Source: Haloarcula pelagica | GTDB taxonomy: Archaea; Halobacteriota; Halobacteria; Halobacteriales; Haloarculaceae | Direction: 5' to 3' | Assembly (NCBI RefSeq): GCF_030127105.1 | Contig: NZ_CP126161.1 | Coordinates: 3,286,001-3,350,000, forward strand | DNA length: 64,000 nucleotides | Part shown: positions 1 to 64,000 of the stretch, one piece after another | Numbering within the stretch: position 1 is the stretch's first letter | Layout: the number at the start of each line of letters is the position of its first letter | Position numbers and translations under genes: made by a program | The notes under the pieces: generated by a model | What the model saw: only the letters and a program-made list of their open reading frames with translations | What the model was told of the DNA's origin: nothing | Database searches by the model: none

Positions 1-414
1 CGCCAGTTGCGAGGCCAGCAGCGACCCGCCGATGGCGGCGCCGAGCGCGAGGAAATAGCCCACGATGACCACGGCGGCGTCTCTGAGCGAGGGGATCGAG
101 GCGGGGATGTCGAACTCGACGAAGGGGCCGTCGATACCCAGGAGTTCGCGGATCGCCGGCGCGATTCGGGGTCTGAACTCGACGTACGCCAGTGCGACAC
201 CGGCACACCCGACCCCCTGGACGAAGACGAGACCGAGGACGAGGAGGTGGGTCGTCGTCAGGTCGATTCCCGCCCCGAACTGGAGGACGACGAACGCCAG
301 GAGCGTCAGGGCCGTCCCGAAGAGGAGACCGCCCGCGCCCATCCCCAGCGCCGAGACGACCGCGACGACCGTCTGGAGGGGAGACTGTTGGTGCTGATCG
401 ACTGCACGTGCCAT
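1..414 (-). CDS. Membrane protein, N-terminal part, possibly CPBP-type intramembrane protease
   Basis: The gene starts at the ATG at 414 and runs off the left edge, leaving 138 codons. Three hydrophobic segments are visible, at about residues 13-40, 53-76 and 112-136, separated by a polar stretch containing the residues LLGIDGPFVEFDIP. This layout resembles the N-terminal region of haloarchaeal CPBP (CAAX/Abi) intramembrane metalloproteases, but the catalytic EExxxR and histidine motifs would lie beyond the edge, so the family is inferred. The neighbouring DUF1684 gene lies on the same strand upstream and ends 51 bases before this start. Confidence 0.5.
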   Translation of the reverse strand, partial: MARAVDQHQQSPLQTVVAVVSALGMGAGGLLFGTALTLLAFVVLQFGAGIDLTTTHLLVLGLVFVQGVGCAGVALAYVEFRPRIAPAIRELLGIDGPFVEFDIPASIPSLRDAAVVIVGYFLALGAAIGGSLLASQLA

Positions 415-465
415 GACACCGGAGTGTAGTGGTGTGGGACTGATAACAGTTCGTTTACGGGACTG

Positions 466-1014
466 CTACCGGGACCGCTCGCCGGCTTCGACGGCGACTT
501 CCAGCCAGTTCTCCTCCGGCGGGAGCGGGCAGGAGAACGTCTCGCTGTACGCACAGAACGGCGCGTACGCCAGGTTGAAATCCAGCGGGATCTCCTGGCC
601 GTCGGTCAGCGCGCCGTCGAGTTCGAGTTCGATGTACCGACCGTTCCCGTAGGTCTGCTGTCCGGTGGTCTTGTCGCGGAAGGGGACGAAAAGCGTCGCT
701 GCCTCCTCGTCGGGCTGTCGATAGCCGGCCAGTTCGCAGTCGGTGCCGTCGATGGCGAACGAGAGTGTGGCGACCCGCTCGTACCGAACCGGCGGCCCGT
801 CGGTCGTCTCCAGATCGAGGGTCTCCGGCGCCTCGTGGACGGTCACCGTCGCGGTGACACGGTACGCCGGGTCCGGGTCGAAGTACGCCAGACCGTCGAA
901 CCCGTCGCGCTCTGCTGGCGGGATCGGTGACTGGCGGTGCTCGGCGAAAAACCGGTCCTTCTCGGCGCGGTTCGCACGGAGTTGCTCGGCCCAGCCGTCG
1001 GGACTGTCGCTCAT
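466..1014 (-). CDS. DUF1684 family protein
   Basis: This 182-aa soluble protein matches the DUF1684 family: a basic, helical N-terminus followed by a beta-rich body, with the family's late signature (GRYIELELDG, then LDFNLAYAPFCAYSETFSCP, then PPEENWL). The biochemical role of DUF1684 is not known. The open frame extends further upstream to 1167, but that extension is rich in Arg/Ser/Thr and unlike the body, so I take the ATG at 1014 (residues MSDSPDGWAEQ). No signal peptide or membrane segment is seen. It diverges from the J-domain gene, sharing the 174-base gap between them. Confidence 0.8.
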   Translation of the reverse strand: MSDSPDGWAEQLRANRAEKDRFFAEHRQSPIPPAERDGFDGLAYFDPDPAYRVTATVTVHEAPETLDLETTDGPPVRYERVATLSFAIDGTDCELAGYRQPDEEAATLFVPFRDKTTGQQTYGNGRYIELELDGALTDGQEIPLDFNLAYAPFCAYSETFSCPLPPEENWLEVAVEAGERSR

Positions 1015-1187
1015 ACCCGTGGTTGGTCGGGCGACCGTTTGAGTCCGGCGACTCCGGTCGGTGCTGGTCCGACGTTCGTCCCGGCTCGTGTGGTCGAAGA
1101 AACTCGAAACAACTGGAGAGTCGTGTTCTCGTCGTGAAACAGCCCGTACAGTTATGTGATCGGCCACAAGCTATTTATGTGGAAAGA

Positions 1188-1853
1188 ATGGGCCAGGTGG
1201 ACACATTCTACAGCGCACTCGGAGTCACCCCCGACGACGACACGGAGCGGATCCGCCAGGCGTATCGGGAACAGGTCAAGCGACACCACCCCGACGTGAG
1301 CGACGCCGCTGACGCGTCCGAGCGGTTCACGCGGCTCACGACGGCCAAGGAAGTCCTCACAGACGCCGACGAGCGGGCGCGGTACGACCGACTGGGCCAC
1401 GAGACGTACCTCCGGCGCAGTTCGAACCTCGCCGGCTGGAACGCGACCGCGGGAGCCACGACCGAACCCGGCACCGTCAGTGCGGCCGCAAGCGAGGCCG
1501 CCAATGAGCAGGTCGACAGGCGGGGACCGGCCGCACGGACCGCGACACCGGATCAGCAGACGCGCGGGGGGACGACGGCCTACGGGACCGCAGCGAGCTA
1601 CTACACGCCGGGACAGCGGGTCGGGACGGCGCAGTCGACCGGTGTCGGTGCCGTCCTCGGGAGCCTCAGCAAACTCGACACCGCCGTGGTGCTCCACGCG
1701 TTGTTGCTCGTCAGTTCGATCGTCGTCGCGTCGGTGTTCCTGGTCGCCGGCGCCGTCGGTGTGATCTCGACGTTCGTCGGCGCCGTCCTCGGCGTCTCGA
1801 TGGTCGGGATCACCGTGTTCGTCTCCGCACTCCTCGTCGCCGCGAACGTGTAG
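1188..1853 (+). CDS. J-domain (DnaJ-like) membrane protein
   Basis: The 221-aa product has an N-terminal J domain (residues about 4-70) with the HPD triad at 34-36, which in this family stimulates the ATPase of an Hsp70/DnaK partner. A low-complexity Ala/Thr/Gly-rich linker follows, then two hydrophobic segments near residues 160-221 that should anchor it in the membrane. It lacks the Gly/Phe region, zinc fingers and C-terminal domains of true DnaJ, so it is a class III J-protein, probably recruiting DnaK to the membrane. The start was placed at the ATG at 1188 because the J domain begins directly after it; an upstream in-frame extension to 927 is not J-like. Confidence 0.85.
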   Translation: MGQVDTFYSALGVTPDDDTERIRQAYREQVKRHHPDVSDAADASERFTRLTTAKEVLTDADERARYDRLGHETYLRRSSNLAGWNATAGATTEPGTVSAAASEAANEQVDRRGPAARTATPDQQTRGGTTAYGTAASYYTPGQRVGTAQSTGVGAVLGSLSKLDTAVVLHALLLVSSIVVASVFLVAGAVGVISTFVGAVLGVSMVGITVFVSALLVAANV

Positions 1854-1902
1854 CGCCGCCGCGAAGGGAAACCCGTTTTTCGTCCCGTCACGAACCCTGG
1901 GT

Positions 1903-3174
1903 ATGAACGTACGTTCCGTCGCAGACCTCGGGCCGGACGAGCGCGCGGCGCTGTTCGACCGTGACGCCGGCGTCGAGGCCGTCCGCGACGACGTGAGGGA
2001 TATCGTCTCGCAGGTCCGCCAGGAGGGCGACGTTGCCCTCCGTCGGTTCGCGAGCGAGTTCGACGGTGTCGAAGTCGGCAACGTCGACATCACCGACGCC
2101 GCCGAACGCGCCTACGACGACCTCAACGACGAACTCGTCACCGCGATCGAACACGCCGCCGACAACATCAGGGCGTTCCACGAGCGCCAGGTCCCCGAGG
2201 ACTGGCGCGAGACCGTCGACGGACGGGAACTGGGCCGGCGGTTCCGGCCGCTCGACAGCGCCGGCGTCTACGCGCCCGGCGGGACCGCTGCCTACCCGTC
2301 CAGCGCCTTGATGGGTGTCATCCCCGCCAAGGTGGCCGGTGTCGAGCACGTCGCCGTCGCCACACCGCCCGCAGAGACGATCAATCCCGTGACGCTGGCC
2401 GCCATCCACGTCGCCGGCGCCGACGCCGTCTACCAGGTCGGCGGGGCACAGGCCATCGCGGCACTGGCATACGGGACCGAGACGGTCAGCGCGACCGATA
2501 TCGTCGTCGGCCCGGGCAACCGCTGGGTGACAGCGGCGAAAGCCGAGGTCCGTGGCGATGTCGCGATCGACTTCCTGGCCGGCCCCTCCGAGGTCCTCGT
2601 CGTCGCCGACGGGACCGCCGACCCCGAACTGGTCGCGGCCGACCTGGTCGCACAGGCCGAACACGACGAGAACGCCTCTGTCGTCGCGGTGACCGACGAC
2701 GAAGCGCTGGCCGAGGCCGTCGTCGAAGCGGTCGACGAACAGGCCGCCGGTCGGGAACGCGAAGCGGTCATCCGGAGCGCGCTCGACAACGACGCGTCGG
2801 CCGTGCTCCACGCCCGCTCGATGAGCGAGGCCGTGCTGTTCGCCGAGGAGTACGCCGCCGAACACCTCTCGATCCAGGCCGACGACGACGAGGAACTGCT
2901 CGAACGGATTCCCTCCGCGGGGTCGGTGTTCCTCGGTCCGGACAGTCCGGTCGCCGCCGGCGACTACGCGACCGGCACGAACCACGTGCTGCCGACCGGC
3001 GGCGGCGCTCGCGTGACCGGCGGGCTCTCGGTCGACACGTTCGTCCGGTCGACGACCGTCCAGCGGCTCTCACACGATGCGCTCGCGGATCTCTCGGAGA
3101 CGGTCACGACGCTCGCCGAGGCCGAGGGGCTCGAAGCCCACGCCGAGAGCGTCCGCAAGCGGTTCGAGGACTGA
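1903..3174 (+). CDS. hisD: Histidinol dehydrogenase
   Basis: HisD carries out the last two steps of histidine synthesis, oxidising L-histidinol to histidine with two NAD+. The 423-aa length is normal. Motifs in order: YAPGGTAAYPSS (about 125-136), QVGGAQAIAALAYGT, VGPGNRWV, DFLAGPSEVLV, AEHDENA and AEHLS, then TGTNHVLPTGG. The zinc-binding Gln/His (AQAEHD) and late Asp/His residues are present. The start ATG lies 50 bases after the J-domain gene, with a T-rich stretch about 27 bases upstream, so it probably has its own promoter. No other his gene is in the window, matching the scattered his genes of haloarchaea. Confidence 0.96.
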   Translation: MNVRSVADLGPDERAALFDRDAGVEAVRDDVRDIVSQVRQEGDVALRRFASEFDGVEVGNVDITDAAERAYDDLNDELVTAIEHAADNIRAFHERQVPEDWRETVDGRELGRRFRPLDSAGVYAPGGTAAYPSSALMGVIPAKVAGVEHVAVATPPAETINPVTLAAIHVAGADAVYQVGGAQAIAALAYGTETVSATDIVVGPGNRWVTAAKAEVRGDVAIDFLAGPSEVLVVADGTADPELVAADLVAQAEHDENASVVAVTDDEALAEAVVEAVDEQAAGREREAVIRSALDNDASAVLHARSMSEAVLFAEEYAAEHLSIQADDDEELLERIPSAGSVFLGPDSPVAAGDYATGTNHVLPTGGGARVTGGLSVDTFVRSTTVQRLSHDALADLSETVTTLAEAEGLEAHAESVRKRFED

Positions 3175-3223
3175 CCTGCTGGCCGGCGTCAGTGTTTTGA
3201 GGGTCGAACGCGCACCTGTTGGT

Positions 3224-3604
3224 ATGAGCAGCACAGCCGACGACGGCGAACCGGAACCGAACCCGGACCGGACGGCCGTCGCCGTCAGCGAACAGGCGGC
3301 CGAGGAAGCACTGGAGCTACTGACCAGTGAAGGGATGGACACCGATGTCGCCGGGCTCCGCTTGTTCGTCCAGCAGGGCGGGTGTGCGGGCCTCTCCTAC
3401 GGGATGCGGTTCGAGCACGAACCGGAGGACGACGATACGGTCTACGAGCGCAACGGGCTCCGGGTGTTCGTCGACGGCGCCAGCCTGGACTACATCTCGG
3501 GGTCGGTACTGGACTACGAGGGCGGCCTCCAGGGGGCCGGTTTCCACGTCGAGAACCCCAACATCGTCAGCGAGTGTGGCTGTGGCGAGTCGTTCCGGAC
3601 GTAG
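3224..3604 (+). CDS. A-type iron-sulfur carrier (IscA/ErpA/HesB family)
   Basis: The 126-aa protein is an A-type carrier, which receives Fe-S clusters and passes them to apo-enzymes. All three ligand cysteines are there: C54 in GGCAGLSYG and C118/C120 in ECGCGESF, with the family spacing of about 64 residues. The first 18 residues are an acidic haloarchaeal extension. The start is the ATG at 3224; longer in-frame starts run back into hisD. It follows hisD by 49 bases on the same strand. It could be called ErpA or IscA; the sequence alone does not decide. Confidence 0.9.
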   Translation: MSSTADDGEPEPNPDRTAVAVSEQAAEEALELLTSEGMDTDVAGLRLFVQQGGCAGLSYGMRFEHEPEDDDTVYERNGLRVFVDGASLDYISGSVLDYEGGLQGAGFHVENPNIVSECGCGESFRT

Positions 3605-3748
3605 CGGCGCTGTCACTGTTCTTTCGCGAGTGTCGAGGCCGATCGCGGACTGATCCGGACGGGAGAGCACCGTCCGAGACGACCGAGGGTGGGAACTGTC
3701 CCGCCGGTGGCCTGCCGAACGCGACCCTGGGCTACGGTGTGGCGGCTG

Positions 3749-3949
3749 TCACTCTTCGAGTTCGAACGCGACGACGACTTCCGCCTGATACTCCCTGCCT
3801 TCGACGCTCCCGATCTCGACGCCTAGCTCCTCGACTTCTACCCACTTGAGGTTGTCAAGCGTCTTCTCGGCGCGCTCGATCGCGTCGTCCGCGGCGGCGT
3901 CGAAACTCTCGGAACTCGTCCCGATGAGGGTGATCTTCTTGAACACCAT
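3749..3949 (-). CDS. Dodecin, flavin-storage protein
   Basis: This is a 66-aa dodecin. The family forms a hollow dodecamer that stacks riboflavin or lumichrome in pairs in the cytoplasm. Trp36 and Gln55, which in the Halobacterium dodecin sandwich and hydrogen-bond the isoalloxazine ring, are both conserved (KWVEV and REYQAE). Length and the beta-alpha-beta-beta pattern fit. It is convergent with the IscA-like gene and has its own promoter, with a TATA-like box about 31 bases upstream and a perfect inverted repeat right against the start codon, described separately. Confidence 0.95.
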
Positions 3950-3983
3950 GGCATGGTATCATGCCACACGATCGGATATAAAA
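3950..3983 (-). promoter_or_regulatory. Dodecin promoter with inverted repeat
   Basis: On the minus strand a TATA-like box (TTTTATA, 3977-3983) lies about 31 bases before the dodecin ATG. Between box and gene, 3950-3965 is a perfect inverted repeat, GGCATG-GTAT-CATGCC, which ends one base before the start codon. For a leaderless transcript it would cover the transcription start, the place where an archaeal repressor would act. The regulator is unknown. Confidence 0.5.
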
Positions 3984-4015
3984 CTACGGAAAGGGGTGGT
4001 CTGCGAGCCCGCGGT

Positions 4016-4687
4016 TCAGGAGTCGCTGTCCCCGGCGTTGCGGTCGAGCCACCCCTCGACGTGGCCGACGACATCGGTGAGGTGGGCCGTCCCCCACGTC
4101 GCGACGATGATGGCACCGATGGTGTCGAACACCAGATCGAGCATCGTGTCTTCGAGCCCGTACTGTGTGAGGATGTTACCGCTTCCCAGCGTCGTCGCCA
4201 GCAGCCCCAGCGAGAACTCGATGACCTCCCACAGCACGCCGAAGGCCATCACGAACAGGAGGACGAACACGAACGTGAACCGGGGCGGTAACACGAGGTC
4301 CGGGGAGTGCTCTTCGAGTGCCCTGACCGTGGTGTAGCCGACGGCGGCGACCACCGACGACGAGAGCGCGTGTGTGACGTGATCCCAGCCCGGAATCGTG
4401 GCGTAGAAGTTCTGTTCGGCCCCGGGGAGACCGACCACGCCGACGGCGTGGAGGAACACCGCCGACGAGATCCACAGCGTCAGCCCGGGGTCGAGCGCGA
4501 TGTTGTAGTCCCGTTCGAGCACCGCGGGCAGCTGTGCGACCAGCAGACCGACACCCGTATTGACGATGATCCCGGTGCTTCCGCGTTCGACCCCGATAGC
4601 GAACAGTCCGACCATCGCGAACAGCATCAGCCGGGAGAGCCGAGTCTGCCACTCGTCGCTGATCCCGATGCGGTCACGGAGCCTCAT
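4016..4687 (-). CDS. DUF2238/YjdF-like membrane protein
   Basis: A 223-aa integral membrane protein with about six hydrophobic segments. Polar residues inside or next to the membrane are spaced as in the DUF2238/YjdF group: WDHVTHALSS, then WEVIEFSLG, then DTMLDLVFDTIGA. The function of that group is unknown; the buried Asp/Glu/His pattern suggests a metal-dependent or transport role, which is speculation. Its ATG overlaps the stop of the upstream gene by four bases (ATGA, 4684-4687), so the two are almost certainly co-translated. Confidence 0.7.
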   Translation of the reverse strand: MRLRDRIGISDEWQTRLSRLMLFAMVGLFAIGVERGSTGIIVNTGVGLLVAQLPAVLERDYNIALDPGLTLWISSAVFLHAVGVVGLPGAEQNFYATIPGWDHVTHALSSSVVAAVGYTTVRALEEHSPDLVLPPRFTFVFVLLFVMAFGVLWEVIEFSLGLLATTLGSGNILTQYGLEDTMLDLVFDTIGAIIVATWGTAHLTDVVGHVEGWLDRNAGDSDS

Positions 4688-5304
4688 TGCTCGATGCTCA
4701 CCTCGTCGGGGACCCGGCTCACGCCGACTTGCCGACCGACGTAGACGGCGAAGACGAGGCCCGCGCCGACGCCGGCGACCGTCGACGCGACGAACTCCCA
4801 CATCAGCGCCTCCTCGATGGCGTGCTCGGAGAGCGCGGGGTCGAGCAGAAAGCTCGTCCCCAGCAGCAAGTCCGCTCCCCAGCGAGCGACTGCCCACACG
4901 CCTGCCGTAGCCATCGTCGTGACGACGACGAACGCGACGGCGAACCGCGGCGTCATGCGGACCGGGCTGAACACGTGGAGTTCGACCGCGATGATCAACG
5001 CGACCGCCGCCACGGAGAGGTACTTCGCGAGGTTCCCCGTCACCTGGACGGTGGCGAACACTCGCCCCACCACTGGAAGCGCCGCGAGCAACAGGACTTC
5101 CCACGGGAGCATCGCGTTCCGGTGGCGCAACAACACTGGCGGCAAGACGGCCAGGGCGACGAGCCCCGCCGCGAACGCGGCCCACAGGAAGTCACCGTCG
5201 ACGAGACTCGCCACGACGACGACGGCGACGACGGCGACGATGGCCCAGGCCACGAGAGCGTTGGCTCGCTCGTCACGGAGCAACCGACGGACATCGCGGT
5301 TCAT
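4684..5304 (-). CDS. Polytopic membrane protein, paired with a DUF2238-like gene
   Basis: A 206-aa membrane protein with about six predicted transmembrane segments. I do not recognise a named family with confidence; the segment EHAIEEALMWEFVASTVAG places acids at the membrane surface in a way reminiscent of the WEVIEFS motif in the gene it overlaps, so the two may be distant paralogs or subunits of one complex. It is the first gene of a two-gene operon; the second overlaps its stop codon. Confidence 0.7.
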   Translation of the reverse strand: MNRDVRRLLRDERANALVAWAIVAVVAVVVVASLVDGDFLWAAFAAGLVALAVLPPVLLRHRNAMLPWEVLLLAALPVVGRVFATVQVTGNLAKYLSVAAVALIIAVELHVFSPVRMTPRFAVAFVVVTTMATAGVWAVARWGADLLLGTSFLLDPALSEHAIEEALMWEFVASTVAGVGAGLVFAVYVGRQVGVSRVPDEVSIEQ

Positions 5305-5344
5305 ATCTGGGGGTGCAGTCGGACGAGCAAAGGTCTACCGCCGC

Positions 5345-6259
5345 TCAGAGCGCGCCCAGCGCGAGCGCGTAGGCGAGCGCCGCGATCGTCACCGCCGCGA
5401 GCCCGGTCACGAGCGTCGAGAGCCAGTCGACCTCGCGGCTGAACGGCCTGATCGGCGTCCCGACGGCCCCCAGCGCGAGGACGCTGAACACGAAGTGCGC
5501 CGACTGTTCCAGCGTCGGTGCGGGGATGACGAGCGCGGCACCGGCGTAGCCGACTCCGAGGGACGCACGTGGGTGGACGAGCCGGGTGAGCGACTGGCCC
5601 CGGCTGTGGGCGTAGGCGTACACCGCCAGCCAGACCGTACTCAGTTCGATGGCGAACGCGCCGAGGAGATGCAGTGTCGGGTCCGGGTGGAGCACCACCA
5701 GATCGGTGACCACCTGCACGTCGAACGGGTACAGCAACGGCGGCGGCGATCCGGTGAAGAGGTCGCCGAAGGGGTGTGAGAGCAGGCCCACGAGCGCCAG
5801 CGGAAGGAGTGTCCGCGGCGATACGTCCAGCCGCCCGGCGACCGCCGCGACGGCGAGCCCGCTGGCGGCGAACACGAGTGTGACGACACCGCCGACTGGG
5901 CCGCTGACGACCGCCGCGACGACGGTCAGCGAGACGACGAGTGCGACTGCGAGGGCACGCCCGGCGCCCGTCGACAGCCGCCAGCAGACGGCCGCGACGG
6001 CCAGCGTTCCCCCCATCACGAGCGAGTGTGTCGGGCCGCGGTGGATGACGTTTGCCGTCTCCCAGAACACGTCCGGCCCGACGGTCGCTGTCGACCGCAA
6101 GAGGAGTCCGACCGGTGCGTAGACCACGTCAACGTCCGGAACTGCGGCGAACAGGCCGGCTACCGCGCCGAACTGCACCGCTCGCCGCGGCGCCACGCCG
6201 AGCCACTGGGCGAGGAGGACGACGACGGCGAACGCGAACAGTCCGTGGCCGACGAACAT
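5345..6259 (-). CDS. DUF457/YdjM-family membrane-bound metal-dependent hydrolase
   Basis: A 304-aa polytopic protein of the family annotated as membrane-bound metal-dependent hydrolases (YdjM, DUF457). The metal-ligand pattern is visible: GHGLFAF at the N-terminus, AVPDVDVVY (about 39-47), HRGPTHSL (about 73-80) and LLSHPFGD (about 159-166). Bacterial relatives have been tied to phospholipase-like or LPS-linked functions, but no substrate can be assigned here. About eight hydrophobic segments are present. It follows the 4684-5304 gene pair on the same strand after 41 bases and diverges from livH. Confidence 0.82.
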   Translation of the reverse strand: MFVGHGLFAFAVVVLLAQWLGVAPRRAVQFGAVAGLFAAVPDVDVVYAPVGLLLRSTATVGPDVFWETANVIHRGPTHSLVMGGTLAVAAVCWRLSTGAGRALAVALVVSLTVVAAVVSGPVGGVVTLVFAASGLAVAAVAGRLDVSPRTLLPLALVGLLSHPFGDLFTGSPPPLLYPFDVQVVTDLVVLHPDPTLHLLGAFAIELSTVWLAVYAYAHSRGQSLTRLVHPRASLGVGYAGAALVIPAPTLEQSAHFVFSVLALGAVGTPIRPFSREVDWLSTLVTGLAAVTIAALAYALALGAL

Positions 6260-6412
6260 ACTACGTGGTTCTCGGTCCAGAAGCTTAACTGTCGCGTGTC
6301 AGACGCTCTCGGGGTGGAAAGCCGACGTTACCGGGCGAGATTCGGTGCCAGCGGGGCCGGAACCGTCACGAACGCGTCAATCGACCCGCAACTCTCCGCG
6401 TGTTCCGATGTG

Positions 6413-6419
6413 TTATTTA
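6413..6419 (+). promoter_or_regulatory. TATA-like box for the liv operon
   Basis: TTATTTA lies 29-35 bases before the livH ATG, giving a predicted start of transcription a few bases before the gene. The sequence TTTAGGG next to it looks like half of the iron box found later in the window but has no matching half and is not counted as one. Confidence 0.4.
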
Positions 6420-6447
6420 GGGCGGACTCCCGAACGGCCTACAACAG

Positions 6448-7575
6448 ATGGCTATCGCAGAGTCGGTTCGAGACCGAGGACGCCTGTTCGTCGAGCGACC
6501 CGGGGGACTCGTCGTCGCCGCCGTCGCCGGGTATCTCCTGCTCGACCTCCTCGTGAAACTGAGTGGGACGAACCTCTACTTCGGGGGCATCAAACTGATC
6601 GGTGGATCGCTCACCCCGTCCTCGCTGGGGACGATGGTGCTGGACGGGATTCTGGTCGGGTTGGCCGTCGGGTTGGCCGGGATCGGCCTCTCGATGACCT
6701 ACAGCATCCTCGACTTCGCGAACTTCGCACACGGTGACACCGTCACCGCCGGCGCCTTCTTCGGCTGGGTCGTCGCCTACGTCCTCGCCGGGGCCGGAAC
6801 CGGTGCGTCGCTCGATCAACTGTTCCTGTTCGACTCCGGCGTCCAGTTGAGCGCCGTCTCGACGTTCGTCCCGGTGCTTGTCGGCCTCGTGGTGGCCGCC
6901 GTCGGGACGGTCGCGCTCGTCCTGTTGCTCGATCGGCTGACCTACCAGCCGATGCGTGACTCGGGTAACATCTCGCTGCTGATCGCCTCGATCGGCGTCG
7001 CGCTCGCGCTCCGGTACGGCATCGCGTTCGTGTTCGGGACACAGACCAGCGGGGTCGCCACCAGCGGCCTCCAGATCACACTGCTGGCGCTGCCCAGCGG
7101 CACCATCACGATCACCGACAACGAACTGACGCTGCTGGTCGTCTCGCTCGTGGCGATGCTGGGCGTCCACGTGTTGCTCCAGCGGACCACGCTCGGGAAG
7201 GCGATGCGCGCGATGGCCGACAACGAAGATCTGGCCCGTGTGACGGGCATCCCGACAGAGCGGGTCGTCCGGCTGACCTGGATCCTCGGCGGCGGGCTCG
7301 CGGGGATCAGCGGCTACCTGCTCGTCCTGGAGAGCGGGACGATCTCCTTCAACTTCGGCTGGATCCTCCTCCTCCTCATCTTCTCGGCGGTCATCGTCGG
7401 CGGCATCGGTTCGATCTACGGCGCGATGGCCGGCGGCGTCCTCATCGGTCTGGTCGACAGCATGGCGCTGATCTGGCTCCCCTCGGGGCTGACGAAGGCC
7501 GCCGCGTTCTTCGTGCTCATCGTCGTGCTCCTGTTGCGCCCGTCGGGCATCTTCTCGGGGGTGACGACCGCATGA
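6448..7575 (+). CDS. livH: Branched-chain amino-acid type ABC transporter permease
   Basis: LivH-type inner-membrane permease, 375 aa, longer than the roughly 300 aa of bacterial LivH because of extra N-terminal and loop sequence. Typical features are the early GLAGIGLSMTYSILDFANFAHG motif region, the EAA-like loop (TLGKAMRAMADNEDLARVTGIP, split here by function not by gap) and the glycine-rich IVGGIGSIYGA segment. Together with the next three genes it should form the import channel and motor for branched-chain amino acids, amides or similar solutes. Its stop overlaps the livM start by four bases. Confidence 0.92.
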   Translation: MAIAESVRDRGRLFVERPGGLVVAAVAGYLLLDLLVKLSGTNLYFGGIKLIGGSLTPSSLGTMVLDGILVGLAVGLAGIGLSMTYSILDFANFAHGDTVTAGAFFGWVVAYVLAGAGTGASLDQLFLFDSGVQLSAVSTFVPVLVGLVVAAVGTVALVLLLDRLTYQPMRDSGNISLLIASIGVALALRYGIAFVFGTQTSGVATSGLQITLLALPSGTITITDNELTLLVVSLVAMLGVHVLLQRTTLGKAMRAMADNEDLARVTGIPTERVVRLTWILGGGLAGISGYLLVLESGTISFNFGWILLLLIFSAVIVGGIGSIYGAMAGGVLIGLVDSMALIWLPSGLTKAAAFFVLIVVLLLRPSGIFSGVTTA

Positions 7576-8843
7576 GCACCGCCGGTCTGCGCGCCCGCGT
7601 GGACAATCTCCCGGACCCGGTGCTGGTCGTCGGCTTCCTGGCGGCGATCTGGCTGTTGCTGACCGGCTTCGCGTTCCTCGTGGGCGGCCAGCAGTGGACG
7701 AACCTCGCGGCCGGCTTCGTCGGCAGCGTCACCATCCTGGTAGCGGCCTACGCTCTGCTCGTGTTGGCGCTGAACCTCCAGTGGGGGTACACCGGGCTGT
7801 TCAACATCGGCGTCGCCGGCTTCATGGCCGTCGGCGCCTACACCACGGCGATCCTGACCGCGCCGGCCGACGCCGGTGCCGGGTCTGTCCCCGGTTTCGG
7901 ACTCCCGCTGTGGGTCGGCCTGCTCGGTGGGATGGTGATGGCCGCCGTCGTCGGTGCCGTCGCCGCCCTGCCGGCGCTCCGACTGAAGGCCGACTACCTC
8001 GCCATCGTCACGGTCGCGCTCTCGGAGATCATCCGCCTGTTCGTCAACTGGAGCGGCGTCGCCGAGGTCCGCCTGTTCGGTGCCCGCTTCGGGACCGGCG
8101 GCGGGACCGGGATCTCGTTCCCCTCTCCCAGCGGTATCGTCTCGGGGCTCGTCAACGGTCCGGGTCAGCCGATCGTCGCGCTCGCCGAGAGCGTCGGCAT
8201 CTCCGGCCCGAACGTCGCCAACATCGCCTACGGACTGGTCCTGCTGGCCGTCGTCGCCGGCGGCTACTGGGTGCTGGCCCGCGTGGTGAACTCGCCGTTC
8301 GGTCGCGTGCTGAAAGCGATCCGGGAGGACGAGACAGTCACCCAGTCGCTGGGCAAGGACACCCGGCTGTTCAAGATCAAGGCGTTCATGATCGGCTGTG
8401 CGCTGATGGGGCTTGCCGGCGCCCTGTTCAGGGGCCAGGCGGGCTACATCAGTCCCCAGCAGTTCCGGCCGGCGATCACGTTCTACGTCTTCGCGGCGCT
8501 CATCATCGGCGGCTCGGGGTCGAACACCGGCAGCATCCTCGGCGCGGCGACTTTCGCCGCCCTGCTGTTCTACGTCCCTGCGCGCCTGGGCGAGTACGCG
8601 CCCGTCGCTGGCAGCGGGACGCCGGGCAACATCGTCGAGGCGGTCGCGGCGCTGTCGTCGCTGGACCCCCTGCCGATGCTCGCTTACACGGCGGCCAACG
8701 TCTCGACGCTGCGGTTCGTCCTCATCGGCGTCGTCCTGATCCTCATCATCCAGCGCCAGCCCGACGGGCTGCTGGGCCATCGGGCGGAACCGGCGAGCAG
8801 CGTCCCGCTGGACCGCCCACAGGGAGGTGAGGACGATGAGTGA
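7572..8843 (+). CDS. livM: Branched-chain amino-acid type ABC transporter permease
   Basis: LivM-type permease of 423 aa with about nine to ten hydrophobic segments. Marker regions are LNLQWGYTGLFNIGVAGFMAVGAY cut here to its core NIGVAGFMAVGAY, the substrate-path segment LRLKADYLAIVTVALSEIIR, and the cytoplasmic coupling loop FGRVLKAIREDETVTQSLGK. It overlaps livH by four bases at its start and livG by eight at its end, so the operon is tightly coupled. The C-terminal tail after residue about 395 is acidic and specific to haloarchaea. Confidence 0.92.
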   Translation: MSTAGLRARVDNLPDPVLVVGFLAAIWLLLTGFAFLVGGQQWTNLAAGFVGSVTILVAAYALLVLALNLQWGYTGLFNIGVAGFMAVGAYTTAILTAPADAGAGSVPGFGLPLWVGLLGGMVMAAVVGAVAALPALRLKADYLAIVTVALSEIIRLFVNWSGVAEVRLFGARFGTGGGTGISFPSPSGIVSGLVNGPGQPIVALAESVGISGPNVANIAYGLVLLAVVAGGYWVLARVVNSPFGRVLKAIREDETVTQSLGKDTRLFKIKAFMIGCALMGLAGALFRGQAGYISPQQFRPAITFYVFAALIIGGSGSNTGSILGAATFAALLFYVPARLGEYAPVAGSGTPGNIVEAVAALSSLDPLPMLAYTAANVSTLRFVLIGVVLILIIQRQPDGLLGHRAEPASSVPLDRPQGGEDDE

Positions 8844-9699
8844 AACTGTCCCCGACGCCGACAGGGAGTCGACGGCAGGAACCGAGACAGCGACGGAGGA
8901 CGGACCCGCCGTCGAGAGCGCCGCCATCGACGCGCCGCTGCTGGAAGTCGACGGCCTCCGCAAGGAGTTCGGGGGCGTGACCGCGGTCGACGACGCCTCC
9001 TTCGCCGTCGAACCCGGTGCGCTGACCGGCCTGATCGGGCCAAACGGCGCCGGCAAGTCGACGACGTTCAACTGCATCACCGGCGCACATACGCCGACCG
9101 ACGGCACCGTCCGGTTCGACGGACAGGACATCACAGGCCTCCCGCCCTACGAGATCGCACAGCGCGGGCTGGTCCGGACGTTCCAGATCGCCCGCGAACT
9201 CTCCGAGATGACGGTCCTGGAGAACGTCATGCTCGCCCCGCCCGGCCAGGTCGGCGAGTCGGCGCTGCGGGCCGTGGTGCCGGGCCTCCGCGGCGGTGTC
9301 GAACGCGACGAGCGCGAGGTCGTCGAGCGGGCCTGGGAGACGCTGGACTTCTTCGAGATCGACCACCTCGCCCACGAGAACGCCGGCAACCTCTCGGGCG
9401 GCCAGCGGAAACTGCTGGAGATGGCTCGCGTCCTGATGACCGACCCGGAGATGGTCCTGCTGGACGAACCGCTGGCCGGCGTCAACCCCACGCTGGAGGA
9501 GAAACTGCTCGAACGCATCCACGACCTCCGGGAGGACGGCCTGACCTTCCTCCTGGTCGAGCACGACATGGACGTGATCATGAACCACTGTGAACATATC
9601 ATCGTCATGCACCAGGGGAGCGTCCTGGCCGAGGGCGACGCCGAGACGATCCGGTCCGACGAGCGTGTACTCGACGCCTACCTGGGAGGTGACGTATGA
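8836..9699 (+). CDS. livG: Branched-chain amino-acid type ABC transporter ATP-binding protein
   Basis: A 287-aa LivG-type ATPase. Walker A is GPNGAGKST (68-76), the signature is LSGGQRKLLEMARVL, Walker B is MVLLDEPLAGVNP, and the switch His lies in LVEHDMD. The first 33 residues are an acidic extension before the conserved LEVDGLRKEFGG. I chose the ATG at 8836, preceded by a good ribosome-binding site (GGGAGGTGAGG); a GTG at 8827 is possible. The gene begins inside the last codons of livM. Confidence 0.94.
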   Translation: MSETVPDADRESTAGTETATEDGPAVESAAIDAPLLEVDGLRKEFGGVTAVDDASFAVEPGALTGLIGPNGAGKSTTFNCITGAHTPTDGTVRFDGQDITGLPPYEIAQRGLVRTFQIARELSEMTVLENVMLAPPGQVGESALRAVVPGLRGGVERDEREVVERAWETLDFFEIDHLAHENAGNLSGGQRKLLEMARVLMTDPEMVLLDEPLAGVNPTLEEKLLERIHDLREDGLTFLLVEHDMDVIMNHCEHIIVMHQGSVLAEGDAETIRSDERVLDAYLGGDV

Positions 9700-10451
9700 G
9701 TCCCAGCGCCCAGCGGTCGACAGAGGTCGAGCTACCGGACCCTGCCGAGAGCCTCCTCTCGGTTCGGGACCTGGACGCCGGCTACGGCGACCTCCAGGTG
9801 CTCTCGGACGTGGACATGGATGTCGGCGACGGCGAGTACGTCGTCATCGTCGGCCCCAACGGCGCCGGCAAGTCGACCGTGATGAAGTCGGTTTTCGGGC
9901 TCACGACGTACATGGGCGGACAGGTCGTCTTCGACGGCCTCAACATCGAGCAACTACGGCCCGACCAGATCATCCACGAGGGGATCGGCTACGTCCCACA
10001 GAGCGACAACGTCTTCGAGACGCTCTCGATCCGGGAGAACTTAGAGATGGGTGCGTACATCCTCGATTCGGTCCCCGAAGATCGGATCGAGGCCGTCTAC
10101 GACCGGTTTCCGATCCTTCGTGAGCGGTCCCAAAAGAAAGCCGGGACACTCTCGGGCGGCCAGCGCCAGATGCTCGCGATGGGCCGGGCACTGATGCTCG
10201 ATCCGGACCTCCTCCTGCTGGACGAGCCCTCGGCCGGCCTCGCGCCCGACCTCGTCGAGGAGATGTTCGATCGCATCGACGAGATCAACGCCGACGGAAC
10301 GTCGGTCCTGATGGTCGAACAGAACGCGAAGGAAGCGCTGCGCCGGTGTGACCGGGGGTACGTCCTCGTCCAGGGCCAGAACCGCTACCAGGACACCGGC
10401 GAGACGCTGCTGAACGATCAGCAGGTCCGCCAGGAGTTCCTGGGCGGCTGA
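9696..10451 (+). CDS. livF: Branched-chain amino-acid type ABC transporter ATP-binding protein
   Basis: A 251-aa LivF-type ATPase, second motor subunit of the transporter. Walker A is GPNGAGKST (53-61), the signature LSGGQRQMLAMGRAL, Walker B DLLLLDEPSAGLAP, and the switch region LMVEQNAKEALRRCDRGYVL is typical of LivF rather than LivG. It overlaps the livG stop by four bases and has a GGGAGGTGA ribosome-binding site. It ends 34 bases from the convergent binding-protein gene. Confidence 0.94.
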   Translation: MSPSAQRSTEVELPDPAESLLSVRDLDAGYGDLQVLSDVDMDVGDGEYVVIVGPNGAGKSTVMKSVFGLTTYMGGQVVFDGLNIEQLRPDQIIHEGIGYVPQSDNVFETLSIRENLEMGAYILDSVPEDRIEAVYDRFPILRERSQKKAGTLSGGQRQMLAMGRALMLDPDLLLLDEPSAGLAPDLVEEMFDRIDEINADGTSVLMVEQNAKEALRRCDRGYVLVQGQNRYQDTGETLLNDQQVRQEFLGG

Positions 10452-10484
10452 TCGGCGGTCGTAAAAATTCGGCTGCGTACCGTT

Positions 10485-11900
10485 CTACTGACTCAGCGCG
10501 CTGTTGAGCTGGGACGTGTAGGAGGACTGCTGGGACTCGAAGCCGATCTGGTTGAGCACCGAGCCGCCGGCCTCCTGAAAGGCCGTCGCGAAGCTCTCCT
10601 GGAGCGCCTGGCCGTAGCTGTTGTTGAGATACAGCGTCGCGGCCGTCGACGCACCGAGTTCCTCGGTAGCGACCTGGGCGAGTACCTGGCCCTGGAGCGC
10701 GTCGCTCGGGGGCGTGCGGAACAGGTAGTCGTCGTCCTCCAGCGAGGTGATCGCCGGCGAGGTCGAGGCCGGCGAGCAGGCGACGACGCTGTTGTTGACC
10801 AGGACGTTGTTGGCGACCTGGATCGTCGACTCGGAGCTTGCGGCCCCGGTGATCATCGGGTAGCCGGCGCTCACCAGGGAGTTCGCGGCCTCGATGGCCG
10901 CCTGGGCGCGGGACTGGGTGTCACCCACCTGCGTGTCGAACGTGAAGTCGACCTCGCCCTCTAGCTGGCGGGCCGGCAGGAGCGCGGCGTCCCGGATCGC
11001 GACGCCCAGCGGCCCGAGGTCGCCGGTCTCGGGCTGGAGGACGCCCAGTCGGACGGTCCGCCCGCTGTCGGAGCCACTCGCCGACGGTTCGGGCTGTGGG
11101 ATGTCACCCGAGCCACCGAAGTCGATGGTCTGTTGGGTCTCGTACCCGTCCATGGTGAACCCGAAGACCTGGTAGCGCGCGGAGGTGATGTCGCCGTTCT
11201 CGTCGAAGTTGACGTTGCTGGACGCCCCCTCGTAATTGATGTTCTCGCCCGCTGCGGCGGCCTCGATGGCCGCGGGAAGCTCCGACGGGCCGTAGCTCGT
11301 CCCGCCGGGGTTGGCGACCACGCGCATGTGGTCACGGATGGCTTCCCCGTCGTTCTCGCCGGCCATGACGTTCGCGAGGATCTGGACCGCGCTGGCGTCG
11401 TAGGCCTGTGCGGTGAAGACGCCGGGCTGGTCGTAGTCGAACTCGGAGGTGAACAGGTCGGCGAAGGTCTCCTGTCCGGGCCCGGAGGAGGTCGGAGCCG
11501 TCCCCATCACGTTGGACATGTCGTTACCGACGTTGCCCGGCAGATCCGCCGACTGGAGGCCGTCGGTCACCAGGATGTCGACATCGTCGTCGTCGTAATC
11601 GGAGTAGTAGTCCTTGAACAGCTGGACACCGCTCTGGGGATACCCCACGACGATGAGCACGTCGGGGCCGACGGAACTCCCGCCGTCACCGCCGTCGCCG
11701 CCGCCACCGTCACCGCCGTCGCCGCTGCCGCCATCACCGCTGCCGCCGTCACCGCCGTCACCGCCGTCACCACTGCCGCCGTCGCCACCACTGCCGCCGT
11801 CGGCCTGTTCGGTCGTACAGCCCGACAGCCCCACGATGCCGAGGGAGCCGAGCGCACCGGTTCGCTTCAGGAACGTTCGTCGACTGCTGTCACGAGACAT
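10485..11900 (-). CDS. Branched-chain amino-acid type ABC substrate-binding lipoprotein, halves in permuted order
   Basis: A 471-aa exported lipoprotein: Tat motif RRTFLKR (7-13), lipobox LSGC with Cys28, and a Gly/Asp/Ser linker (33-77). The body is a LivJ-type periplasmic-binding fold, but the order is unusual. The segment that normally follows the middle of the protein (GPDVLIVVGYPQSG, 78 onward, to QTIDFGG, 263) comes first; then a second linker (IPQPEPSASGSDSG); and the usual N-terminal strand VRLGVLQPETGDLGPLG begins only at 283, with the protein ending at SALSQ, where a normal LivJ would continue into the first segment. The start at 11900 is set by the Tat signal; the open frame runs further upstream into thyX. 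It faces the liv operon tail to tail. Confidence 0.88.
   Translation of the reverse strand: MSRDSSRRTFLKRTGALGSLGIVGLSGCTTEQADGGSGGDGGSGDGGDGGDGGSGDGGSGDGGDGGGGDGGDGGSSVGPDVLIVVGYPQSGVQLFKDYYSDYDDDDVDILVTDGLQSADLPGNVGNDMSNVMGTAPTSSGPGQETFADLFTSEFDYDQPGVFTAQAYDASAVQILANVMAGENDGEAIRDHMRVVANPGGTSYGPSELPAAIEAAAAGENINYEGASSNVNFDENGDITSARYQVFGFTMDGYETQQTIDFGGSGDIPQPEPSASGSDSGRTVRLGVLQPETGDLGPLGVAIRDAALLPARQLEGEVDFTFDTQVGDTQSRAQAAIEAANSLVSAGYPMITGAASSESTIQVANNVLVNNSVVACSPASTSPAITSLEDDDYLFRTPPSDALQGQVLAQVATEELGASTAATLYLNNSYGQALQESFATAFQEAGGSVLNQIGFESQQSSYTSQLNSALSQ
11670..11804 (-). repeat. Gly/Asp/Ser-coding short tandem repeats
   Basis: This stretch codes residues 33-77 of the binding lipoprotein, units of GDGG and GSGDGG repeated many times. 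On the plus strand it reads as alternating CCGCCGTC and ACCGCC units. Linkers like this are common after haloarchaeal lipoboxes and hold the domain away from the membrane; the DNA repeat itself is a likely spot for slippage or recombination. Confidence 0.85.
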
Positions 11901-11998
11901 ATTCACCCGTGGTTGTACCCCAACGTAGAAATATGTTGTCTGTCGACCAACGGTGTCCGGCCCCGAGACGGTCCGGATCGGTCGGTTGGGTCCTGTCG

Positions 11999-12742
11999 CT
12001 ACGGTGCCAGACGGTTCTTCCGGTTTTTCATGTGTTCCTCGTAGTGGGCGAAGGTGATCGGGCACCAGTCGGCCGCGAGATCGAGCAGTTCCTCCGTCAG
12101 GGTGCGAATCTCCCACTGTGCATCGGCGGCGGCGCGCATGTCGGCCACGTGCATCAACATCCGGGCGTTCATCGACATGACGATGTTCACCTTCGTGCCG
12201 ATCGGGAGGACGAAGCGGGCGTCCTCGGGGGGCATCCCCAGGTCCAGCAGTTCCTGGTAGGACTCGACGGCGTGTTCGATTGTGTCGTTGAACACCTCGG
12301 TGCGGCGTTCGACAGTCTCCTCGTCGACATCGCCCGTCTTCTGGTTACGCCCCACCCAGTCCGGGTCGGTCGCCGACGGAGGCGTGACGACGAGTTCCCC
12401 TTCGCGCACGTCCTCGGGGTCGACATCGTCGAAGGCGACGTACCGCATCGACTGTACGTCGAACGAGACGTGCCGGTGGCGCGTGATCTGTGCCATACAC
12501 GAGCGGGAGACACCCTTCACGGCGAAGGTGATCTGTGGGTGTTCGAACGGACCGAAGTGGCCGTGGTCAAGCAGGTGGCCGATCAGCGTCTCCTTTTTCG
12601 CCTCGATATCGTCGCCCTCGACAGTCTCCATCGTCGCCTCGAAGGATTGCCCGCCGACGAACTCCCCGCTGTAGTCGTTGCGGGCCCCCTTGCAGACGAG
12701 TTCCTCCGGATCAGCCGTCGCTTCCAGCAGCGTGACTTCCAT
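11999..12742 (-). CDS. thyX: Flavin-dependent thymidylate synthase ThyX
   Basis: ThyX makes dTMP from dUMP using methylene-tetrahydrofolate and reduced FAD. The 247-aa protein has the ThyX signature RHRHVSFDVQSMRY (88-101), with the RHR and SxR residues for FAD and dUMP binding, and the phosphate-site segment FVLPIGTKVNIVMSMNARML. I chose the ATG at 12742 (MEVTLLEATADPEE), where homology begins; the frame stays open 27 codons further. No thyA is in the window. The gene lies upstream of, and on the same strand as, the binding lipoprotein, 98 bases apart. Confidence 0.95.
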   Translation of the reverse strand: MEVTLLEATADPEELVCKGARNDYSGEFVGGQSFEATMETVEGDDIEAKKETLIGHLLDHGHFGPFEHPQITFAVKGVSRSCMAQITRHRHVSFDVQSMRYVAFDDVDPEDVREGELVVTPPSATDPDWVGRNQKTGDVDEETVERRTEVFNDTIEHAVESYQELLDLGMPPEDARFVLPIGTKVNIVMSMNARMLMHVADMRAAADAQWEIRTLTEELLDLAADWCPITFAHYEEHMKNRKNRLAP

Positions 12743-12813
12743 ACCGGACGGGAACACCCGAACGGGATAATTCTTTCCGGGTGGACTTTCGGGGTGGCGC
12801 GTCTGTCTCCTGT

Positions 12814-13326
12814 ATGGATCCATCGACGCTGTCGAGCCTGGGTGCGATCGTCGTGTTGCTGGCCGCGAGCGCGTTCTTCTCGAGCAGCGAGACCGCGCTG
12901 TTTACCGTCTCACGGGAGTCGCTGACCGCCGTGGCCGAGTCCGATCCCCGCGCCGCGGCAGCACTGGACGTGCTCGCCGACCCACACCGACTGCTCGTGA
13001 CGATCCTGGTCGGGAACAACGTCGTCAACATCGCCGTCTCCAGTCTCCTGACGGCGCTGTTGGTCGAACGGGTCCAGTCGAGCGTCGCGGTCGTGGTCAC
13101 GACAGTCGTCGCCAGCAGCGTCATCCTGATCGCCGGCGAGATCGTCCCGAAGTCCTACGGTCTCGGGCACGCGGACTCCTACGCGCTACGGGTCGTTCGT
13201 CCGCTCCGGTACGTCGAACTCCTCCTGTATCCGGCGGTCGCCGCGTTCGACCTGCTGACCAGGCAGATCACCGAACGGCTCGGCGGCCAGCAGGCCATCG
13301 AGCGTCCCTACGAGGACGACGGCTAG
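12814..13326 (+). CDS. CNNM (DUF21) transmembrane domain protein without CBS domains
   Basis: A 170-aa membrane protein that matches only the CNNM/DUF21 domain of the CorC/HlyC family: FFSSSETALFTVSRESL near residues 22-38, then LVTILVGNNVVNIAVSSLLTALL, then IAGEIVPKSYG. Full-length relatives continue with a CBS pair and a CorC-HlyC domain and are linked to Mg2+/Co2+ export or Na+ exchange. Here the protein stops soon after the third segment, four bases before the next gene's end. This may be a genuine short form or a truncated gene; the clean start and stop favour a short form. A GTG at 12781 is an alternative start. Confidence 0.8.
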   Translation: MDPSTLSSLGAIVVLLAASAFFSSSETALFTVSRESLTAVAESDPRAAAALDVLADPHRLLVTILVGNNVVNIAVSSLLTALLVERVQSSVAVVVTTVVASSVILIAGEIVPKSYGLGHADSYALRVVRPLRYVELLLYPAVAAFDLLTRQITERLGGQQAIERPYEDDG

Positions 13327-13329
13327 GGG

Positions 13330-14886
13330 TCAGCGGAGGCGTCCGCCCGCTCGCTCGATCACGCCGCGAACCCACCGGCCCGCGCCCCGGAGAGTGAACC
13401 GCGACCAGTAGCACTCGACGCTCCCCCAGGTCAGGCCGGTCCCGACCGCGACCGCGGCGAACGCGAGGTCGCTGAACCGGACCCAGGAGGGCGCGACGTA
13501 CAGCAGTCCGTTGGCGACAAGCGGCGGGACGACGCCCTTGAGCGCCAGCCAGAACTGCTCGTCGACGGACCGATCCGCGCCCGAGACGCTCTCGGCCGCG
13601 CCTGCGTCGACCCGTTCGACGACCGTGGTGGCGTTCTCATCGCTGTCGCTGACCGCCCGCCGGTAGGGCGCGGCCGGGCCGCCGGCGCTCTCGTCGCCGG
13701 TACCCAGCCGTTCCACGTCGTAGGGCATCCCCACGTCGGCCGACCAGACGACCGTGTTCTCCGGGCCGATCTCCGCGACCCGGTCGCCGTGGGAGTCGAC
13801 GACGAACGTGTTGCCGTCGGGGAGCCGGTCGGCGTCGCGGGGCCACTGGAGCCGGACATCCCGCCAGGTCCAGGTGCGTTCCCACCCCTGTCCGGTGCGG
13901 TGGTACTCGACGATCCGGCCGTTCTCGGAGTCGGCGACCAGGACGCTGGGGCCGCCCAGTCGCGGCGGGACGTAGTCGGGATTGTGCTGTTCGTAGAGGA
14001 CGCTGTGGTCGCCGTCGGTCCCCAGCGTCGCGTCCGCGTCGACGGCCCACTCTCCCCCAGTGCGTTCGAGGAAGATCACCTCGTCCATGTTCCGCGGGCT
14101 GACCATGATCCGGCCGTCAGCGAGCAGTTCCACGTCGTTGATGTGAGTCCAGTCGCCGGCCTGACCGCCGGCCGAGCGGTCGTAGTGGTCGGCCGCGCTC
14201 CAGCGCCACGCGACTTCTCCGTCGCGGGTGTCGACGGCGTAGACGCCGTCGTTGACGATGTCCGCGATCACGATGTGTGTCTCGTTGATCCGGTCCACGT
14301 CGTGCCAGCGGGCCGAGTACAGCCGCGGGGTGAGTTCGCTGTAGACCGTCTCCTGGGCGCCGGTCGTGAGGTTGACGCGGTTGACGACGTTGCGCGTGCA
14401 GGGCTCGCCGCCGACCGGTTCGCAGATCTCGTTGCCGTAGTGGTTGGCGGCGACGTACTCGACGGTGTAGCGGGTGCCCGGGACCGGGTCCACGTCGAAG
14501 TACACGCGATAACTGTCGTCGTAGTACACGAGTGTCCCGTTCGGGAGAAACGCGGCCAGTTCGGCCCGCTCGTCGGTGACGTAGAAACCCTGCGTGGCGA
14601 CGACAGAGAGGTTCCGATCGGTCCGGGCGACGGCCCGGGAGACTCTCGCGGTCGACCAGTTCGTTCCCCGGACGCCGCCGTCTCGTGCCCGGTCGAACCG
14701 CGATTCGAGGTCGACGTTCAGCCGGCCGGTCGTGCGGACGGTCCCGTCGTCTCCCGTCGGGGCTGCCTGGGCGTTCGAGCCAGCACCGAGCCCCTCTGTG
14801 GTCCCGTAGCTGTAGCCGACGGCGGAGACGGCCAACAGGAGAACGGAGACGAAGAGTACACGGACGACGCGGCGTCGACGGCTCAT
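13330..14886 (-). CDS. Arylsulfotransferase-like (ASST) membrane-anchored beta-propeller protein
   Basis: A 518-aa protein with an N-terminal signal anchor (residues 8-28) and a beta-propeller body resembling the ASST arylsulfotransferase family: repeated strands such as WHDVDRINETHIVIADIVNDGVYAVD and WTHINDVELLADGRIMVSPRNMDEV (each seen in part), the central EQHNPDY with a candidate His, and DADRLPDGNTFVVDSHGDRV. A hydrophobic segment near 450-490 suggests a second anchor. Bacterial ASST transfers sulfate between phenols via His; whether this one does so is unknown. It is convergent with the CNNM gene, three bases apart. Confidence 0.75.
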   Translation of the reverse strand: MSRRRRVVRVLFVSVLLLAVSAVGYSYGTTEGLGAGSNAQAAPTGDDGTVRTTGRLNVDLESRFDRARDGGVRGTNWSTARVSRAVARTDRNLSVVATQGFYVTDERAELAAFLPNGTLVYYDDSYRVYFDVDPVPGTRYTVEYVAANHYGNEICEPVGGEPCTRNVVNRVNLTTGAQETVYSELTPRLYSARWHDVDRINETHIVIADIVNDGVYAVDTRDGEVAWRWSAADHYDRSAGGQAGDWTHINDVELLADGRIMVSPRNMDEVIFLERTGGEWAVDADATLGTDGDHSVLYEQHNPDYVPPRLGGPSVLVADSENGRIVEYHRTGQGWERTWTWRDVRLQWPRDADRLPDGNTFVVDSHGDRVAEIGPENTVVWSADVGMPYDVERLGTGDESAGGPAAPYRRAVSDSDENATTVVERVDAGAAESVSGADRSVDEQFWLALKGVVPPLVANGLLYVAPSWVRFSDLAFAAVAVGTGLTWGSVECYWSRFTLRGAGRWVRGVIERAGGRLR

Positions 14887-14949
14887 CTACGTAGTCGCAT
14901 GCGGGTCCGAGTAAAGGGTCTTGTGTCGCTTGTACCAGTGACCGACCGC

Positions 14950-15135
14950 TCAGTTCTCGTCCCACTCGGCGCGACACTGCTCGTCACAGAAGTGCGCTGT
15001 CTGGACGTTCCCGTCTTCGACCCAGGTCGTGACGCGATGGGTGACTTCGTTCGCGATGGCGTCGCCACACACCGCGCAGTTGGGTGCCTCGTCCTCGTCG
15101 ATATCTTCGTGGTGATCCGATGTCGGGTCGACCAT
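14950..15135 (-). CDS. Small zinc-binding protein, two CxxC-type pairs
   Basis: A 61-aa acidic protein with NCAVCGDAI near residue 19 and HFCDEQCRAEW near 48, a CxxC plus CxxxC arrangement that resembles TRASH or treble-clef zinc sites. Such one-domain proteins are common in haloarchaea (I believe this group is called DUF7576, unverified) and their role is not known. A TATA-like box (ATTAAG near 15161-15168 on the minus strand) about 29 bases upstream fits a leaderless transcript. It is divergent from the CPBP gene. Confidence 0.8.
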   Translation of the reverse strand: MVDPTSDHHEDIDEDEAPNCAVCGDAIANEVTHRVTTWVEDGNVQTAHFCDEQCRAEWDEN

Positions 15136-15238
15136 CGTATCTGAGCGTCGGCGCCACCCTACTTAATCCCACATATCCGTCCCGAACACTTGGGCGGTCA
15201 CCGGGAGTGAGCGGCCGTGGTACATGTCGGCACATATG

Positions 15239-15245
15239 TATTTAT
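15239..15245 (+). promoter_or_regulatory. TATA box of the CPBP protease gene
   Basis: TATTTAT is centred 29 bases before the ATG at 15271, the usual spacing for a leaderless haloarchaeal transcript. It supports that ATG over an in-frame GTG at 15217, which lies upstream of the box. Confidence 0.6.
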
Positions 15246-15270
15246 CTCGTCGACGCGCGTCCTCTCCAGT

Positions 15271-16314
15271 ATGACTCTCGGAAGATACGTCTGGAGCGAT
15301 GCGGAGAACCGGGCTCGAACCCCGGTTCGCCTCGTGGTCGGATTCGCCGTGATCGCACTCGTCGCTGTGGTCGGAACTGTCGCGGCCGAACTCTCACTGA
15401 GTATCCTGTGGCCATCGGTCCCCTTCGTGTACTACCTCATCGGGACGACGCTCGGTCTGGGGGTGGGGGCACTGGTCGGTGTCGGTGTCGTCGCTCGGTA
15501 TATCGACAGACGGTCCCTGATAGGCTACGGACTCCGAGGGAGTCGGGCCTGGTGGCGAGATCTGGGTGTCGGTATCGCCCTCGCAACGACAGCCGTGGCT
15601 GTCGGAGTCGGTATCGGACTGGTGAGTGGGTGGGCTATCGTCACGGACACAATCGTTGCGGCGTCGGGCGGGTTCGTGCTAGCGATGCTCGCCTCCCTCG
15701 CGCTGTTCGCGATCGTCGGACTCTACGAGGAACTTGTCGTACGCGGGTTCGTGCTCACGAACATCGCCGAGGGTCTCGTGGGATACGGTTCGGCAGTTGC
15801 GGCCACTGTCGCTGTCGTGGCTTCGAGCCTCCTGTTCGGCGCCATCCACCTGGCGAACGCGAACGCGTCTCCCGTCGCGGTGGCCGGGGTCGCTGTCATC
15901 GCCATCACACTCGGGGTGAGTTACGTGCTGACCGGACGGCTCGGACTCGCTGTCGGATTCCACGCCGCCTGGAACACGGCGATGGGTGTCCTGTTTGGAT
16001 ACCCAGTAAGCGGCTTCGAGGCGCCTGCTAGCGTCTTTGTCGTAGATTCGATCGGCCCCGCGATCTGGACCGGCGGCGCGTTCGGTCCCGAGGCCGGCCT
16101 GCTGGGTGTGCTCGCGGCGGCCGTCGGACTCGTGGGAGTCGTCGCCTACGCCAGACTCGTCGAGGGACGGGTCGGCATCCATCCCGATCTATTCACTGCC
16201 GAACTTCGCGGAGGGAGTGAGGAGAGCAGTCCCGTCGAGAACATCCGGGGAGAGAGGCCGACCGACGGAGACCTGACTGTCAGTTACGAGTCGGGCGTGG
16301 ATTCGAATCGATAA
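15271..16314 (+). CDS. CPBP family intramembrane metalloprotease
   Basis: A 347-aa polytopic protein with the three CPBP/Abi motifs: LYEELVVRGFVL (the EExxxR pair), SSLLFGAIHLAN (first catalytic His) and LAVGFHAAWNTAMG (second His and Asn). The family cleaves substrates within the membrane; eukaryotic members process CAAX proteins, prokaryotic ones serve in bacteriocin immunity and signalling, and haloarchaeal substrates are unknown. The C-terminal 45 residues after the last membrane segment are hydrophilic and acidic. Confidence 0.9.
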   Translation: MTLGRYVWSDAENRARTPVRLVVGFAVIALVAVVGTVAAELSLSILWPSVPFVYYLIGTTLGLGVGALVGVGVVARYIDRRSLIGYGLRGSRAWWRDLGVGIALATTAVAVGVGIGLVSGWAIVTDTIVAASGGFVLAMLASLALFAIVGLYEELVVRGFVLTNIAEGLVGYGSAVAATVAVVASSLLFGAIHLANANASPVAVAGVAVIAITLGVSYVLTGRLGLAVGFHAAWNTAMGVLFGYPVSGFEAPASVFVVDSIGPAIWTGGAFGPEAGLLGVLAAAVGLVGVVAYARLVEGRVGIHPDLFTAELRGGSEESSPVENIRGERPTDGDLTVSYESGVDSNR

Positions 16315-16341
16315 CCGCGCGGGAGTTCCACCGGTGCCGGG

Positions 16342-17523
16342 TCAGCGATCTCTGGTAACACTCTCGCCCGGCGTCGTCGTCGCCCCGGTCGAGAGCACGA
16401 CGCCGGCGTTGAGGCTCGTGTTGATCGCCGTCTTGACTCCGTCGCCGGCGACGACACCGAACTTCCGTCGCCCGGTCGACACTCGTTCTCCTTTCACCGT
16501 CATCCGCACGTCGGCCCCGTCGTGGCGGAGGTTCGCCACCTGCGTGCTGGCGCCGAAGTTGACATCGGTGCCGAGGACGCTGTCACCCACGTAGGAGACG
16601 TGCGGGACGTTCGAATCCCGACCGACGACCGAGTTCTTGATCTCGACGCCGTGGCCGATATGAGCGTTCTCGGAGAGCAACGTCGCACCGCGAACGTAGG
16701 CATTGGGACCGACCGTCGCGCCCGAGCGGAGCAGTGCCGGCCCCTCGATCACGACGCCGGGTTCGACGACGGCGCCCTCCTCGACGACGACGGTCCCCCG
16801 GAGGTCGGCGTCACCGCGAACGTCGCCGTCGATCCGGCGGTCCATCGCGGCCAGTTTCCACTCGTTCGCCGCCAGCAGTTCCCAGGGGCGGCCAACGTCG
16901 AGCCAGCGGTCGACCTCCACGGCGGTGACGGTCTGTTCCGCGATGACCCTCGCGAGCACGTCGGTGATCTCGCGCTCGTCACGGTCGCTGAGTGGTACCT
17001 CTAGCCACTCCCTCGCTTCGGCCGGGAACACGTACGCGCCGGCGTTCGCCAGGTCCGTCGGCGGATCGGCGGGCTTTTCGACGATGTCGGTGACGGTGTC
17101 GCCCTCGGTCGAGAGGACGCCGTAGTTGCTCGGATCGTCGACCCGGTAGGCCGCCACGGACGGCGCCGCGTCGAACAGCGCGGTCAGGCTCGCCTCGTCG
17201 TAGAGGTTGTCGCCGTTGAGGACGGCGAAGGGGCCGTCGATGTACTCGCTGGCCGCGTCGACCGCGTCGGCCGTCCCGAGTTGCTCCGTCTGGACGGCGA
17301 ACGACACCGGCACACCGCCGTAGCTGTCCCCGAAGTACGAGCGCACGTCGTCGGCCTCGTACCCGACGACGAAGATCAGTTCGTCGGCGCCGGCGGCGAT
17401 CGCCGTATCCGCCGTGTGTGCCACGAGCGGGCGGTCGGCGACCGGGAGCATCGGCTTCGGCGTGTTGGCCGTCAGCGGCCGCATCCGGGTCCCTTCGCCG
17501 GCTGCCAGAATCACTGCTTGCAT
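16342..17523 (-). CDS. glmU: Bifunctional sugar-1-phosphate nucleotidyltransferase / acetyltransferase, GlmU-like
   Basis: The 393-aa protein has two domains. Residues 1-235 are a nucleotidyltransferase (LAAGEGTRMRPLTANTPKPML at 6-26, in parts; VLNGDNLYD as metal site; EKPADPPTDLANAGAYVF). Residues 240-385 are a left-handed beta-helix of hexapeptide repeats (DADLRGTVVVEEGAVVEPGVVIEG and on, then VNFGASTQVANLRHDG). This is the architecture of archaeal GlmU-type enzymes, which acetylate glucosamine-1-phosphate and charge the sugar with UTP or dTTP for surface glycans. It is the convergent neighbour of the CPBP gene. Confidence 0.87.
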   Translation of the reverse strand: MQAVILAAGEGTRMRPLTANTPKPMLPVADRPLVAHTADTAIAAGADELIFVVGYEADDVRSYFGDSYGGVPVSFAVQTEQLGTADAVDAASEYIDGPFAVLNGDNLYDEASLTALFDAAPSVAAYRVDDPSNYGVLSTEGDTVTDIVEKPADPPTDLANAGAYVFPAEAREWLEVPLSDRDEREITDVLARVIAEQTVTAVEVDRWLDVGRPWELLAANEWKLAAMDRRIDGDVRGDADLRGTVVVEEGAVVEPGVVIEGPALLRSGATVGPNAYVRGATLLSENAHIGHGVEIKNSVVGRDSNVPHVSYVGDSVLGTDVNFGASTQVANLRHDGADVRMTVKGERVSTGRRKFGVVAGDGVKTAINTSLNAGVVLSTGATTTPGESVTRDR

Positions 17524-17638
17524 ACGGGGCGACTCGCCCGGTCATCGAAAATAGCTGTCGCTCCCTGACGACCCGTCTGGCGTGAGTCGGCGGCCTGGAC
17601 CGGACCTGTCGGTCGGCGGTCGACGCCTCGTGAGAATG

Positions 17639-17743
<105 letters not shown>

Positions 17744-17840
17744 GCATCCTACTGTATCGGGTGCTCCGTTTTAATCCCATCGAAACGCCGGCTCCCTGTG
17801 GCGCCGTCTCACTCCGGGACGGGCCGCCGATCGTCGGCGA

Positions 17841-19226
17841 TCAGCACCACTCGACACCGAGCACGTCGATGCGGGCACCACCCGTCTCGCTCGGACGTGC
17901 CCGAACCGTCCACCCGTGGGCTTCGGCGACGCTCTCTACGATCGCGAGCCCGAAGCCGGTCCCCGTCTCGCTCGTCGTAAATCCCTGGTCGAACACCGCG
18001 TTCGCGTCGGTGTCCTCGAACCCGACGCCGTCGTCGGCGACGAAGAACCCGCCCGCCGACCCCTCCGGGTCGAAGCGATCGACGGTGATCGTTATTTCGG
18101 CGTCGTCGACGCGGCCGTGTTCGAGACTGTTGCGAAACAGGTTCTCGAACAGCCGCTGGAGCCGGCTCGGGTCGGCCTCGATATCGCCCAGCGTCCCGAC
18201 CGACAGCGTCGCGTCCGCCGTTCCCACGGTCCCCCAGGCGCTCTCTGCGATCCGGTCGAGCGAGACACGCTCTCCGTTCTGGATCTGTTTGCCTTCGCGT
18301 GCGAGCGTGAGCACGTCGGTGATGAGTTCGTCCATCCGGTCCAGCGCGCCCGCGATCGCTTCCAGATGCTCGCTGTCACACTCCTCGGTGAGGACGGTCG
18401 TCCGCCCCATCGCCACGTCGAGCGGGTTTCGCAGGTCGTGGCTGATCGCGCTGGCGAACTGTTCGAGCCGTTCGTTTTGCCGTTCGAGCGCGTCACGGTC
18501 GGCAACCCGGTCGCTGATGTCCGTGATCGTCCCGACGTGGTACTGCCGGTCGCCGACAGTGATCGCTGTGGTGTGTGTCTCGACCGGCAACTCCGTCCCG
18601 TCCGATCGACGATGTGTCGCCTCCGCACGCCGTGTCTCGCCGACCGCGAACGACGCCCAGTACCGTTCGAATCGGTCGGGGTCGACGGTGGGATTGACCT
18701 CCCAAACGGGCGTGTCCAGGAGAGACTGCGGTGACTGATCGAGCAAGTCGGCGTAGGTCGGGTTGACGTAGCGAAACTGCCCGTCGGCGGCGTACAGCGC
18801 GACGCCGACACCGACGCCGTCGACGATCTTCGCGAAGAGTTGCCCGGTCTCGCTCGCCTCGTCGGACAGCAGATCACTGACCCGCTCCCGGAGCCGTCGG
18901 TCGTACTCGGGCAGGTCCCGCGGGAGAAACGCCGTGACGCCGGCGTCGACGGCACGACTGGCGAGTTCGCTGTCACCCGTCTCCGGGGTGAGAACGAACG
19001 CGACCGTCGGGCGGCGCTCTCGAACGGCCTCGAACAGCTCCAGCCCGTCGTCGTCCCCGATGTCGTACTCGCTGACGACACAGTCGACACCGTCGAGAGC
19101 CGACACCGCGTCGGCGAGCGTCGCTGCAGTCGTCACTTCTCCGGGCAGTGTCCCGGCCCGCTCGCGGTCGCGCCCGACGTACAACACCGACGCGTCGGTC
19201 ACGTGGCAACCCACATGTGGGGACAT
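17841..19226 (-). CDS. Histidine kinase with receiver-like, PAS, HisKA and HATPase domains
   Basis: A 461-aa soluble sensor kinase. Residues 12-118 resemble a response-regulator receiver (VLYVGRD, VSEYDIGDDDGLELFEAVR with a possible phospho-Asp, VTAFLPRDL). Residues 125-240 are a PAS domain. HisKA carries H263 in ISHDLRNPLD, and the ATPase domain has the N box LFENLFRNSLEHG, the G1 box VADDGVGF and the G2 box TGTGFGLAIVESVAEAHGW. No membrane segment is seen, so it senses a cytoplasmic signal or is a relay. I chose the ATG at 19226; a GTG at 19202 would remove eight residues only. No partner regulator is nearby. Confidence 0.92.
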   Translation of the reverse strand: MSPHVGCHVTDASVLYVGRDRERAGTLPGEVTTAATLADAVSALDGVDCVVSEYDIGDDDGLELFEAVRERRPTVAFVLTPETGDSELASRAVDAGVTAFLPRDLPEYDRRLRERVSDLLSDEASETGQLFAKIVDGVGVGVALYAADGQFRYVNPTYADLLDQSPQSLLDTPVWEVNPTVDPDRFERYWASFAVGETRRAEATHRRSDGTELPVETHTTAITVGDRQYHVGTITDISDRVADRDALERQNERLEQFASAISHDLRNPLDVAMGRTTVLTEECDSEHLEAIAGALDRMDELITDVLTLAREGKQIQNGERVSLDRIAESAWGTVGTADATLSVGTLGDIEADPSRLQRLFENLFRNSLEHGRVDDAEITITVDRFDPEGSAGGFFVADDGVGFEDTDANAVFDQGFTTSETGTGFGLAIVESVAEAHGWTVRARPSETGGARIDVLGVEWC

Positions 19227-19236
19227 TAGGAAGTAA

Positions 19237-19252
19237 CGGTTATAAATAACCG
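19237..19252 (-). promoter_or_regulatory. Inverted repeat over the histidine kinase promoter
   Basis: CGGTTAT-AA-ATAACCG is a perfect 16-base inverted repeat that includes the only TATA-like sequence before the kinase gene (start 19226). The short distance to the ATG (about 18 bases from the TATA centre) means that the TATA assignment is uncertain. It could be an operator that blocks TBP binding. Confidence 0.4.
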
Positions 19253-19278
19253 GTAGCGGCTCCGGGAGTCGAGTCGGC

Positions 19279-21258
19279 CTACTTGCCCTCGAACTCGGGG
19301 TCCTCGTCGCCGAAGAACGCGTTGATCCCCTCGTGGACATCCTCCGAGTTCACGACGTGGCCAAAGCCCATCGACTCGACTTCGAGGCCGGCCTCGTGGT
19401 TGTCCCAGCCTTTGTGCATCGCGCGCTTCGTGAACCGCTGTGCGAGTGGCGGGCCGCGTGCGAGCTTCTCGGTGTACTCGAGTGCGGCCGCCTCGAACCC
19501 GTCGGGCTCGTACACTTCGTTGACGAACCCGTAGTCCGCCATCTCCTCGGCTTCGAAGTGGTCGGCGGTGAAGATGATCTCTTTCGCCCGGCCCATGCCG
19601 ACGATGCGCTGGAGGCGCTGGGTGCCGCCCCAGCCCGGGAGGAGGCCAAGATCGAACTCGGGCTGTCCGAACTCCGAGCGGCTCGTCGCGACGCGGATGT
19701 CCGCACAGGTCGCCAGTTCCATGCCGCCGCCGAGACAGTAGCCGTCGATGGCGGCGACGACCGGCATCTCGATCTCTTCGAGGCGACCGAACGTCGACTG
19801 CCCGCGTTTCGAGAGTTCGACCGCGCCGAACGGGTCGGCGCCGCCGCCGGCGATGCTCATGAAGTCCGCGCCTGCGGAGAAGGCCTTCGATCCGGCACCC
19901 CGGAGCAGGACCGCACGCACGTCGTCGTCGCCTTCCAGGAGGTCGATCGCCGCGTCGAGTTCGTCGATGAGCTCCAGGCTGATGGAGTTCATCTGCTGGG
20001 GACGAGACAGCTCGATCTGTGCGACCTTCTCGCCGGGGTAGGTGACCTCGATCGTGTCGAACGTGGGCGTCCCTTCGTCGCCCTCACCGTCGTAGAACCC
20101 GCCTTCCTCGACGACCGTCGAGAGGTGATCGAACGGTTCGTACCGCGGATGCCCGGACTCCTCGTAGGCGGATTCGAGTGCGTCGGCGAGCTTCGCGACG
20201 CCGTACTCGTCGGCGAACTTCGCCGGCCCCTTCGGCCAGCGCCCGCCGAGTTTGACAGCGGTATCGATCTCTTCGGGGGAGGCCACGTCGTCACCGACGA
20301 GATACGCGACCTCGTTTGCTAGCACCGCCAGCAGACGCTCTTTGACGGCCTCGCTGAACAGATCGTCGTCCATCGGGACATCGGCGCCCTCGCCGTCCTC
20401 GTAGTCGTAGAAGCCCTTCCCGGACTTCTTGCCGAACTCCTCGTTCTCGACCTTCTCGACCATCATCGGGCACGGCTCGTAGCGGTCACCCGCGACCTCG
20501 TGCATGTAGTCGAGGACGTGGTAGCCGACATCGATGCCGACGTAGTCCGAGAGTTCGAAGCTCCCCATCGGGAGGCCGATGTCGAACTTGGTCGTGGCGT
20601 CGACCTCCTCGATGGTCGCGACGCCGTCCTCGACGAGCCACGCGGCCTCGTTCATCAGCGGCACGAGGATCCGGTTCACGATGAACCCGGGCACGTCCTT
20701 GCGGACCCGGACGGGCGTCTTCCCGAAGTCTTCCGCGAGCTCCTCGATCAGGTCGAGCGTCTCCGGGGCTGTGTGTTCGCCCGAGATGACCTCGACGAGG
20801 TCCATCCGGATCGGCGGGTTGAAAAAGTGCATCCCGCAGAACTGTCCCGGTCGGTCGGTCACTTCCGAGAGCTTGGTGATCGAGAGGCTGGAGGTGTTCG
20901 TCGCGAAGATGGCCTCGTCGGGAGCGTACTTCTCGACCTCGTCGTACACCTCTTCCTTGACCTCCATCTTCTCGGGGACGGCCTCGATGACCACGTCGGC
21001 GTCACCAACCGCGTCCTCGACATCGACCAGCGGTGTGATCCGATCGAGCGTCGCGTCGGCCTCGTCCGCGGAGATCTGGTCTTTCTCGGCGAGTTTGTTC
21101 AACGACCACTCGATGTTGTCGTAGCCGTTCTGGACGAACTCGTCTTTGATGTCGCGCATCCGCACGTCGTAGCCGGCCAGCGCCGCGACTTCGGTGATCC
21201 CGTGGCCCATATTGCCGGCTCCCAGTACCGCGATCGTCTCGATGTCCTCGAAATCCAT
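19279..21258 (-). CDS. Fused 3-hydroxyacyl-CoA dehydrogenase / enoyl-CoA hydratase
   Basis: The 659-aa protein joins two beta-oxidation enzymes. Residues 1-385 are 3-hydroxyacyl-CoA dehydrogenase: NAD site VLGAGNMGHGI (11-21), catalytic region GMHFFNPPIRMDLVEVI, and the C-terminal helices ending around FADEYGVAKLADAL. Residues 400-659 are a crotonase-fold hydratase: ELSRPQQMNSIS, AFSAGADF with the oxyanion-hole residues, GYCLGGGMELA, and GRAKEIIFTADHF. Order is dehydrogenase first, the reverse of bacterial FadB, as is common in archaea. It oxidises fatty acyl-CoA intermediates in the cytoplasm. The start is the ATG at 21258. Confidence 0.93.
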   Translation of the reverse strand: MDFEDIETIAVLGAGNMGHGITEVAALAGYDVRMRDIKDEFVQNGYDNIEWSLNKLAEKDQISADEADATLDRITPLVDVEDAVGDADVVIEAVPEKMEVKEEVYDEVEKYAPDEAIFATNTSSLSITKLSEVTDRPGQFCGMHFFNPPIRMDLVEVISGEHTAPETLDLIEELAEDFGKTPVRVRKDVPGFIVNRILVPLMNEAAWLVEDGVATIEEVDATTKFDIGLPMGSFELSDYVGIDVGYHVLDYMHEVAGDRYEPCPMMVEKVENEEFGKKSGKGFYDYEDGEGADVPMDDDLFSEAVKERLLAVLANEVAYLVGDDVASPEEIDTAVKLGGRWPKGPAKFADEYGVAKLADALESAYEESGHPRYEPFDHLSTVVEEGGFYDGEGDEGTPTFDTIEVTYPGEKVAQIELSRPQQMNSISLELIDELDAAIDLLEGDDDVRAVLLRGAGSKAFSAGADFMSIAGGGADPFGAVELSKRGQSTFGRLEEIEMPVVAAIDGYCLGGGMELATCADIRVATSRSEFGQPEFDLGLLPGWGGTQRLQRIVGMGRAKEIIFTADHFEAEEMADYGFVNEVYEPDGFEAAALEYTEKLARGPPLAQRFTKRAMHKGWDNHEAGLEVESMGFGHVVNSEDVHEGINAFFGDEDPEFEGK

Positions 21259-21307
21259 GACGTGTACTCACACTGTCGGCCCACGTTTCAACGTTTCTCT
21301 CGTCCTG

Positions 21308-21324
21308 GAACTCCGGCGGAGTTC
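21308..21324. promoter_or_regulatory. Palindrome in the divergent promoter region
   Basis: GAACTCCG-G-CGGAGTTC is a perfect 17-base palindrome between the dehydrogenase/hydratase gene and the cysE leader. It sits about 50 bases from each start, so it could serve either promoter. No regulator is assigned. Confidence 0.35.
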
Positions 21325-21340
21325 ATTCCGCTCCGACCAC

Positions 21341-21350
21341 GCCTTTTAAC
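21341..21350 (+). promoter_or_regulatory. TATA-like box for the cysE leader transcript
   Basis: GCCTTTTAAC is centred about 29 bases before the ATG at 21375, the spacing of a leaderless transcript. It is the best box upstream of cysE; there is none 27 bases before cysE itself, so the transcript should begin with the small leader reading frame. Confidence 0.5.
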
Positions 21351-21374
21351 CGGGCGTCGCTGTTAGTGGCGGCT

Positions 21375-21461
21375 ATGATGGGTGCCATGCTCCCGTCGGC
21401 CGAGGGTTCGCCCGTCGCATCACTCGCCCGCCGTCACGTGGCGTGTCGCTGTTGCCGGTAG
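21375..21461 (+). CDS. Cys-rich leaderless leader peptide before cysE
   Basis: A 28-codon reading frame beginning with ATG ATG and ending ...[11 protein letters not shown] then TAG, with cysteines at residues 24, 26 and 27. It starts about 29 bases after a TATA-like box, so its ATG would be at or next to the transcript's 5' end, and it ends 73 bases before the cysE ATG. Short leaderless frames ending in clustered cysteines precede sulfur genes in actinobacteria, where ribosome stalling at Cys codons controls termination. Here the following 73 bases are C-rich (35 C against 16 G by hand count). I infer a cysteine-responsive attenuator. It could still be chance. Confidence 0.5.
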
Positions 21462-21534
21462 CGCCCGCCGTTCGCTGCTTCTCCCCGGACCGGCACCCGA
21501 TCGAGTCGACACCCGAACCGACACACGCCACACT

Positions 21535-22740
21535 ATGCTCGACACACTCCGCGACGACGTTCGCACCGCACTCGCCAAAGACCCCGCCGCCAGGAACGCC
21601 ATCGAGGTCGTCCTCACGTATCCGGGCCTCCACGCGGTCTGGCTGTTCCGGATCGCACACGCCCTCTCCGAGCGGGAGTTTCACCTCGCCGCACGGCTGC
21701 TCTCGCACGTGACCCGACTGCTCACCGGCGTCGAGATCCACCCCGCCGCAGAGATCGGCGACCGACTGTTCATCGATCACGGGATGGGGACGGTCGTCGG
21801 TGAGACGGCCGAGATCGGCGACGACGTGTTGCTGTACCACGGTGTCACGCTCGGTGGGGCGTCGATGCGCCGCGAGAAGCGCCACCCGACGCTGGGCGAC
21901 GACGTAACCGTCGGCGCGGACGCGACGCTGCTGGGACCGATCACGGTCGGCGACGGCGCGACGGTCGGCGCCGGTTCGGTCGTCGTCGAGGACGTTCCAC
22001 CGGGGACGACCGTCGCCGGGAACCCGGCGAAACCCGTCGACGACGCCGACCGGCCCACCGGCGAGTCGCCACAAACGGCCGACTGCTGGCAGTCAGGTTC
22101 ATCCGTTCCGGGCAACTACAGGCGCTCGATGAGCGACGACCCTCACGAGCAGTTGCGGTCGGACGAGTACCTCGGGCCGCTGGTCGAGCGACACGGGGCT
22201 CTCACGCTCGACCCGGCGGAGAACCTCTTCGAGCGGCTGGTGACCTCGATCCTGCGCCAGCAGGTGTCGATGGCGTCGGCGGCGGCGACCAGGGAACGGC
22301 TGTTCGCGGCCATCGAGGTGACGCCCGCAGGCGTCCAGGCCGCGGCCGACCAGACGCTGAAAGACGCCGGTCTCTCCCGCCAGAAGACCCGGTACGTCAA
22401 CGCCGTCGCCGACGCGTTCGCCGAGGAGGGCTACTCGCGGGATTACTTCGCCGACATGTCCGACGAGGCGATCCGCGAGGAGCTGACGGCCATCACCGGC
22501 GTCGGCGAGTGGACTGCCGAGATGCAACTCCTGTTTTCCTTTGGCCGGCCCGATGTCTTCCCGGTCGGTGACCTCGGGATCAGAAAGGGGTTCGAACGCG
22601 TCGTCGGCGACGGCTACACTCGGTCTGAGATGACAGCGTTCGCCGAGCGGTGGGCCCCCTACCGGAGCTACGCGAGTCTCTACCTCTGGCGTGTCGAGGA
22701 GGATATCGCCGACAGCGTCGCCGAGGTCACCGACGAGTGA
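21535..22740 (+). CDS. cysE: Serine O-acetyltransferase fused in frame to an AlkA-type DNA glycosylase
   Basis: The frame beginning at the ATG at 21535 encodes serine acetyltransferase (residues 1 to about 170), the first step of cysteine synthesis from serine. The SATase helical start, the catalytic segment [25 protein letters not shown] and late hexapeptide repeats to VAGNPAKPV are all present. There is no stop codon after it. A low-complexity stretch (about 171-198) leads into residues 199-401, a HhH-GPD DNA glycosylase. So as written one 401-aa protein joins cysteine synthesis and DNA repair, which makes no obvious biochemical sense and suggests loss of a stop codon or two genes sharing a frame. 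Confidence 0.8.
22129..22740 (+). CDS. AlkA-type DNA-3-methyladenine glycosylase, possible separate start
   Basis: This is the second half of the cysE fusion, listed because its ATG at 22129 ([16 protein letters not shown]) is where homology to stand-alone glycosylases begins. The 203-aa product has the HhH-GPD layout: EGYSRDYF region, then [20 protein letters not shown] (helix-hairpin-helix) and [15 protein letters not shown] with the catalytic Asp. Members remove alkylated bases such as 3-methyladenine. The bases before the ATG have no clear ribosome-binding site or TATA box. It may be made both alone and as a fusion. It ends directly against the convergent rimK gene. Confidence 0.6.
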
Positions 22741-24096
22741 TCACTCCTCGGCGTCTTCCTCTTCCTCTTCGATGTCGAGGTCCGGTTCGTCGTCGGCCCG
22801 GCGGGTCACGTCGACCTGGTAGTGTTTGAGGATGTCCCGGCCCAGCAACAGCGGGTAGTCCATGTGCGATCGGTCCTCGACGCTTGCGGTGACCGTGTGT
22901 TGTGTCCCGCCGATCCCGACCACGAGGTCGACGACCGGCCGCGAGCGCCCGCCCTTGACGCTGCCGGATTTGATGTTGACGATGTCGAGGATCGGGCCGG
23001 TCCCGATCTCGGCCGCCAGCCGCGTGTCGATGCTGGTCCGGGTCGCGCCGGTGTCTGACTTCGCCAGGATGGTCTTTGCCCCTCTCGTCCCGGTGACGAC
23101 GACCTCTTCGATGTAGCCGACGACGATGGTCTCGGAACTCCGCTCGGTGGTCTCGCGGGGCATACAGGCCGGCCGGGAGTCGTCCAGCGTCCCCTGGAGC
23201 CGCTCGACCTCGCTGTCCGGGACGCTCCCGCCGGCACGCTCGATCGCCAGTTTCGCGATGTAGGGTGCCGGACTGATCCCGGTCGCTTTGAACAGCCCCC
23301 GGAAACCGGCGGTCGGGTTGACTTCGAGGACGTAGTAGCCGTCGTCGCCCTCGACGATGTCGACCCCGGCGTAGTCGAGTCCCACGGCATCGGCGGACCG
23401 TCGGGCGATCGAGCGGACTTCATCGGAGAGCTGGCCGGTCATGTCCTCGACATCCCCGCCCAGCGCCACGTTCGTTCGCCACTCGCCGTCCGGCGCGTAG
23501 CGGTTCATCGCGCCGACGATCTCGTCGCCGACGACGTACACGCGGAGGTCGTGGTGGCGGTCGGTGTCGTGATCGATGAACTGCTGGAGGAAGGCGTGGC
23601 GGTTCCCGATCTTCGCGTTCACTGGGTCGTCCAACTCGACCATCCAGGTCCCGCCGCCGTGGGTTCCGATGGCGGTCTTGTACACCGCTCGGTGACCGAA
23701 CTGCTGGCGTTTCTTGTTCAGCGTGTCGTTCGACAGCGCCATCACGGCGTCCGGGATCGGGACGTTCTCCTCGGCCAGCGTCGCGGCGCTGGCGAACTTG
23801 TGAAGCGCCGTCGTCGCTGCGATGGGTTCGTTGAGCATCGGTGCCTGCTTCGCGAGGGTCAGCGCGAGGCCGACCCCCTCGGTCGGTTCCTCGTCACTAG
23901 AGAGCAGCAGTCGATTGGCGATGACATCGACGGCTGGATCGAGACGCATCTCGCCGTCGGTCACGTCGATCGTCGTGTTTTCCGCCCGCAGCCACTCCGT
24001 CCCGTATCCCATCTCGTCGGCCGCGTTCAGAATCGCCTTCGTCTCCTTGCTCGAATGGAGGCTCAGTACGCCCAGTGTGATATTTTCCTCGCTCAT
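22741..24096 (-). CDS. RimK-type ATP-grasp ligase fused to a retropepsin-like zinc-protease domain
   Basis: The 451-aa protein has a RimK ATP-grasp domain (residues 1-295: AVYKTAIGTHGGGTWMVEL as ATP loop, YAGVDIVEGDDGYYVLEVNPTAGFRG as metal site, both seen in parts), which adds amino acids such as Glu to a carboxyl group. From about 325 a second domain of the ATP-dependent zinc protease family (PF05618-like) follows, with the aspartic-protease-like AKSDTGATRTSIDTRL. The tail is very acidic. Bacterial genomes often keep rimK and this protease as neighbours (rimK-rimB), so a ligase plus its own trimming domain is plausible. It diverges from the aspartoacylase-like gene. Confidence 0.88.
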   Translation of the reverse strand: MSEENITLGVLSLHSSKETKAILNAADEMGYGTEWLRAENTTIDVTDGEMRLDPAVDVIANRLLLSSDEEPTEGVGLALTLAKQAPMLNEPIAATTALHKFASAATLAEENVPIPDAVMALSNDTLNKKRQQFGHRAVYKTAIGTHGGGTWMVELDDPVNAKIGNRHAFLQQFIDHDTDRHHDLRVYVVGDEIVGAMNRYAPDGEWRTNVALGGDVEDMTGQLSDEVRSIARRSADAVGLDYAGVDIVEGDDGYYVLEVNPTAGFRGLFKATGISPAPYIAKLAIERAGGSVPDSEVERLQGTLDDSRPACMPRETTERSSETIVVGYIEEVVVTGTRGAKTILAKSDTGATRTSIDTRLAAEIGTGPILDIVNIKSGSVKGGRSRPVVDLVVGIGGTQHTVTASVEDRSHMDYPLLLGRDILKHYQVDVTRRADDEPDLDIEEEEEDAEE

Positions 24097-24214
24097 ACTG
24101 GAGCCTTCTCACCCCCGTCGAAAAATGGTTCGGTCGGGGGTGGACCCGAAGACGTGACGATGACGGTACGTCCGGACGTGACACGTTTATACAGCCGCCC
24201 GCACTCGTATGGGC

Positions 24215-25237
24215 ATGGACGAAGCCGACCCGTTCACGTACGACGGTGGCCGGGTCGATCCCGGCGAGACGCAGAACGTCCGCTACACCGTCAGCGAGAC
24301 GTACATGGGTGATCCGGTTCGGCTCCCGGTGACGATCGTCAACGGCGACCGTCCCGGCCCGACCGTCTTCCTCTCGGCGGCGGCACACGGGGACGAACTC
24401 AACGGGATCGAGGTCGTCCGGGAGGTCGCCCACGAGTGGGACCACACCGATCTGGCGGGGACGCTGGTCTGTCTCCCGGTGTTGAACGTCCCCGCGTTCC
24501 TCGCCCAGGAGCGATACCTCCCGATCTACGATCGGGACCTCAACCGATCGTTCCCGGGCGACCCCGACTCGACGAGCGCCAAGCGGATGGCCCATCAGGT
24601 GTTCCGGAACTTCCTGGCGCCGTGTGATCTCGGCTTGGACTTCCACACGTCGACGCGCGGTCGGACGAACATGCTCCACGTGCGCGCCGACATGACCGAC
24701 CCGGACGTAGCGCGGGTCGCCAATTCGTTCGCGTCCAACCTCGTCATCTCCTCGGAGGGGCCGTCCGGATCGCTCCGCCGGGAGGCCAGTGCCGCCGGCG
24801 TCCCCTCGATCACGATCGAGATGGGAGAGGCCCACCGGTTCCAGCGTTCGTTGATCGACAGCGCGCTCGACAGCGTCCGGTCGGTGCTCGCGGAGTTTGG
24901 CCTCCTAGAGAGCGAGGTCGTCCGGTGGCCGGGCTGGCGGACCGTCATCGAGAACGGCACCGACGACAAGACCTGGATCCGGGCCGACGCCGGTGGCCTC
25001 GTGGATATGCACCACGAACGGGGGGCGCTGGTCCACGACGGGGAGACGATCTGTACGATCACCAATCCGTTCAAGACCGAGACGACCGAGGTCAGGGCAC
25101 CGTTTACGGGATTGCTCGTCGGTGTGTTGGAGAATCCGCTCGTCTACCCCGGCAACCCCCTCTGTCACCTCGTGAGCCTGGACGAGCGGACCCGCCGGGC
25201 ACTCGAACGGTCCGAGCGGGACGCCGAGACGGCCTGA
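24215..25237 (+). CDS. Succinylglutamate desuccinylase / aspartoacylase family protein
   Basis: A 340-aa zinc hydrolase of the AstE/AspA group. Zinc ligands are seen in SAAAHGDELNGIEV (H and E) and in LGLDFHTSTRG, with the catalytic Glu in TIEMGEAHRF. After residue about 255 the sequence RADAGGLVDMHHERG...GETICTITNPF...VRAPFTGLLVG resembles a lipoyl/biotinyl-like beta domain, as in many DUF2817/M14-like haloarchaeal members. It hydrolyses an N-acyl amino acid, substrate unknown. The TATA-like TTTATA at 24185-24190 is centred 27 bases before the ATG at 24215, which I prefer to the ATG at 24209. Confidence 0.87.
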   Translation: MDEADPFTYDGGRVDPGETQNVRYTVSETYMGDPVRLPVTIVNGDRPGPTVFLSAAAHGDELNGIEVVREVAHEWDHTDLAGTLVCLPVLNVPAFLAQERYLPIYDRDLNRSFPGDPDSTSAKRMAHQVFRNFLAPCDLGLDFHTSTRGRTNMLHVRADMTDPDVARVANSFASNLVISSEGPSGSLRREASAAGVPSITIEMGEAHRFQRSLIDSALDSVRSVLAEFGLLESEVVRWPGWRTVIENGTDDKTWIRADAGGLVDMHHERGALVHDGETICTITNPFKTETTEVRAPFTGLLVGVLENPLVYPGNPLCHLVSLDERTRRALERSERDAETA

Positions 25238-25253
25238 GGATCCCGTCGACCCG

Positions 25254-25934
25254 TTACTCCGACGACCACAACCGCTGTGTGTCACTCCCACGGGACGCGA
25301 TCAGCGTGTTCTCGACGAGCGTGATGATCGCACGCCGGAGCCGTTCTGTCACTGCCTGGTCGGAGATGTCCAGCGAGTCGCCCAGTTCCTTCGTCGAGTA
25401 CTCCCGCGGGATCGCGTAGTACCCCTCGGTGACGGCCTTGATGAGCGTCTCACGCTGGCGCGGCGTGAGTCCGTAGTGTGCGCCCGTCCCCGGCCTCGTC
25501 GGGTTGTAGACACACAGCAACTCGACGGCGACGGATGCGTCTTCGCTGGCGTCCTCGAACGCCGTGAGGGCGTCGTGATCGGGAAACGCGATGTGGAACA
25601 GCCAGTCACTCCCCGAGAGGCGGCCGTCGAGACACTCCCCGTCGGCGGCACGGACGGCGGCGAACAGCCCGTCCGCGGACGGCTCCCAGTCGATGGCGTA
25701 CAGTGACCGGTCGCCGTCGGAACACACCTCGACGATCTCGTCGACCGTCGAGTGAGCTTCCAGTGTCTCGATCGCCCTGGACCGGTGTCGACGCTCGATC
25801 CACACGAGCGGCACTTGTGTCTCGGCGATCGGAACCACCCGTTCGAGAACGACCGGTGGGCCGGTCCCGGCAGCCAACACCCGTCCCAGCGCCACTGCAC
25901 CCACGGGGACACTCACGTCGGCGACAACTGTCAT
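25254..25934 (-). CDS. Bat-type helix-turn-helix transcriptional regulator
   Basis: A 226-aa regulator of the bacterio-opsin activator (HTH_10) type. The N-terminal two thirds are a sensory domain beginning MTVVADVSVPVGAVALG; the C-terminal part has YGLTPRQRETLIKAVTEGYY followed by the HTH STKELGDSLDISDQAVTERLRRAI (parts). Such proteins answer light, oxygen or redox cues in haloarchaea. An upstream ATG at 25949 adds five residues. Twin TGGTnnACCA repeats lie 50 to 80 bases before the gene, suggesting autoregulation. Confidence 0.87.
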   Translation of the reverse strand: MTVVADVSVPVGAVALGRVLAAGTGPPVVLERVVPIAETQVPLVWIERRHRSRAIETLEAHSTVDEIVEVCSDGDRSLYAIDWEPSADGLFAAVRAADGECLDGRLSGSDWLFHIAFPDHDALTAFEDASEDASVAVELLCVYNPTRPGTGAHYGLTPRQRETLIKAVTEGYYAIPREYSTKELGDSLDISDQAVTERLRRAIITLVENTLIASRGSDTQRLWSSE

Positions 25935-25978
25935 TCTGCGTGTCAACATACTCGTCGCGTCGCGGTTATAACAGGGAT

Positions 25979-26013
25979 GCATGGTAGACCAACCTCGCGT
26001 GCATGGTGGACCA
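25979..26013. promoter_or_regulatory. Twin operator-like repeats, TGGTnnACCA
   Basis: GCATGGTAGACCA (25979-25991) and GCATGGTGGACCA (26001-26013) are direct repeats with one mismatch, spaced 22 bases (two helical turns). Each contains the dyad TGGTnnACCA. They sit upstream of the bat-type regulator and before the small gene at 26143, so they could be bound by that regulator. Confidence 0.5.
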
Positions 26014-26142
26014 TGGTTACCGGCAGGCCTATTACCACCTCAACCGTAGCTCCACAGTAACCCGTGGAAATTGACACCTCCGCCACAAGATGGATATGCC
26101 CGCCCCATCGAATCGTCGGGTACGTAGCCCGGCTGTCGATCC

Positions 26143-26331
26143 ATGTCTGAGGACCAACCAGATTGGTCGGCGGTGACATCGGCCAGCGAGTTCAACGACG
26201 CCCTGACGGCGTTGCTTCGGACAGCAGCGGCAAACGGTGTCGATGTCTGTGGTGCCTGGGAGTGTCGCCCGCTCGACGACGCCTCGGACTGGGAGGCGAT
26301 GATCGTGGAACTCGCCGACGAGGACGAGTGA
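26143..26331 (+). CDS. Small haloarchaeal protein, unknown
   Basis: A 62-aa acidic protein with two helical segments (TSASEFNDALTALLRTAAAN) and the middle motif GVDVCGAWECRPLDD; the two cysteines and the single Trp pair are the only distinctive residues. I do not recognise a family. It precedes the HalOD1 gene by five bases, so both are one transcript and may act in the same signalling pathway. Confidence 0.65.
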   Translation: MSEDQPDWSAVTSASEFNDALTALLRTAAANGVDVCGAWECRPLDDASDWEAMIVELADEDE

Positions 26332-26336
26332 CGACG

Positions 26337-26576
26337 ATGGTCGAAGGGACATCGCCGTCGATCCGACTCGTCGAAACGATCGCGGATATCGAGGGCGTCG
26401 ATCCGATCGAACTCGATTTCGTCCTCGCGGAGGCGATCGATCCACACGCTCTCGACGCCCTGCTCGACCACGACGGGGAGCCGATCGTCGTCGAGTTTAC
26501 CGTGGGCGGCCACGAGGTGGTCGCGACCGACACGGAGCTCCGGGTCGACGACTCGGTCACGGTCCTGTTGGACTGA
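26337..26576 (+). CDS. HalOD1 output-domain protein
   Basis: A 79-aa protein with the pattern of the haloarchaeal HalOD1 output domain: SIRLVETIADIEGVDP, ELDFVLAEAIDPHALDALL, then beta strands IVVEFTVGGHEVVATD and a final VDDSVTVLLD. The domain is found at the ends of haloarchaeal signalling proteins or alone; its target is unknown. The ATG at 26337 is in the spacer after the 62-aa gene; a longer frame back to 26163 overlaps that gene and lacks the domain. Confidence 0.8.
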   Translation: MVEGTSPSIRLVETIADIEGVDPIELDFVLAEAIDPHALDALLDHDGEPIVVEFTVGGHEVVATDTELRVDDSVTVLLD

Positions 26577-26652
26577 ACGGTCGCGGGGTTTCTCGGCGAT
26601 ATCGTCAGTAGGCGAACGTCTTCGGTGCGACATCCGGCGACCTGCGTACAGG

Positions 26653-26670
26653 GTAGTAACTACTATTTGT
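26653..26670 (+). promoter_or_regulatory. sdh promoter with small palindrome
   Basis: A TATA-like ACTATTTG (26661-26668) lies about 28 bases before the sdhC ATG, fitting a leaderless start. Overlapping its upstream edge is the palindrome GTAGT-A-ACTAC (26653-26663). Confidence 0.45.
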
Positions 26671-26692
26671 CCCCGGACTAACCCCCCAGTGT

Positions 26693-27088
26693 ATGAGTCA
26701 GTCTTACAATCGCGGCACCGTCGAGGACTTCGGACGGTGGCGGGAGTTCACGGCCGGCATGTGGGCCTGGATCTTCCACAAGTTCACCGGCTGGGTGCTC
26801 GTGGGGTATCTCTTTACCCACATCGCCGTGCTGAGCACCTCCCTGGGAGGGGCCGAACTCTACACGAGCACACTCCAGGGGCTCGAAGCCCTGCTGATCG
26901 TCCGCTTCCTGGAGATCGGATTGCTCGCCGTCGCCGTCTTCCACATCCTCAACGGCATCCGCCTGTTGATGGTCGACCTCGGCGTCGGGCTCGAAGCACA
27001 GGACAAGAGTTTCTATCTCTCGCTGGTACTGACGGGCGCGATCGTCGTCGCCAGCGTGCCGACGTTCCTCGGGGGGCCGCTCGCATAA
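26693..27088 (+). CDS. sdhC: Succinate dehydrogenase cytochrome b556 subunit
   Basis: SdhC is one of two membrane anchors of complex II. The 131-aa protein has three hydrophobic segments; [21 protein letters not shown] (two parts) and [13 protein letters not shown] carry histidines that can bind haem b and the quinone site. Order sdhC-D-B-A with tight spacing is the usual haloarchaeal operon. Its stop shares a base with the sdhD start (TAATG). Confidence 0.92.
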
Positions 27089-27453
27089 TGGCCGAACACT
27101 ACTCCTCGTTCGAGCGCGGCGGCCGTCGCTGGCTCCTCCAGCGACTCACCGCAGTGTTCCTGATCGGCGTCCTGGCGTTTCACTTCATGCTGTTGCACTT
27201 CGTCAACCACGCCGCGAACATCACCTTCGCCGGCACGCAGGTCCGGATGAGTCAGGTGGGTTACTTCGCGACGATGTGGCTGTTCCTCGTGACCGCGACG
27301 TTCCACGGCGTCAACGGCGTCTACAACGCGCTCGTCAACCAGGGCATCCAGGGAACCCAGAAGACGGCGATCAAGTACCTGCTTGTCGTCTCGGGGCTCT
27401 TGCTCGTCGCACAGGGGACCCGCGTCGCAGTCGCTATGACAAACCTCGTCTAA
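27088..27453 (+). CDS. sdhD: Succinate dehydrogenase hydrophobic membrane anchor subunit
   Basis: A 121-aa membrane anchor with three hydrophobic segments; LAFHFMLLHFVNHAANI and ATFHGVNGVYNALV provide histidines for haem and quinone binding. The ATG at 27088 overlaps the sdhC stop, arguing for translational coupling. It works with sdhC to pass electrons from the SdhB clusters to menaquinone. Confidence 0.91.
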   Translation: MAEHYSSFERGGRRWLLQRLTAVFLIGVLAFHFMLLHFVNHAANITFAGTQVRMSQVGYFATMWLFLVTATFHGVNGVYNALVNQGIQGTQKTAIKYLLVVSGLLLVAQGTRVAVAMTNLV

Positions 27454-27456
27454 TCC

Positions 27457-28341
27457 ATGAGCACACAGATCGAACAACAAGAGACCGAGTCAGAGAGCGA
27501 ACAAGAGGCCGAATCGGCCGTCGAGTCACCCGGTGACCGGCGCCGAGCGCAGAAGCAGCAACGCCTCGACGAACAGAAACAGGCAGAACGCGAGGAGTCG
27601 ACCCTCGACGACGAGGAGACGATCACCCTGAAAGTGTTCCGCTACGACCCCGAAGTGGAGGGCAAGCAGGAACCCCGGTTCGACGACTTCGTCGTCCCGT
27701 TCCACAAGGGGATGACCATTCTGGACGCGCTCATCTACGCGCGCGACCAGTACGACTCCTCACTGACGTTCCGACACTCCTGTCGGCAGGCCGTCTGTGG
27801 TTCGGACGCACTGTTCGTCAACGGGCGCCAGCGCCTGGGCTGTAAGACCCAGATCGCCGAGCTGGAGTCCCCGGTCCGGATCGAGCCGCTTCCCCACCAG
27901 GAGGTCGTCAAGGACCTCGTCGTGGACATGGAGCACTTCTACGACCAGATGGAGGCCGTCGAACCCTACTTCGACGCCGACGAGTTGCCCGACGACGAAC
28001 TCGAAGAGCAGCGCCAGAGCCGCGAGAACCGCGAGAAGGTCAAGATGTCCACGCGGTGTATCTGGTGTGGCGCCTGCATGTCCTCGTGTAACATCGCGGC
28101 CGGGGACAACGAGTATCTGGGCCCGGCGGCGATCAACAAGGCCTACCGGTTCGCGATGGACGAGCGCGAGGGCGCCGACCGCAAACAGGAACGACTGCGG
28201 ATCATCGAGCAGGAACACGGCGTCTGGCGGTGCCAGACCCAGTTCTCCTGTACCGAGGTGTGTCCGAAAGACATCCCGCTGACCGAGCACATCCAGGAAC
28301 TCAAGCGCGAGGCAGTGAAGAACAACCTCAAGTTCTGGTAG
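27457..28341 (+). CDS. sdhB: Succinate dehydrogenase iron-sulfur subunit
   Basis: A 294-aa protein with the three Fe-S clusters of SdhB: the 2Fe-2S ferredoxin region HSCRQAVCGSDALFVNG with its downstream Cys in LGCKTQ, the 4Fe-4S/3Fe-4S motifs CIWCGACMSSCNIAAGD and SCTEVCPKDIPL. An N-terminal extension of about 50 residues rich in Glu and Gln (EQQETESESEQEAES) is a haloarchaeal feature and is longer than in bacteria. It lies three bases after sdhD. Confidence 0.95.
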   Translation: MSTQIEQQETESESEQEAESAVESPGDRRRAQKQQRLDEQKQAEREESTLDDEETITLKVFRYDPEVEGKQEPRFDDFVVPFHKGMTILDALIYARDQYDSSLTFRHSCRQAVCGSDALFVNGRQRLGCKTQIAELESPVRIEPLPHQEVVKDLVVDMEHFYDQMEAVEPYFDADELPDDELEEQRQSRENREKVKMSTRCIWCGACMSSCNIAAGDNEYLGPAAINKAYRFAMDEREGADRKQERLRIIEQEHGVWRCQTQFSCTEVCPKDIPLTEHIQELKREAVKNNLKFW

Positions 28342-28375
28342 TCCTAAGCACGCCCACGACACAATTTCCCATACT

Positions 28376-30205
28376 ATGTACGAACACGATGTCATCGTGG
28401 TCGGCGCCGGCGGCGCCGGCCTCAGAGCGGCGATCGCAGCACACGAGGAGGGGGCCGACGTTGCCCTCGTGACGAAACTCCACCCGGTCCGCAGCCACAC
28501 CGGCGCGGCCGAGGGCGGCATCAACGCGGCACTCCGCGAGGGCGACTCCTGGGACCTGCACGCCTACGACACGATGAAGGGGTCGGACTACCTCGGAGAC
28601 GCGCCGGCCATCGACACCTTCGCAAAGGACGCCCCGGAAGAGGTCATCCAGATCGAACACTGGGGGATGCCCTTCTCCCGCGAGGACGACGGCCGCGTCT
28701 CCCAGCGCCCCTTCGGCGGGATGTCGTTCCCGCGGACGACCTACGCCGGTGCCGAGACCGGCCACCACCTGCTGCACACGATGTACGAGCAGGCGGTCAA
28801 GCGGGGCATCGAGGTGTACGACGAGTGGTACGTCACGAACCTCGCGGTCACCGACCACGAGGACCCCGAGGACCGGACCTGTCACGGCTGTGTCGCCTAC
28901 GACATCAAATCGGGCGAGATCCACGGCTTCCGGGCGAAAAACGGCGTGATCCTGGCGACCGGCGGGCTCGGCCAGGCCTTCGATCACACCACCAACGCCG
29001 TCGCCAACACCGGTGACGGCTGTGCGATGGCCTACCGCGCCGGCGTCCCGATGGAGGACATGGAGATGATCCAGTTCCACCCGACGACGCTGCCCTCGAC
29101 GGGCGTGCTCATCTCCGAGGGTGTCCGCGGCGAAGGCGGCATCCTCTACAACGAGGACGAAGAGCGGTTCATGTTCGAACACGGCTACGCGAACAACGAC
29201 GGCGAACTCGCCTCGCGTGACGTGGTCTCGCGGGCGGAACTCACGGAGGTCAACGCGGGCCGCGGGATCGAAGACGAGTACGTCCATCTGGACATGCGCC
29301 ATCTGGGCGAGGAGCGCATCCTCGATCGCCTGGAGAACATCCTCCACCTCGCGGAGGACTTCGAGGGCGTCGACGGGCTGGACGAACCGATGCCGGTCAA
29401 GCCCGGTCAGCACTACGCGATGGGCGGCGTCGAGACCGACGAGAACGGCGAGACCTGTATCGAAGGGCTGTACGCCGCGGGTGAGACGGCGTGTGTCTCG
29501 CTCCACGGAGCGAACCGTCTGGGCGGGAACGCGCTGCCGGAACTGCTCGTCTTCGGCGCCCGCGCCGGCCACCACGCCGCCGGCAAGGACATGAAAGTCG
29601 CCGAGATCGAGACCGGTCCATCCGCGAAGAGCGAAGACGGCGCGGTCGAACCGCCGGTCGCCCCCGGCGCGGTCGACGCCGGGTCCGACGACGTTGTCGC
29701 CGACGGTGGCGCGGCGGCGACCCCCAAGGGCGTCGTCAAAGGCACCGTCGAGGAAGAGCGCCAGCGCGTCGAGGAGCTACTCGAAGCCGACGGCATCAAC
29801 CACGCCGAGGTCCGCGCCGACGTACAGGAGACGATGACCCAGCGCGTCAACGTCTTCCGCGAGGAGGACGGTCTCAAGCAAGCCCTGCGAGAGATCAAGG
29901 ACGCGCGCCGGGAGTACGGGAACGTCGCCGTCGCGGACCCCTCCCGGACCTACAACACGGACCTCATCCACACCATCGAGACGCGCAACATCCTCGACGT
30001 GGCCGAGGCCATCACCATCGGCGCGCTGGCCCGCGAGGAGTTCCGTGGCGCCCACTGGCGCGCCGAGCACCAGGAGCGGAAAGACGACGAGTGGATCAAA
30101 CACACCATGCTCGCCTGGAACGACGGCGAGCCGGAACTGTACTACAAACCGGTCGTCCTCGAAGGCGACGAGGAGACCTACGAGCCCAAAGAACGGTCGT
30201 ACTGA
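28376..30205 (+). CDS. sdhA: Succinate dehydrogenase flavoprotein subunit
   Basis: The 609-aa SdhA oxidises succinate to fumarate with covalent FAD. FAD-binding GAGGAGLRAA is at 9-18, the FAD-linking His is in RSHTGAAEGG, and the active-site HPTTLPSTG and late HGANRLGGNALPE are present. An acidic Gly/Ala/Pro insertion of about 40 residues (from ETGPSAKSEDG on, near 415-450) interrupts the region after the FAD domain. The C-terminal THTIET-like segment is HTIETRNIL. It completes the citric-acid-cycle complex II operon. Confidence 0.95.
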   Translation: MYEHDVIVVGAGGAGLRAAIAAHEEGADVALVTKLHPVRSHTGAAEGGINAALREGDSWDLHAYDTMKGSDYLGDAPAIDTFAKDAPEEVIQIEHWGMPFSREDDGRVSQRPFGGMSFPRTTYAGAETGHHLLHTMYEQAVKRGIEVYDEWYVTNLAVTDHEDPEDRTCHGCVAYDIKSGEIHGFRAKNGVILATGGLGQAFDHTTNAVANTGDGCAMAYRAGVPMEDMEMIQFHPTTLPSTGVLISEGVRGEGGILYNEDEERFMFEHGYANNDGELASRDVVSRAELTEVNAGRGIEDEYVHLDMRHLGEERILDRLENILHLAEDFEGVDGLDEPMPVKPGQHYAMGGVETDENGETCIEGLYAAGETACVSLHGANRLGGNALPELLVFGARAGHHAAGKDMKVAEIETGPSAKSEDGAVEPPVAPGAVDAGSDDVVADGGAAATPKGVVKGTVEEERQRVEELLEADGINHAEVRADVQETMTQRVNVFREEDGLKQALREIKDARREYGNVAVADPSRTYNTDLIHTIETRNILDVAEAITIGALAREEFRGAHWRAEHQERKDDEWIKHTMLAWNDGEPELYYKPVVLEGDEETYEPKERSY

Positions 30206-30334
30206 GAGCGGCGCGAACGTCCGGCCCACGAGACTGACTCACCGGGTTCGCCGCGCGGGCAGCTCTTTTATCCCTTCTCCACTGCGTAGCCCCCGGATAC
30301 TCTTGGTGGCGGCGCGCGACTACCCGAGTGAGTA

Positions 30335-31630
30335 ATGCTCGTCGCTGGCACAGTCGTCGCGGACAGCACCACCGTCGTCGACGACGGCGCAGTCGTCACG
30401 GAAGATGATCGGATCGTCTTCGTCGGGGACCGCGAGGCGGCACTGGAGCGGTACCCGGACCACGAACGACGGACCGTCGATATCGTCGCCCCGGGGCTGG
30501 TCGGCGCACACGTCCACAGCGTCCAGAGCCTCGGTCGCGGGATCGCCGACGACGAACCACTGCTGGAGTGGCTGTTCGACCACGTCCTCCCGATGGAGGC
30601 CGCGATGGACGCCGAAGCGACCCGGACCGCGGCGCTGCTTGGCTACCTGGAGTGTCTCGAAAGCGGCGTCACGACCGTGGTCGATCACCTCTCGGTCCAC
30701 CACGCCGAGGAAGCATTCGAGGCCGCCGGCGAGATCGGTATTCGCGGGCTGCTCGGCAAGGTGCTCATGGACCGTGACAGCCCGGACGGACTCGTCGAAG
30801 CGACGGAGACGGGACTCGCCGAATCGGAGCGGCTCATCCGCGAGTACCACGGGGCCTTCGACGACCGGGTCCGCTACGCGGTCACGCCGCGCTTCGCCGT
30901 CACCTGTTCAGAAGCCTGCCTTCGGGGTGCCCGGGAGTTAGCCGACAGCTACGACGGCGTCCGCATCCACACTCACGCCAGCGAGAACCGCGACGAGATC
31001 GCCACCGTCGAGGAGCGGAGGGGGATGCGCAACATCGCCTGGCTCGACGAGGTGGGGCTCACGGGACCGGACGTGACGCTCGCTCACTGCGTCTGGACCG
31101 ACGACGAGGAGCGCGAACTGCTGGCCGAGACCGGGACCTGTGTCACGCACTGCCCGTCCTCGAACATGAAACTCGCCAGCGGCGTCGCGCCGGTGGTCGA
31201 CTACCTCGATCGCGGGATCACTGTCGCGCTGGGCAACGACGGCCCGCCGTGTAACAACACGCTCGATCCCTTCACAGAACTCCGCCAGGCCGCCCTCCTC
31301 CAGAAGGTCGACACCATCGACGCGACCGCGCTGTCGGCCCGGACGGCCTTCGAGATGGCGACGGTCAACGGCGCCCGAGCGGCCGGGTTCGACCGACTGG
31401 GCGCGCTCCGCGAGGGCTGGCGCGCCGACCTGGTCGGCCTCTCGACGGACGCCGCACGAGCGACGCCGGTCCACGACACGCTCTCGCATCTGGTGTACGC
31501 CGCCCACGGGGACGACGTGACGCTCACGATGGTCGACGGCCGTGTCGTCTACGACGACGGACACACGACTGTCGACGCCGAACGGATCAAGCATACCGCG
31601 GCGTCGCTCGCCGAACAGTTCGTCGAGTGA
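30335..31630 (+). CDS. Amidohydrolase, TRZ/ATZ (MtaD/5'-deoxyadenosine deaminase) type
   Basis: A 431-aa amidohydrolase. Metal ligands: HVH in VGAHVHSVQSLG, His in IHTHASENRDE, His in LAHCVWTDDEE and Asp in GNDGPPCNNTLD. This group deaminates aminohydrolysable rings; in archaea the closest known roles are deamination of S-adenosylhomocysteine, 5'-methylthioadenosine or 5'-deoxyadenosine. The substrate cannot be told here, though the sequence is typical of haloarchaea. A TATA-like CTTTTATC lies near 30264-30271. A strong hairpin overlaps the stop codon. Confidence 0.87.
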   Translation: MLVAGTVVADSTTVVDDGAVVTEDDRIVFVGDREAALERYPDHERRTVDIVAPGLVGAHVHSVQSLGRGIADDEPLLEWLFDHVLPMEAAMDAEATRTAALLGYLECLESGVTTVVDHLSVHHAEEAFEAAGEIGIRGLLGKVLMDRDSPDGLVEATETGLAESERLIREYHGAFDDRVRYAVTPRFAVTCSEACLRGARELADSYDGVRIHTHASENRDEIATVEERRGMRNIAWLDEVGLTGPDVTLAHCVWTDDEERELLAETGTCVTHCPSSNMKLASGVAPVVDYLDRGITVALGNDGPPCNNTLDPFTELRQAALLQKVDTIDATALSARTAFEMATVNGARAAGFDRLGALREGWRADLVGLSTDAARATPVHDTLSHLVYAAHGDDVTLTMVDGRVVYDDGHTTVDAERIKHTAASLAEQFVE

Positions 31631-31649
31631 GCGGCCGAGGCGGCCGCTC
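31629..31649 (+). terminator. Perfect hairpin at the amidohydrolase stop codon
   Basis: GAGCGGCCG-AGG-CGGCCGCTC: a 9-base perfect stem with a 3-base loop that begins in the TGA stop codon. There is no T-run after it, so it may act as a stabilising 3' end rather than a classical terminator. Confidence 0.45.
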
Positions 31650-31961
31650 TTCGGGAGTACACTCCGAAAGTAAGGTGGGGGTGGGTGGGGGGTGGTGGCA
31701 CCAGTACGGTGCCTATCACAAAGAAAGAGAGCATCAGTAAAAAAGCTACTGGCGCTGTTATCACATCCGAGAACTGGATGCCGTGTGAGCAGCCGGCCAC
31801 TGCTGTTGACCACTCGCTCGTGGTGACGGTCGACTTGCGTGGCTCACGACAGACCCTGCACGGGACCGGGTTCGAACCGGATGAAGACTCGCTGCGCTCG
31901 TCTTCCAGGGTTCGAACCGGTCAGACGATCTCGTCACTCACGGGTTCGTTCGTGACAAAAA
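31650..31961. other. Gene-poor 312-base spacer with hairpins and a G-tract
   Basis: No gene convinces me here. A second hairpin, TTCGG(G)AGT-AC-ACTCCGAA (31650-31668), is followed by a G-tract (31675-31698) with runs of 5, 3 and 6 G, then the perfect hairpin GGCACC-AGTAC-GGTGCC (31697-31713) and an A-rich stretch with the run AAAAAA near 31739. From 31857 there is a tRNA 3'-end fragment and another TTCGAACCGG element (31911-31920); GAAGAC/GTCTTC and GTCAC/GTGAC repeats form small hairpins between. A hydrophobic open frame on the minus strand (31549-31800) overlaps the amidohydrolase and shows no known motif. Confidence 0.6.
31857..31880 (-). pseudogene. tRNA 3'-end fragment, possible attachment-site relic
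   Basis: These 24 bases match the 3' end of the neighbouring tRNA-Leu (31962-31985) at 21 positions, including the whole T loop TTCGAA and the discriminator T (A in the tRNA). No 5' tRNA half is found nearby. Copies of tRNA 3' ends beside a tRNA gene are what integration and loss of a mobile element leave, but nothing of such an element is recognisable in the 81 bases between. Confidence 0.4.
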
Positions 31962-32046
<85 letters not shown>

Positions 32047-32177
32047 TCGCTGTCTTACTGCACTAAATCGTACCCGACGGCCCAATAAAAGCACTTTCGT
32101 TTCGTCGTCGCCCGCGGGAGAGAGTCCCATTCGTTTGAATCGGACGTTTCAAATACGACGAAGCGGCTACCAGCCTC

Positions 32178-32681
32178 ATGGCCAAATACTCGACCGGCAA
32201 CACTGGGAGCGACGCCGGCGGGAGCTGCGAACTCTGCGGTGCAGACGGCGGCGACCTCCAGACCGCGAGTGTCGCCGGCGCGACGTTGCAGGTCTGTGAC
32301 GACTGCGCCCGTGACCACGGCGAGAACGACCGGACCTCGACAGGCGACAGCTCTCCCGACGACCGCGACCGCCGCAAGCGCGCGGCACAGAACGTCGCAC
32401 GCGCCCACGACGCACAGCAAGCCGACCCCTCCCACTGGGAAGACGGCGCTGACTACGACGACGACCAACTCCCGTATCTCGTCAGCGGGTACGGGGAACT
32501 CGTCGTCAGCGCCCGCCAGGACGAAGGGCTCCAGACCGCAGAACTCGCCGAGGAACTCGGACTCGACGAGGCCGACGTGCTGGCCGTCGAGCAGGGCCGT
32601 GCGACCCAGGCCAACGTCGGCGGCTCCGTCATCGCCGCCCTCGAACAGTTTCTCGATGTCGAACTCGTCGAAGCGAACTGA
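32178..32681 (+). CDS. MBF1-like protein: zinc-ribbon plus helix-turn-helix
   Basis: A 167-aa protein of the multiprotein-bridging factor 1 type. The N-terminus has a zinc ribbon (CELCGADGGD...VCDDCARDHG, residues 17-51), then an acidic linker, then a Cro-like HTH (ARQDEGLQTAELAEELGLDEADVLAVEQGR, in parts, and the terminal helix IAALEQFLDVELVE). In archaea MBF1 is thought to bridge regulators with the basal transcription machinery or bind ribosomes; the exact role is not settled. The gene lies alone after the tRNA-Leu region, on the opposite strand. Confidence 0.85.
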   Translation: MAKYSTGNTGSDAGGSCELCGADGGDLQTASVAGATLQVCDDCARDHGENDRTSTGDSSPDDRDRRKRAAQNVARAHDAQQADPSHWEDGADYDDDQLPYLVSGYGELVVSARQDEGLQTAELAEELGLDEADVLAVEQGRATQANVGGSVIAALEQFLDVELVEAN

Positions 32682-32732
32682 TCGACACCGGTTCCCGAAG
32701 TCTCTTTGCGTGCCGGCGCGCAACGGAGTAGC

Positions 32733-33275
32733 GTGACACACGACGCTGTCGTCTACGATCTGGACGGAACACTCGTCCAGCTAGCTGTCGACTGGGACGC
32801 CGTCGCGACGGCTGTCGAGACCGTCCTCCGGGAACGCGATGTCGACCCCGGGACCGGGGACCTCTGGTCGATGCTCGAGCTGTCCGCGGAGGTCGGGCAC
32901 CGGGCCGCGGTCGAGGAGACGATCACCCGGTACGAACGTGACGGGGCCGAGCGGTCCGACAGGCTACCGCTGGCGGACGGGCTTCCACACGGCGTTCCGG
33001 TCGGCGTCTGCTCGCTCAACGCCGAGGGCGCCGTCCGGGACGCGCTGGACGTACACGAGATCGACCCACACGTCGAGTCGGTCGTGGGCCGGGACACCGT
33101 CGGGTCCTCGAAGCCCGATCCCGAGGGCCTGCTCCGGGTTATCGACGACCTGGACGCGACGCCGGCCGAGACGGTCTTCGTCGGCGACTCCGAACGCGAC
33201 GCCGAGACGGCCCGGCGGGCCGGCACGGCCTTCGAGTGGGCGGCGGCGTTCGATCAGCGACGATATCGCGCGTAG
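32733..33275 (+). CDS. HAD family phosphatase
   Basis: A 180-aa HAD hydrolase with YDLDGTL (nucleophile and acid Asp), CSLNAEGAV, KPDPEG and FVGDSERDAETARRAG motifs. It hydrolyses a small phosphate ester; the substrate is unknown, and the short cap (about 40 residues between motif I and II) is of the C1 helical type. Start is the GTG at 32733 (VTHDAVVYD). The gene's 3' end overlaps by 22 bases with a small gene on the other strand. Confidence 0.85.
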   Translation: MTHDAVVYDLDGTLVQLAVDWDAVATAVETVLRERDVDPGTGDLWSMLELSAEVGHRAAVEETITRYERDGAERSDRLPLADGLPHGVPVGVCSLNAEGAVRDALDVHEIDPHVESVVGRDTVGSSKPDPEGLLRVIDDLDATPAETVFVGDSERDAETARRAGTAFEWAAAFDQRRYRA

Positions 33276-33481
33276 AGGTAGACACAGATCGCGGTCAGGA
33301 ACCAGATTACCGCACCGACTCTGACGGCGAACAGCGCCCGCGCTGTCCACGTCGGCAGCGTGAGCGGGATCGACGCCACGGCGACGATCGGAGAGCCGAT
33401 CAGGATGGTCGTGACGAACGTCACCTGCATCACCCACCCGAAGTCGACGCCGTCCGGATCGGTGTGTTCGACTGCTGGCAC
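33254..33481 (-). CDS. Small membrane protein, DUF5822-like
   Basis: A 75-aa protein with two hydrophobic segments, preceded by VEHTDPDGVDFGWVMQVTF. I recall haloarchaeal DUF5822 proteins with the same arrangement, VEHTDPxGVDxGWVMQ then two helices, but cannot verify it. The start used is the GTG at 33481 (VPAVEHT); the ATG at Met18 (33430) is possible. It overlaps the convergent HAD gene at its 3' end, and lies before panB on the opposite strand. Confidence 0.65.
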   Translation of the reverse strand: MPAVEHTDPDGVDFGWVMQVTFVTTILIGSPIVAVASIPLTLPTWTARALFAVRVGAVIWFLTAICVYLYARYRR

Positions 33482-33574
33482 GACCGGGCGTTCGTGTGGC
33501 CCCGGCAAGCCCCTTCCGGTTCGACGGCGCAGTACACCCGAAGACGTAAGCGTCAGGCGCGCCCGCCCACGGGT

Positions 33575-34384
33575 ATGACCACCGTCCGTGACCTCCAGGA
33601 ACTGGCGGGCGAGGAACCGATCACGATGCTGACGGCCTACGACGCCGCGACCGCCGAGATCGCTGACGAGACCGGGGTCGACGTGTTGCTGGTGGGCGAC
33701 AGCATGGGCAACGCCGTCCTGGGCCACGAGAACACGCTCCCGGTGACGGTCGACGAGATGGCGTCCCGGGTCGGGGCCGTCGCTCGTGGGGCCGACGACG
33801 CGCTCGTCGTCGCCGACATGCCCTTCCTCTCGTTTGGCGCCGACGAGGGCGAGAGCGTCAAGAACTGCGGACGGATGCTCAAAGAGGAGGGCGCAAACGC
33901 CGTGAAGCTCGAATCCGGTCCCCACACCGTCGAACTGACCGAGCGGCTGGCCGACCTCGGCATCCCGGTGATGGCCCACCTCGGGCTCACGCCCCAGAGC
34001 GTCAACCAGACGGGCTACACCCAGCAGGCCGACGACCGCGAGGAGGCCGAATCGATCCTCGACCTCGCGCGCGAGCACGAGGCCGCCGGCGCGTTCGCGC
34101 TCGTGCTGGAACACATCCCCGCGAACCTCGCCGCGCAGGTGACCGAGGCGCTCGACATCCCGACCATCGGTATCGGCGCCGGCGGGCAGTGTGACGGCCA
34201 GGTGCTCGTCTTCACCGACGTTGTGGGGATGGCCGACGGGAGTCCGCCCTTCGCCCGGCAGTTCGGCGACGTGCGAAGCGAGATGACCGACGCCGTCTCC
34301 GCGTACGTCGACGCCGTCGAATCGGGAGAGTTCCCGGCCGACGAACACGCGAGCAGTTCCGCGGAACTGGACGACCTGTACTGA
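33575..34384 (+). CDS. panB: 3-methyl-2-oxobutanoate hydroxymethyltransferase
   Basis: PanB makes ketopantoate from 2-oxoisovalerate and methylene-tetrahydropterin, the first step towards pantothenate and CoA. The 269-aa length is normal. Motifs: MLTAYDAATAEI, LLVGDSMGNAVLG (metal-binding Asp), DMPFLSFG, VKLESG, PVMAHLGLTPQSVNQ, and LEHIP with the late Glu. The start ATG at 33575 fits homology; upstream frame is not conserved. No other pan gene is nearby; it stands alone between panB and bioB promoters. Confidence 0.95.
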   Translation: MTTVRDLQELAGEEPITMLTAYDAATAEIADETGVDVLLVGDSMGNAVLGHENTLPVTVDEMASRVGAVARGADDALVVADMPFLSFGADEGESVKNCGRMLKEEGANAVKLESGPHTVELTERLADLGIPVMAHLGLTPQSVNQTGYTQQADDREEAESILDLAREHEAAGAFALVLEHIPANLAAQVTEALDIPTIGIGAGGQCDGQVLVFTDVVGMADGSPPFARQFGDVRSEMTDAVSAYVDAVESGEFPADEHASSSAELDDLY

Positions 34385-34435
34385 GTGGGTGGCCTGTGGG
34401 CCGCCCGGGGCACGACGATCGGACCGACCCGAATC

Positions 34436-34441
34436 TTTATC
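34436..34441 (+). promoter_or_regulatory. TATA box of the bio cluster
   Basis: TTTATC is centred about 28 bases before the GTG at 34466, so the bioB transcript should be leaderless and begin at that GTG. This decides the start against the longer open frame that begins at 34385. Confidence 0.6.
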
Positions 34442-34465
34442 CGATCGTCAACTGACAAACTGGGT

Positions 34466-35581
34466 GTGGTTTACGAGACGGGCAACCGCACGGTCGACGA
34501 CGCAGTCGCTCGGGTACTCGACGGCGAGCGACTGGACCGCACGGACGGGATGGCGCTCATCGCACAACCGGTCGAGGCACTCGCCGAGGGCGCGGACTAC
34601 GTCCGTACCCAGTTGGGCGACGGAACCGTCGACGCGTGTTCGATCGTGAACGCGAAGGCGGGCAACTGCGCGGAGGACTGTGGGTTCTGTGCGCAGTCCG
34701 TCCACTTCGACACCGGTATCGACAACTACGGCTTCCTGGGGCCCGAGAAGATCCTCGAAGCCGCGAAACGCGCCGAACGCGACGGCTCCCAGCGGTTCGG
34801 CATCGTCGTCGCCGAGAAGGGCGTCTCGAAGGAACAGCGGCCCGAGGAGTGGGAAGAAGTGCTGGAAGCGATCCGCCTCGTCCGGGACGAGACCGACGTG
34901 GAGGTCGACGCCAGCCTCGGGATCCTCACCGAGGAGGAAGCCGCGATCCTGGCCGAGGAGGGGCTCAACCACTACAATCACAATATCGAGACCTCGCCGC
35001 GGTACTTCCCGGAGATCGTCGACACCCACGCCTTCGAGGACCGAGTCCACACGCTGGAAGTGGCGAAGGAGGCCGGCATGGACCTCTGTGCCGGCGTCAT
35101 CCTCGGCATGGGCGAGACGCCGACCGACCGCGTCGAGGCGGCCATCGCCCTACAAGACATCGGCGTCTCGTCGCTGCCGGTCAACATCCTCAACCCGGTG
35201 GAAGGAACCCCGCTGGCAGAACGCGGATTGCCCGACATCACGACCGAGGAGGTCGTCAAGACCATCGCTGTCTACCGACTGCTCCATCCAGAGGCCCGCG
35301 TCCGCCTGACCGGCGGCCGCGAGGTCAACTTGGACACGGACGGCCAGGTGGCCGCCCTGGAGGCCGGCGCCGACGGCATCCTCACGGGCGACTACCTCAC
35401 GACCGAGGGCCAGTCCGCGGCCGACGACCTGGAGATCGTCGAACAGGCGGGCCTCGAACCCAACACCGAGGCGAACGACTTCGATCCAGCGGACGTGAAA
35501 GGGCGTGACGCGGCGGAGACCGACCCCGAGACGGCCGCGGGCACCGCACAGACGAACGCAGAACTCCAATCCGACGACTGA
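34466..35581 (+). CDS. bioB: Biotin synthase
   Basis: BioB inserts sulfur into dethiobiotin by radical SAM chemistry. The 371-aa protein has CAEDCGFCAQS (CxxxCxxC for the 4Fe-4S cluster), then LNHYNHNIETS, AGVILGMGET and LPVNILNPVEGTPL. The Arg/Cys residues holding the auxiliary 2Fe-2S cluster are consistent (RLTGGREV). The last 40 residues are an acidic tail rich in Ala, Asp and Glu not found in bacteria. GTG start at 34466 is supported by a TATA box 28 bases upstream. It heads the biotin gene cluster. Confidence 0.95.
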   Translation: MVYETGNRTVDDAVARVLDGERLDRTDGMALIAQPVEALAEGADYVRTQLGDGTVDACSIVNAKAGNCAEDCGFCAQSVHFDTGIDNYGFLGPEKILEAAKRAERDGSQRFGIVVAEKGVSKEQRPEEWEEVLEAIRLVRDETDVEVDASLGILTEEEAAILAEEGLNHYNHNIETSPRYFPEIVDTHAFEDRVHTLEVAKEAGMDLCAGVILGMGETPTDRVEAAIALQDIGVSSLPVNILNPVEGTPLAERGLPDITTEEVVKTIAVYRLLHPEARVRLTGGREVNLDTDGQVAALEAGADGILTGDYLTTEGQSAADDLEIVEQAGLEPNTEANDFDPADVKGRDAAETDPETAAGTAQTNAELQSDD

Positions 35582-35583
35582 CT

Positions 35584-36660
35584 ATGGACGACGTACGCTT
35601 CGCAGTTCTTGGCACGGGTGGTATCGGCCGACGAACGCTCGAAGTCTCTCAGCACAAGGACGGTCTGACCGCCGTCGCGGCCTGTGACCGCAACGGCGTG
35701 GCACTCGACCACGACGGCCTCGATGTCGAGGAACTCCTCGACGCGACGGAGGGCAACATCGCAAGCGGGCCTGAGGAAGATGTCGCCACCGACGGCGGCG
35801 CGGCCGCCGAACCGGTCGGATCGACCGAGGGCGTCAAACAGCACGGCGACCAGGCCGGCATCGTCGCCAGCGAGCAGGGTTCCCCGACCGAGACACCGAT
35901 CGACGACGTGATCGCCGAGTCCGACGACATCGACGCCGTCCTGCTGGCGCTCCCGAACCTCGAACACGACTTCATCCCGCGGGTCGCCGAGCGGTTCGCC
36001 GAGGCCGACTACGGGGGCGTCCTCATCGACGTGCTCAAGCGCTCCCGTGTGATCGGGATGCTCGACGACCGCGAGGACCTGCTGAAAGAGTCCGGCATCA
36101 CCTTCGTCTGTGGCGCCGGCGCGACACCCGGCTTCCTCACCGGCGCGGCCGCGCTCGCGGCGCAGTCGTTCGTCGAAGTCGAAGAAGTCGAGATCTGGTG
36201 GGGCGTCGGCCTCAAGTCCGGTTACGAGGACAACCGCGGGACCGTCCGGGAGGACATCGCCCATCTCGACGGCTACGACATCGAAGAGGCCCGCGAGATG
36301 AGCGAGGAAGAGATCGAGGCGCTGATCGACGAGCACGACGGCGTCCTTGAGTTCCACGACATGGAACACGCCGACGACGTGTTGCTCGAACGGGCCGGCA
36401 TCTGTGACGCCGAGGATGTCCACGTCGGCGGCGTGCTGGACGTACGCTCCGACGAGAAGCCGACGACGACAACCGTCTCGGTCACCGGGACGACGTTCGA
36501 CGGCGAGACCGGGACGAACACCTTCGAACTCGACGACGCGACCAGCATGGAAGCGAACGTCAACGGCCCGGCGCTTGGCTACCTGAAGGCCGGCGTCCGG
36601 AACAACCGCGCGGGCCACTACGGCGTCTTCGGCCCGGCGGATCTGCTGCCGAGCTTCTGA
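35584..36660 (+). CDS. Saccharopine dehydrogenase-like NAD(P) oxidoreductase, in the biotin cluster
   Basis: A 358-aa protein beginning two bases after bioB. It has a Rossmann start FAVLGTGGIGRRTLEVSQ (residues 6-23), an acidic insertion (about 60-105), then IDVLKRSRVIGMLDD, CGAGATPGFLTGAAALAAQ and a long second domain. This resembles the saccharopine-dehydrogenase or homoserine-dehydrogenase fold, but the substrate is unknown. Its position between bioB and bioF suggests a role in making or using a biotin precursor; known enzymes do not need such a step. Confidence 0.75.
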   Translation: MDDVRFAVLGTGGIGRRTLEVSQHKDGLTAVAACDRNGVALDHDGLDVEELLDATEGNIASGPEEDVATDGGAAAEPVGSTEGVKQHGDQAGIVASEQGSPTETPIDDVIAESDDIDAVLLALPNLEHDFIPRVAERFAEADYGGVLIDVLKRSRVIGMLDDREDLLKESGITFVCGAGATPGFLTGAAALAAQSFVEVEEVEIWWGVGLKSGYEDNRGTVREDIAHLDGYDIEEAREMSEEEIEALIDEHDGVLEFHDMEHADDVLLERAGICDAEDVHVGGVLDVRSDEKPTTTTVSVTGTTFDGETGTNTFELDDATSMEANVNGPALGYLKAGVRNNRAGHYGVFGPADLLPSF

Positions 36661-36716
36661 GTGAGGCGGTCACACACCGGGGACAGCGCTATCACGCCGC
36701 CGCGCCGACAACCGGT

Positions 36717-37316
36717 GTGACCGTCGACATCGAGCCGCTGACGGAGTACTGCGAGTTCGGCGAGGACCGCGTCTACCTCCTCCTGGCCATCGCTCGGGCG
36801 AAGGAAAACGAGGGGGCGAGTCACGACGTTCCGACCATCCGGAACGTCGTCGAAGACGCCGCCGGCCTCGAACGGGCGGTCGCCGAACTCGACCACGCCA
36901 CCCGCCGGTTCGACGCCAGGTTCCGACTGTATCTCACGGCGAACGCGCGCGACGCGCTCGCGGCGACGTTCGTGCTCCGGCGCCGGATGGACGACTGGCT
37001 GGAAGGCCGCATCCACGGCGACGACGGCATCAGCGCGAAGTTCAAGCGGGTCGACAGCGAGTTCAAGTCCGTCCTCCAGTCGGACCGCTGTGCCGACGAC
37101 TCGAACTTCGTCTTCGATCTGGACGACGCGGGCGCCGCGGACGCAGGACAGTTGCAGGCCGACCTCGCGGCCCACACCACCGTCCGGATGGTCCGGGGGA
37201 CGCCCAACGGCTACCACCTCGTCACCGCGCCGTTCAACTACACCGAACTGTCGACCGATGTCGCGTACGAACACAAGACCGACGGACTGGTCTTTTGCTC
37301 GTATCTCGGCGAGTGA
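36717..37316 (+). CDS. Hypothetical protein in the biotin cluster
   Basis: A 199-aa soluble protein that I do not recognise. It starts with GTG at 36717. Visible features are FGEDRVYLLLAIARAKEN near the start, a helical RLYLTANARDALAATFVLRRRMDDWLE middle, and the motifs NFVFDLDDA and RGTPNGYHLVTAPFN near the end. No signal peptide or membrane segment. The context (57 bases after the oxidoreductase, 42 before bioF) puts it in the biotin operon, though it need not take part in biotin synthesis. Confidence 0.6.
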   Translation: MTVDIEPLTEYCEFGEDRVYLLLAIARAKENEGASHDVPTIRNVVEDAAGLERAVAELDHATRRFDARFRLYLTANARDALAATFVLRRRMDDWLEGRIHGDDGISAKFKRVDSEFKSVLQSDRCADDSNFVFDLDDAGAADAGQLQADLAAHTTVRMVRGTPNGYHLVTAPFNYTELSTDVAYEHKTDGLVFCSYLGE

Positions 37317-37358
37317 GACCGACAGAGCAAAGCGGCCACGGGACACGGTACCGAGCGA

Positions 37359-38552
37359 ATGAGTCACGGGTTCGATCTCGCCGAGCGACTGCGCACCCGC
37401 GAGGACCGGGACCTCCGCCGCCACCTGGAGGTCGCCGAGCGGGTCGCCGGCCGCACGCGCCTCGCGGCCGATCCGAAGGCCCAGGCGGCGGAGTTCGACG
37501 AGGAGGCGGTGATCTTCGCGTCGAACAACTATCTCGGACTGGCCGACGACAGCCGCGTCCAGCGGGCGGCGGAACTGGGCGCCCGGACCGTCGGAACGGG
37601 TGCCGGGGCCTCCCGCCTCGTCACTGGCGACACCTCCCTCCACCGGGCGCTCGAACGCGACCTCGCGGACTGTAAGGGGACCGAACGGGCGCTGGTGTTC
37701 TCCTCGGGCTACGCGGCGAACGTCGGCACCATCGACGCGCTCGATCCCGATGTCGTCTTCTCCGACGAACTGAACCACGCCTCGATCATCGACGGCTGCC
37801 GGGTCAGCGGCGCCGAGACGGTCGTCTACGACCACTGTGACGTGGCCGACCTGCGGGCAGCGATGGACCGGCGGTCGCCGGCCGCCGACGAACAGTGGCT
37901 CGTCGTCACCGACTCGGTGTTCTCGATGGACGGCGACGTTGCGCCGGTCTCGGCGCTGTGTGATCTCACCGAGAGGTACGGCGCCTGGCTCATGGTCGAC
38001 GAGGCCCACGCGACCGGCCTGTTCGCCGACGGCGGCGGGATCGTCCAGCGGGCCGGCGAGAGCGACCGCGTCGAGATCCAACTGGGGACGCTCTCGAAGA
38101 CACTCGCCAGTCAGGGCGGCTACGTCGCCGGCGACGAGGCGCTTGTCGAGTACCTGCTCAACGCCGCCCGGTCGTTCGTCTTCTCGACCGGGCTGGCACC
38201 GCCGAGCGCCGCCGCTGCCCGCGAAGCGCTCCGGATCGCCCGGGAAACCGACCGGGCGGACCGGCTCTGGGACCGGGTCGAGCGGCTCCGCTCGGGGGTC
38301 GAGGAGATGGGCTACGAGGTCCTCGGTGAGACGCACATCCTCCCGGTGTTGGTCGGTGACCGCGATGACGCGCTGGCGCTGGACCAGGGGCTCCGCGAGT
38401 ACGGGATCGTCGTGCCGGCGATCCGGCCGCCGACGGTGCCCGAGGGGACCGCCCGCCTCCGGGTCGCACCGATGGCGACCCACACCGACGCCGACATCCG
38501 ACAGTGTCTCGACGCGTTCCGGGCGGCCGGCGAGGAGGTGGGGCTGCTGTGA
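37359..38552 (+). CDS. bioF: 8-amino-7-oxononanoate synthase
   Basis: BioF joins pimeloyl thioester and alanine using PLP. The 397-aa protein shows FASNNYLGLADD, GTGAGASRLVTGDTSLH, FSSGYAANVGTI, VFSMDGDVAPV, VDEAHATGLF and the PLP-Lys region GTLSKTLASQGGY. A histidine stacking on PLP is in DELNHASIIDG. It overlaps bioD by four bases (GTGA), so bioF and bioD are translated together. Confidence 0.95.
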   Translation: MSHGFDLAERLRTREDRDLRRHLEVAERVAGRTRLAADPKAQAAEFDEEAVIFASNNYLGLADDSRVQRAAELGARTVGTGAGASRLVTGDTSLHRALERDLADCKGTERALVFSSGYAANVGTIDALDPDVVFSDELNHASIIDGCRVSGAETVVYDHCDVADLRAAMDRRSPAADEQWLVVTDSVFSMDGDVAPVSALCDLTERYGAWLMVDEAHATGLFADGGGIVQRAGESDRVEIQLGTLSKTLASQGGYVAGDEALVEYLLNAARSFVFSTGLAPPSAAAAREALRIARETDRADRLWDRVERLRSGVEEMGYEVLGETHILPVLVGDRDDALALDQGLREYGIVVPAIRPPTVPEGTARLRVAPMATHTDADIRQCLDAFRAAGEEVGLL

Positions 38553-39229
38553 CCGACAGTGTGCGGGAGGCGCTGTTCGTCGTCGGCACCGACACCGGTG
38601 TCGGCAAGACCGTCCTCACCGCCGGTGTGACCGGCTGGCTCAGACGGCACGGCCACGACGCGCTCGCGGTGAAGCCGTGCCAGACCGGCTACCCGCCCGA
38701 CGACGACGCGGCCGTCGTCGCCGAGGCCTGCGGGACCGAGGCGGCATCGACCTGTCTCCGTCGGCTGGAACCCGCCCTCGCGCCCGCGGTGGCCGCCGAC
38801 ATCGCCGACGCGTCGCTGTCCTACGAGGCGATCGAAAGCGGCGTCGCCGAAGCCGTCGCAGGCAGCGAGACGGCGGTCGTCGAAGGGATCGGCGGGCTCC
38901 GGGTCCCGCTCGCCGACGGCCGGGAGGTACTCGATCTGGTGGCCGACCTTGGCTACCCGACGCTGGTCGTCGCCCGGTCGGGGCTCGGGACCTTGAACCA
39001 CACCGGGCTGACCGTCGACGCGCTCCGGGAGCACGGCGTCCCGGTCGTCGGGGTCGTCCTCAACGAGTACGAGGGGGCGACGACGGCAGCGCGCACGAAC
39101 CCCGACGTTCTCGAACGGATGACCGACTGTCCGGTGTGGACGCTTCCGCCGCTGGATCTCGCGGACCCGACCACGGCGGTCGACGCCGTCGGCGACTCGC
39201 TCCCCGATGCGGCGCTGCACGGCGAGTAG
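38549..39229 (+). CDS. bioD: Dethiobiotin synthetase
   Basis: BioD closes the ureido ring of dethiobiotin with ATP and CO2. The 226-aa protein has the P-loop GTDTGVGKTV (12-21 region), KPCQTGYPPDD (substrate lysine), and EGIGGLRVPL. The GTG start overlaps the bioF stop. A bioA-type aminotransferase is absent from the cluster, so the step between BioF and BioD must be encoded elsewhere or done by another enzyme. Confidence 0.94.
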   Translation: MTDSVREALFVVGTDTGVGKTVLTAGVTGWLRRHGHDALAVKPCQTGYPPDDDAAVVAEACGTEAASTCLRRLEPALAPAVAADIADASLSYEAIESGVAEAVAGSETAVVEGIGGLRVPLADGREVLDLVADLGYPTLVVARSGLGTLNHTGLTVDALREHGVPVVGVVLNEYEGATTAARTNPDVLERMTDCPVWTLPPLDLADPTTAVDAVGDSLPDAALHGE

Positions 39230-39250
39230 AGCGCGGGACAAAGGGTCGAA

Positions 39251-39300
39251 TGGGGGTGGATAGCCCCCAGCGTGTGACACTACGGAGCCTCTCGGCTCCG
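39251..39300 (+). terminator. Two hairpins after the bio cluster
   Basis: TGGGGG-TGGATAG-CCCCCA (39251-39269) and CGGAGCC-TCTC-GGCTCCG (39283-39300) are perfect stems 22 bases and more after bioD. No T-run follows either of them. Confidence 0.45.
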
Positions 39301-39321
39301 GACGGAGATACGGCTGGGAAT

Positions 39322-39335
39322 CGTATAAGTATACG
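39322..39335. other. AT-rich dyad in a convergent spacer
   Basis: CGTAT-AAGT-ATACG lies between two convergent genes, where no promoter is needed. It contains TATA-like sequence on both strands and could drive a short RNA; nothing convincing follows within the 80 bases to the next gene. Confidence 0.3.
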
Positions 39336-39416
39336 GTCCGTTTCGACTGGAGATACCTACGAGACGGTCCCAAACTGCGTATCAGGTGGTCAGGGACGCG
39401 CAGCCGAAACGGGGGA

Positions 39417-40490
39417 TCACTCCAGGGAGAGGACGGTTTCGAGGTCCACGCCGTCGACCAGGAGTTCCTCCATCCGCTCGACCGTCGACTCGTCGCGGGT
39501 CCGGCCCGAGCGGAGCACGTCCTCCAGCCGATCGATCGTCCGCCGGGTGTCCGACTGGACGAGCAACACCGGCACGTTCTCCTCCTCGGCACGGCCCAGG
39601 ACGGCACTGGCCGGCCGGAACCCGCCGGTCAGCAGGAGGGCCTTGATCCCCGACGCCTCCAGGGCTGCCGTCTGGACCTCCGATCGGTCCCCGCCGGTGA
39701 CCATCACCGCGTCGCGCGTCCGGCGGAACTGATCGAGCGCGCTGTTGCCGCCCATCGCCCCGACCGAGAACCGTTCGACGTGTGCGTCGAGCGAGGCGTC
39801 CGTCGTCAGCACGTTCGCACCGACGCTCCGGGCGAGGTCCTCGACGGTGACACCGGCCAGTTCCTGGACCCGCGGGAGCGACCCGTACACCGGGACGCCT
39901 CTGCCTTCGAGGAACGGGAGCACGTCGTCGACGAGTTCGCCCATCGCGGTGTCGGTGACGCCGTTGAACAGCACGCCGGCCAGGCGGTCCCCGATGGTCT
40001 CTGCGGCCGCCAGCACCTCGTCGGCGTCACCGGGCGTCGCGTAGCCACAGACCAGCAGGACGCGTGCGTCCATCGCCTCGGCGATGTCGATGTCGGTCAG
40101 ATCCACGATCCCGCCCGTATCGAGGCGGTCGCTCCCCTCGACGACCATCAGGTCGGTCTCGGCCGAGAGGGCCTCGAAGTTGTCCAGTACCCGCGTGCGG
40201 AGTTCCTCGGGGTCCTCGCGGCCGCGGATCGCCTCCTGGATGAACGTCGGGGAGTAGACGATCGGCTCCATCTCGTGCATCTCCGCGTCCAGATCGAGCA
40301 GGGAGCGCGCGAGCATCGGGTCCTCGTCGCGGGTCTTCCCGACGGCGCTCTGGAGGCGTGTCCCCTTCGGTTTCATGTAGCCGACCTCGTGGCCGGCGTC
40401 GTGTGCGTGTTTCGCGAGCGCGAGCGTGATCGCGGTCTTGCCGATACCTTCCTCCGTAGACGTGACGAGCAGCGTGTTCTGGTCGGTCAT
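39417..40490 (-). CDS. Phosphotransacetylase-like family protein (BioD-like P-loop plus DRTGG domain)
   Basis: The 357-aa protein begins with a BioD/CobB-like P-loop domain (TSTEEGIGKTAITLALAKHA in part, YMKPKGT, VVEGSDRLD) and continues with a DRTGG domain (SVGAMGGNSALDQFRRTRDAVMVTGGDRS in part). The same two domains form the regulatory front of some bacterial Pta enzymes; the Pta catalytic domain is missing, so it cannot make acetyl phosphate by itself. Its ATG overlaps the stop of the acyl-CoA synthetase gene by four bases, so it is likely a regulator or subunit for that enzyme. Confidence 0.82.
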   Translation of the reverse strand: MTDQNTLLVTSTEEGIGKTAITLALAKHAHDAGHEVGYMKPKGTRLQSAVGKTRDEDPMLARSLLDLDAEMHEMEPIVYSPTFIQEAIRGREDPEELRTRVLDNFEALSAETDLMVVEGSDRLDTGGIVDLTDIDIAEAMDARVLLVCGYATPGDADEVLAAAETIGDRLAGVLFNGVTDTAMGELVDDVLPFLEGRGVPVYGSLPRVQELAGVTVEDLARSVGANVLTTDASLDAHVERFSVGAMGGNSALDQFRRTRDAVMVTGGDRSEVQTAALEASGIKALLLTGGFRPASAVLGRAEEENVPVLLVQSDTRRTIDRLEDVLRSGRTRDESTVERMEELLVDGVDLETVLSLE

Positions 40491-42592
40491 AGTTCGTCCT
40501 GGTCGAGGGTGAGTCGCAGGTCGACCGCCTGCACCCCGTCAGGGGTCGCGACGAGTGGGTTGATGTCCAGTTCGACGATCGCCGGGAAGTCCGTGACGAG
40601 CTGTGAGAGCCGCTGGACCGTCTCGACGAGGGCGTCCTCGTCGACGGGCTCTCTCCCGCGGGCGCCGCGCAACAGCGGCGCCGAGTCGATGTCGTCGAGC
40701 ATCTCGCGTGCTTCGGGCTCGCTCACCGGGGCGACCCGTACAGTGTTGTCTTCGAGCACCTCCACGAAAATACCACCGAGGCCAAAGAGCAGGAGGGGAC
40801 CGAACTGCGGGTCCCGATTCATTCCCAGGATGGTCTCGGTCCCCGAGTCGAGATCGACCATCTCCTGGACCTGAACGCCCAGCACGGTCGCGTCCCGCTG
40901 GTAGTTGCGGGCACGGACCACGAGGTCCTCGAAGGTGTCCCGCACGTCTTCAGGGGAGACGCCGACCTCGACGCCGCCGATGTCGGACTTGTGGAGGATG
41001 TCCGGGCTGACGATCTTCATGACCACGTCGTCGCCGATCTCCTCGGCGATCGCCTCGGCGTCACCGGGCGTGGTGACCACGTCGCCCCGGGGCGTCGGGA
41101 TGCCGTAGGCGTCCAGCAGTTCCATCGCCTCGACGCCCAGGCGGTTGGTGTCCCGGCGACTGGCGGATTCGAGAATCTCGCGGGCGCGCTCGCGGTCAAC
41201 GTCGAAGGTCGCCGGGTCCTCGAACTCCCGGTCCCGGATGCCCCGGTACTCGTTGAGCACGTCCAGGCTGTCGACGGCCCGCGCCGGGTCGAAGTAGTTC
41301 GGGATGCCCGCCTCGCTCAGCACGTCCTGGCCCGCGCCGACGGACTTCCCGCCCATCAGGGTCGTCGCGATGGGAACGCCCGCTTCCCGTTGTTTCTCGA
41401 CGACGACCTCGGCCAGTTCCTCGAACGAGAGGACCGCCGTCGGGCAGGCGACCACGACGGCCATCGAGACGTTGTCGTCTTCCAGGACCGTCTCCAGGGC
41501 GATCTCGAACCGCTCTGCGGGGGCGTCCCCGATGATGTCGACGGGGTTGTAGATGTTGGCTTCGTCGGGCATCATCTCGCCCAGCCGGTCCAGGGTGGCG
41601 TCCTCGAACTCCGCAAGCGAGAGGTCCGAGTCGCCGACGGCGTCGGTCGTCATGACGCCCGGGCCGCCGGCGTTGGTGACGATGGCGATCTCCTCGCCGT
41701 CGGGGAGTGGCTGGCCCGACAGGATCTGTGCGTAGTCGAACAGTTCCTGGACGGACTCGACCCGGACGGTGCCGGCCTGTTCCAGGCCGGCCTCGTAGGC
41801 GCGCTCGGAGCCGGCCATCGCCCCGGTGTGTGAGGCGGCGGCGGTCGCCCCGGCGTCGGTCCGGCCGGACTTGACGAGTACGATCGGCGTGTCCTGGGTC
41901 ACTTCACGGGCCGTCCGAATGAACTCCGTTCCGTCGCTGATATCCTCCAGATAGCCCAGGATCACGTCCGTCTCGGGGTCCTCGCCCCACTCGGCGATGA
42001 AGTCGCCCTCGTCCAGGATCGCCTTGTTCCCCAGCGAGACGATGTCCTTGAATCCCACGTCCCGTTCCGCGGCCCAGTCGAGGACGGCGGTGACGAAGGC
42101 CCCGGACTGGCTCATGAAGGAGATGTCCCCTTCGGTCGCCATCTCGTTGCCGAAGGTTGCGTTGAGCCCCTTCGGCGTCGACATCACGCCGAGGCTGTTG
42201 GGGCCGACGAGGTTGAGGTCGTACTTCTGGGCGGCCGCCCGGAGTTCCCGCTCGCGGGCGGCGCCTTCGCTGCCGGTCTCCCCGAACCCGGCGGTGATGA
42301 CGACGACGTTCTTGATCCCGGCGGCGCCGGCGGCCTCGATCGAATCGACGGCGACATCGGGCGGTACGACGACGACGGCGACATCGACGGTCTCCGGTGA
42401 CTCGACGGCGGTGATCTCGTCGTAGCAGTGCAACCCCAGGGCCGACTCCTTGTAGGGGTTGACCGCGATGACCTCGCCGTCGAACGATTCGAGCAGGTTC
42501 GACGTGATGGCGCGGCCCACAGAGCCCTCCGAGTCTGTGGCACCGATCACGGCGACTCGCTCCGGCGCGAACAGCGTCGATAGTCGTCCCAT
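40487..42592 (-). CDS. Acetate--CoA ligase (ADP-forming), fused alpha and beta
   Basis: A 701-aa NDP-forming acyl-CoA synthetase. Residues 1-130 bind CoA (VAVIGATDSEGSVGRAI), the middle has the phospho-His region KSGRTDAGATAAASHTGAMAGS (His near 262), and from about 475 an ATP-grasp domain follows (SPDILHKSDIGGVEVGVS, then DINPL). It converts acetyl-CoA plus ADP and phosphate to acetate plus ATP, or the reverse. The start at 42592 (MGRLSTLFAPER) matches the family; upstream extension does not. No T-box-like promoter is certain. The Pta/BioD-like gene follows in the same operon. Confidence 0.93.
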   Translation of the reverse strand: MGRLSTLFAPERVAVIGATDSEGSVGRAITSNLLESFDGEVIAVNPYKESALGLHCYDEITAVESPETVDVAVVVVPPDVAVDSIEAAGAAGIKNVVVITAGFGETGSEGAARERELRAAAQKYDLNLVGPNSLGVMSTPKGLNATFGNEMATEGDISFMSQSGAFVTAVLDWAAERDVGFKDIVSLGNKAILDEGDFIAEWGEDPETDVILGYLEDISDGTEFIRTAREVTQDTPIVLVKSGRTDAGATAAASHTGAMAGSERAYEAGLEQAGTVRVESVQELFDYAQILSGQPLPDGEEIAIVTNAGGPGVMTTDAVGDSDLSLAEFEDATLDRLGEMMPDEANIYNPVDIIGDAPAERFEIALETVLEDDNVSMAVVVACPTAVLSFEELAEVVVEKQREAGVPIATTLMGGKSVGAGQDVLSEAGIPNYFDPARAVDSLDVLNEYRGIRDREFEDPATFDVDRERAREILESASRRDTNRLGVEAMELLDAYGIPTPRGDVVTTPGDAEAIAEEIGDDVVMKIVSPDILHKSDIGGVEVGVSPEDVRDTFEDLVVRARNYQRDATVLGVQVQEMVDLDSGTETILGMNRDPQFGPLLLFGLGGIFVEVLEDNTVRVAPVSEPEAREMLDDIDSAPLLRGARGREPVDEDALVETVQRLSQLVTDFPAIVELDINPLVATPDGVQAVDLRLTLDQDEL

Positions 42593-42745
42593 TCCTCTAG
42601 CGGGTCGTAACACAGCCTGGTGGAAATATCTGCCGAGGTGTCCCACTCGCTGAGAACTGTATCGGTAAATTCTGTACGTTAACGGGCTCGCGGGAGTGGA
42701 CTCGGCGACGAGGCCCTTTTGAGGACGCTGTGCGTACGACCGTCT

Positions 42746-43123
42746 ATGTCTGACGACGACCTGTTGGAACCGTTCCACCTCGCGGTTATCCGGAGCGTCG
42801 CCAACGAATCGAACGTCCCGGAACCGGAGCTTCGGGAGGCGCTAGAGGCACACCAGCAGACGATGCGGGACTCGCCCGGCGTCGAAGATCTCGTCTACGA
42901 GTGGCGCAAACAGTACGACGACCCGATACTCGAACGACGGCCCGAGACGTTCTTCGTCGCTGTCCCACCGACGGTCTGGGAGGAGTTCGGGGCGTACCTC
43001 GACCTGGAGGAGGACCTCCTCGCCGCGCTCGTCGCGACCCACCAGGAACAGACAGTCCGGACGAGCGGGGTCACGCTCGACGGGCTGACCGACGGGCACG
43101 TTCCGCTCGTCGTCACGCGATAG
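42746..43123 (+). CDS. Haloarchaeal protein of unknown function
   Basis: A 125-aa acidic protein. It starts MSDDDLLEPFHLAVIRSVANESNVPEPELREALEAHQ in parts, a helical domain, then EWRKQYDDPILERRPETFF and a beta-rich end (GLTDGHVPLVVTR). I know no family with certainty. No membrane segments or cysteines. It stands alone, divergent from the acyl-CoA synthetase gene. Confidence 0.7.
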   Translation: MSDDDLLEPFHLAVIRSVANESNVPEPELREALEAHQQTMRDSPGVEDLVYEWRKQYDDPILERRPETFFVAVPPTVWEEFGAYLDLEEDLLAALVATHQEQTVRTSGVTLDGLTDGHVPLVVTR

Positions 43124-43323
43124 TAGCGGTCCCGTCGGCGCGACATCGCCGAAAGCGAGACCGTGGGCCAGCGATAGTTCGACGTTAGCGCCGAGCAAGC
43201 GGCCGTTAGCCGAAACTAGGGGAGGGAGTGTCGGCGATACTCGGAGTATTACAATGCGAGTCGGTGCGCTCGGAGAAGAACGATGAGAGATAGCATCACA
43301 ACCGACCCGTGGAGTGGAGTCCG

Positions 43324-44076
43324 ATGACTGCTTCGAACGGCGGAATGACCAGGCGCCAGGCGCTCGCCCTCGGCGGCGCAGCCCTGGGGAGCGTCGCCCT
43401 CGGGAGTTCGACGGTACTGGGACAGGCTGACGGCAGCAGGGAATACCGCGTCACCGTCGCGAACCTGACGCGGGGACAGCCGTTCACCCCGCCTGCGGTC
43501 GCCGCACACCAGCCGAGCGTCGAAGTGTTCGCGGTCGGTGACGAGGCCAACGAGGCGACCCAACAGGTCGCGGAGAACGGGGACCTCGGGCCGCTGCAGA
43601 ACCTCATCGACGACACGAACGCGATTCGCGGCGCGGCCGTCGCCAGCGACCCGCTGGTCCCGGAAGAGGACCCCGGTGACACCGGCCTGCCGTACTACGC
43701 GGAACTGACCGTCCAAGCGGACTCCAGTGCCGCGTACTTCACGTTTCTCAGCATGCTCGTCGCGACCAACGACGGGATCGTCGGACTCGACACCGTCCCG
43801 TTCCCCACACAGACCAACGCGTCCCGGACCTACTTCGCAAACGGCTACGATGTCGGTACGGAACAGAACACGGAGCTGTTCGCCGACCTCGTCCCGCCGG
43901 CGAAGACGCTCATCCTGGGCGGGCAACCGGAGGGTGTCGCCGAGAGCGACCCCGACCTGGCCGAAGAGGGCGTCATCCGCCCGCACCCGGGGATCACGGG
44001 GGTCGGAAACCTCCCGGTCTCGGTGTACGACTGGCGCGAACCGGCCGCGCTGGTCCAGGTCGAGCGCCTCGGGTAA
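43324..44076 (+). CDS. Tat-exported Spondin-domain protein
   Basis: A 250-aa secreted protein: Tat signal TRRQALALGGAALGS then ALGSSTVLGQA, with a likely cleavage after AQA-like residues near 35. The mature part starts YRVTVANLTRGQPFTPP and contains AVGDEANEATQQVAENGDL, FLSMLVATNDGIVGLD and ends RPHPGITGVGNL..DWREPAALVQVERLG. This is the Spondin_N pattern, known in eukaryotic cell-matrix proteins and scattered bacteria. It probably binds something outside the cell; nothing more can be said. Other in-frame starts are GTG at 43309 and ATG at 43345. Confidence 0.85.
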   Translation: MTASNGGMTRRQALALGGAALGSVALGSSTVLGQADGSREYRVTVANLTRGQPFTPPAVAAHQPSVEVFAVGDEANEATQQVAENGDLGPLQNLIDDTNAIRGAAVASDPLVPEEDPGDTGLPYYAELTVQADSSAAYFTFLSMLVATNDGIVGLDTVPFPTQTNASRTYFANGYDVGTEQNTELFADLVPPAKTLILGGQPEGVAESDPDLAEEGVIRPHPGITGVGNLPVSVYDWREPAALVQVERLG

Positions 44077-44152
44077 CGTCCGGCCGACGGGGCGGTCGAA
44101 GCGTCGGGCTACGAGCCACCGTCTCGAGTGGTTCCTCTATGAGAATGATTTC

Positions 44153-44167
44153 TTTTGGAAACCAAAA
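44153..44167 (+). promoter_or_regulatory. Inverted repeat upstream of dpsA
   Basis: TTTTGG-AAA-CCAAAA lies 51-65 bases before the dpsA ATG, upstream of the TATA-like TCTTTAAG (44188-44195) that is 26 bases before the start. It does not match the TTAGGnnnnCCTAA boxes found elsewhere, so dpsA may answer to another regulator, or to oxidative rather than iron signals. Confidence 0.45.
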
Positions 44168-44217
44168 ATCGTTTTCTACTAAGACAATCTTTAAGTGAGT
44201 CTGCCGAGTAGTACGGG

Positions 44218-44754
44218 ATGAACATGGCGACCCAAGAACACGTCCGGCGGGAGTTTGGCACAGTCGAGGAAAACGAACTCCGGCTCGACCGGGAGAAGTC
44301 CGAGCAGATCGTCACCGCGCTCAACCAGGACCTCGCGGACACGTACACGCTGTACCACCAGTTGAAGAAACACCACTGGAACGTCGAGGGGGCCGAGTTC
44401 CGTGACCTGCATCTGTTCCTCGGCGAAGCAGCCGGAAACGCCGAGGAGGCCGCAGACGAACTCGCGGAACGCGCACAGGCGCTGGGCGGTACGCCGGTCG
44501 CCGGCGGGAAGGCACAGGAGGAACACGCGACCGTCGAACCCGAGGGCCAGGATGTCTACGACATCCGGACTTCCCTGGAGAACGACCTGGCGATGTTCGG
44601 CGACGTGATCGAGTCGCTGCGAGACCACATCGAACTCGCGGAGAACCTCGGCGACCACGCGACCGCCCAGATCCTCCGGGAGATCATCGTCCAGACGGAG
44701 GAAGACGCCCACCACGTCGAACACTACCTCGAAGACGACACGCTGGTCCAGTAA
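44218..44754 (+). CDS. dpsA: DNA-protecting ferritin-like protein DpsA
   Basis: The 178-aa Dps protein forms a 12-mer that oxidises and stores iron and shields DNA. Ferroxidase-site residues are seen at the dimer interface: KHHWNVEGAEFRDLHLFLGEAA (His, Asp and Glu). A late HATAQILREIIVQTEEDAHHVEHYLEDD helix is typical of the haloarchaeal DpsA. The ATG at 44218 has a TATA-like box 26 bases upstream; the second ATG at 44224 is possible. The iron-regulated genes next to it support an iron role. Confidence 0.95.
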   Translation: MNMATQEHVRREFGTVEENELRLDREKSEQIVTALNQDLADTYTLYHQLKKHHWNVEGAEFRDLHLFLGEAAGNAEEAADELAERAQALGGTPVAGGKAQEEHATVEPEGQDVYDIRTSLENDLAMFGDVIESLRDHIELAENLGDHATAQILREIIVQTEEDAHHVEHYLEDDTLVQ

Positions 44755-44805
44755 CGTCGTCCCGGTAGCCGCTGACCTGTCTTTTCGGAGAACGCAGAGA
44801 CCAGC

Positions 44806-44961
44806 CTAGCGTCGGAGGTCGACGGTGAGGTCCGTGGAGATCCAGCCGTCGGTGTTCCCGTCCTCGGTGAACACGGTTCGCTCTTGGCCACAGTCAAGCG
44901 CCGTCACCAGTGGCGAGTCCGTATCGTCCGCCGGCGCGACATCGTCCGTCTGAGGTGCCAT
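44806..44961 (-). CDS. 51-aa haloarchaeal microprotein under an iron box
   Basis: This small gene encodes 51 acidic residues beginning MAPQTDDVAPADDTDS and ending DGWISTDLTVDLRR. I recall a haloarchaeal DUF7331 with a WISTDxTVDLR ending, which fits. Its function is unknown; the conserved tail WISTDLTVDLR is the likely interacting part. A TTAGGnnnnCCTAA box lies nine bases before its start, between a TATA-like TTTTGTCT and the ATG, so it should be repressed when iron is plentiful. The divergent gene at 45066 shares the control region. Confidence 0.72.
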   Translation of the reverse strand: MAPQTDDVAPADDTDSPLVTALDCGQERTVFTEDGNTDGWISTDLTVDLRR

Positions 44962-44969
44962 TACCGGGA

Positions 44970-44983
44970 TTAGGCAACCCTAA
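44970..44983 (-). promoter_or_regulatory. Iron box (DtxR/IdeR-like operator) 1
   Basis: TTAGGCAACCCTAA, a match to TTAGGnnnnCCTAA, lies between the TATA-like box and the start of the 51-aa gene. DtxR-family repressors bind such repeats with Fe(II). It is also 83-96 bases before the divergent gene at 45066. Confidence 0.75.
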
Positions 44984-44995
44984 AGACAAAAGGGT

Positions 44996-45009
44996 TTTGG
45001 TACGCCTAA
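44996..45009 (+). promoter_or_regulatory. Iron box 2 (one mismatch)
   Basis: TTTGGTACGCCTAA differs at one position from the TTAGGnnnnCCTAA core. It lies 26 bases from box 1 and about 25 upstream of a TATA-like sequence (near 45037-45043) before the gene at 45066. Two boxes two to three helical turns apart allow cooperative binding. Confidence 0.55.
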
Positions 45010-45065
45010 TCACGGACAACGACCCGACAGGCGAACTTTTGTATCCGACCCTGTTACGAGGACAC

Positions 45066-45677
45066 ATGAGTGGACGTTCCGACGAGGACATCACCGCCCT
45101 GTTGACCGACCTCGTCTCGACGCTGCGGGAGCTAGAGACGGAGGTCGAACCGACGACCGAGAGCGGACTCCCCCGTCCGCCGACACCGGAGGAACTGCTG
45201 CGCTTTACGAGCGACGTGACGATCCCGGCGGCCATCCTGATCCTGAAGACGAACATCCAGGCACTCAAGCTGCTCCGTCGCGCGCTTCGGATGGCCGAAG
45301 GACGCCCCACGTCGACGGGGTCGGCGTCCGCCGAAGTAAAAGATCGGGCGACCAAACTGAGCAAGGCGACGCTCTCCCGCCTCGACGAGGCACTCACAGA
45401 CATCCAGAGTGCCGTCGAGGGCCGACCCGAAGACGAGGAGGCCCGCGAACTGCTTGCGGAGGCCCGCAAACTCCGCTCGGACCTCGAAGACCGACTCGAC
45501 GAGGAGGCGCCAGAGACCAACGGCGAGGTCCCGACCGGGGACGACGAGCCCGACGACGTTGCCGTCGATGTCGAGGCCGAACTCCGATCGATCAAGGACG
45601 ACCTCGACGATATCGACCCCCCTGACGACGCTTCAGACGACGAAAACGGGGACGAGAGCGACGGTGACGACGCCTGA
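45066..45677 (+). CDS. Haloarchaeal DUF7547-like protein, likely iron-regulated
   Basis: A 203-aa acidic protein. The N-terminus is helical (ITALLTDLVSTLRELETEVEP), then the conserved core LPRPPTPEELLRFTSDVTIPAAILILKTNIQALKLLRRALRMAEG in pieces, then a long coiled helix (residues 100-145) and a highly acidic tail. I recall a haloarchaeal DUF7547 with the PRPPTPxELLRFT motif; its role is unknown. The core helix could sit at a membrane or a partner protein. A TTTTGTATCC box 27 bases before the ATG and two iron boxes further up suggest iron control. Confidence 0.75.
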   Translation: MSGRSDEDITALLTDLVSTLRELETEVEPTTESGLPRPPTPEELLRFTSDVTIPAAILILKTNIQALKLLRRALRMAEGRPTSTGSASAEVKDRATKLSKATLSRLDEALTDIQSAVEGRPEDEEARELLAEARKLRSDLEDRLDEEAPETNGEVPTGDDEPDDVAVDVEAELRSIKDDLDDIDPPDDASDDENGDESDGDDA

Positions 45678-45710
45678 GGGGTGACGACAGGGCGCGGTAT
45701 TTTGACAGGA

Positions 45711-45730
45711 AATAAACATAATGTTTTATT
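45711..45730 (+). promoter_or_regulatory. AT-rich imperfect palindrome before the HTH-like pair
   Basis: AATAAACAT-A-ATGTTTTATT runs up to the base before the ATG at 45731, in strongly AT-rich sequence. A TATA-like GGTATTTT (45697-45704) lies about 30 bases upstream. Position and symmetry suggest a binding site for a regulator, possibly one of the two paralogs that follow. Confidence 0.45.
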
Positions 45731-46240
45731 ATGATGGCTACCGATGTACAGGTAGCGATGCCGGAAACAGAGTGTCCCGGAACACGGCGTGTCGAACTGT
45801 TCGTCAGAGGGTCCCTGCCGACACCGTCCCGAAAGCGCCAGGCGGCGGTCGAGGCGGACCTCGAAGAGCTAGCGCGGCGGGGCGCCGTCGACGAGACGAC
45901 CACGACCACCTGGGCGAAGCGGGTCCCGATCGAGGACTGCGGCGCTCGGACCGAGCGTGCCCGGTACAACGAGTTCGCGGCGTGGGCGCGCCAGGCAGGG
46001 GCCACCCTCGCCCCGTTTTTCGACACCCGGCTGTGTTACAGCATGCAGACCGGGGAGAAACGCGAGGAACTGGTCATGCCCGCGATGTGTGTCGCGGTCT
46101 ACGAGGACGGCGACCTCACACGGGTCGCGCCCGCGACGGGCGACGACGGTCCGACCAGCATCGAGGACTGTCTCACCGACCTCGCCGCCCACGCCGAAAC
46201 GGCTCAAAGGGGAACGACGACCGCCTCGACGGCTGACTGA
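45731..46240 (+). CDS. Haloarchaeal HTH-like protein, first of a tandem pair
   Basis: A 169-aa protein of a haloarchaeal family I have seen annotated as HTH-domain (HTH_63-like) proteins. Core: RRVELFVRGSLPTPSRKRQ, then EADLEELARRGAVDETTTTTWAKRV, then ATLAPFFDTR, and a conserved VMPAMCVAVYEDGDLTRVAP. The same pattern recurs in the next gene, so the pair are paralogs. A second ATG follows at 45734. Function unknown; a DNA-binding regulator is an inference from the family label only. Confidence 0.7.
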   Translation: MMATDVQVAMPETECPGTRRVELFVRGSLPTPSRKRQAAVEADLEELARRGAVDETTTTTWAKRVPIEDCGARTERARYNEFAAWARQAGATLAPFFDTRLCYSMQTGEKREELVMPAMCVAVYEDGDLTRVAPATGDDGPTSIEDCLTDLAAHAETAQRGTTTASTAD

Positions 46241-46315
46241 CTATGTTCGGATCGTCCACCGATACGGCTATGCTTTCGACCGACGTAGGACACTCAAAGT
46301 CCGGTGTACGATACC

Positions 46316-46747
46316 ATGACACAATCCAGACGGGCAGCGGTGTACGTCCGTTCGCCCGCCCCAGCGGCAACTGAACAGCGCCAGGAGACGGTTCTCGCCC
46401 GGTTGCGGTCGCTCCGTGACTGCGGTGCTATCGACGACTTCTCGGTGACCTACTGGTTCCGGCAAGCGCTCGACCGCGACGGTGACCCGTCGATGCCTGC
46501 GGTGACGGAACTGGAGGCGTGGGCTGCGGACCACAGTGTCTCGCTCGCCCCCGCGTTCGGTCGACACGAACGGCACAACTGGTACACCGGGATCGACGAC
46601 GCGGTCGTGCGACTCCCGGTCATCTGTCTGGCCGTCTACGAGGACGACGAACTCACGGCGGTGTACCCCCACGTCTGTGACGGTGGTCCCCGCAGCGTCG
46701 CCGACGGGATGGAGCAACTCGAAGCCCAGTGGGGCGTCGAAGTGTAG
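46316..46747 (+). CDS. Haloarchaeal HTH-like protein, second of a tandem pair
   Basis: A 143-aa paralog of the previous gene: RRAAVYVRSPAPAA, then LARLRSLRDCGAIDDFSVTYW, SLAPAFGR and LPVICLAVYEDDELTAVYPHVCDGGP. It lacks the longer tail of its neighbour. I use the ATG at 46316; a GTG at 46304 is possible. The 75-base gap before it has no clear TATA box, so it may share the first gene's promoter. Confidence 0.68.
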   Translation: MTQSRRAAVYVRSPAPAATEQRQETVLARLRSLRDCGAIDDFSVTYWFRQALDRDGDPSMPAVTELEAWAADHSVSLAPAFGRHERHNWYTGIDDAVVRLPVICLAVYEDDELTAVYPHVCDGGPRSVADGMEQLEAQWGVEV

Positions 46748-46808
46748 CGATCAGACGACCTATTCTGTGGCCGGATCGATCGAGACAGCCTTCAGCGGCG
46801 CCGCTCCC

Positions 46809-47192
46809 TCAGACCGGGTCCCACCGGTAGCCGTCCCACGGCTGGCTCTCGGGATTGGCGCTTTTCAGCCCGACCTCGGGATCGCGGAGTTCCTCGACGT
46901 AGACCGGTTCGACGGTGTCGCCGGTCTCGACCTCGTCGGTGGTCACCTGCCCCAGCGCGCGGACGAACTCGTCCGTGAGGTCCAGATCGGAGATGTCGAA
47001 CTCGACGAACGCCAGCGTGTTCGGCTCGCGAACCCCCGGCGGGGTCGCCGTCGATGTGGTCCAGGTGACGACCTCGGCGGTCCGGTCCGCGAGGTCGACG
47101 CTGTCGTCCTGGGACTGGCCGCAGTCGGGACAGCGCGGGTGAGTCGGATACGAGACGTGACCGTTCGGACAGATGCCTGCTTCCAGCGTCAT
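46809..47192 (-). CDS. Zn-ribbon OB-fold (DUF35) protein, partner of the thiolase
   Basis: A 127-aa protein of the DUF35 OB-fold family, with a rubredoxin-like zinc ribbon (ICPNGHVSYPTHPRCPDCG; ligands C8, C22 and C25 with one less typical) and an OB-fold after it. In archaea this protein holds a thiolase and HMG-CoA synthase together and channels acetoacetyl-CoA. Here it overlaps the thiolase gene by four bases, so it is the thiolase's scaffold partner. Note that the first CxxC is CPNGH, so one Cys is replaced by His. Confidence 0.88.
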   Translation of the reverse strand: MTLEAGICPNGHVSYPTHPRCPDCGQSQDDSVDLADRTAEVVTWTTSTATPPGVREPNTLAFVEFDISDLDLTDEFVRALGQVTTDEVETGDTVEPVYVEELRDPEVGLKSANPESQPWDGYRWDPV

Positions 47193-48340
47193 TCTGCGGC
47201 CTCCATGATGGTGGTGATGACACAGTTCCCGAAGCCGCCGACGTTACAGGCCAGCGCGGTCTCGGCGTCGACCTGGCGCGGGCCGGCTTCGCCGACGAGC
47301 TGTTCGTAGATCTCGACGCCCTGTGCGACGCCGCTGGCCCCGAGCGGGTGGCCCTTCGACTTGAGCCCGCCGGAGGTGTTGATCGGCAACTCGCCGTCCT
47401 TCTCGGTGGCGCCGTCCATCGCCATCTCCCAGGCGGTCCCCTGGTCGGCGACGCCGATCCCCTCCAGCTGGAGGAACTCCAGGATCGTGAACATGTCGTG
47501 CAGTTCGGCCACGTCGAGGTCGTCGGGACCGAGGCCGGCCATCTCGTAGGCCTGCTCGCTGGACTTGACGACCCCGCCCATGATCGTCGGATCGTCGCGC
47601 TCGTGGACGACGTGGGTGTCGGTCGCGCCGCCGATCCCGGAGACGACGGCGTACTCGTCTGCGATCTCGGCGGCCCGCTCCTCCGTGGTGAACAGCATCG
47701 CCGCGCTGCCGTCCGTGATCGGACAGAAGTCGTACAGGCGGAGCGGGTCGGCGATGATGGGCGACTCCAGGGCCTTCTCGACGGAGATCTCCTTCTGGAA
47801 CTGCGCGTTCGGGTTGTCGACGCCGTTCTTGTGGTTCTTGACGGCGACCCGGGCGAGTGACTCCCGCGGGGCGTCGAACCGTTCGAGGTAGTGGCGTGCG
47901 GTCAGTCCCGCGAACGAGGGCAGCGTGATCCCGTGTTTGTACTCGTCGGGGTGGGTGATCGAGGCGATGATGTCGGTGGCCTCGCCCGTCGTCTTGTGGG
48001 TCATCTTCTCGCCGCCGACGAGCAGCGTCATGTCGCTGGCGCCGGAGGCGATCGACTGCCAGGCCTCGTAGATGCCCGCCCCACCGGAGGAGGAGGTCTG
48101 ATCCACCCGTTCACTGTACGCCGGCAACACACCGAGATCGTGAGCCAGGGCGTTCATCACGCCCGTCTTGCCCTCGAACTCGCCGCTGGCCATGTTCGAG
48201 ACGTACAGGTGCTCTACCTCGTCGGAGGCGACGCCGGCGTCGTCCAGACACTCCTCGCCCGCCTGCGTGAGCAGTTCCTGGAGCCAGGCGTCGCGTTGCC
48301 CGAACTTCGTCATCGACGCGCCGATTACTGCGACTCCCAT
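47189..48340 (-). CDS. Thiolase family protein without the usual nucleophilic Cys
   Basis: A 383-aa thiolase-superfamily protein (ADDAGVASDEVEHLYVSNM, HPLGASGVAQG, ACNVGGFGNC). In working thiolases the segment RVxxxCASG carries the reactive cysteine; here it reads RVDQTSSSGG, with Ser83 at the Cys position. I think a group of haloarchaeal paralogs shares this change, so it is not a sequencing error, but the catalysis must differ or be lost. It may bind acyl-CoA or act in a complex with the OB-fold protein. The start at 48340 matches the family; an in-frame start at 48382 is not conserved. Confidence 0.88.
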   Translation of the reverse strand: MGVAVIGASMTKFGQRDAWLQELLTQAGEECLDDAGVASDEVEHLYVSNMASGEFEGKTGVMNALAHDLGVLPAYSERVDQTSSSGGAGIYEAWQSIASGASDMTLLVGGEKMTHKTTGEATDIIASITHPDEYKHGITLPSFAGLTARHYLERFDAPRESLARVAVKNHKNGVDNPNAQFQKEISVEKALESPIIADPLRLYDFCPITDGSAAMLFTTEERAAEIADEYAVVSGIGGATDTHVVHERDDPTIMGGVVKSSEQAYEMAGLGPDDLDVAELHDMFTILEFLQLEGIGVADQGTAWEMAMDGATEKDGELPINTSGGLKSKGHPLGASGVAQGVEIYEQLVGEAGPRQVDAETALACNVGGFGNCVITTIMEAAE

Positions 48341-48403
48341 AGCTACGTCCACTCGGGGGTCCCGTGTATTCGTTACGGTCACTCCGGTCGCCTCGCCGTG
48401 CCC

Positions 48404-49216
48404 TCACGCCGACGGGACGATCGCCAGCGACGGCTCCGGTGTCTCTGCTGCCGACACGAGACGGACCGTCCAGCCGTCCACCGTCCGGGTCGCGTCGCCG
48501 AACCGCGGTGGTGGCGACTGCCGCCGGAGGAGCTCGACGGCGATCGGCAGGACGATACAGTCGCCGTCGCGGTCGCGCACCCGGTAGCCGTGGAGCCCCA
48601 CGCGATGGCCGCCACTGGGGGCCGGACCGATCTCGAAGTCCCGCAGGAGATCGGTCGAACGCAACACCGAGAGCGTCTCCCGAACCGGCGTCTCGGTCTC
48701 GGCGGGACCGGGCAGTCGGTCCGCGGTCGCCCGGAGCAGTTCGTACTGTCGCCTGGTCGCATAGTGGCTGTCGATGGCTTCCGCGAGGCTCTCGATCAGC
48801 AACAGCGACAGTCGGTCCCTGTCCGGCGTGGTCTCGGCGGCCTCCAGATACCGGTCCATGACCGTTCGCTGGACGCGCCCGTCCTGCCGAGACAGCGTCT
48901 CCAGCAACGCCGCGGTGATCGAGTGACAGTATTCCGGGAGGTCGTCCGCCGGGAGTCGGCTGTCCGTCGGTGACAGTCCACGGTCACAGGCGATCAGATC
49001 CTGCACCCGGACCGCGGGATCGTACCGCCTGAGTGCGGTCCGATACGCGGTCGCGACGCTCGCGGCCTCCGCCGCCGTCGCCCGCGTCGGGAACTGTAAG
49101 CCGCTGACCGGGACGGGAGAGTGCCCGGTCTTCGCACTCACGACGCGGTAAGGGCCGACGGCGACGCTTAGCTCCGCAAGTCTCGCACGGATGTCGAGCA
49201 GTGTGTGTCCGACCAT
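48404..49216 (-). CDS. Haloarchaeal DUF7551-like protein, first gene downstream of FecCD permease
   Basis: A 270-aa soluble protein beginning MVGHTLLDIRARL, with VGPYRVVSAKTGHSPVPVSGLQFPTRATAAEAASVATAYRTALRRYD seen in pieces, a pattern I recall from haloarchaeal DUF7551. It is helical in the middle and beta-rich at the end (RVRDRDGDCIVLPIAVELL). No signal peptide or ATPase motifs, so it cannot replace the missing ATPase of the transporter upstream. It starts 47 bases after the permease gene and may be co-transcribed with it. Confidence 0.7.
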   Translation of the reverse strand: MVGHTLLDIRARLAELSVAVGPYRVVSAKTGHSPVPVSGLQFPTRATAAEAASVATAYRTALRRYDPAVRVQDLIACDRGLSPTDSRLPADDLPEYCHSITAALLETLSRQDGRVQRTVMDRYLEAAETTPDRDRLSLLLIESLAEAIDSHYATRRQYELLRATADRLPGPAETETPVRETLSVLRSTDLLRDFEIGPAPSGGHRVGLHGYRVRDRDGDCIVLPIAVELLRRQSPPPRFGDATRTVDGWTVRLVSAAETPEPSLAIVPSA

Positions 49217-49262
49217 CGTTAGCTCCCCACCGGTTCCCCGGCCAACAGTTCGGTCACCCGCA

Positions 49263-50396
49263 TCAGATATCACCCAGTCGCTGGTTCTTCCGCAACAGGT
49301 AGAGGAAGTACGGGCCACCCAGGAGCCCCGTGACGATCCCGACGGGTAACTGGATCGGCGACAGGGCCAGCCGCGCACCGACATCGGCCGCCGTCACCAG
49401 CGCCGGTCCGACGAACAGACAGCCGACCAGAAGCCGCCGGTAGTCGCTGCCCACGAGGTTCCGGACGAGATGTGGAACCACCAGCCCCACGAACCCGACG
49501 AGGCCGGCGACGGCGACCGATACCGCGGTCGCGAGGATGGCGACCGCCGAGAGGCCAAAGCGAACCCGTTCGACGCGCATCCCGAGCGATCCCGCCGTCC
49601 GCTCGCCGAGCAGGAGGACGTTCAACTGCCGCGAACCGGCGACAGCGAGGCCAAGCACTAGTAGGGTCCAGGGGAGCGCCAGCCGGACATCGCCCCAGTC
49701 GGTGCTCGTCAGCGACCCCGTCAGCCAGGAGAGGGCGGTCTGGACGACGCCCGTGTTGCCGGCGAAGAAGAACAGCCCGGTCTGGAGCGAGTGACAGATC
49801 GTCGTGACGACGACGCCGGCGAGGATGAGCCGGACGGGACTGGTCCCGTTCTGCCAGGCGATGGCGTACACCAGCAGGAAGGCGGCTGTCCCGCCGGCTG
49901 CGGCCACGAACGGGAGGTAGCCCGAGAGGACCGGCAGGAGGATCAACACCGCCAGGACGGCCAGTCCGGCACCGGAGCTGACCCCCAGGATGTACGGGCT
50001 GGCGAGTTCGTTGCGCGTGACTGCCTGGAAGATGGCGCCGGCGGCGGCGAGGTTCGCACCGACCATCACGCCCACGAAGATCCGCGGGATCCGCAGCTTC
50101 CAGACGATCAGTGTCGTGTTGTCGACCTCGGGGAACGGACCGCCCAACAGGAGGTTCGCGAGCACAGACGGGTTCGCGACGACTGCGGGGTCGAAGACGG
50201 CCTCGAACACCATCCGGTCGGTCATCGCGTAGGAGCCGTAGCGGATCTGGACGAACGCGCTCACGGCCAAGACCACGAGGCTCCCGACGACGACCAGCCC
50301 GAGCTGCCTGTCCCGGAGCGACGCCCACAGCCCGACGGTGTGACCACTGCCCGTCGGCCCTCGCTGTCCCGTCCCGACCTGTGTGTCGTCGCTCAT
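49263..50396 (-). CDS. FecCD-family siderophore/cobalamin ABC permease
   Basis: A 377-aa permease of the BtuC/FhuB/FecCD family with about ten hydrophobic segments. Motifs: IPRIFVGVMVGANLAAAGAIFQAVTRNELASPYILGVSSGAGL (in pieces) and the coupling region LGMRVERVRFGLSAVAILATAVSVAVAG, then GLVVPHLVRNLVGSDYRRLLVGC. It imports Fe(III)-siderophore or a related chelate. No FecE-like ATPase is found anywhere near; the second half of the transporter must be supplied from elsewhere. It follows the binding protein by six bases. Confidence 0.92.
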   Translation of the reverse strand: MSDDTQVGTGQRGPTGSGHTVGLWASLRDRQLGLVVVGSLVVLAVSAFVQIRYGSYAMTDRMVFEAVFDPAVVANPSVLANLLLGGPFPEVDNTTLIVWKLRIPRIFVGVMVGANLAAAGAIFQAVTRNELASPYILGVSSGAGLAVLAVLILLPVLSGYLPFVAAAGGTAAFLLVYAIAWQNGTSPVRLILAGVVVTTICHSLQTGLFFFAGNTGVVQTALSWLTGSLTSTDWGDVRLALPWTLLVLGLAVAGSRQLNVLLLGERTAGSLGMRVERVRFGLSAVAILATAVSVAVAGLVGFVGLVVPHLVRNLVGSDYRRLLVGCLFVGPALVTAADVGARLALSPIQLPVGIVTGLLGGPYFLYLLRKNQRLGDI

Positions 50397-50402
50397 CGGA
50401 CC

Positions 50403-51593
50403 TCAGTCGTCTCCGGTGACGATGCCGGCGATGCGGTCCCGGTCGAACAGCTGCCGGTCGCTCGTGACGGCGCCGAAGGTGTCGGGGAACAGCTGTTGGG
50501 CCGCCCGCTCGGTCTGGAAGAAGTTCTGGATCGGTCCCTGGTGGAGGAAGCCGCCGCGGTACACCCGCCCGTTCTGGACGGCGGTGAGTTCGCTGGCCAC
50601 GTCGTGCTCCTCCATGAACGCGAGGACGCTATCGCGGAACTGCTCGGGCGATTTGCGTTCGTGTCCCCGGACCAGTAGGACATCGGGGTCGATCGTCAGC
50701 ATCGCTTCGTAGTCGATCCTCCCGCGGTCGGAGGTGCTGAGTCCGTCGATCTCCGTTCCGGCGAGCGCGTCGGCGACGCCGAGGTCGTGCCACTGTTTCT
50801 TGCTCGTCCCCTTGTCGTTCAGCCGGTACGGCGAGAACTGCTTGGGCTGGTCGCTGCCGGCGTAGGTGAGCAGGACGTTCGGTCGGTCACCGGCCGAGGG
50901 GAGGTCGGTCTGGAGTCCGGTGATGAACTCGTCGTGGTAGGCTTTCAGCGCCTCGTAGCGCTCGCGCTCGTCGAACACCGCGGCGACCTTCTCGAAGGCC
51001 TCGTACAGCGTGTAGTAGCGGTAGTCGTGCCAACTGTCTTCCCGGCGGAAGATGAGGTTCCCGACGAACGGTGCGACGTTGTCGGTGATCTCGTCGACAT
51101 CCGACTGGGTCCAGCCGAACCAGTTGACGAGCATTTTGGGGTCCATCAGATGAACGTCGTTCTCCAGCGCGTAGAACGGCTCCTTGGGGATGGTGTCCCC
51201 CAGTAGTTCGTTCTCGGTGAGCGTCGACCGATCGACGCCCACGCCGTCCAGTTCGTCGTAGACGTAGGTGTAGTACCGGTCGGCGTAGCCGATGCCGGTG
51301 ATCCCGTCCGCCTGGCCCAGCGCGACGGCCATATCGGCGAAGCCGCCGTCGTAGGCGATCCAGCGCTCAGGGACGCTGTCGAAGGTGACCTCCCCGACCG
51401 GCGCCATCGAAACCGAGTACGAGTCCGCACCGGACGCTGTGTCCGTCTCCGTCGGTTCGTCCGTCGGTGTCCCGGAGTCGGTCGCCACATTCGTCGTGGT
51501 ACTCCCGTCGTCGCTCCCGCTGCCCTCGGAACAGCCGGCGATAGCTCCTGTGAGTGCGATCCCGCTCGCTCGAACGAAGTCCCGTCGATCCAT
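50403..51593 (-). CDS. Iron-siderophore ABC substrate-binding lipoprotein
   Basis: A 396-aa Tat-exported lipoprotein: DRRDFVRASGIALTGAIAGC with lipobox Cys20, then a Ser/Thr/Asp linker. The body is of the class III binding fold: APVGEVTFDSVPERWIAYDGGFADMAVALGQADG in parts, ending in DTFGAVTSDRQLFDRDR. This family binds ferric siderophores, haem or cobalamin. Two iron boxes flank its TATA-like box (51601-51614 and 51636-51649), so it should be induced under iron shortage. It heads an operon with the permease. Confidence 0.92.
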   Translation of the reverse strand: MDRRDFVRASGIALTGAIAGCSEGSGSDDGSTTTNVATDSGTPTDEPTETDTASGADSYSVSMAPVGEVTFDSVPERWIAYDGGFADMAVALGQADGITGIGYADRYYTYVYDELDGVGVDRSTLTENELLGDTIPKEPFYALENDVHLMDPKMLVNWFGWTQSDVDEITDNVAPFVGNLIFRREDSWHDYRYYTLYEAFEKVAAVFDERERYEALKAYHDEFITGLQTDLPSAGDRPNVLLTYAGSDQPKQFSPYRLNDKGTSKKQWHDLGVADALAGTEIDGLSTSDRGRIDYEAMLTIDPDVLLVRGHERKSPEQFRDSVLAFMEEHDVASELTAVQNGRVYRGGFLHQGPIQNFFQTERAAQQLFPDTFGAVTSDRQLFDRDRIAGIVTGDD

Positions 51594-51600
51594 ATTCGAT

Positions 51601-51614
51601 TTAGGCTGGCCTAA
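51601..51614 (-). promoter_or_regulatory. Iron box 3
   Basis: TTAGGCTGGCCTAA, a perfect match to TTAGGnnnnCCTAA, eight bases before the binding-protein ATG and downstream of its TATA-like box (near 51618-51625), where a repressor would block initiation. Confidence 0.8.
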
Positions 51615-51635
51615 CTATCTTAAACCTTCCTAACT

Positions 51636-51649
51636 TTAGGCAGGCCGAA
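51636..51649 (-). promoter_or_regulatory. Iron box 4 (one mismatch)
   Basis: TTAGGCAGGCCGAA has one mismatch in the second half. It lies upstream of the TATA-like box, 35 bases from box 3. Confidence 0.6.
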
Positions 51650-51698
51650 AACGATCCGGGGGTGCTGTCGGTGTCCGGGAACCCACACAAGATTCTTT

Positions 51699-51715
51699 AC
51701 TGACTGTCTGTCAGT
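51699..51715 (+). promoter_or_regulatory. Inverted repeat before the small zinc-ribbon gene
   Basis: ACTGAC-TGTCT-GTCAGT ends seven bases before the ATG at 51723, between a TATA-like TTTACT (51696-51701, about 24-27 bases upstream) and the start. The shape is like a TetR-type operator; no TetR gene is seen nearby. Confidence 0.5.
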
Positions 51716-51722
51716 CTCACTC

Positions 51723-51902
51723 ATGCAGGAAGCATGGGTCACGCTGCAGTGTCCCGATTGCGAGGAGCACTGGGAAGCACAGGTCGGCGACCTCCGGGCG
51801 CCCGACACCGACTTCGACTGTCACAGCTGTGGGGCTACGGCGCCGCTCGCGGAGTTCATGCAGACGAGCCGGGACCTCGAAGTCCTACAGGAGTTTCACT
51901 GA
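51723..51902 (+). CDS. Small zinc-ribbon protein
   Basis: A 59-aa protein with CPDCEEHWEAQ near residue 10 and CHSCGATAPL near 33, i.e. two CxxC knuckles, then the helix EFMQTSRDLEVLQEFH. It looks like a one-domain zinc ribbon common in haloarchaea; no function is known. It is transcribed away from the siderophore operon, with the iron boxes at its back and a different inverted repeat at its own promoter. Confidence 0.78.
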   Translation: MQEAWVTLQCPDCEEHWEAQVGDLRAPDTDFDCHSCGATAPLAEFMQTSRDLEVLQEFH

Positions 51903-52002
51903 CCGGCCGCGATACGGGTAACCGATCCGGTTTTGCCGTCCAGCGTCCGTCCACAGCGTGGTGTCGGCTGCGAGCCAGCGGAGTGGCTGCCGTTTCAGTC
52001 GG

Positions 52003-53580
52003 TCACAGCGGGATGTTGCCGTGGTCCTTGGGCGGCGTCTCCTCGCGCTTGCGCTGGAGCAGGTCCAGGTCCTCGATGAGCCGTTTGCGGGTGTCTTTGG
52101 GCTCGATCACGTCGTCGAGGTAGCCCCGCTTGGCCGGGCCGTAGGGGTGGGCGAACTCCTCGCGGAACTCGTCCATCAGCTCCTGGCGCTTGGCGTCGGG
52201 GTCGTCGGCGTTTGCGATCTCTTTCCGGTAGAGGATGTTGACCGCGCCCCGCGGACCGAGCACCGCCATCTCCGAGCCGGGCCAGGCGTAGTTGACATCG
52301 CTGCCCAGGAACTTCGAGGACATCACGATGTAAGCACCGCCGTAGGCTTTGCGGACGACCACGGAGAGGAGCGGCACCGTCGCCTCGGCGTAGGCGTAGA
52401 TGAGCTTCGCGCCCCGGCGGATGATCCCGTTGTGCTCCTGGTCGGTCCCGGGCATGAACCCGGGCACGTCGACGAACGTGAGGATCGGGATGTTGAACGA
52501 GTCACAGAAGCGGACGAAGCGAGCGGCCTTCTCGGCGGCGTCGATGTCGAGCGTGCCCGCGCTCACGCGGGGCTGGTTGGCGACGACGCCGACGGAGTTG
52601 CCGTCCATCCGGGAGAAGCCGGTGATGACGTTGCGCGCCCAGTTGCCGTGGACCTCGAAGAACGAGCCCTCGTCGACGATGCTGTCGACGACCTGGGTCA
52701 TGTCGTACGGCTTCCGGGGCGCCGAGGGGACGATGTCGGTGACCTCCGGCACCTCTCGGTCGGGGTCGTCCCAGGGGGAGACCGACGGCGGGTCCTCCAT
52801 GTTGTTCTGGGGGAGATACGAGAGCAGTCGGCGGATGTTCTCTAAGGCCTCCTCCTCGGAGGGGTACGAGAAGTGGGCCACGCCGGACTTCGTCGAGTGG
52901 GAGCTGGCTCCGCCCAGTTCCTCCTTCGAGACCTGTTCACCGGTGACGGTCTCGATCACGTCCGGCCCCGTGATGAACATGTGGCTGGTGTCCTGGACCA
53001 TGAACGTGAAGTCGGTCAGCGCGGGGCTGTAGGTCGCGCCGCCGGCACACGGCCCCATGATCGCCGAGATCTGCGGGATGAGTCCGCTCGCTTTGGTGTT
53101 TCGCTCGAAGATCTTGGCAAAGCCCACGAGGGAGTCGACGCCCTCCTGGATGCGAGCGCCGCCGGAGTCGTTGAGCCCGATGACGGGGACGCCGTTCTGG
53201 ATCGCCTTGTCCATCACCTTGCAGATCTTGTCGGCGACCACTTCGCCGACCGAGCCGCCGAGCACGGTGAAATCGTGAGCGAAGAGGAACACCTTCCGGC
53301 CGTCGACCTCGCCGTAGCCGGTGACGACGGCGTCGCCCGGGTAGCGCTTGTCCTCCATCCCGAAGTTCGTCGAGCGGTGTTCGACGAAGGGGTCGACCTC
53401 GTTGAACGTCCCCTCGTCGACGAGGAAGTCGATCCGCTCGCGGGCGGTCATCTTCCCTTTCTCGTGTTGGGACTCGATGCGGGCCTCCCCGCCGCCCAGG
53501 CGGGCCTGTTCGCGTTTCTCTAGTAGTTCCTCGACCGGATCGGCCGTTTCCTCGTCGTCTGGTTCTTCCTGTTGACTCAT
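52003..53580 (-). CDS. pccB: Acyl-CoA carboxylase carboxyltransferase (beta) subunit
   Basis: A 525-aa carboxyltransferase that moves CO2 from biotin to propionyl-CoA or acetyl-CoA. Motifs: GGSVGEVVADKICKVMDKA, NDSGGARIQEGVDSL, GPCAGGATYSPALTDF, VDVPGFMPGTDQEHNG, RKAYGGAYIVM. The length fits PccB/AccD. No biotin carboxylase or carrier gene is adjacent; the usual pccA is elsewhere. It starts one base after the phaB-type gene ends. PccB provides methylmalonyl-CoA or malonyl-CoA, and it uses the biotin made by the cluster at 34.5-39.2 kb. Confidence 0.92.
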   Translation of the reverse strand: MSQQEEPDDEETADPVEELLEKREQARLGGGEARIESQHEKGKMTARERIDFLVDEGTFNEVDPFVEHRSTNFGMEDKRYPGDAVVTGYGEVDGRKVFLFAHDFTVLGGSVGEVVADKICKVMDKAIQNGVPVIGLNDSGGARIQEGVDSLVGFAKIFERNTKASGLIPQISAIMGPCAGGATYSPALTDFTFMVQDTSHMFITGPDVIETVTGEQVSKEELGGASSHSTKSGVAHFSYPSEEEALENIRRLLSYLPQNNMEDPPSVSPWDDPDREVPEVTDIVPSAPRKPYDMTQVVDSIVDEGSFFEVHGNWARNVITGFSRMDGNSVGVVANQPRVSAGTLDIDAAEKAARFVRFCDSFNIPILTFVDVPGFMPGTDQEHNGIIRRGAKLIYAYAEATVPLLSVVVRKAYGGAYIVMSSKFLGSDVNYAWPGSEMAVLGPRGAVNILYRKEIANADDPDAKRQELMDEFREEFAHPYGPAKRGYLDDVIEPKDTRKRLIEDLDLLQRKREETPPKDHGNIPL

Positions 53581-53581
53581 G

Positions 53582-54325
53582 TTACCACTCCATCCCGCCG
53601 TTGACTCCGAGTACCTGTCCCGTCATGTAGCTGGACTCCTCGCTGGCGACGAACCGGACGATCCCACAGATGTCTTCGACGCGAGCGAACCGGTCGAGGG
53701 GGATCTCCCGGAGGATCTTCTCCTGGACGCGCTGGGGAACCTCTTCGAGCATGTCGGTCTTGACGAACCCCGGTGCGACGCAGTTGGCGGTCGACCCCGT
53801 GTGTGCCAACTCCAGCGCGAGCGTCCGGGTGAAGCCAAAGAGCCCGGACTTCGTGGTCGCGTAGTTCGCCTGGCCGATGTTGCCCTGCTGGCCGACGACA
53901 CTGGAGATGTTGATGAGCCGACCGTGCTCTGCGGCCTGGATGTCGTCGTAGAACGCCTTCGTGCAGTTGAACACGCCGCCGAGGTTCACATCGATGACCG
54001 TCTGCCAGTCCTCGCGGGTCATGTTCTCGAACTTCTTATCGATGGTGATGCCCGCGTTGTTGACGAGGACATCGGCCCCGTCGAACTCCGCTTCGACGGC
54101 CTCCTGCATCGCCTGGACCTCCTCTAGCTTCGATACGTCGGCCTGGGCGGCGACGGCGTTGCCGCCGTCCTCGCGGATCTCGTCGACGACCGCCTGTGCT
54201 TCCCGCTCGGAGGAGCGGTAGTTCACCACGACGTTCGCGCCGTGGGCGCCGAGGTCCTTCGCGATGCCCCGGCCGATCCCCCGTGAGGACCCCGTGACAA
54301 CACAGGTCTGGTTGTCCAGGTTCAT
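53582..54325 (-). CDS. 3-oxoacyl-ACP reductase / acetoacetyl-CoA reductase (SDR family)
   Basis: A 247-aa short-chain dehydrogenase: TGSSRGIGRGIA (cofactor loop), DVLVNNAGITIDKKF, INISSVVGQQGNIGQANYATTKSG with the Ser/Tyr/Lys triad, and VAPGFVKTDM. It could be FabG or PhaB; the family overlap cannot be resolved here. The start is the ATG at 54325 (MNLDNQTCVVTG); the upstream 52 codons in frame have no homology. It is the first gene of a two-gene operon with pccB, and its promoter is back to back with the iron-regulated run. Confidence 0.9.
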   Translation of the reverse strand: MNLDNQTCVVTGSSRGIGRGIAKDLGAHGANVVVNYRSSEREAQAVVDEIREDGGNAVAAQADVSKLEEVQAMQEAVEAEFDGADVLVNNAGITIDKKFENMTREDWQTVIDVNLGGVFNCTKAFYDDIQAAEHGRLINISSVVGQQGNIGQANYATTKSGLFGFTRTLALELAHTGSTANCVAPGFVKTDMLEEVPQRVQEKILREIPLDRFARVEDICGIVRFVASEESSYMTGQVLGVNGGMEW

Positions 54326-54513
54326 GGCTGACTCGTCCGTCTTCGCTCGGTTCCTGTACTCATCTCTTACCTCTACAGGCAGAGCACAACCAAATAATAG
54401 TTCTCCTTGCACAACCTGAAAACCTGACACGTCAGAGCGGATCGCGGTGCCTACTCGGCCGGAAAGCACTGATTTATACACACGTGGGAACCGATCCGAT
54501 TGCGACAGACATT

Positions 54514-54527
54514 TTAGGGTGGCCTAA
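54514..54527 (+). promoter_or_regulatory. Iron box 5
   Basis: TTAGGGTGGCCTAA, perfect match, 17-30 bases before the ATG at 54544. A TATA-like TTTATA at 54473-54478 predicts a start of transcription near 54503, so the box lies just downstream of it. Confidence 0.78.
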
Positions 54528-54543
54528 AGAGTACCCGGTAGCG

Positions 54544-55707
54544 ATGGATTCGGACATCTGTGTCGTCATCCCGACGATACGAAACCCAGACTGCACGCGA
54601 GAGTACGTACAGAACGCCCGGGATCACGGGTTCGACACTGATCGGCTCCACTTCGTCCTCGTCACGGAGGAGTTCTGTGACAGCGAGGGGATGGAACAGA
54701 TGCTCGACGAGGAAGGCGTCGATGGGAAGGTCTTCGACGGCCCCGCACGCGAGGCGTGGTTCGCCGATCACGGCGCCGCGGAGTACGCCGACCTGATCCC
54801 GGCGGCCAGCCACGCACAGACCTCCTTCGGCCTGCTGTACCTGTGGGCCAACGACTTCGAGTACGGCGTGTTCATCGACGACGACACCGCGCCCCACGAG
54901 GACGTGGACTTCTTCGGCACCCACATGGAGAACCTGGCCTTCTCGGGCGAGATCGAGACGGTCAGTTCCGACGAGTCCTGGGTCAACGTCCTCTACCAGA
55001 ACGAGGACGACCACGGGCTCTACCCCCGCGGGTACCCCTACGCCGCGATGGACGAGACTGTCGAGACCGAACCCACTCACGTCGACGACGTGGTAGCCTC
55101 CCAGGGGCTGTGGACCAACGTTCCCGACCTCGACGCCGTTCGCATCCTCATGGACGGCGACCTCCAGGGACAGGCCCAGACCCGCACCGAGGCGAGCGAC
55201 TTCGGCGAAGACTTCGTCGCCGCGGAGGGGAACTACCTCACCGTCTGCTCGATGAACCTCGCCTTCCGCCGGGAGGTCGTCCCGGCGTTCTACCAGCTCC
55301 CGATGGACGACAACGAGTGGGACGTGGGCCGGTTCGACGACATCTGGTCCGGCCTCTTCCTCAAGCGCGCCTGTGACGTGCTCGGCAAGCAGATCTACAA
55401 CGGCGACCCGCTCTGTGAGCACAACAAGGCCCCGCGCTCGACGTTCTCGGACCTGACCAACGAGGTCCACGGGCTCGAACTCAACGAGCACGTCTGGGAG
55501 ATCGTCGACGCGGTCGGCGAGGACGCCGACTCCTACGCGGAGGTCTTCGAGGAGATGGGCACAGCCCTGGCGACCGGCGACTTCGGCGACTGGGAAAACG
55601 GTGCCTTCCTCAACTACTGCGGGGAGTTCATGCTCGACTGGCTGGACTGTCTCGATGCGGTCGAAGCCGGGGATGGCGAGCGGGTACCTGCCGCCGCGGA
55701 CGACTAA
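54544..55707 (+). CDS. Reversibly glycosylated polypeptide / UDP-arabinopyranose mutase-like protein (GT75-like)
   Basis: A 387-aa soluble protein with the signatures of plant RGP/UAM proteins: ICVVIPTIRNP at the start, FIDDDTAPHED (DDD at 112-114 for the nucleotide-sugar), RGYPYAAMDE with Arg162 (the arginine glycosylated in RGPs), QGLWTNVPDLDAV, CSMNLAFRREVVP and RFDDIWSGLFLKRACD. The plant family interconverts UDP-arabinopyranose and furanose or glycosylates itself. I infer a nucleotide-sugar mutase or self-glycosylating starter. An in-frame GTG at 54484 lies upstream of the box and is not preferred. It is the first gene of the iron-regulated run. Confidence 0.82.
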   Translation: MDSDICVVIPTIRNPDCTREYVQNARDHGFDTDRLHFVLVTEEFCDSEGMEQMLDEEGVDGKVFDGPAREAWFADHGAAEYADLIPAASHAQTSFGLLYLWANDFEYGVFIDDDTAPHEDVDFFGTHMENLAFSGEIETVSSDESWVNVLYQNEDDHGLYPRGYPYAAMDETVETEPTHVDDVVASQGLWTNVPDLDAVRILMDGDLQGQAQTRTEASDFGEDFVAAEGNYLTVCSMNLAFRREVVPAFYQLPMDDNEWDVGRFDDIWSGLFLKRACDVLGKQIYNGDPLCEHNKAPRSTFSDLTNEVHGLELNEHVWEIVDAVGEDADSYAEVFEEMGTALATGDFGDWENGAFLNYCGEFMLDWLDCLDAVEAGDGERVPAAADD

Positions 55708-55717
55708 AACACAAACC

Positions 55718-55735
55718 ATTTAGGTAAACCTAAAT
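55718..55735 (+). promoter_or_regulatory. Iron box 6 (extended palindrome)
   Basis: ATTTAGGTAAACCTAAAT, an 8+2+8 palindrome with the full TTAGGnnnnCCTAA core (55720-55733), 15-32 bases before the fbpA-type ATG. It may drive or block an internal promoter of the run. Confidence 0.8.
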
Positions 55736-55749
55736 CAACATCACAAACG

Positions 55750-56982
55750 ATGACTGATACCAACGACAGTTCCGCTCGTACCGGATCGTCGCGCCGCCGG
55801 TTCCTCGCGCTCGGGGGGACCACAGCCGCGACCGCACTCGCCGGTTGTGGCTCGCTGTTCGGCGGCGACAACGCCTCGGGCAGCGACGGCGGCTCCGGCA
55901 GCGACGGTGGGGACGGTGCCACCGGCCAGCAGGGGACGAACGTCGAGATCCCGTCCCTGTCCGCGTTCCGCGGCTCGGGGACCCTCGTCGAGGGGCGCCC
56001 GGCACCGGGGGGCACCTCTATCCAGGATCTACCGGACCTCTCGGGTTCGCTGAACCTCTACATCGGGGGCGGCGAAGGAGGCATCTACTTCCAGTTCGTC
56101 GAGATGCTCCAGGAGATCTACCCCGACTTCGAGGTGTTCGCAAGCAGCGCCGCCTCCTCCTCGCTGGCCCAGACCGTCGTCGAGGAGGTCAACGCCGGAT
56201 CGCCACAGGCCGACGTGTTCTGGTCGATCGACGCCAGTTCGCTCGGCTTCGTCGCCGACAACGACGCTTACGAGCCGTTCCCCGACGACGTGGTCAGCCC
56301 GGTCCCCGAGGGCTTCCGTGGGTCGGACAACGCCTGGGTCGGCGTGGCCGGCCGGGCCCGCAGTGTCCCCTACAACACGAACCAACTCAGCGAGAGCGAC
56401 ATCCCGGACAAGGTCGCCGACTTCCCCGACACCGACGCGCTCCGGGGCACGATGGGCTGGGCGCCGACCTACGGCGCGTTCAAGTCTTTCGTGACGGCGA
56501 TGCGTCTGCTGCGGGGCCGCGAGGCCGCCAGGCAGTGGCTGGTCTCGATGCGGGAGGCCGGGACCGAGCAGTACCCCAACGAGTTCGTCGTCTCCAATCA
56601 GGTCGCGGACGGCGCGTTGAACGCCGGCTTCGCCAACCACTACTACGCGCTGCGGGTCCAGAACCAGCGGCCCAACGCCCCGATCGACCTCGCGTTCACG
56701 GAGGGTGACGCGGGGGCGCTGGTCAACGTCGCCGGCGCGCTCCGTATCCAGGGGACCCAGAAGGCCGACCTCGTCAACAACTTCGTCAGGCACCTGCTCT
56801 CGGCGGAGGCCCAGGAGTTCTTCACGACCGTCAGTTTCGCGTACCCGATGATCTCCGGGGTCGAGCCGGCGGGTGGGCTCCCGACCGTCGACCAGCTGAA
56901 CCCGCCGGACATCGATCTATCGGAGCTCTCTGACCTCGAACCGACCCTCCAGCTGATGCGCGAGGCGAACGTCCTCGGATGA
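55750..56982 (+). CDS. fbpA: Fe(III) ABC transporter substrate-binding lipoprotein
   Basis: A 410-aa Tat lipoprotein: SRRRFLALGGTTAATALAGC with lipobox Cys36 and a Gly/Ser/Asp linker. The mature protein is a class II binding fold: LYIGGGEGGIYFQFVEMLQEIYPDFEV, VNAGSPQADVFWSIDASSLG, VPYNTNQL, AFTEGDAGALVNVAGALR and TVSFAYPMISG. These are the marks of FbpA/AfuA-type ferric-ion binding proteins. Tyrosines in SYPMI-like and VSFAYP positions would bind iron. The following permease overlaps its stop by four bases. Confidence 0.9.
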   Translation: MTDTNDSSARTGSSRRRFLALGGTTAATALAGCGSLFGGDNASGSDGGSGSDGGDGATGQQGTNVEIPSLSAFRGSGTLVEGRPAPGGTSIQDLPDLSGSLNLYIGGGEGGIYFQFVEMLQEIYPDFEVFASSAASSSLAQTVVEEVNAGSPQADVFWSIDASSLGFVADNDAYEPFPDDVVSPVPEGFRGSDNAWVGVAGRARSVPYNTNQLSESDIPDKVADFPDTDALRGTMGWAPTYGAFKSFVTAMRLLRGREAARQWLVSMREAGTEQYPNEFVVSNQVADGALNAGFANHYYALRVQNQRPNAPIDLAFTEGDAGALVNVAGALRIQGTQKADLVNNFVRHLLSAEAQEFFTTVSFAYPMISGVEPAGGLPTVDQLNPPDIDLSELSDLEPTLQLMREANVLG

Positions 56983-58598
56983 AGGTCCGGGAGCGCGTCG
57001 CGGCTGTTCGAACGCGTGCCACCGACGATGAGGACTCCGCCGTCGGCCGCGGGCTGACACTCCTGTCGGCGGCCGTCGCGGCGGCCCTCGTCGCGCCGTT
57101 AGGCTGGCTTATCGTCGACGTGTTCGGGCTCGGCTCGCGGGCGCTCTCGCTGACCGTCGCCCCACAGACGCTGCAGGTACTCGTCCGGAGCGTCGCCCTC
57201 GTCGGCGCCGTCACCGCCGGGAGCGTCGTCGTCGGCGTCCCCCTGGCTGTCCTGACGGTCCAGGGCGGACTGCCGTTCCGCAGGTTCTGGACCGTCGTCG
57301 CGGCCCTGCCGCTGGCGATCCCCAGCTACCTCGGCGCCTTCGCGGCCGTCTCGGCGTTTGGCCCCCGCGGGGCACTGGCCGACACGCTCGCGCCGCTGGG
57401 GATCGACCAGGTACCGACGATCTACGGCTTTACCGGCGCCGCTATCGTCCTCACGCTGTACACCTACCCGTACGTCTTCCTGACGACGCGGGCGTCGCTG
57501 CTGTCGCTAGACGCTTCACTCGTCGAGGCCGCACGGACACTCAACGCGAGCCGGTGGGAGGCGTTCCGCCGAGTCACGCTGCCACAGATCCTGCCGGGAA
57601 TCACCGCCGGCGCGCTGCTGGTCGCGCTGTACACCCTCTCGGACTTCGGGACGCCAAACATCATGCGCGTCGAGGTGTTCACGCAGTTCATCTACGCCCG
57701 CTACAACGCGTTCATGCGCGAGTACGCTGCCCTCCTGTCCCTGGAGTTGTTCGCCGTGACCGCCGTCGTCCTCGCGCTCGAATCCCGCACGGGGGCCGAC
57801 GACTCCGGCGCGTACGGCAGCAGCGGCAACCGCGGCGCCTTCGACCTCGATCTGGGGCTGTGGCGCTTCCCGGCGACGCTGTTGCCCGCGCTCGTCGGCG
57901 CGGTGGCAATCTTGCTGCCCATCGCAATCTTCGGGATGTGGTTCCTCCGGAGCGGGCCGGGCTACGCCAGCGGCTCGATGGCTTTCTCGTGGTCCTACGG
58001 GCTCAACTCCGTCTACGTCGCGCTACTGGCTGCCGGCGGTGCGGTCCTCGTGGCGGTCCCCATCGGGCTCCGGTCGGCGACTTCCGAGTCCCGGCTCGCG
58101 TCGCTCGCGGACCGTGCGCCCTACGTCGGGTATGCTGCCCCGGGGATCGTGCTCGCGATCGCGCTCGTGAGTTTCAGCCTCGATGTCCTCCCGGCATTGT
58201 ACAAGACGATCCCGCTGTTGGTGTTTGCCTACGTGGTCCGGTTCATGCCCCAAGCCATCGGCTCGATCCGTACCTCACGGCTCCAGGTCGATCAGGGGCT
58301 CGTCGAGGCGGCCCGCGTCCTGGGCCGGTCCCGGATGGGGACGTTCCGGTCGGTGACGCTCCCGCTCGTGGTACCGGGGATCGCGACCGGTGCGGCGCTG
58401 GTGTTCCTGACGACGATGAAGGAGTTGCCGGCGACATTGCTCCTGCGACCGCTTCGGTTCGACACCCTCGTGACCTACATCTGGCGGGTCCAGGAGGCGG
58501 GGCTGTACGGCGCCGCCGCCGTGCCGGCGCTGGTACTGGTGGTCGTCTCCGGGCTCTCGATGGCGGTCATCCTGGCACAGGAAGGGCGAGGCGACTGA
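56979..58598 (+). CDS. fbpB: Fe(III) ABC transporter permease, FbpB type
   Basis: A 539-aa permease made of two fused copies of the six-helix domain, as in FbpB/SfuB. The two EAA loops are EAARTLNASRWEAFRRVTLP (in the first half) and EAARVLGRSRMGTFRSVTLP (in the second). A polar stretch (about 268-285, DDSGAYGSSGNRGAFDL) separates the halves. It works with the binding protein and the ATPase at 61.4 kb. The first Met is the ATGA overlap with the fbpA-type gene; the next gene starts seven bases after the stop. Confidence 0.92.
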   Translation: MKVRERVAAVRTRATDDEDSAVGRGLTLLSAAVAAALVAPLGWLIVDVFGLGSRALSLTVAPQTLQVLVRSVALVGAVTAGSVVVGVPLAVLTVQGGLPFRRFWTVVAALPLAIPSYLGAFAAVSAFGPRGALADTLAPLGIDQVPTIYGFTGAAIVLTLYTYPYVFLTTRASLLSLDASLVEAARTLNASRWEAFRRVTLPQILPGITAGALLVALYTLSDFGTPNIMRVEVFTQFIYARYNAFMREYAALLSLELFAVTAVVLALESRTGADDSGAYGSSGNRGAFDLDLGLWRFPATLLPALVGAVAILLPIAIFGMWFLRSGPGYASGSMAFSWSYGLNSVYVALLAAGGAVLVAVPIGLRSATSESRLASLADRAPYVGYAAPGIVLAIALVSFSLDVLPALYKTIPLLVFAYVVRFMPQAIGSIRTSRLQVDQGLVEAARVLGRSRMGTFRSVTLPLVVPGIATGAALVFLTTMKELPATLLLRPLRFDTLVTYIWRVQEAGLYGAAAVPALVLVVVSGLSMAVILAQEGRGD

Positions 58599-58605
58599 CG
58601 AGAAG

Positions 58606-60627
58606 ATGACCCGATCAGAGTTCCGCTGGAACCGCCTGGCGACGGCCGCTCTCGCGGTCCTGGCCGCCGCCGCCGTCGCGTTCGTCTCGACGGAGGTGTT
58701 CCCGTACCACTCGCTGAACCACGACGAGGGGGTCTACCTCCAGCAGGCCGCGATGTTGCTCGAGGGACGACTGTTCCTCCAGTCACCGGTCGAGGGGGCC
58801 GTCCGGCCGTGGTTCTTCATCGAGAGCGAGCGCGGGATGTACCCGAAGTACGCGCCCGTCCCGGGGGCGATGTTCGCCGTCGGGAAACTGCTCGGAGGGT
58901 ATCGCGTGGCGCTGGTCGCCATCGCCGCGGGGAACGTCCTCGGCGTCGTCGGGCTCGTTCGGGAAGCGTTCGACTACCGGACGGGGCTGCTCGCCGGCGC
59001 GTTCGTCCTGGCCTCGCCGCTCTTTCTGATCGACTCCTCGGTGTTTCTCCCGTACGCGCCGACGACCCTGCTGAACCTCGCCTTCGGCTACGCGTACCTC
59101 CGCGCGGACCGGACCGGTGACCGGCGGGTCGCGGCCGGGGCCGGGGCGGCGATCGGGCTGGCGTTCTTCTCGCGGCCCTACACCGCGGTGCTGTTCGCGA
59201 CGCCGTTCATCGTCCACGCCTGCTGGACGCTCTGGCAGAACCCCCGCGAGGCGCTCCCGCGGCAGGCGGCGACCGCAACGCTGGGCTCGGCGGGCGTCGT
59301 CCTCACGCTCGGGTACAACGCCGTCGTGACCGGCGCGCCCTTCCGGTTCCCCTACCAGGTGTTCGCGCCGGCGGACGGCCTCGGCTTCGGTCAGCGCGAG
59401 ATCCTCGGCCACGAGATCGTCTACACGCCCGAACTCGCCGTCCGGGCGAACCGGGTGGTACTCGATCTGTTTTTCACCGAGTGGATCGCCGGCGGGCTGG
59501 CGGGGGCCGGCCTCGCGGCCGTCGGCGTCGCCCTCGCCGTGCGGGCCGGACTCACCGCCCGCCAGGCGGTCGTCGGGGGGATCGCTCTCAGCGTCGCGGC
59601 GGGCAACGTCTACTTCTGGGGGAACTACAACATCCTCGGGGACCTCGAAGTCGCAGGCGACGGGCTGGTCTCGGCGCTTGGCCCGTACTATCACTTCGAT
59701 CTGCTGGTCCCGACCGCGGCCTTCGCCGCCCGGGGGGCGCTCGGTGTCGTCCGAGCGATCAAGGACGCGCTCGCCGATCGCGCCGATGGACGGTCCGCGC
59801 GTGTCGCCGTGGCAGCGCTCGTCCTCGTGAGCACCGCGTCGCTGGGCGGGATCACCGCGGGGAACATGGACGCCCCGCTCTCGGAGAACTTGGAGGTGAC
59901 CCGAACTTACGAGGACGCCTACGAGCCCTTCGAGGGCGGTTCGCCCGAAAACGCCGTGGTCCTCCTGCCGGACCCGTACGGCGACTGGCTCAACCATCCG
60001 TTCCAGTACATCCGCAACGATCCGGGGTACGACGGCGACACCGTCTACGCCATCGACGACGAGCCCTTCGCGGTCCACGACGCGTTCCCCGACCGCCGGT
60101 TCTACCGGTACGTCTACCGCGGCGCGTGGGCTCCCTACGCCGGGTCGCCGAGCGCGGCGTACCTCCAGGCGGTCCGTGATGTCGACGGCGAGCAGGTCCG
60201 CCTGGGGACGACCGTGGGGATCCCGGACGGCGCCACTGGCGTCACGGTACGGCTCGGCGTCGACGGCCGGAGCGCCTACTACGTGGTGCCCGACCCCGGC
60301 GAGGAACTGTCGCTGGCCGTCCTCGTGGACGAGCGTGCCAGGCTTCGCGGCGACGCTCGTCCCCTCCAGAACAAGACACTGGCGGTCGACGGCAGGGAGA
60401 CGGTTCGGACGACGGTCTTCGTCGACTACGGCGGTGGGAGTGGCTTCGCTTATCGGTTCGATCTTCCGGTCGACGCCGCGGACGACCGGGTCCGAGCGCT
60501 CACCCCGCGGATCGAGCGGTGTCGTAACGCACGCGCCTGCGGCGGCGCGGCCGCGTACGTCCCCGGGACGGGTCCGAACGGGACCTCAGTCGAGACGAAC
60601 CTGACCGCGGGCGAACGCAATCCATAA
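58606..60627 (+). CDS. GT-C type membrane glycosyltransferase, ArnT/PMT-like
   Basis: A 673-aa protein with about ten hydrophobic segments, then a soluble C-terminal beta-rich part (from about 420). The first outer loop has SLNHDEGVYLQQA, whose Asp-Glu pair is the acidic site typical of GT-C enzymes that use lipid-linked sugars. KLLGGYRVAL, FFSRPYTAVLFATPF and WLNHPFQYIRNDPGYDGDTV are shared with the paralog at 62483. It should move a sugar across or onto an extracellular target. Genes beside it belong to iron uptake, an unusual partnership. Confidence 0.82.
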   Translation: MTRSEFRWNRLATAALAVLAAAAVAFVSTEVFPYHSLNHDEGVYLQQAAMLLEGRLFLQSPVEGAVRPWFFIESERGMYPKYAPVPGAMFAVGKLLGGYRVALVAIAAGNVLGVVGLVREAFDYRTGLLAGAFVLASPLFLIDSSVFLPYAPTTLLNLAFGYAYLRADRTGDRRVAAGAGAAIGLAFFSRPYTAVLFATPFIVHACWTLWQNPREALPRQAATATLGSAGVVLTLGYNAVVTGAPFRFPYQVFAPADGLGFGQREILGHEIVYTPELAVRANRVVLDLFFTEWIAGGLAGAGLAAVGVALAVRAGLTARQAVVGGIALSVAAGNVYFWGNYNILGDLEVAGDGLVSALGPYYHFDLLVPTAAFAARGALGVVRAIKDALADRADGRSARVAVAALVLVSTASLGGITAGNMDAPLSENLEVTRTYEDAYEPFEGGSPENAVVLLPDPYGDWLNHPFQYIRNDPGYDGDTVYAIDDEPFAVHDAFPDRRFYRYVYRGAWAPYAGSPSAAYLQAVRDVDGEQVRLGTTVGIPDGATGVTVRLGVDGRSAYYVVPDPGEELSLAVLVDERARLRGDARPLQNKTLAVDGRETVRTTVFVDYGGGSGFAYRFDLPVDAADDRVRALTPRIERCRNARACGGAAAYVPGTGPNGTSVETNLTAGERNP

Positions 60628-60629
60628 GT

Positions 60630-60643
60630 TTAGGTTTGCCTAA
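60630..60643 (+). promoter_or_regulatory. Iron box 7
   Basis: TTAGGTTTGCCTAA, perfect match, lying directly after a TATA-like CATAAGTT (60623-60630) and 11-24 bases before the ATG at 60654. The TATA spacing to that ATG is about 27 bases, so this is a true promoter and not only an internal site. Confidence 0.8.
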
Positions 60644-60653
60644 CAGATGTCGT

Positions 60654-61226
60654 ATGGAACTGAGTCGTCGGGACGCTATCGCGGCCCTCTCAGCGGCCGG
60701 CGTCGCGGTCGGTGGCGGCGGCGCTGTTCTCCTCGCGACTGACGACAGGAGCGACGCGACTGTGGGGACCGACGACGGGACCGCTACGACCCAGTCGGAG
60801 CCGCTCGGAGAAGACGTATTCCGGACGCTCACGGCGGCGGCCGAAGTGCTCTACCCGACGGAGGTGTCCGGTGCCGACGAGTTCGTCCGCCGGTTCGTCC
60901 GAGGGCGGGCACGCGACCAGCCGGACCACGCGGACGGGATCGCCGACGCGGCCGCGTACCTCGACGAGTACGCCCGAGCGTGGTTCGACGACGAGTTCGC
61001 GGCGCTCTCCCCGGAGACCCGGGACCAAGCGCTCAGACGGATGAACGTCGACACGATCGAACCGGACCCCGACGGGTCGGACGGCCAGCGGGTCCGGTAC
61101 TTCGTCGTCAACGAACTCCTGTTCGCGCTGTACGCCTCCCCGACCGGCGGGAAACTCGTCGGGATCGAGAACCCGCAGGGCCACCCCGGCGGGATACAGA
61201 GCTACCGGCGGGGGCCGGACGCGTGA
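60654..61226 (+). CDS. Tat-exported gluconate 2-dehydrogenase subunit 3-like protein
   Basis: A 190-aa protein: Tat signal LSRRDAIAALSAAGVAVGGGGAVLL in parts, then LTAAAEVLYPTEVSGADEFV, a helical body and the late motif FALYASPTGGKLVGIENPQGHPGGIQSY. The final part is the hallmark of PF13618 (gluconate 2-dehydrogenase subunit 3), the small partner of secreted GMC sugar dehydrogenases. No GMC catalytic gene is in the window; it may lie past the right edge. An extracellular sugar oxidase under iron control suits either electron donation or iron reduction. Confidence 0.85.
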   Translation: MELSRRDAIAALSAAGVAVGGGGAVLLATDDRSDATVGTDDGTATTQSEPLGEDVFRTLTAAAEVLYPTEVSGADEFVRRFVRGRARDQPDHADGIADAAAYLDEYARAWFDDEFAALSPETRDQALRRMNVDTIEPDPDGSDGQRVRYFVVNELLFALYASPTGGKLVGIENPQGHPGGIQSYRRGPDA

Positions 61227-61355
61227 CTCCCAGTCGCCCCGCGGGCGGGTACTGCCGCGATTCCGTCACGTACATGCGACTGGTGTCCCCAGGCAGAGAC
61301 GAGCGACGCCGTCTGCCGGCACCGACCGGCGACGGAACACAGGAGTGCCGATAAT

Positions 61356-62486
61356 ATGTCTCACAGATATCAGGAACAGTACGCCTCGGATTTCGACACA
61401 GTCGAAGCGGCCGTCGACGATCCCGAACGGATCGTCCTCGACGTGAACGGCGTCACGAAAGACTACGGCCAGGAACTGGCCGTCGACGACCTCTCGCTGT
61501 CGGTCAAGGACGGTGAACTGCTCACGCTGTTGGGGCCGTCCGGCTGTGGGAAGACGACGACACTCCGCCTGCTTGCGGGGCTGGAACGGCCCACCGAGGG
61601 GTCGATCTCGATCGCCGGCGAGACGGTCACCGGCGGCGAGGACGGGGGGTTCCGACAGCCCGATCAGCGCGACGTGGGGATCGTCTTCCAGGATTTCGCG
61701 CTGTTTCCCCACCTCACGGTGGCCGAGAACGTCGCCTTCGGGCTCACGGAGGAGGCCGAGATCGAACAGCGGGTGGACACGCTGCTCGATCTGGTCGACC
61801 TCACCGACCACCACGACAAGATGCCGAGCAACCTCTCTGGGGGGCAACAACAGCGGGTCGCGCTGGCCCGGTCGCTGGCGCCCGAACCGGATGTGCTCTT
61901 GCTCGACGAACCGTTCTCGAACCTCGACGTTCGCCTGCGGGTGGAGATGCGCGAGGAGGTCCGCAAGATCCTCAAGCGGGCCGGAGTCACCGCCATCTCG
62001 GTCACCCACGATCAGGAGGAGGCCCTGTCGATCAGCGACCGGGTGGCGATCATGAACGACGGGACCGTCGAACAGATCGGCGACCCGACGACGGTGTTCG
62101 AGAACCCCGAGAGCCGGTTCGTCGCGAGTTTCCTCGGCCAGGCGAGTTTCCTCTCGGCGCAGGTCACGACCAGCGGCGTCGAGACGAGCCTGGGGACGTT
62201 CCCGACCGAGCGACTGAACGGCTCCGTCGGGGCCTACACGGGGGCGACGGTAGACGTGCTCGTCCGGCCCGACGACCTCCGCGCGACGCCGACCAACGAG
62301 GGCACCGCCGACGGCGCAGTCGTCCATCGCCAGTACAACGGTCCGTCGTTCGTCTACCGGGTCGAACTCCACAGCGGCGACGTGGTCCACTGTATGCACA
62401 ACCACGTCGAGACGTTCGAGGCGGGGGAGCCGGTCGAGGTGGATCTCGTCGCCGACCACGAACTGGCGTGGTATCCGGTCGAATGA
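61356..62486 (+). CDS. fbpC: Fe(III) ABC transporter ATP-binding protein
   Basis: A 376-aa ATPase of the CUT1/FbpC group: Walker A GPSGCGKTT, signature LSGGQQQRVALARSL, Walker B VLLLDEPFSNLD, switch His in SVTHDQEEALSISDR, and a C-terminal TOBE-like regulatory domain (from about 250: ETSLGTFPTERL, VLVRPDDLRATP). It powers the FbpA/FbpB pair. The unusual feature is that two other genes separate it from fbpB. Its stop overlaps the next start by four bases. Confidence 0.91.
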   Translation: MSHRYQEQYASDFDTVEAAVDDPERIVLDVNGVTKDYGQELAVDDLSLSVKDGELLTLLGPSGCGKTTTLRLLAGLERPTEGSISIAGETVTGGEDGGFRQPDQRDVGIVFQDFALFPHLTVAENVAFGLTEEAEIEQRVDTLLDLVDLTDHHDKMPSNLSGGQQQRVALARSLAPEPDVLLLDEPFSNLDVRLRVEMREEVRKILKRAGVTAISVTHDQEEALSISDRVAIMNDGTVEQIGDPTTVFENPESRFVASFLGQASFLSAQVTTSGVETSLGTFPTERLNGSVGAYTGATVDVLVRPDDLRATPTNEGTADGAVVHRQYNGPSFVYRVELHSGDVVHCMHNHVETFEAGEPVEVDLVADHELAWYPVE

Positions 62487-64000
62487 GACGACTGCGACGA
62501 CCGGGGGTCCAGGCCGCCGTCGTCGCGTTGCTGGGCGGGCTGGTCGTCTTCGCGCTCGCACACGTCGTTTTCCCGTATCACACGAGCAACCACGACGAGG
62601 GAGTCTACCTCCAGCAGGCCGCGATGTTGCTGGAGGGGCGACTGTTCCTCCGTCCGCCCGTCGAAGACGTGTTCCGCCCGTGGTTCTTCGTCGAGAGCCC
62701 ACGGGGCCTGTACGCGAAGTACACGCCGGTCCCGGCCGCGATGTTCGCCGTCGGGAAACTGCTCGGGGGGTATCGCGTGGCGCTCGGGCTCGTGGCCACG
62801 GGTACCCTCGCGGGGCTGTACCACACCACTCGTGAGGCGTTCGACGCGCGGACCGGCGTCGTCGCGAGCGTCCTGTTGCTCGCGTCGCCGCTGTTCCTGG
62901 TCAACGCTGCGGTGTTTCTCTCCTACGTCCCGGCGACGTTCTGGAACCTCGCGTTCGCCGCGAGCTACCTCCGTGCCGACCGGACGGGGAGCCGCCCGCT
63001 CGCCGCGCTGGCGGGTGCCTGTGCCGGGATCGCCTTCTTCACCCGACCGTACACCGCGGTGCTGTTCGCGACGCCGTTTATCTGTCACGCCCTCTGGTCG
63101 TGCCGGCGGCTCCGCCGGGCGCCCCTCGAACGGGTCGGTCTCACCGCCGTCTTCGGCACCGCCGGCGTCCTGCTGGCGCTGGGGTACAACACCCTCACCA
63201 CGGGCGACCCGCTGGTCTTTCCGTACCAGGCGTTCGCCCCCAACGACGGGCTCGGCTTCGGGCGACGGTCGATCTTAGCGTACTCGCGGGAGTTCACCCC
63301 CGCACTCTCCGTGCGGGCCAACGGGGAACTCCTCCGGAAACTCGCCACGCAGTGGCTGGTCGCCGGGCCGCTCGGGACCGTCGCCGCGGCGGTGGGGGTG
63401 GCCGTCACGCGCCGCCGTGGGTTCGACAGTCGGCAGGCGGCGCTCGCGGGGGTGTTCCTGACCGTCCCGCTGGGGAACCTCTACTTCTGGGGGACGGTCA
63501 ACATGCTCGGCACCATCTCGGACCCGACCGACGGGCTCGTGCGCTTCCTGGGCCCGTTCTACCACGTCGACGTGCTCGTCCCCGCCGCCGCGTTCGGTGC
63601 CGTCGGGAGCCTGTGGGTCGCCCGTGGGCTCCGGACGGCGGTCGAGGACCGGGTTCGGCCCCGGCGGGTCCGGCCCGTCCTCCTCGTAGTCGCGCTCGTC
63701 TGTGCGACGGTCGGGGGTGGTGTCGCCGTGACGGCCGCCGCCGAGCCGGTTCGGGACAACTACGTCGTCACCGAGCAGTACGACCGGGCGTACGAACCCT
63801 TCGAGGAACGGGATCTCTCGGACGCTGTCGTCTTCCTCCCGACGCCGTACGGCGATTGGCTGCACCACCCGTTCCAGTACCTCCGCAACGACCCCGGCTT
63901 CGACGGTGACACGGTGTACGCGATGGGCGACAGGCAGTTCGCGGTGGTCGACAACTACCCCGACCGGCGGTACTACCGCTACGACTACCGGGACGAGTGG
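62483..64000 (+). CDS. GT-C type membrane glycosyltransferase, paralog, cut by the window edge
   Basis: The first 506 codons of a protein paralogous to the one at 58606. Same marks: SNHDEGVYLQQAAMLLEGRLF, KLLGGYRVAL, FFTRPYTAVLFATPF and LHHPFQYLRNDPGFDGDTV. About ten hydrophobic segments are seen. The DNA shares a 27-base identical run (59181-59207 with 63052-63078) with its paralog, so duplication or gene conversion is likely. It overlaps the ATPase gene by four bases, so it belongs to the same transcript. Confidence 0.82.
   Translation, partial: MRRLRRPGVQAAVVALLGGLVVFALAHVVFPYHTSNHDEGVYLQQAAMLLEGRLFLRPPVEDVFRPWFFVESPRGLYAKYTPVPAAMFAVGKLLGGYRVALGLVATGTLAGLYHTTREAFDARTGVVASVLLLASPLFLVNAAVFLSYVPATFWNLAFAASYLRADRTGSRPLAALAGACAGIAFFTRPYTAVLFATPFICHALWSCRRLRRAPLERVGLTAVFGTAGVLLALGYNTLTTGDPLVFPYQAFAPNDGLGFGRRSILAYSREFTPALSVRANGELLRKLATQWLVAGPLGTVAAAVGVAVTRRRGFDSRQAALAGVFLTVPLGNLYFWGTVNMLGTISDPTDGLVRFLGPFYHVDVLVPAAAFGAVGSLWVARGLRTAVEDRVRPRRVRPVLLVVALVCATVGGGVAVTAAAEPVRDNYVVTEQYDRAYEPFEERDLSDAVVFLPTPYGDWLHHPFQYLRNDPGFDGDTVYAMGDRQFAVVDNYPDRRYYRYDYRDEW

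Follow-up and report, generated by a model that had tools for sequence, protein, structure and literature searches.

The question raised by this locus of Haloarcula pelagica was whether a LivJ-type substrate-binding protein exists in nature with its two halves in exchanged order and, if so, how often such an order has arisen. The gene lies at positions 10485-11900, on the minus strand, of the window, i.e. the whole stretch of 64,000 nucleotides that was analysed.

The gene product and its locus

The open reading frame codes for a permuted LivJ/HAAT-type substrate-binding lipoprotein of 471 amino acids followed by a stop codon, and orthologues were found in the same order. The chain begins with a Tat signal and lipobox (residues 1-28, SRRTFLK ... 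LSGC; 11817-11900) and continues with a Gly/Asp-rich tether, the length of which was variable among homologues (residues 29-76; 11673-11816). The C half of the family comes first (residues 77-264, VGPDVLIVVGYPQSG ... TIDFGGS; 11109-11672). A new linker of ~16 amino acids leads from the old C-terminus to the old N-terminus (residues 265-280, GDIPQPEPSASGSDSG; 11061-11108), and the N half is placed last (residues 281-471, RTVRLGVLQPETGDL ... SALSQ, also given as RTVRLGVLQPETGDL...SYTSQLNSALSQ; 10488-11060). All of these parts are read from the minus strand. The Tat motif (SRRTFLK), the lipobox (GLSGC) and the open frame were present as stated in the preliminary description, which had also recognized both halves and the linker; the bounds were corrected from 78-263 to ~77-264 for the first-placed half and from 283 to 281 for the start of the later one. 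Judged by the Tat motif and the lipobox, the protein is predicted to be exported and lipid-anchored, and no export data are available. The scans for promoters and terminators gave no matches, such scans being uninformative for an archaeon.

The neighbouring liv genes, all on the plus strand, encode the BPD_transp_2 permeases LivH (6448-7575) and LivM (7572-8843) and the ATPases LivG (ABC_tran, BCA_ABC_TP_C; 8827-9699) and LivF (9696-10451), the gene of the last standing tail-to-tail with the binding-protein gene, 33 bp apart. The binding-protein gene is convergent with livHMGF and is not the leader of an operon (window 6448-11900), a layout that was kept in most members of either order. Convergent livF-livG-livM-livH was recorded downstream of the binding-protein gene in 48 of 56 canonical rows and in 72 of 77 permuted ones. 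Nearly all of the other rows had no liv genes within the stretch retrieved, and one canonical row was codirectional. The permuted and canonical forms were observed to share one locus, tail-to-tail with livHMGF. In a different Haloarcula genome, a paralogue of canonical order (L140) was codirectional with its own livHMGF.

The thyX gene (11999-12823, minus strand) immediately precedes the permuted gene in the same orientation, and about half of the Haloarcula-group loci that were examined share this neighbour. Two tandem permuted genes upstream of convergent liv genes were observed in each of two genomes of family f17, genus g70 (L099:5077-7892 and L100:4999-7833); in each pair, one copy appears to have no lipobox cysteine at the usual place near the start.

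The motifs SPxST and (T/P)DG were present in both the permuted and the canonical alignments. Based on the partner genes and these conserved motifs, the protein was inferred to serve an amino-acid importer as its binding protein, no binding data being available. Since both halves keep the conserved motifs of the family, a two-lobed Venus flytrap fold is likewise inferred to be retained, without a structure to confirm it.

Order of the halves and its conservation

The PF13458 profile matched the window protein with 96.4 bits against a curated cut-off of 31.7, in two separate stretches. The better one placed residues 282-468 on profile positions 1-186, hence the N half of the family sits at the C-terminus, and the chain does not follow the canonical N-to-C order of the HAAT/LivJ fold. 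PF13458 and PF01094 were the best Pfam families, and the best solved relatives bind amino acids. Profiles of 24 permuted and 24 canonical homologues were run against solved chains. On chain 3td9_A the permuted profile aligned as two pieces in exchanged order, its positions 199-393 with chain residues 12-202 and its positions 3-124 with residues 205-329, placing the cut at chain residue ~203, and the canonical profile gave one continuous match to the same chain. No collinear match over the whole permuted profile was found among the 60 best-scoring solved chains. The canonical relatives cross the cut point uninterrupted (...SYTSQLxxALSxDPDxLVVIGYPxSG...). Either half alone matched canonical homologues with E values of 1e-40 to 1e-73, which, together with the full permuted order kept in many species, excluded chance.

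The exchanged order was therefore observed directly. It had been claimed from the letters alone that a LivJ-type protein was circularly permuted and that its halves were the C and N parts of one fold; the former was borne out by the two PF13458 stretches, the swapped pieces on 3td9_A and the conserved permuted order, and the latter was supported by the match of each half to one continuous part of 3td9_A. As far as sequence comparison can tell, the protein meets the description of a natural circular permutant, with the same family present in both orders and each half complete. An AlphaFold2 model built from only two sequences reached a mean pLDDT of 32 and was discarded.

When 60 relatives were searched, the permuted order was found collinear and full length at 73-93% identity in most Haloarcula genomes, and at 49-55% identity in genomes of other families (~48-55% overall); full-length permuted proteins occurred in ~28 genomes of the same genus and in seven families. 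Collinear matches with E<1e-90 were counted, manually from a table, in about 170 of 391 Halobacteria genomes. This value was taken as the criterion for the permuted order: the best value for one half of a canonical protein alone is 2.5e-73, and a canonical protein cannot give such a collinear match because its halves match separately. One of the matching proteins came from Haloarcula mannanilytica. The search of relatives that the preliminary description had proposed thus recovered this collinear order in many genomes that had been sequenced independently. The window gene was compared with the genes of four Haloarcula proteins and one protein of a neighbouring genus, resulting in dN of 0.03-0.19 and dS of 0.37-0.99; the permuted gene is under purifying selection.

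The window protein with its halves put back in canonical order was used as the query for canonical proteins. It matched with E <= 1e-70 in 193 of the 391 genomes of the class, some of these matches being halves of permuted genes. The canonical orthologues were full length and 54-63% identical, and the homologues examined outside Halobacteria, in a sample of the phylum, had the canonical order. The best plasmid matches were split into two pieces, the pattern of a canonical protein, and no collinear match in the permuted order was seen.

The position of the cut was directly observable as well. In every group of permuted proteins the new C-terminus lay 11-15 residues past the motif SYT, and PDxLxVIGYP followed just after the start of the first block; the site was the same within ±2 residues. 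The stretch between the lipobox cysteine and the GYP motif varied from 16 to 62 residues with the length of the tether. In LivJ, lobe 1 comprises approximately residues 1-120 and 250-329 and lobe 2 the rest, and the C-terminal tail lies in lobe 2. From this general knowledge and the match to 3td9_A, it was inferred that the cut falls in a helix-strand loop within lobe 2.

Number of origins

For the binding-protein trees, the halves were first arranged in the canonical order. The permuted rows formed the groups P1 (large, with many families), P2 (f1/g28, f4/g59 and f4/g8), P3 (Haloarcula and a neighbouring genus) and P4 (one genome). P1, P2 and P3 each received 100% support, with canonical rows lying between them. 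The order trait changed 4 times on this tree, throughout the 5-95% bootstrap range, and rooting on canonical homologues from outside the class left the groups still separated by canonical rows.

A single clade of all permuted proteins was rejected for the binding protein (AU p=0.018) and for the N half alone (p=0.002), and was not rejected for the C half alone (p=0.235). Using the whole binding protein, p values of 0.008 and 0.033 were obtained for clades of P1+P2 and P2+P3, respectively; a P1+P3 clade was not rejected (p=0.105), and P1+P3+P4 and P1+P4 gave p=0.067 and p=0.45.

The tree of LivHMGF proteins (1363 columns), which do not themselves carry the order trait, gave the same sister groups as the binding-protein tree: P1 stood beside canonical L108, L111 and L112, P2 beside canonical L109, L110 and L114, and P3 together with P4 beside L127. 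These proteins independently rejected a single permuted clade (p=0.0002), and gave p=0.0002 for P1+P3+P4 and p=0.0001 for P2+P3. A three-residue insertion (FAPxxxxG) was common to the basal P1 members and their canonical sisters and was absent in P2 and P3. The linker length was almost constant inside each group, and the linkers of P1, P2 and P3 were no more similar to each other than column-shuffled linkers. The P4 linker resembled that of P1, but the liv genes of P4 (L176, 12001 bases around L030) were nearer to those of P3; the origin of P4 is ambiguous, and this case suggests that the binding-protein gene may move between loci.

From these comparisons we infer two origins of the permutation in Halobacteria as a minimum and three as the probable number. 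We consider it likely that the gene encodes a naturally permuted, working binding lipoprotein that serves an amino-acid ABC importer of the LivHMGF type, with at least two and likely three origins of the permutation; the function is inferred, with no binding or transport data. With less assurance, we lean towards three independent permutations at the same loop, each in place beside livHMGF and within one archaeal class, that is, towards parallel evolution of chain topology. If this is true, either a lobe-2 anchor and a fourth hinge crossing are advantageous for anchored binding proteins or the mutational route targets the loop. Microhomology between the Gly/Asp tether and the loop in the middle of the protein would be one hypothetical cause of the repeated cut.

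It was proposed that each permutation (P1, P2, P3) would have taken place in a canonical gene already standing tail-to-tail with livF. The likeliest route would start with a tandem duplication of the binding-protein gene, followed by an in-frame fusion of the tail of copy 1 to the N half of copy 2; the N half of copy 1 would then be lost behind the signal and tether, and copy 2 would be truncated at the same loop. In the resulting protein the membrane anchor would attach at the helix-strand loop in lobe 2 rather than at the first strand of lobe 1. Duplication, or fission and fusion, are the accepted routes to natural permutation in other protein families, and the route of duplication, fusion and trimming is named in a review (PMC3320104). 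The duplication and trimming suggested in the preliminary description remain plausible and unproven, and no duplication intermediates (N-C-N-C, C-N-C, split or half-only ORFs) were present in the loci retrieved.

The groups could also look separate after a single origin, if the permuted gene had spread in haloarchaea and gene conversion by canonical genes already resident there had replaced the sequence of its halves. Identical cuts from independent events are unexpected and count against recurrence, the P1+P3 clade was not rejected by the binding protein, and the P1-like linker of P4 beside P3-like liv genes is what gene movement would give. However, separate conversion of both halves from one donor lineage would be needed in P2 and again in P3, the liv genes give the same grouping as the binding protein, and the unrelated linkers of P1, P2 and P3 cannot be supplied by canonical genes through conversion. 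A single origin was therefore judged improbable, without being dismissed.

Much less credit was given to an old permutation in Halobacteria from which canonical members repeatedly reverted. Unrooted counts alone cannot separate gain from loss, but the canonical order was seen in the out-of-class homologues sampled, which place the root among canonical rows, and one gain would need many reversions. It is equally hard to believe that the halves are independent domains whose order reflects a domain fusion rather than permutation of one fold: the permuted members lack a solved or modelled structure, but the cut interrupts a single Pfam domain and falls within lobe 2, after a helix and before the following strand, and the two halves each correspond to an uninterrupted part of a single solved chain. 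Misassembly at the joints or a pseudogene, neither of which found any support, was ruled out for practical purposes by orthologues of identical collinear order in many genomes of independent sequencing projects, the open frames and dN well below dS.

Comparison with known systems

To our knowledge, most of the natural circular permutations described are old events that happened once. Beyond the preliminary description, the present one is widespread and probably recurrent in Halobacteria. Canonical and permuted orthologues (<=63% identical) at the same locus and transporter, and the apparent recurrence at one site, make two questions testable, namely why natural permutations persist and which steps produce them. 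Profile searches will report permuted proteins as partial or split matches.

The window protein resembles the LivJ/HAAT proteins (PF13458 Peripla_BP_6; PDB 3td9, 1z15, 2liv) in that both halves match the family, livHMGF is adjacent, and the lipoprotein anchor and the SPxST and (T/P)DG motifs are present. It differs in the swapped halves, the anchor joined to lobe 2 and the linked old termini. The permuted profile also matched PDB 8z0g, the NeIle sensor (an engineered LivJ permutant), across the joined old termini, hence this chain appears to hold LivJ in permuted order; unlike the natural haloarchaeal permutant, it is man-made and carries mNeonGreen.

No report of a natural permutation of a LivJ-type or haloarchaeal protein was found in the open-access literature, subscription papers being outside the search. 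The earlier statement that none was known in the family held for LivJ-type proteins within that literature, and a permutant has been described in another type I family. TpMglB-2 (Tp0684) of Treponema pallidum is a naturally occurring circular permutant among the type I binding lipoproteins, for which the authors proposed the name 'Type Ic', suggested tethering as a possible reason and could not exclude an origin of the moved part from another gene (PMC4990184). Its linker makes a fourth crossing between the lobes (PMC4990184), as the linker between the old termini would in the window protein. However, TpMglB-2 is a sugar-binding protein of the MglB family, the part moved to its C-terminus is limited to the first three N-lobe strands, and it was not reported to be recurrent (PMC4990184). 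The window protein is cut inside lobe 2 with half of the protein moved, so it does not meet the Type Ic criterion, nor does it belong to the MglB-type sugar family, PF13458 and PF01094 being its best matches. A natural type I permutant is thus already known in TpMglB-2; the LivJ and haloarchaeal case is new as far as the open-access literature shows, and the surprise lies in the recurrence at one site.

Follow-up and report, generated by a model that had tools for sequence, protein, structure and literature searches.

Why do genes for glycan-making enzymes lie among those of a ferric iron importer? The question is raised by a 64,000-nucleotide stretch of Haloarcula pelagica DNA (hereafter the window), at one end of which fbpA, fbpB and fbpC are interspersed with genes for an RGP-family protein, two GT-C glycosyltransferases and a Tat-signal protein. 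An earlier note on this DNA had proposed that the run is a single iron-starvation unit and that its products make a surface glycan that gathers Fe(III). We argue here that these genes very probably constitute a single glycosylation pathway, under iron control, that works for the Fbp importer.

Gene order and iron boxes

A Pfam profile search of positions 54514-64000 of the window returned RGP, fbpA, fbpB, GT-C1, Tat/Gluconate_2-dh3, fbpC and GT-C2, in that order, and both coordinates and domains (Table 1) bear out the gene content and order described earlier. Past position 64000, the stop codon of GT-C2 marks the end of the run, which is followed by a convergent GT2 gene. Start-stop overlaps, said to join several of the genes, are present at only two junctions, each of 4 nt (fbpA/fbpB and fbpC/GT-C2); 42, 7, 26 and 129 nt separate the genes at the rest. 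The separation of fbpB from fbpC by glycan genes, from which a single unit had been deduced, is real, but the argument is a weak one, since the two genes were parted by a local rearrangement. Of the loci compared, those of three close relatives show the split too, and it has the appearance of a recombination event; at the other loci fbpB and fbpC are mostly adjacent, or several kb lie between fbpB and the rest. Other Haloarcula have a single GT-C, to which GT-C2 is the closer copy in the locus comparison.

Table 1. Features of the Fbp/glycosylation locus, numbered from the first letter of the window
Feature	Position	Strand	Basis or remark
Iron box 1, TTAGGGTGGCCTAA	54514..54527	.	perfect match; -30 to -17 from RGP start codon
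RGP (P0001), GT75 / RGP-type NDP-sugar pyranose-furanose mutase	54544..55707	+	PF03214 E 7.7e-17; MtdL 7xpr E 1.1e-23
Iron box 2, TTAGGTAAACCTAA	55720..55733	.	perfect match; -30 to -17 from fbpA start codon
FbpA, Tat/lipobox ferric-binding lipoprotein	55750..56982	+	phmmer to FbpA 7w3w E 3e-47
FbpA G-S-G motif, Ser76 (55975-55977), proposed sugar acceptor	55972..55980	+	conservation in trio-positive FbpA
FbpB, two-domain permease	56979..58598	+	PF00528 in two stretches, E 7.1e-28
GT-C glycosyltransferase 1 (PMT_2 + DUF7846)	58606..60627	+	PF13231, PF25230
Iron box 3, TTAGGTTTGCCTAA	60630..60643	.	perfect match; -24 to -11 from Gluconate_2-dh3 start codon
Tat-signal Gluconate_2-dh3 protein, small subunit of FAD-dependent sugar dehydrogenase type	60654..61226	+	PF13618 E 1.7e-9
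FbpC, ABC ATPase	61356..62486	+	PF00005 + TOBE_2
GT-C glycosyltransferase 2	62483..64498 (window stops at 64000)	+	PMT_2 + DUF7846
GT2, convergent, beyond window	64550-65260	-	box with one mismatch 34 bp before start

The three iron boxes were found again as perfect matches to the pattern TTAGG-N4-CCTAA; no box with a 5-base spacer was found in the window with up to one mismatch allowed. Across the 4.46 Mb genome the perfect pattern was counted 16 times and its reversed control once. In the same genome the box also precedes a PF01325 DtxR-type repressor gene, genes for Peripla_BP_2 binding proteins and a FecCD operon (siderophore-type uptake). One and the same box stands before a PF01325 repressor gene and iron genes, as would be expected of a haloarchaeal DtxR-family (FerR/Idr) iron regulon. 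Across distinct RGP loci, a box with at most one mismatch precedes RGP in 124/125 cases, FbpA in 105/125, GT2 in 94/101, a flippase-like gene in 47/48 and Gluconate_2-dh3 in 62/87, against a background of 53 in 10588 tiles. Counting against a common control, 20 of the 125 FbpA genes are not themselves preceded by a box, and none precedes GT-C (n=127). Haloferax volcanii has an RGP-family gene, and it also counts against the proposal that RGP, GT2 and GT-C are not named among the H. volcanii proteins that a published table lists with a change of tenfold or more under iron starvation.

Linkage and co-inheritance across haloarchaea

RGP is present in 306 of the 391 genomes of the class, about three quarters. 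The linkage seen in the window recurs in these relatives: in 125/125 distinct loci the gene immediately downstream of RGP, on the same strand, is fbpA (gap up to 393 nt, median 67). At the 115 loci whose sequence extends 9.5 kb or more downstream of RGP, we looked up to 10.5 kb from RGP and counted GT-C 114 times, FbpB 111, GT2 98, Gluconate_2-dh3 86, FbpC 65 and GMC, a flavoprotein, 57. Across loci GT2 is often convergent to the RGP run and usually has its own box. On the Salarchaeum plasmid pJOR178, eight of eight genes point in the same direction, with 4 perfect boxes. Together, the boxes and the linkage in relatives support the view that the RGP, fbp and glycan genes form one unit under a box common to an iron regulon, as the earlier note had supposed.

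The mutase (RGP), GT2 and GT-C, referred to below as the trio, are inherited together. All 77 RGP-positive genomes sampled have both a GT2 and a GT-C orthologue. In 80 RGP-negative genomes GT-C is absent except for one fragment of 108 residues (E 3.5e-4), and GT2 is represented by paralogues only (best E 1.8e-29, 36% identity, versus 67-90% in positives). Both states occur within 19 genera, counted by hand. An FbpA homologue (E 1e-25 or better) was found in 61 of the 80 RGP-negative genomes, and FbpB adjoins FbpA in all 30 stretches taken from such genomes, 20 of which have a box. FbpA/FbpB pairs therefore exist without the trio, and the sugar would be dispensable for Fbp transport as such.

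Predicted enzymes, candidate acceptor and rival readings

The GT75 catalytic residues (DDD, Arg, Ser, Arg, Asp, His) are invariant in 131/131 loci; their roles are described in PMC9937993. Public records give relatives of RGP the label 'alpha-1 4-glucan-protein synthase'. GT2 scores 401.1 bits against the dolichyl-phosphate hexose transferase model NF041391 (cut-off 375). AepG (HAH_1206), the DolP-GlcA synthase for acidic exopolysaccharide, was considered as its counterpart and rejected: AepG is predicted to have two membrane segments at its C terminus and is encoded in an agl cluster (PMC9943897), whereas our GT2 (P0008), 236 residues long, shows no hydrophobic segment. For GT-C1, a sequence search against the PDB gave nothing meaningful (best E 0.053). 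Its structural model (pLDDT 85.8) finds its nearest fold in ArnT (5f15, Foldseek E 3.7e-7), and the VIA-align matches include OST, ArnT and PMT among others. The model thus places the protein in the GT-C membrane fold of the ArnT/PMT/OST superfamily; the significant Foldseek matches have only about 9-15% identity and give no subfamily placement. An acidic [HD]-D-E motif lies in the first outer loop. Modelled by itself (pLDDT 80.3), the DUF7846 domain gave no Foldseek match under E 1e-3 (best 5.9e-3), which is not evidence of a new fold. By analogy with its relatives, GT-C would face outwards and use a lipid-linked sugar; co-inheritance with GT2 suggests that it takes a lipid-phosphate monosaccharide as donor and passes the sugar to an acceptor.

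FbpA matches the Fe(III)-binding protein 7w3w over residues 128-409, and its N-H-Y-Y motif, including the Tyr-Tyr pair that we take to be the iron ligands, is found in 130/131 loci. Within a variable post-lipobox linker, the Ser of a G-S-G motif is kept in 123 of 125 trio-positive FbpA proteins and replaced by Tyr in the other two. Among the eight closest FbpA proteins from trio-negative genomes, G-S-G is changed in five and the Ser kept in three; the motif also occurs in two Haladaptatus plasmid FbpA proteins encoded away from RGP, a comparison that covers the plasmid neighbourhood rather than the whole host. Trio-positive linkers show no Ser/Thr enrichment (0.159 vs 0.149 in negatives). There is no codon-class switching at Ser76 and hence no extra support from that side, because all the Ser codons are TCN. 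That FbpA is an N-glycoprotein as a general rule was rejected, since the best sequon column is filled in 30/125 and the same column in 25/30 negatives. We regard Ser76 as a candidate sugar acceptor, at a confidence somewhat short of even.

From these families and boxes we infer an iron response, a sugar, a pathway direction and an acceptor, as follows. When iron is short, a DtxR-type repressor would leave boxes that overlap the promoters, and the FbpABC importer would be made together with its own small glycosylation line. GT75 would supply an NDP-sugar, probably by converting a pyranose to a furanose, and GT2 would load the sugar onto dolichyl phosphate at the inner membrane face. The lipid-sugar would be flipped by the boxed flippase-like protein in some lineages and otherwise by another flippase; in the window genome the only match to this protein is an AglD-like fusion that no box precedes. 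In the last step the ArnT/PMT-like GT-C, which carries an outer beta domain, would transfer the sugar to an outer-face acceptor, most likely FbpA, at the Ser of the near-invariant G-S-G within the linker that joins lipid anchor and binding domain. There the sugar may shield the binding protein, keep it at a distance or hold it in place beneath the S-layer. As a whole, an iron-controlled glycosylation line with FbpA as its most likely acceptor is the best explanation we have, and we hold it with evenly balanced confidence. Its extension, that most haloarchaea O-glycosylate FbpA at the near-invariant linker Ser (or Tyr), probably with a furanose, through a dedicated, iron-starvation-induced GT75, dolichyl-phosphate transferase and DUF7846 GT-C, is more tentative still.

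The earlier note placed the sugar elsewhere, on a surface polymer or glycoprotein. In this reading an S-layer glycoprotein, glycolipid or exopolysaccharide would carry a sugar that binds or concentrates Fe(III) near FbpA, and a secreted FAD dehydrogenase would reduce or free the iron. Every enzyme here is of a surface-glycan type, an O-linked disaccharide decorates the S-layer of Haloarcula hispanica, which also makes an acidic exopolysaccharide from DolP-GlcA (PMC9943897), and the GMC and Gluconate_2-dh3 genes are under the same boxes. Siderophore-synthesis genes are also somewhat rarer in trio-positive genomes (77/306 vs 33/85 trio-negative, Fisher p 0.02, kinship ignored). On the other hand, no obvious polymerase occurs among the protein families recurring around RGP, AepG is a different GT2, of an agl cluster (same source), and iron binding by the glycan is hypothetical. 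As to the secreted sugar oxidase, a correction is due: the Gluconate_2-dh3 protein is of the small, Tat-carrying subunit type and not an oxidase. Matching GMC flavoprotein genes lie elsewhere in the genome, each behind a perfect box, and none lies at the window; at other loci, for example L129 and L221, GMC adjoins Gluconate_2-dh3. We consider an iron-gathering glycan rather unlikely. Transfer to a membrane-side acceptor such as FbpA appears to fit at least as well, because of the lipid-phosphate sugar synthase, the ArnT/PMT/OST-like GT-C and the near-invariant FbpA Ser.

Could the sugar have no role in iron uptake, the envelope being remodelled under iron stress by genes merely co-regulated and clustered with import? 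Boxes by themselves indicate co-regulation only, and in several genomes GT2 is unlinked to RGP, yet in one of these at least (L195) it stands behind a perfect box. This is nevertheless improbable, as RGP adjoins FbpA at every distinct locus, and not the window genome's box-sharing siderophore-type operons, and the linkage is kept on plasmids. A pathway that modifies a small molecule, such as a siderophore or a citrate-like chelator, would agree with a box common to siderophore-type uptake genes, but its last enzyme has a membrane GT-C fold, which in its relatives faces outwards and uses a lipid-sugar donor. A positive link between the trio and siderophore synthesis was sought and rejected, the association being weakly negative; we give a small-molecule target hardly any credence.

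Comparison with known systems

A literature search found no description of an iron-boxed glycosylation/Fbp system, in line with the earlier note, whose author knew of none in archaea, although some of the genes may already figure in published iron regulons; a word search of the text of PMC5867893 and PMC12029414 likewise returned nothing on such a system. Archaeal iron acquisition and dolichol-based glycosylation, apparently studied apart so far, are joined in the RGP-positive genomes. A function is proposed for the protein labelled as a glucan-protein synthase, for the DUF7846 GT-C and for the DolP hexose transferase. If the proposal is true, most haloarchaea would have a protein glycosylation system dedicated to a nutrient-binding protein and regulated by iron.

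The importer resembles FbpABC/FutABC ferric-iron ABC importers, judging from sequence, in an FbpA homologous to solved Fe(III)-binding proteins, the Tyr-Tyr pair, a two-domain permease and a TOBE ATPase; it differs in its archaeal Tat/lipobox FbpA with a conserved G-S-G linker, and in the GT75 gene before and GT-C genes after. With FAD-dependent glucose/fructose/gluconate dehydrogenases the haloarchaeal proteins share a Tat small subunit and a GMC flavoprotein with a three-Cys motif (62/62), whereas the haloarchaeal genes have iron boxes. The mycobacterial arabinosyltransferases AftA/B and EmbB are GT-C enzymes that use a furanose lipid-phosphate donor, decaprenyl-phosphate-arabinofuranose. 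The haloarchaeal GT-C matches them in fold, but its donor would be made by a DPM1-like GT2. Known GT75 NDP-pyranose mutases (plant UAM/RGP, MtdL, Hyg20) have in common with our protein the Pfam RGP domain, the DDD motif and the Arg/Ser/Arg/Asp/His catalytic residues. In the alignment, MtdL Asp87, Gln229, Arg289 and His292 are His, Met, Lys and Arg in the Haloarcula protein, and the haloarchaeal GT75, unlike the known mutases, is co-inherited with a lipid-phosphate GT2. In the Haloferax AglD-AglR-AglS route (PMC3871713), a DolP-mannose synthase, a flippase-related protein and a GT-C place a single sugar on dolichyl phosphate, move it across and transfer it outside. By family, a GT2 that loads dolichyl phosphate and a GT-C outside are common to both; the iron boxes, the GT75 mutase and the DUF7846 of the GT-C set the present system apart.

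Linkage of the Fbp importer to glycan genes

The gene run at the end of the window points, as read from sequence, to an extracytoplasmic glycosylation pathway that is dedicated, under iron control and tied to the haloarchaeal Fbp importer. The earlier note had claimed here a single unit, headed by the gene for an RGP/UAM-like protein (RGP), that joins Fe(III) import to glycan-making enzymes. We found the genes in the claimed order (Table). Beyond position 64000, GT-C2 closes and is followed by GT2, which scored 401 bits (cut-off, 375) against the NCBIfam model 'dolichyl-phosphate hexose transferase' and carries a one-mismatch copy of the box TTAGG-N4-CCTAA 34 bp upstream of its start.

Features of the run, its surroundings and other stretches discussed (C1 and C2, contigs of the 4.46 Mb host genome, G000; window, G000:C1:3286001-3350000)
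Feature	Position	Remark
RGP	54544-55707	first gene of run; then fbpA, fbpB, GT-C1, Tat Gluconate_2-dh3 protein, fbpC, GT-C2
GT-C2	ends 64498	last gene of run; past window edge
GT2	C1:3350550-3351260	strand opposite to run, directly past GT-C2
Perfect boxes at module	54514, 55720, 60630	
Perfect and one-mismatch box	44970-44983, 44996-45009	side by side, upstream of run; separate from module
Perfect and one-mismatch box	51601-51649	perfect box at 51601; before minus-strand genes
Minus-strand genes	49263-51593	
L212, L213	G000:C1:8400-14400, G000:C1:3458200-3464200	near-identical
L208, L211	G000:C2:27800-33800, C2:461700-467700	boxed siderophore FecCD operon
L215	G010:C2:1525556-1526527	second RGP-family protein
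L220	4408-11617	Haladaptatus halobius plasmid

Of 391 genomes sampled in the class, 306 carried RGP (best E-values < 1e-150). Across 120 genomes sampled from the phylum, PF03214 matched 17 times, always inside the order to which the window belongs; of 14 named controls, Haloferax volcanii alone had a match. We read 131 RGP loci (40 at about one per genus, the best 80 of 209 named, the window itself plus 10 of another 16), a non-random choice of records that partly share species and hold 125 distinct RGP sequences. In all 125, fbpA lay on the same strand directly 3' of RGP (median gap 67 nt, maximum 393). Among the 115 loci with at least 9.5 kb downstream of RGP, 114 had a GT-C gene no more than 10.5 kb away; FbpB lay within that distance in 111, GT2 in 98, Gluconate_2-dh3 in 86, FbpC in 65 and GMC in 57. 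With these counts the claimed unit proves real, and the linkage reaches much further than the window's genome. On the Salarchaeum plasmid pJOR178 the order is RGP, FbpA, FbpB, FbpC, GT39, Gluconate_2-dh3, GMC and DolP hexose transferase, in a single orientation and with four perfect boxes. In seven Halobaculum plasmid records, two of them read in detail, an fbpA match adjoins RGP by coordinates. L215, from Halobacteriaceae, encodes a second RGP-family protein that is much nearer the PF03214 model, with 452 bits versus 56 for the module RGP, possibly through horizontal transfer.

The iron box

The three perfect boxes that had been described in the run are present. Genome-wide there are 16 perfect boxes versus 1 match to a reversed control pattern. 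The 11 sites outside the window precede a gene for an Fe-dependent repressor (PF01325), a NifU-like gene and five genes matching Peripla_BP_2 (one under the Pfam cut-off); a FecCD operon and a GMC gene were each encountered twice behind a box. Only at C1:940405 could no gene be assigned. Because of this regulon, the box appears to answer to iron. Some boxed stretches lie close to contig ends. L212 and L213, near opposite ends of C1, each hold a box and a GMC gene frameshifted at different places; the likely cause is a circular chromosome whose ends were assembled redundantly and with sequencing errors, an account that would agree with the 4.77% contamination value too. L208 and L211, near both C2 ends, apparently hold the same operon, perhaps because the assembly overlaps there or the operon was duplicated.

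Relative to start codons, the module boxes span -30 to -17 or -24 to -11, so that they would overlap the promoter of leaderless archaeal mRNAs. Across the loci compared, a box with at most one mismatch lay upstream of RGP in 124/125, FbpA in 105/125, GT2 in 94/101, the flippase-like LPG_synthase_TM protein in 47/48, Gluconate_2-dh3 in 62/87, FbpB in 30/113 and GMC in 1/57. None lay upstream of GT-C (0/127), FbpC (0/80) or the epimerase (0/32); in the locus maps drawn, GT-C and FbpC mostly lie downstream in the run. Altogether 491 of 952 upstream windows had the box, versus 27, 2 and 1 for reversed and scrambled control patterns; background tiles from the same loci had it in 53 of 10588. Boxes also precede the minus-strand genes beside the run, whose translations suggest a binding protein and a permease of siderophore type, and the window stretch is therefore rich in iron genes. 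On L220, a boxed FbpABC operon with no RGP nearby has as neighbours DpsA, a protein resembling ferritin and a pair of metal-dependent regulators.

Natrinema-type loci carry, directly before RGP, an epimerase and a flippase-like protein of family PF03706; we take this family to be UPF0104. As hints, Table 1 of PMC11349517 lists the GalE-family epimerase HVO_0655 (+12.7) and the UPF0104 protein HVO_1859 (+11.6) among the proteins most raised in iron-starved H. volcanii; the table, limited to changes of at least tenfold, does not name RGP, GT2 or GT-C. During denitrification in Haloferax mediterranei, an iron(III)-binding ABC gene is described as dropping along with the iron-uptake set (PMC11218638).

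Joint inheritance and history of the locus

Joint inheritance was examined in 77 of the 306 RGP-positive genomes (one in every four) and in 80 of the 85 that lack RGP. GT-C was found in 77/77 versus 0/80, one 108-residue fragment (E 3.5e-4) being set aside. A GT2 orthologue (identity 67-90%) was likewise present in 77/77; the RGP-negative genomes held paralogues only (best 36% identity, E 1.8e-29). Since 19 genera, counted by hand, hold both states, RGP, GT2 and GT-C were probably gained or lost jointly and repeatedly, as judged from genus counts rather than a tree. An FbpA homologue (E <=1e-25) was retained in 61 of the 80 RGP-negative genomes; in 30 such stretches read with about 1.5 kb of flanks, fbpB adjoined in all and a box was present in 20. 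Thus, the sugar pathway seems to depend on the company of the importer, and not the importer on the sugar.

The separation of fbpB from fbpC by glycan genes, which the earlier note had taken as evidence for one unit, does not look like a general arrangement. Leaving aside the close relatives L035, L076 and L078, window fbpA, fbpB and GT-C1 are nearest to genes of Haloferacaceae XH8, Salarchaeum (L073), Halosimplex or Natrinema (FbpB identity, e.g., 84% and 79%). RGP, FbpC, GT-C2 and GT2 are nearest to Haloarcula genes, the closest named RGP matches among those listed being Haloarcula/Halomicroarcula; the affinity of the Gluconate_2-dh3 protein is ambiguous. Identities, rather than a tree, suggest replacement by a foreign segment in the window lineage as the best reading of both the split and the second GT-C.

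A candidate acceptor and the enzymes

FbpA is the exported protein found beside the pathway in every locus. Its linker, from the lipobox Cys to the binding domain, is variable except for a G-S-G (Gly 100%, Ser 98%, Gly 98%; n=125) that sits 18-47 residues past the Cys, a distance that would suit a membrane GT-C. The motif is kept in two subtypes with differing flanks (FRGSGPLV and QIGSGR), and Tyr replaces Ser in both exceptions. The eight closest RGP-negative FbpA have S, D, S, D, S, D, D and N at this position (Fisher p 3.5e-6 versus RGP-positive FbpA, with kinship ignored and few close negatives); none of the other 22, one of which ends before the linker, has G-S-G there. This Ser may be the sugar acceptor, a tentative proposal that we lean somewhat against: Haladaptatus plasmid FbpA that do not adjoin RGP have G-S-G but no evident lipobox, and G-S-G also occurs elsewhere in the Gly-Ser-rich linkers (19 in 3065 residues).

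Median pairwise identity was 0.75-0.77 for RGP, GT2 and GMC versus 0.53 for FbpA and 0.48 for GT-C. In Foldseek, the GT-C1 model (pLDDT 85.8) came closest to ArnT (E 3.7e-7), then OST, ALG, EmbB/AftB and PMT; no confident Foldseek match was found for the DUF7846 outer beta domain. VIA-align gave OST (Z 27.2, rmsd 4.8, 419 aligned), ArnT (24.2, 4.7, 425), PMT (22.6, 4.3, 367) and AftB (19.1, 4.2, 373). The donors of such GT-C relatives are lipid-phosphate or lipid-diphosphate sugars. RGP matched the solved GT75 mutase MtdL (E 1e-23). The DDD motif and the equivalents of Arg159, Ser228, Arg257, Asp260 and His287 are invariant in the 131 loci (the window counted twice), but MtdL Asp87, Gln229, Arg289 and His292 are replaced in the alignment; the roles of the MtdL residues are described in PMC9937993. 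In the window genome the catalytic GMC part lies away from the module, behind perfect boxes. The GMC three-Cys motif was found in 62/62, and the redox pair GMC/Gluconate_2-dh3 is similar to FAD glucose/fructose dehydrogenase (E 2e-89).
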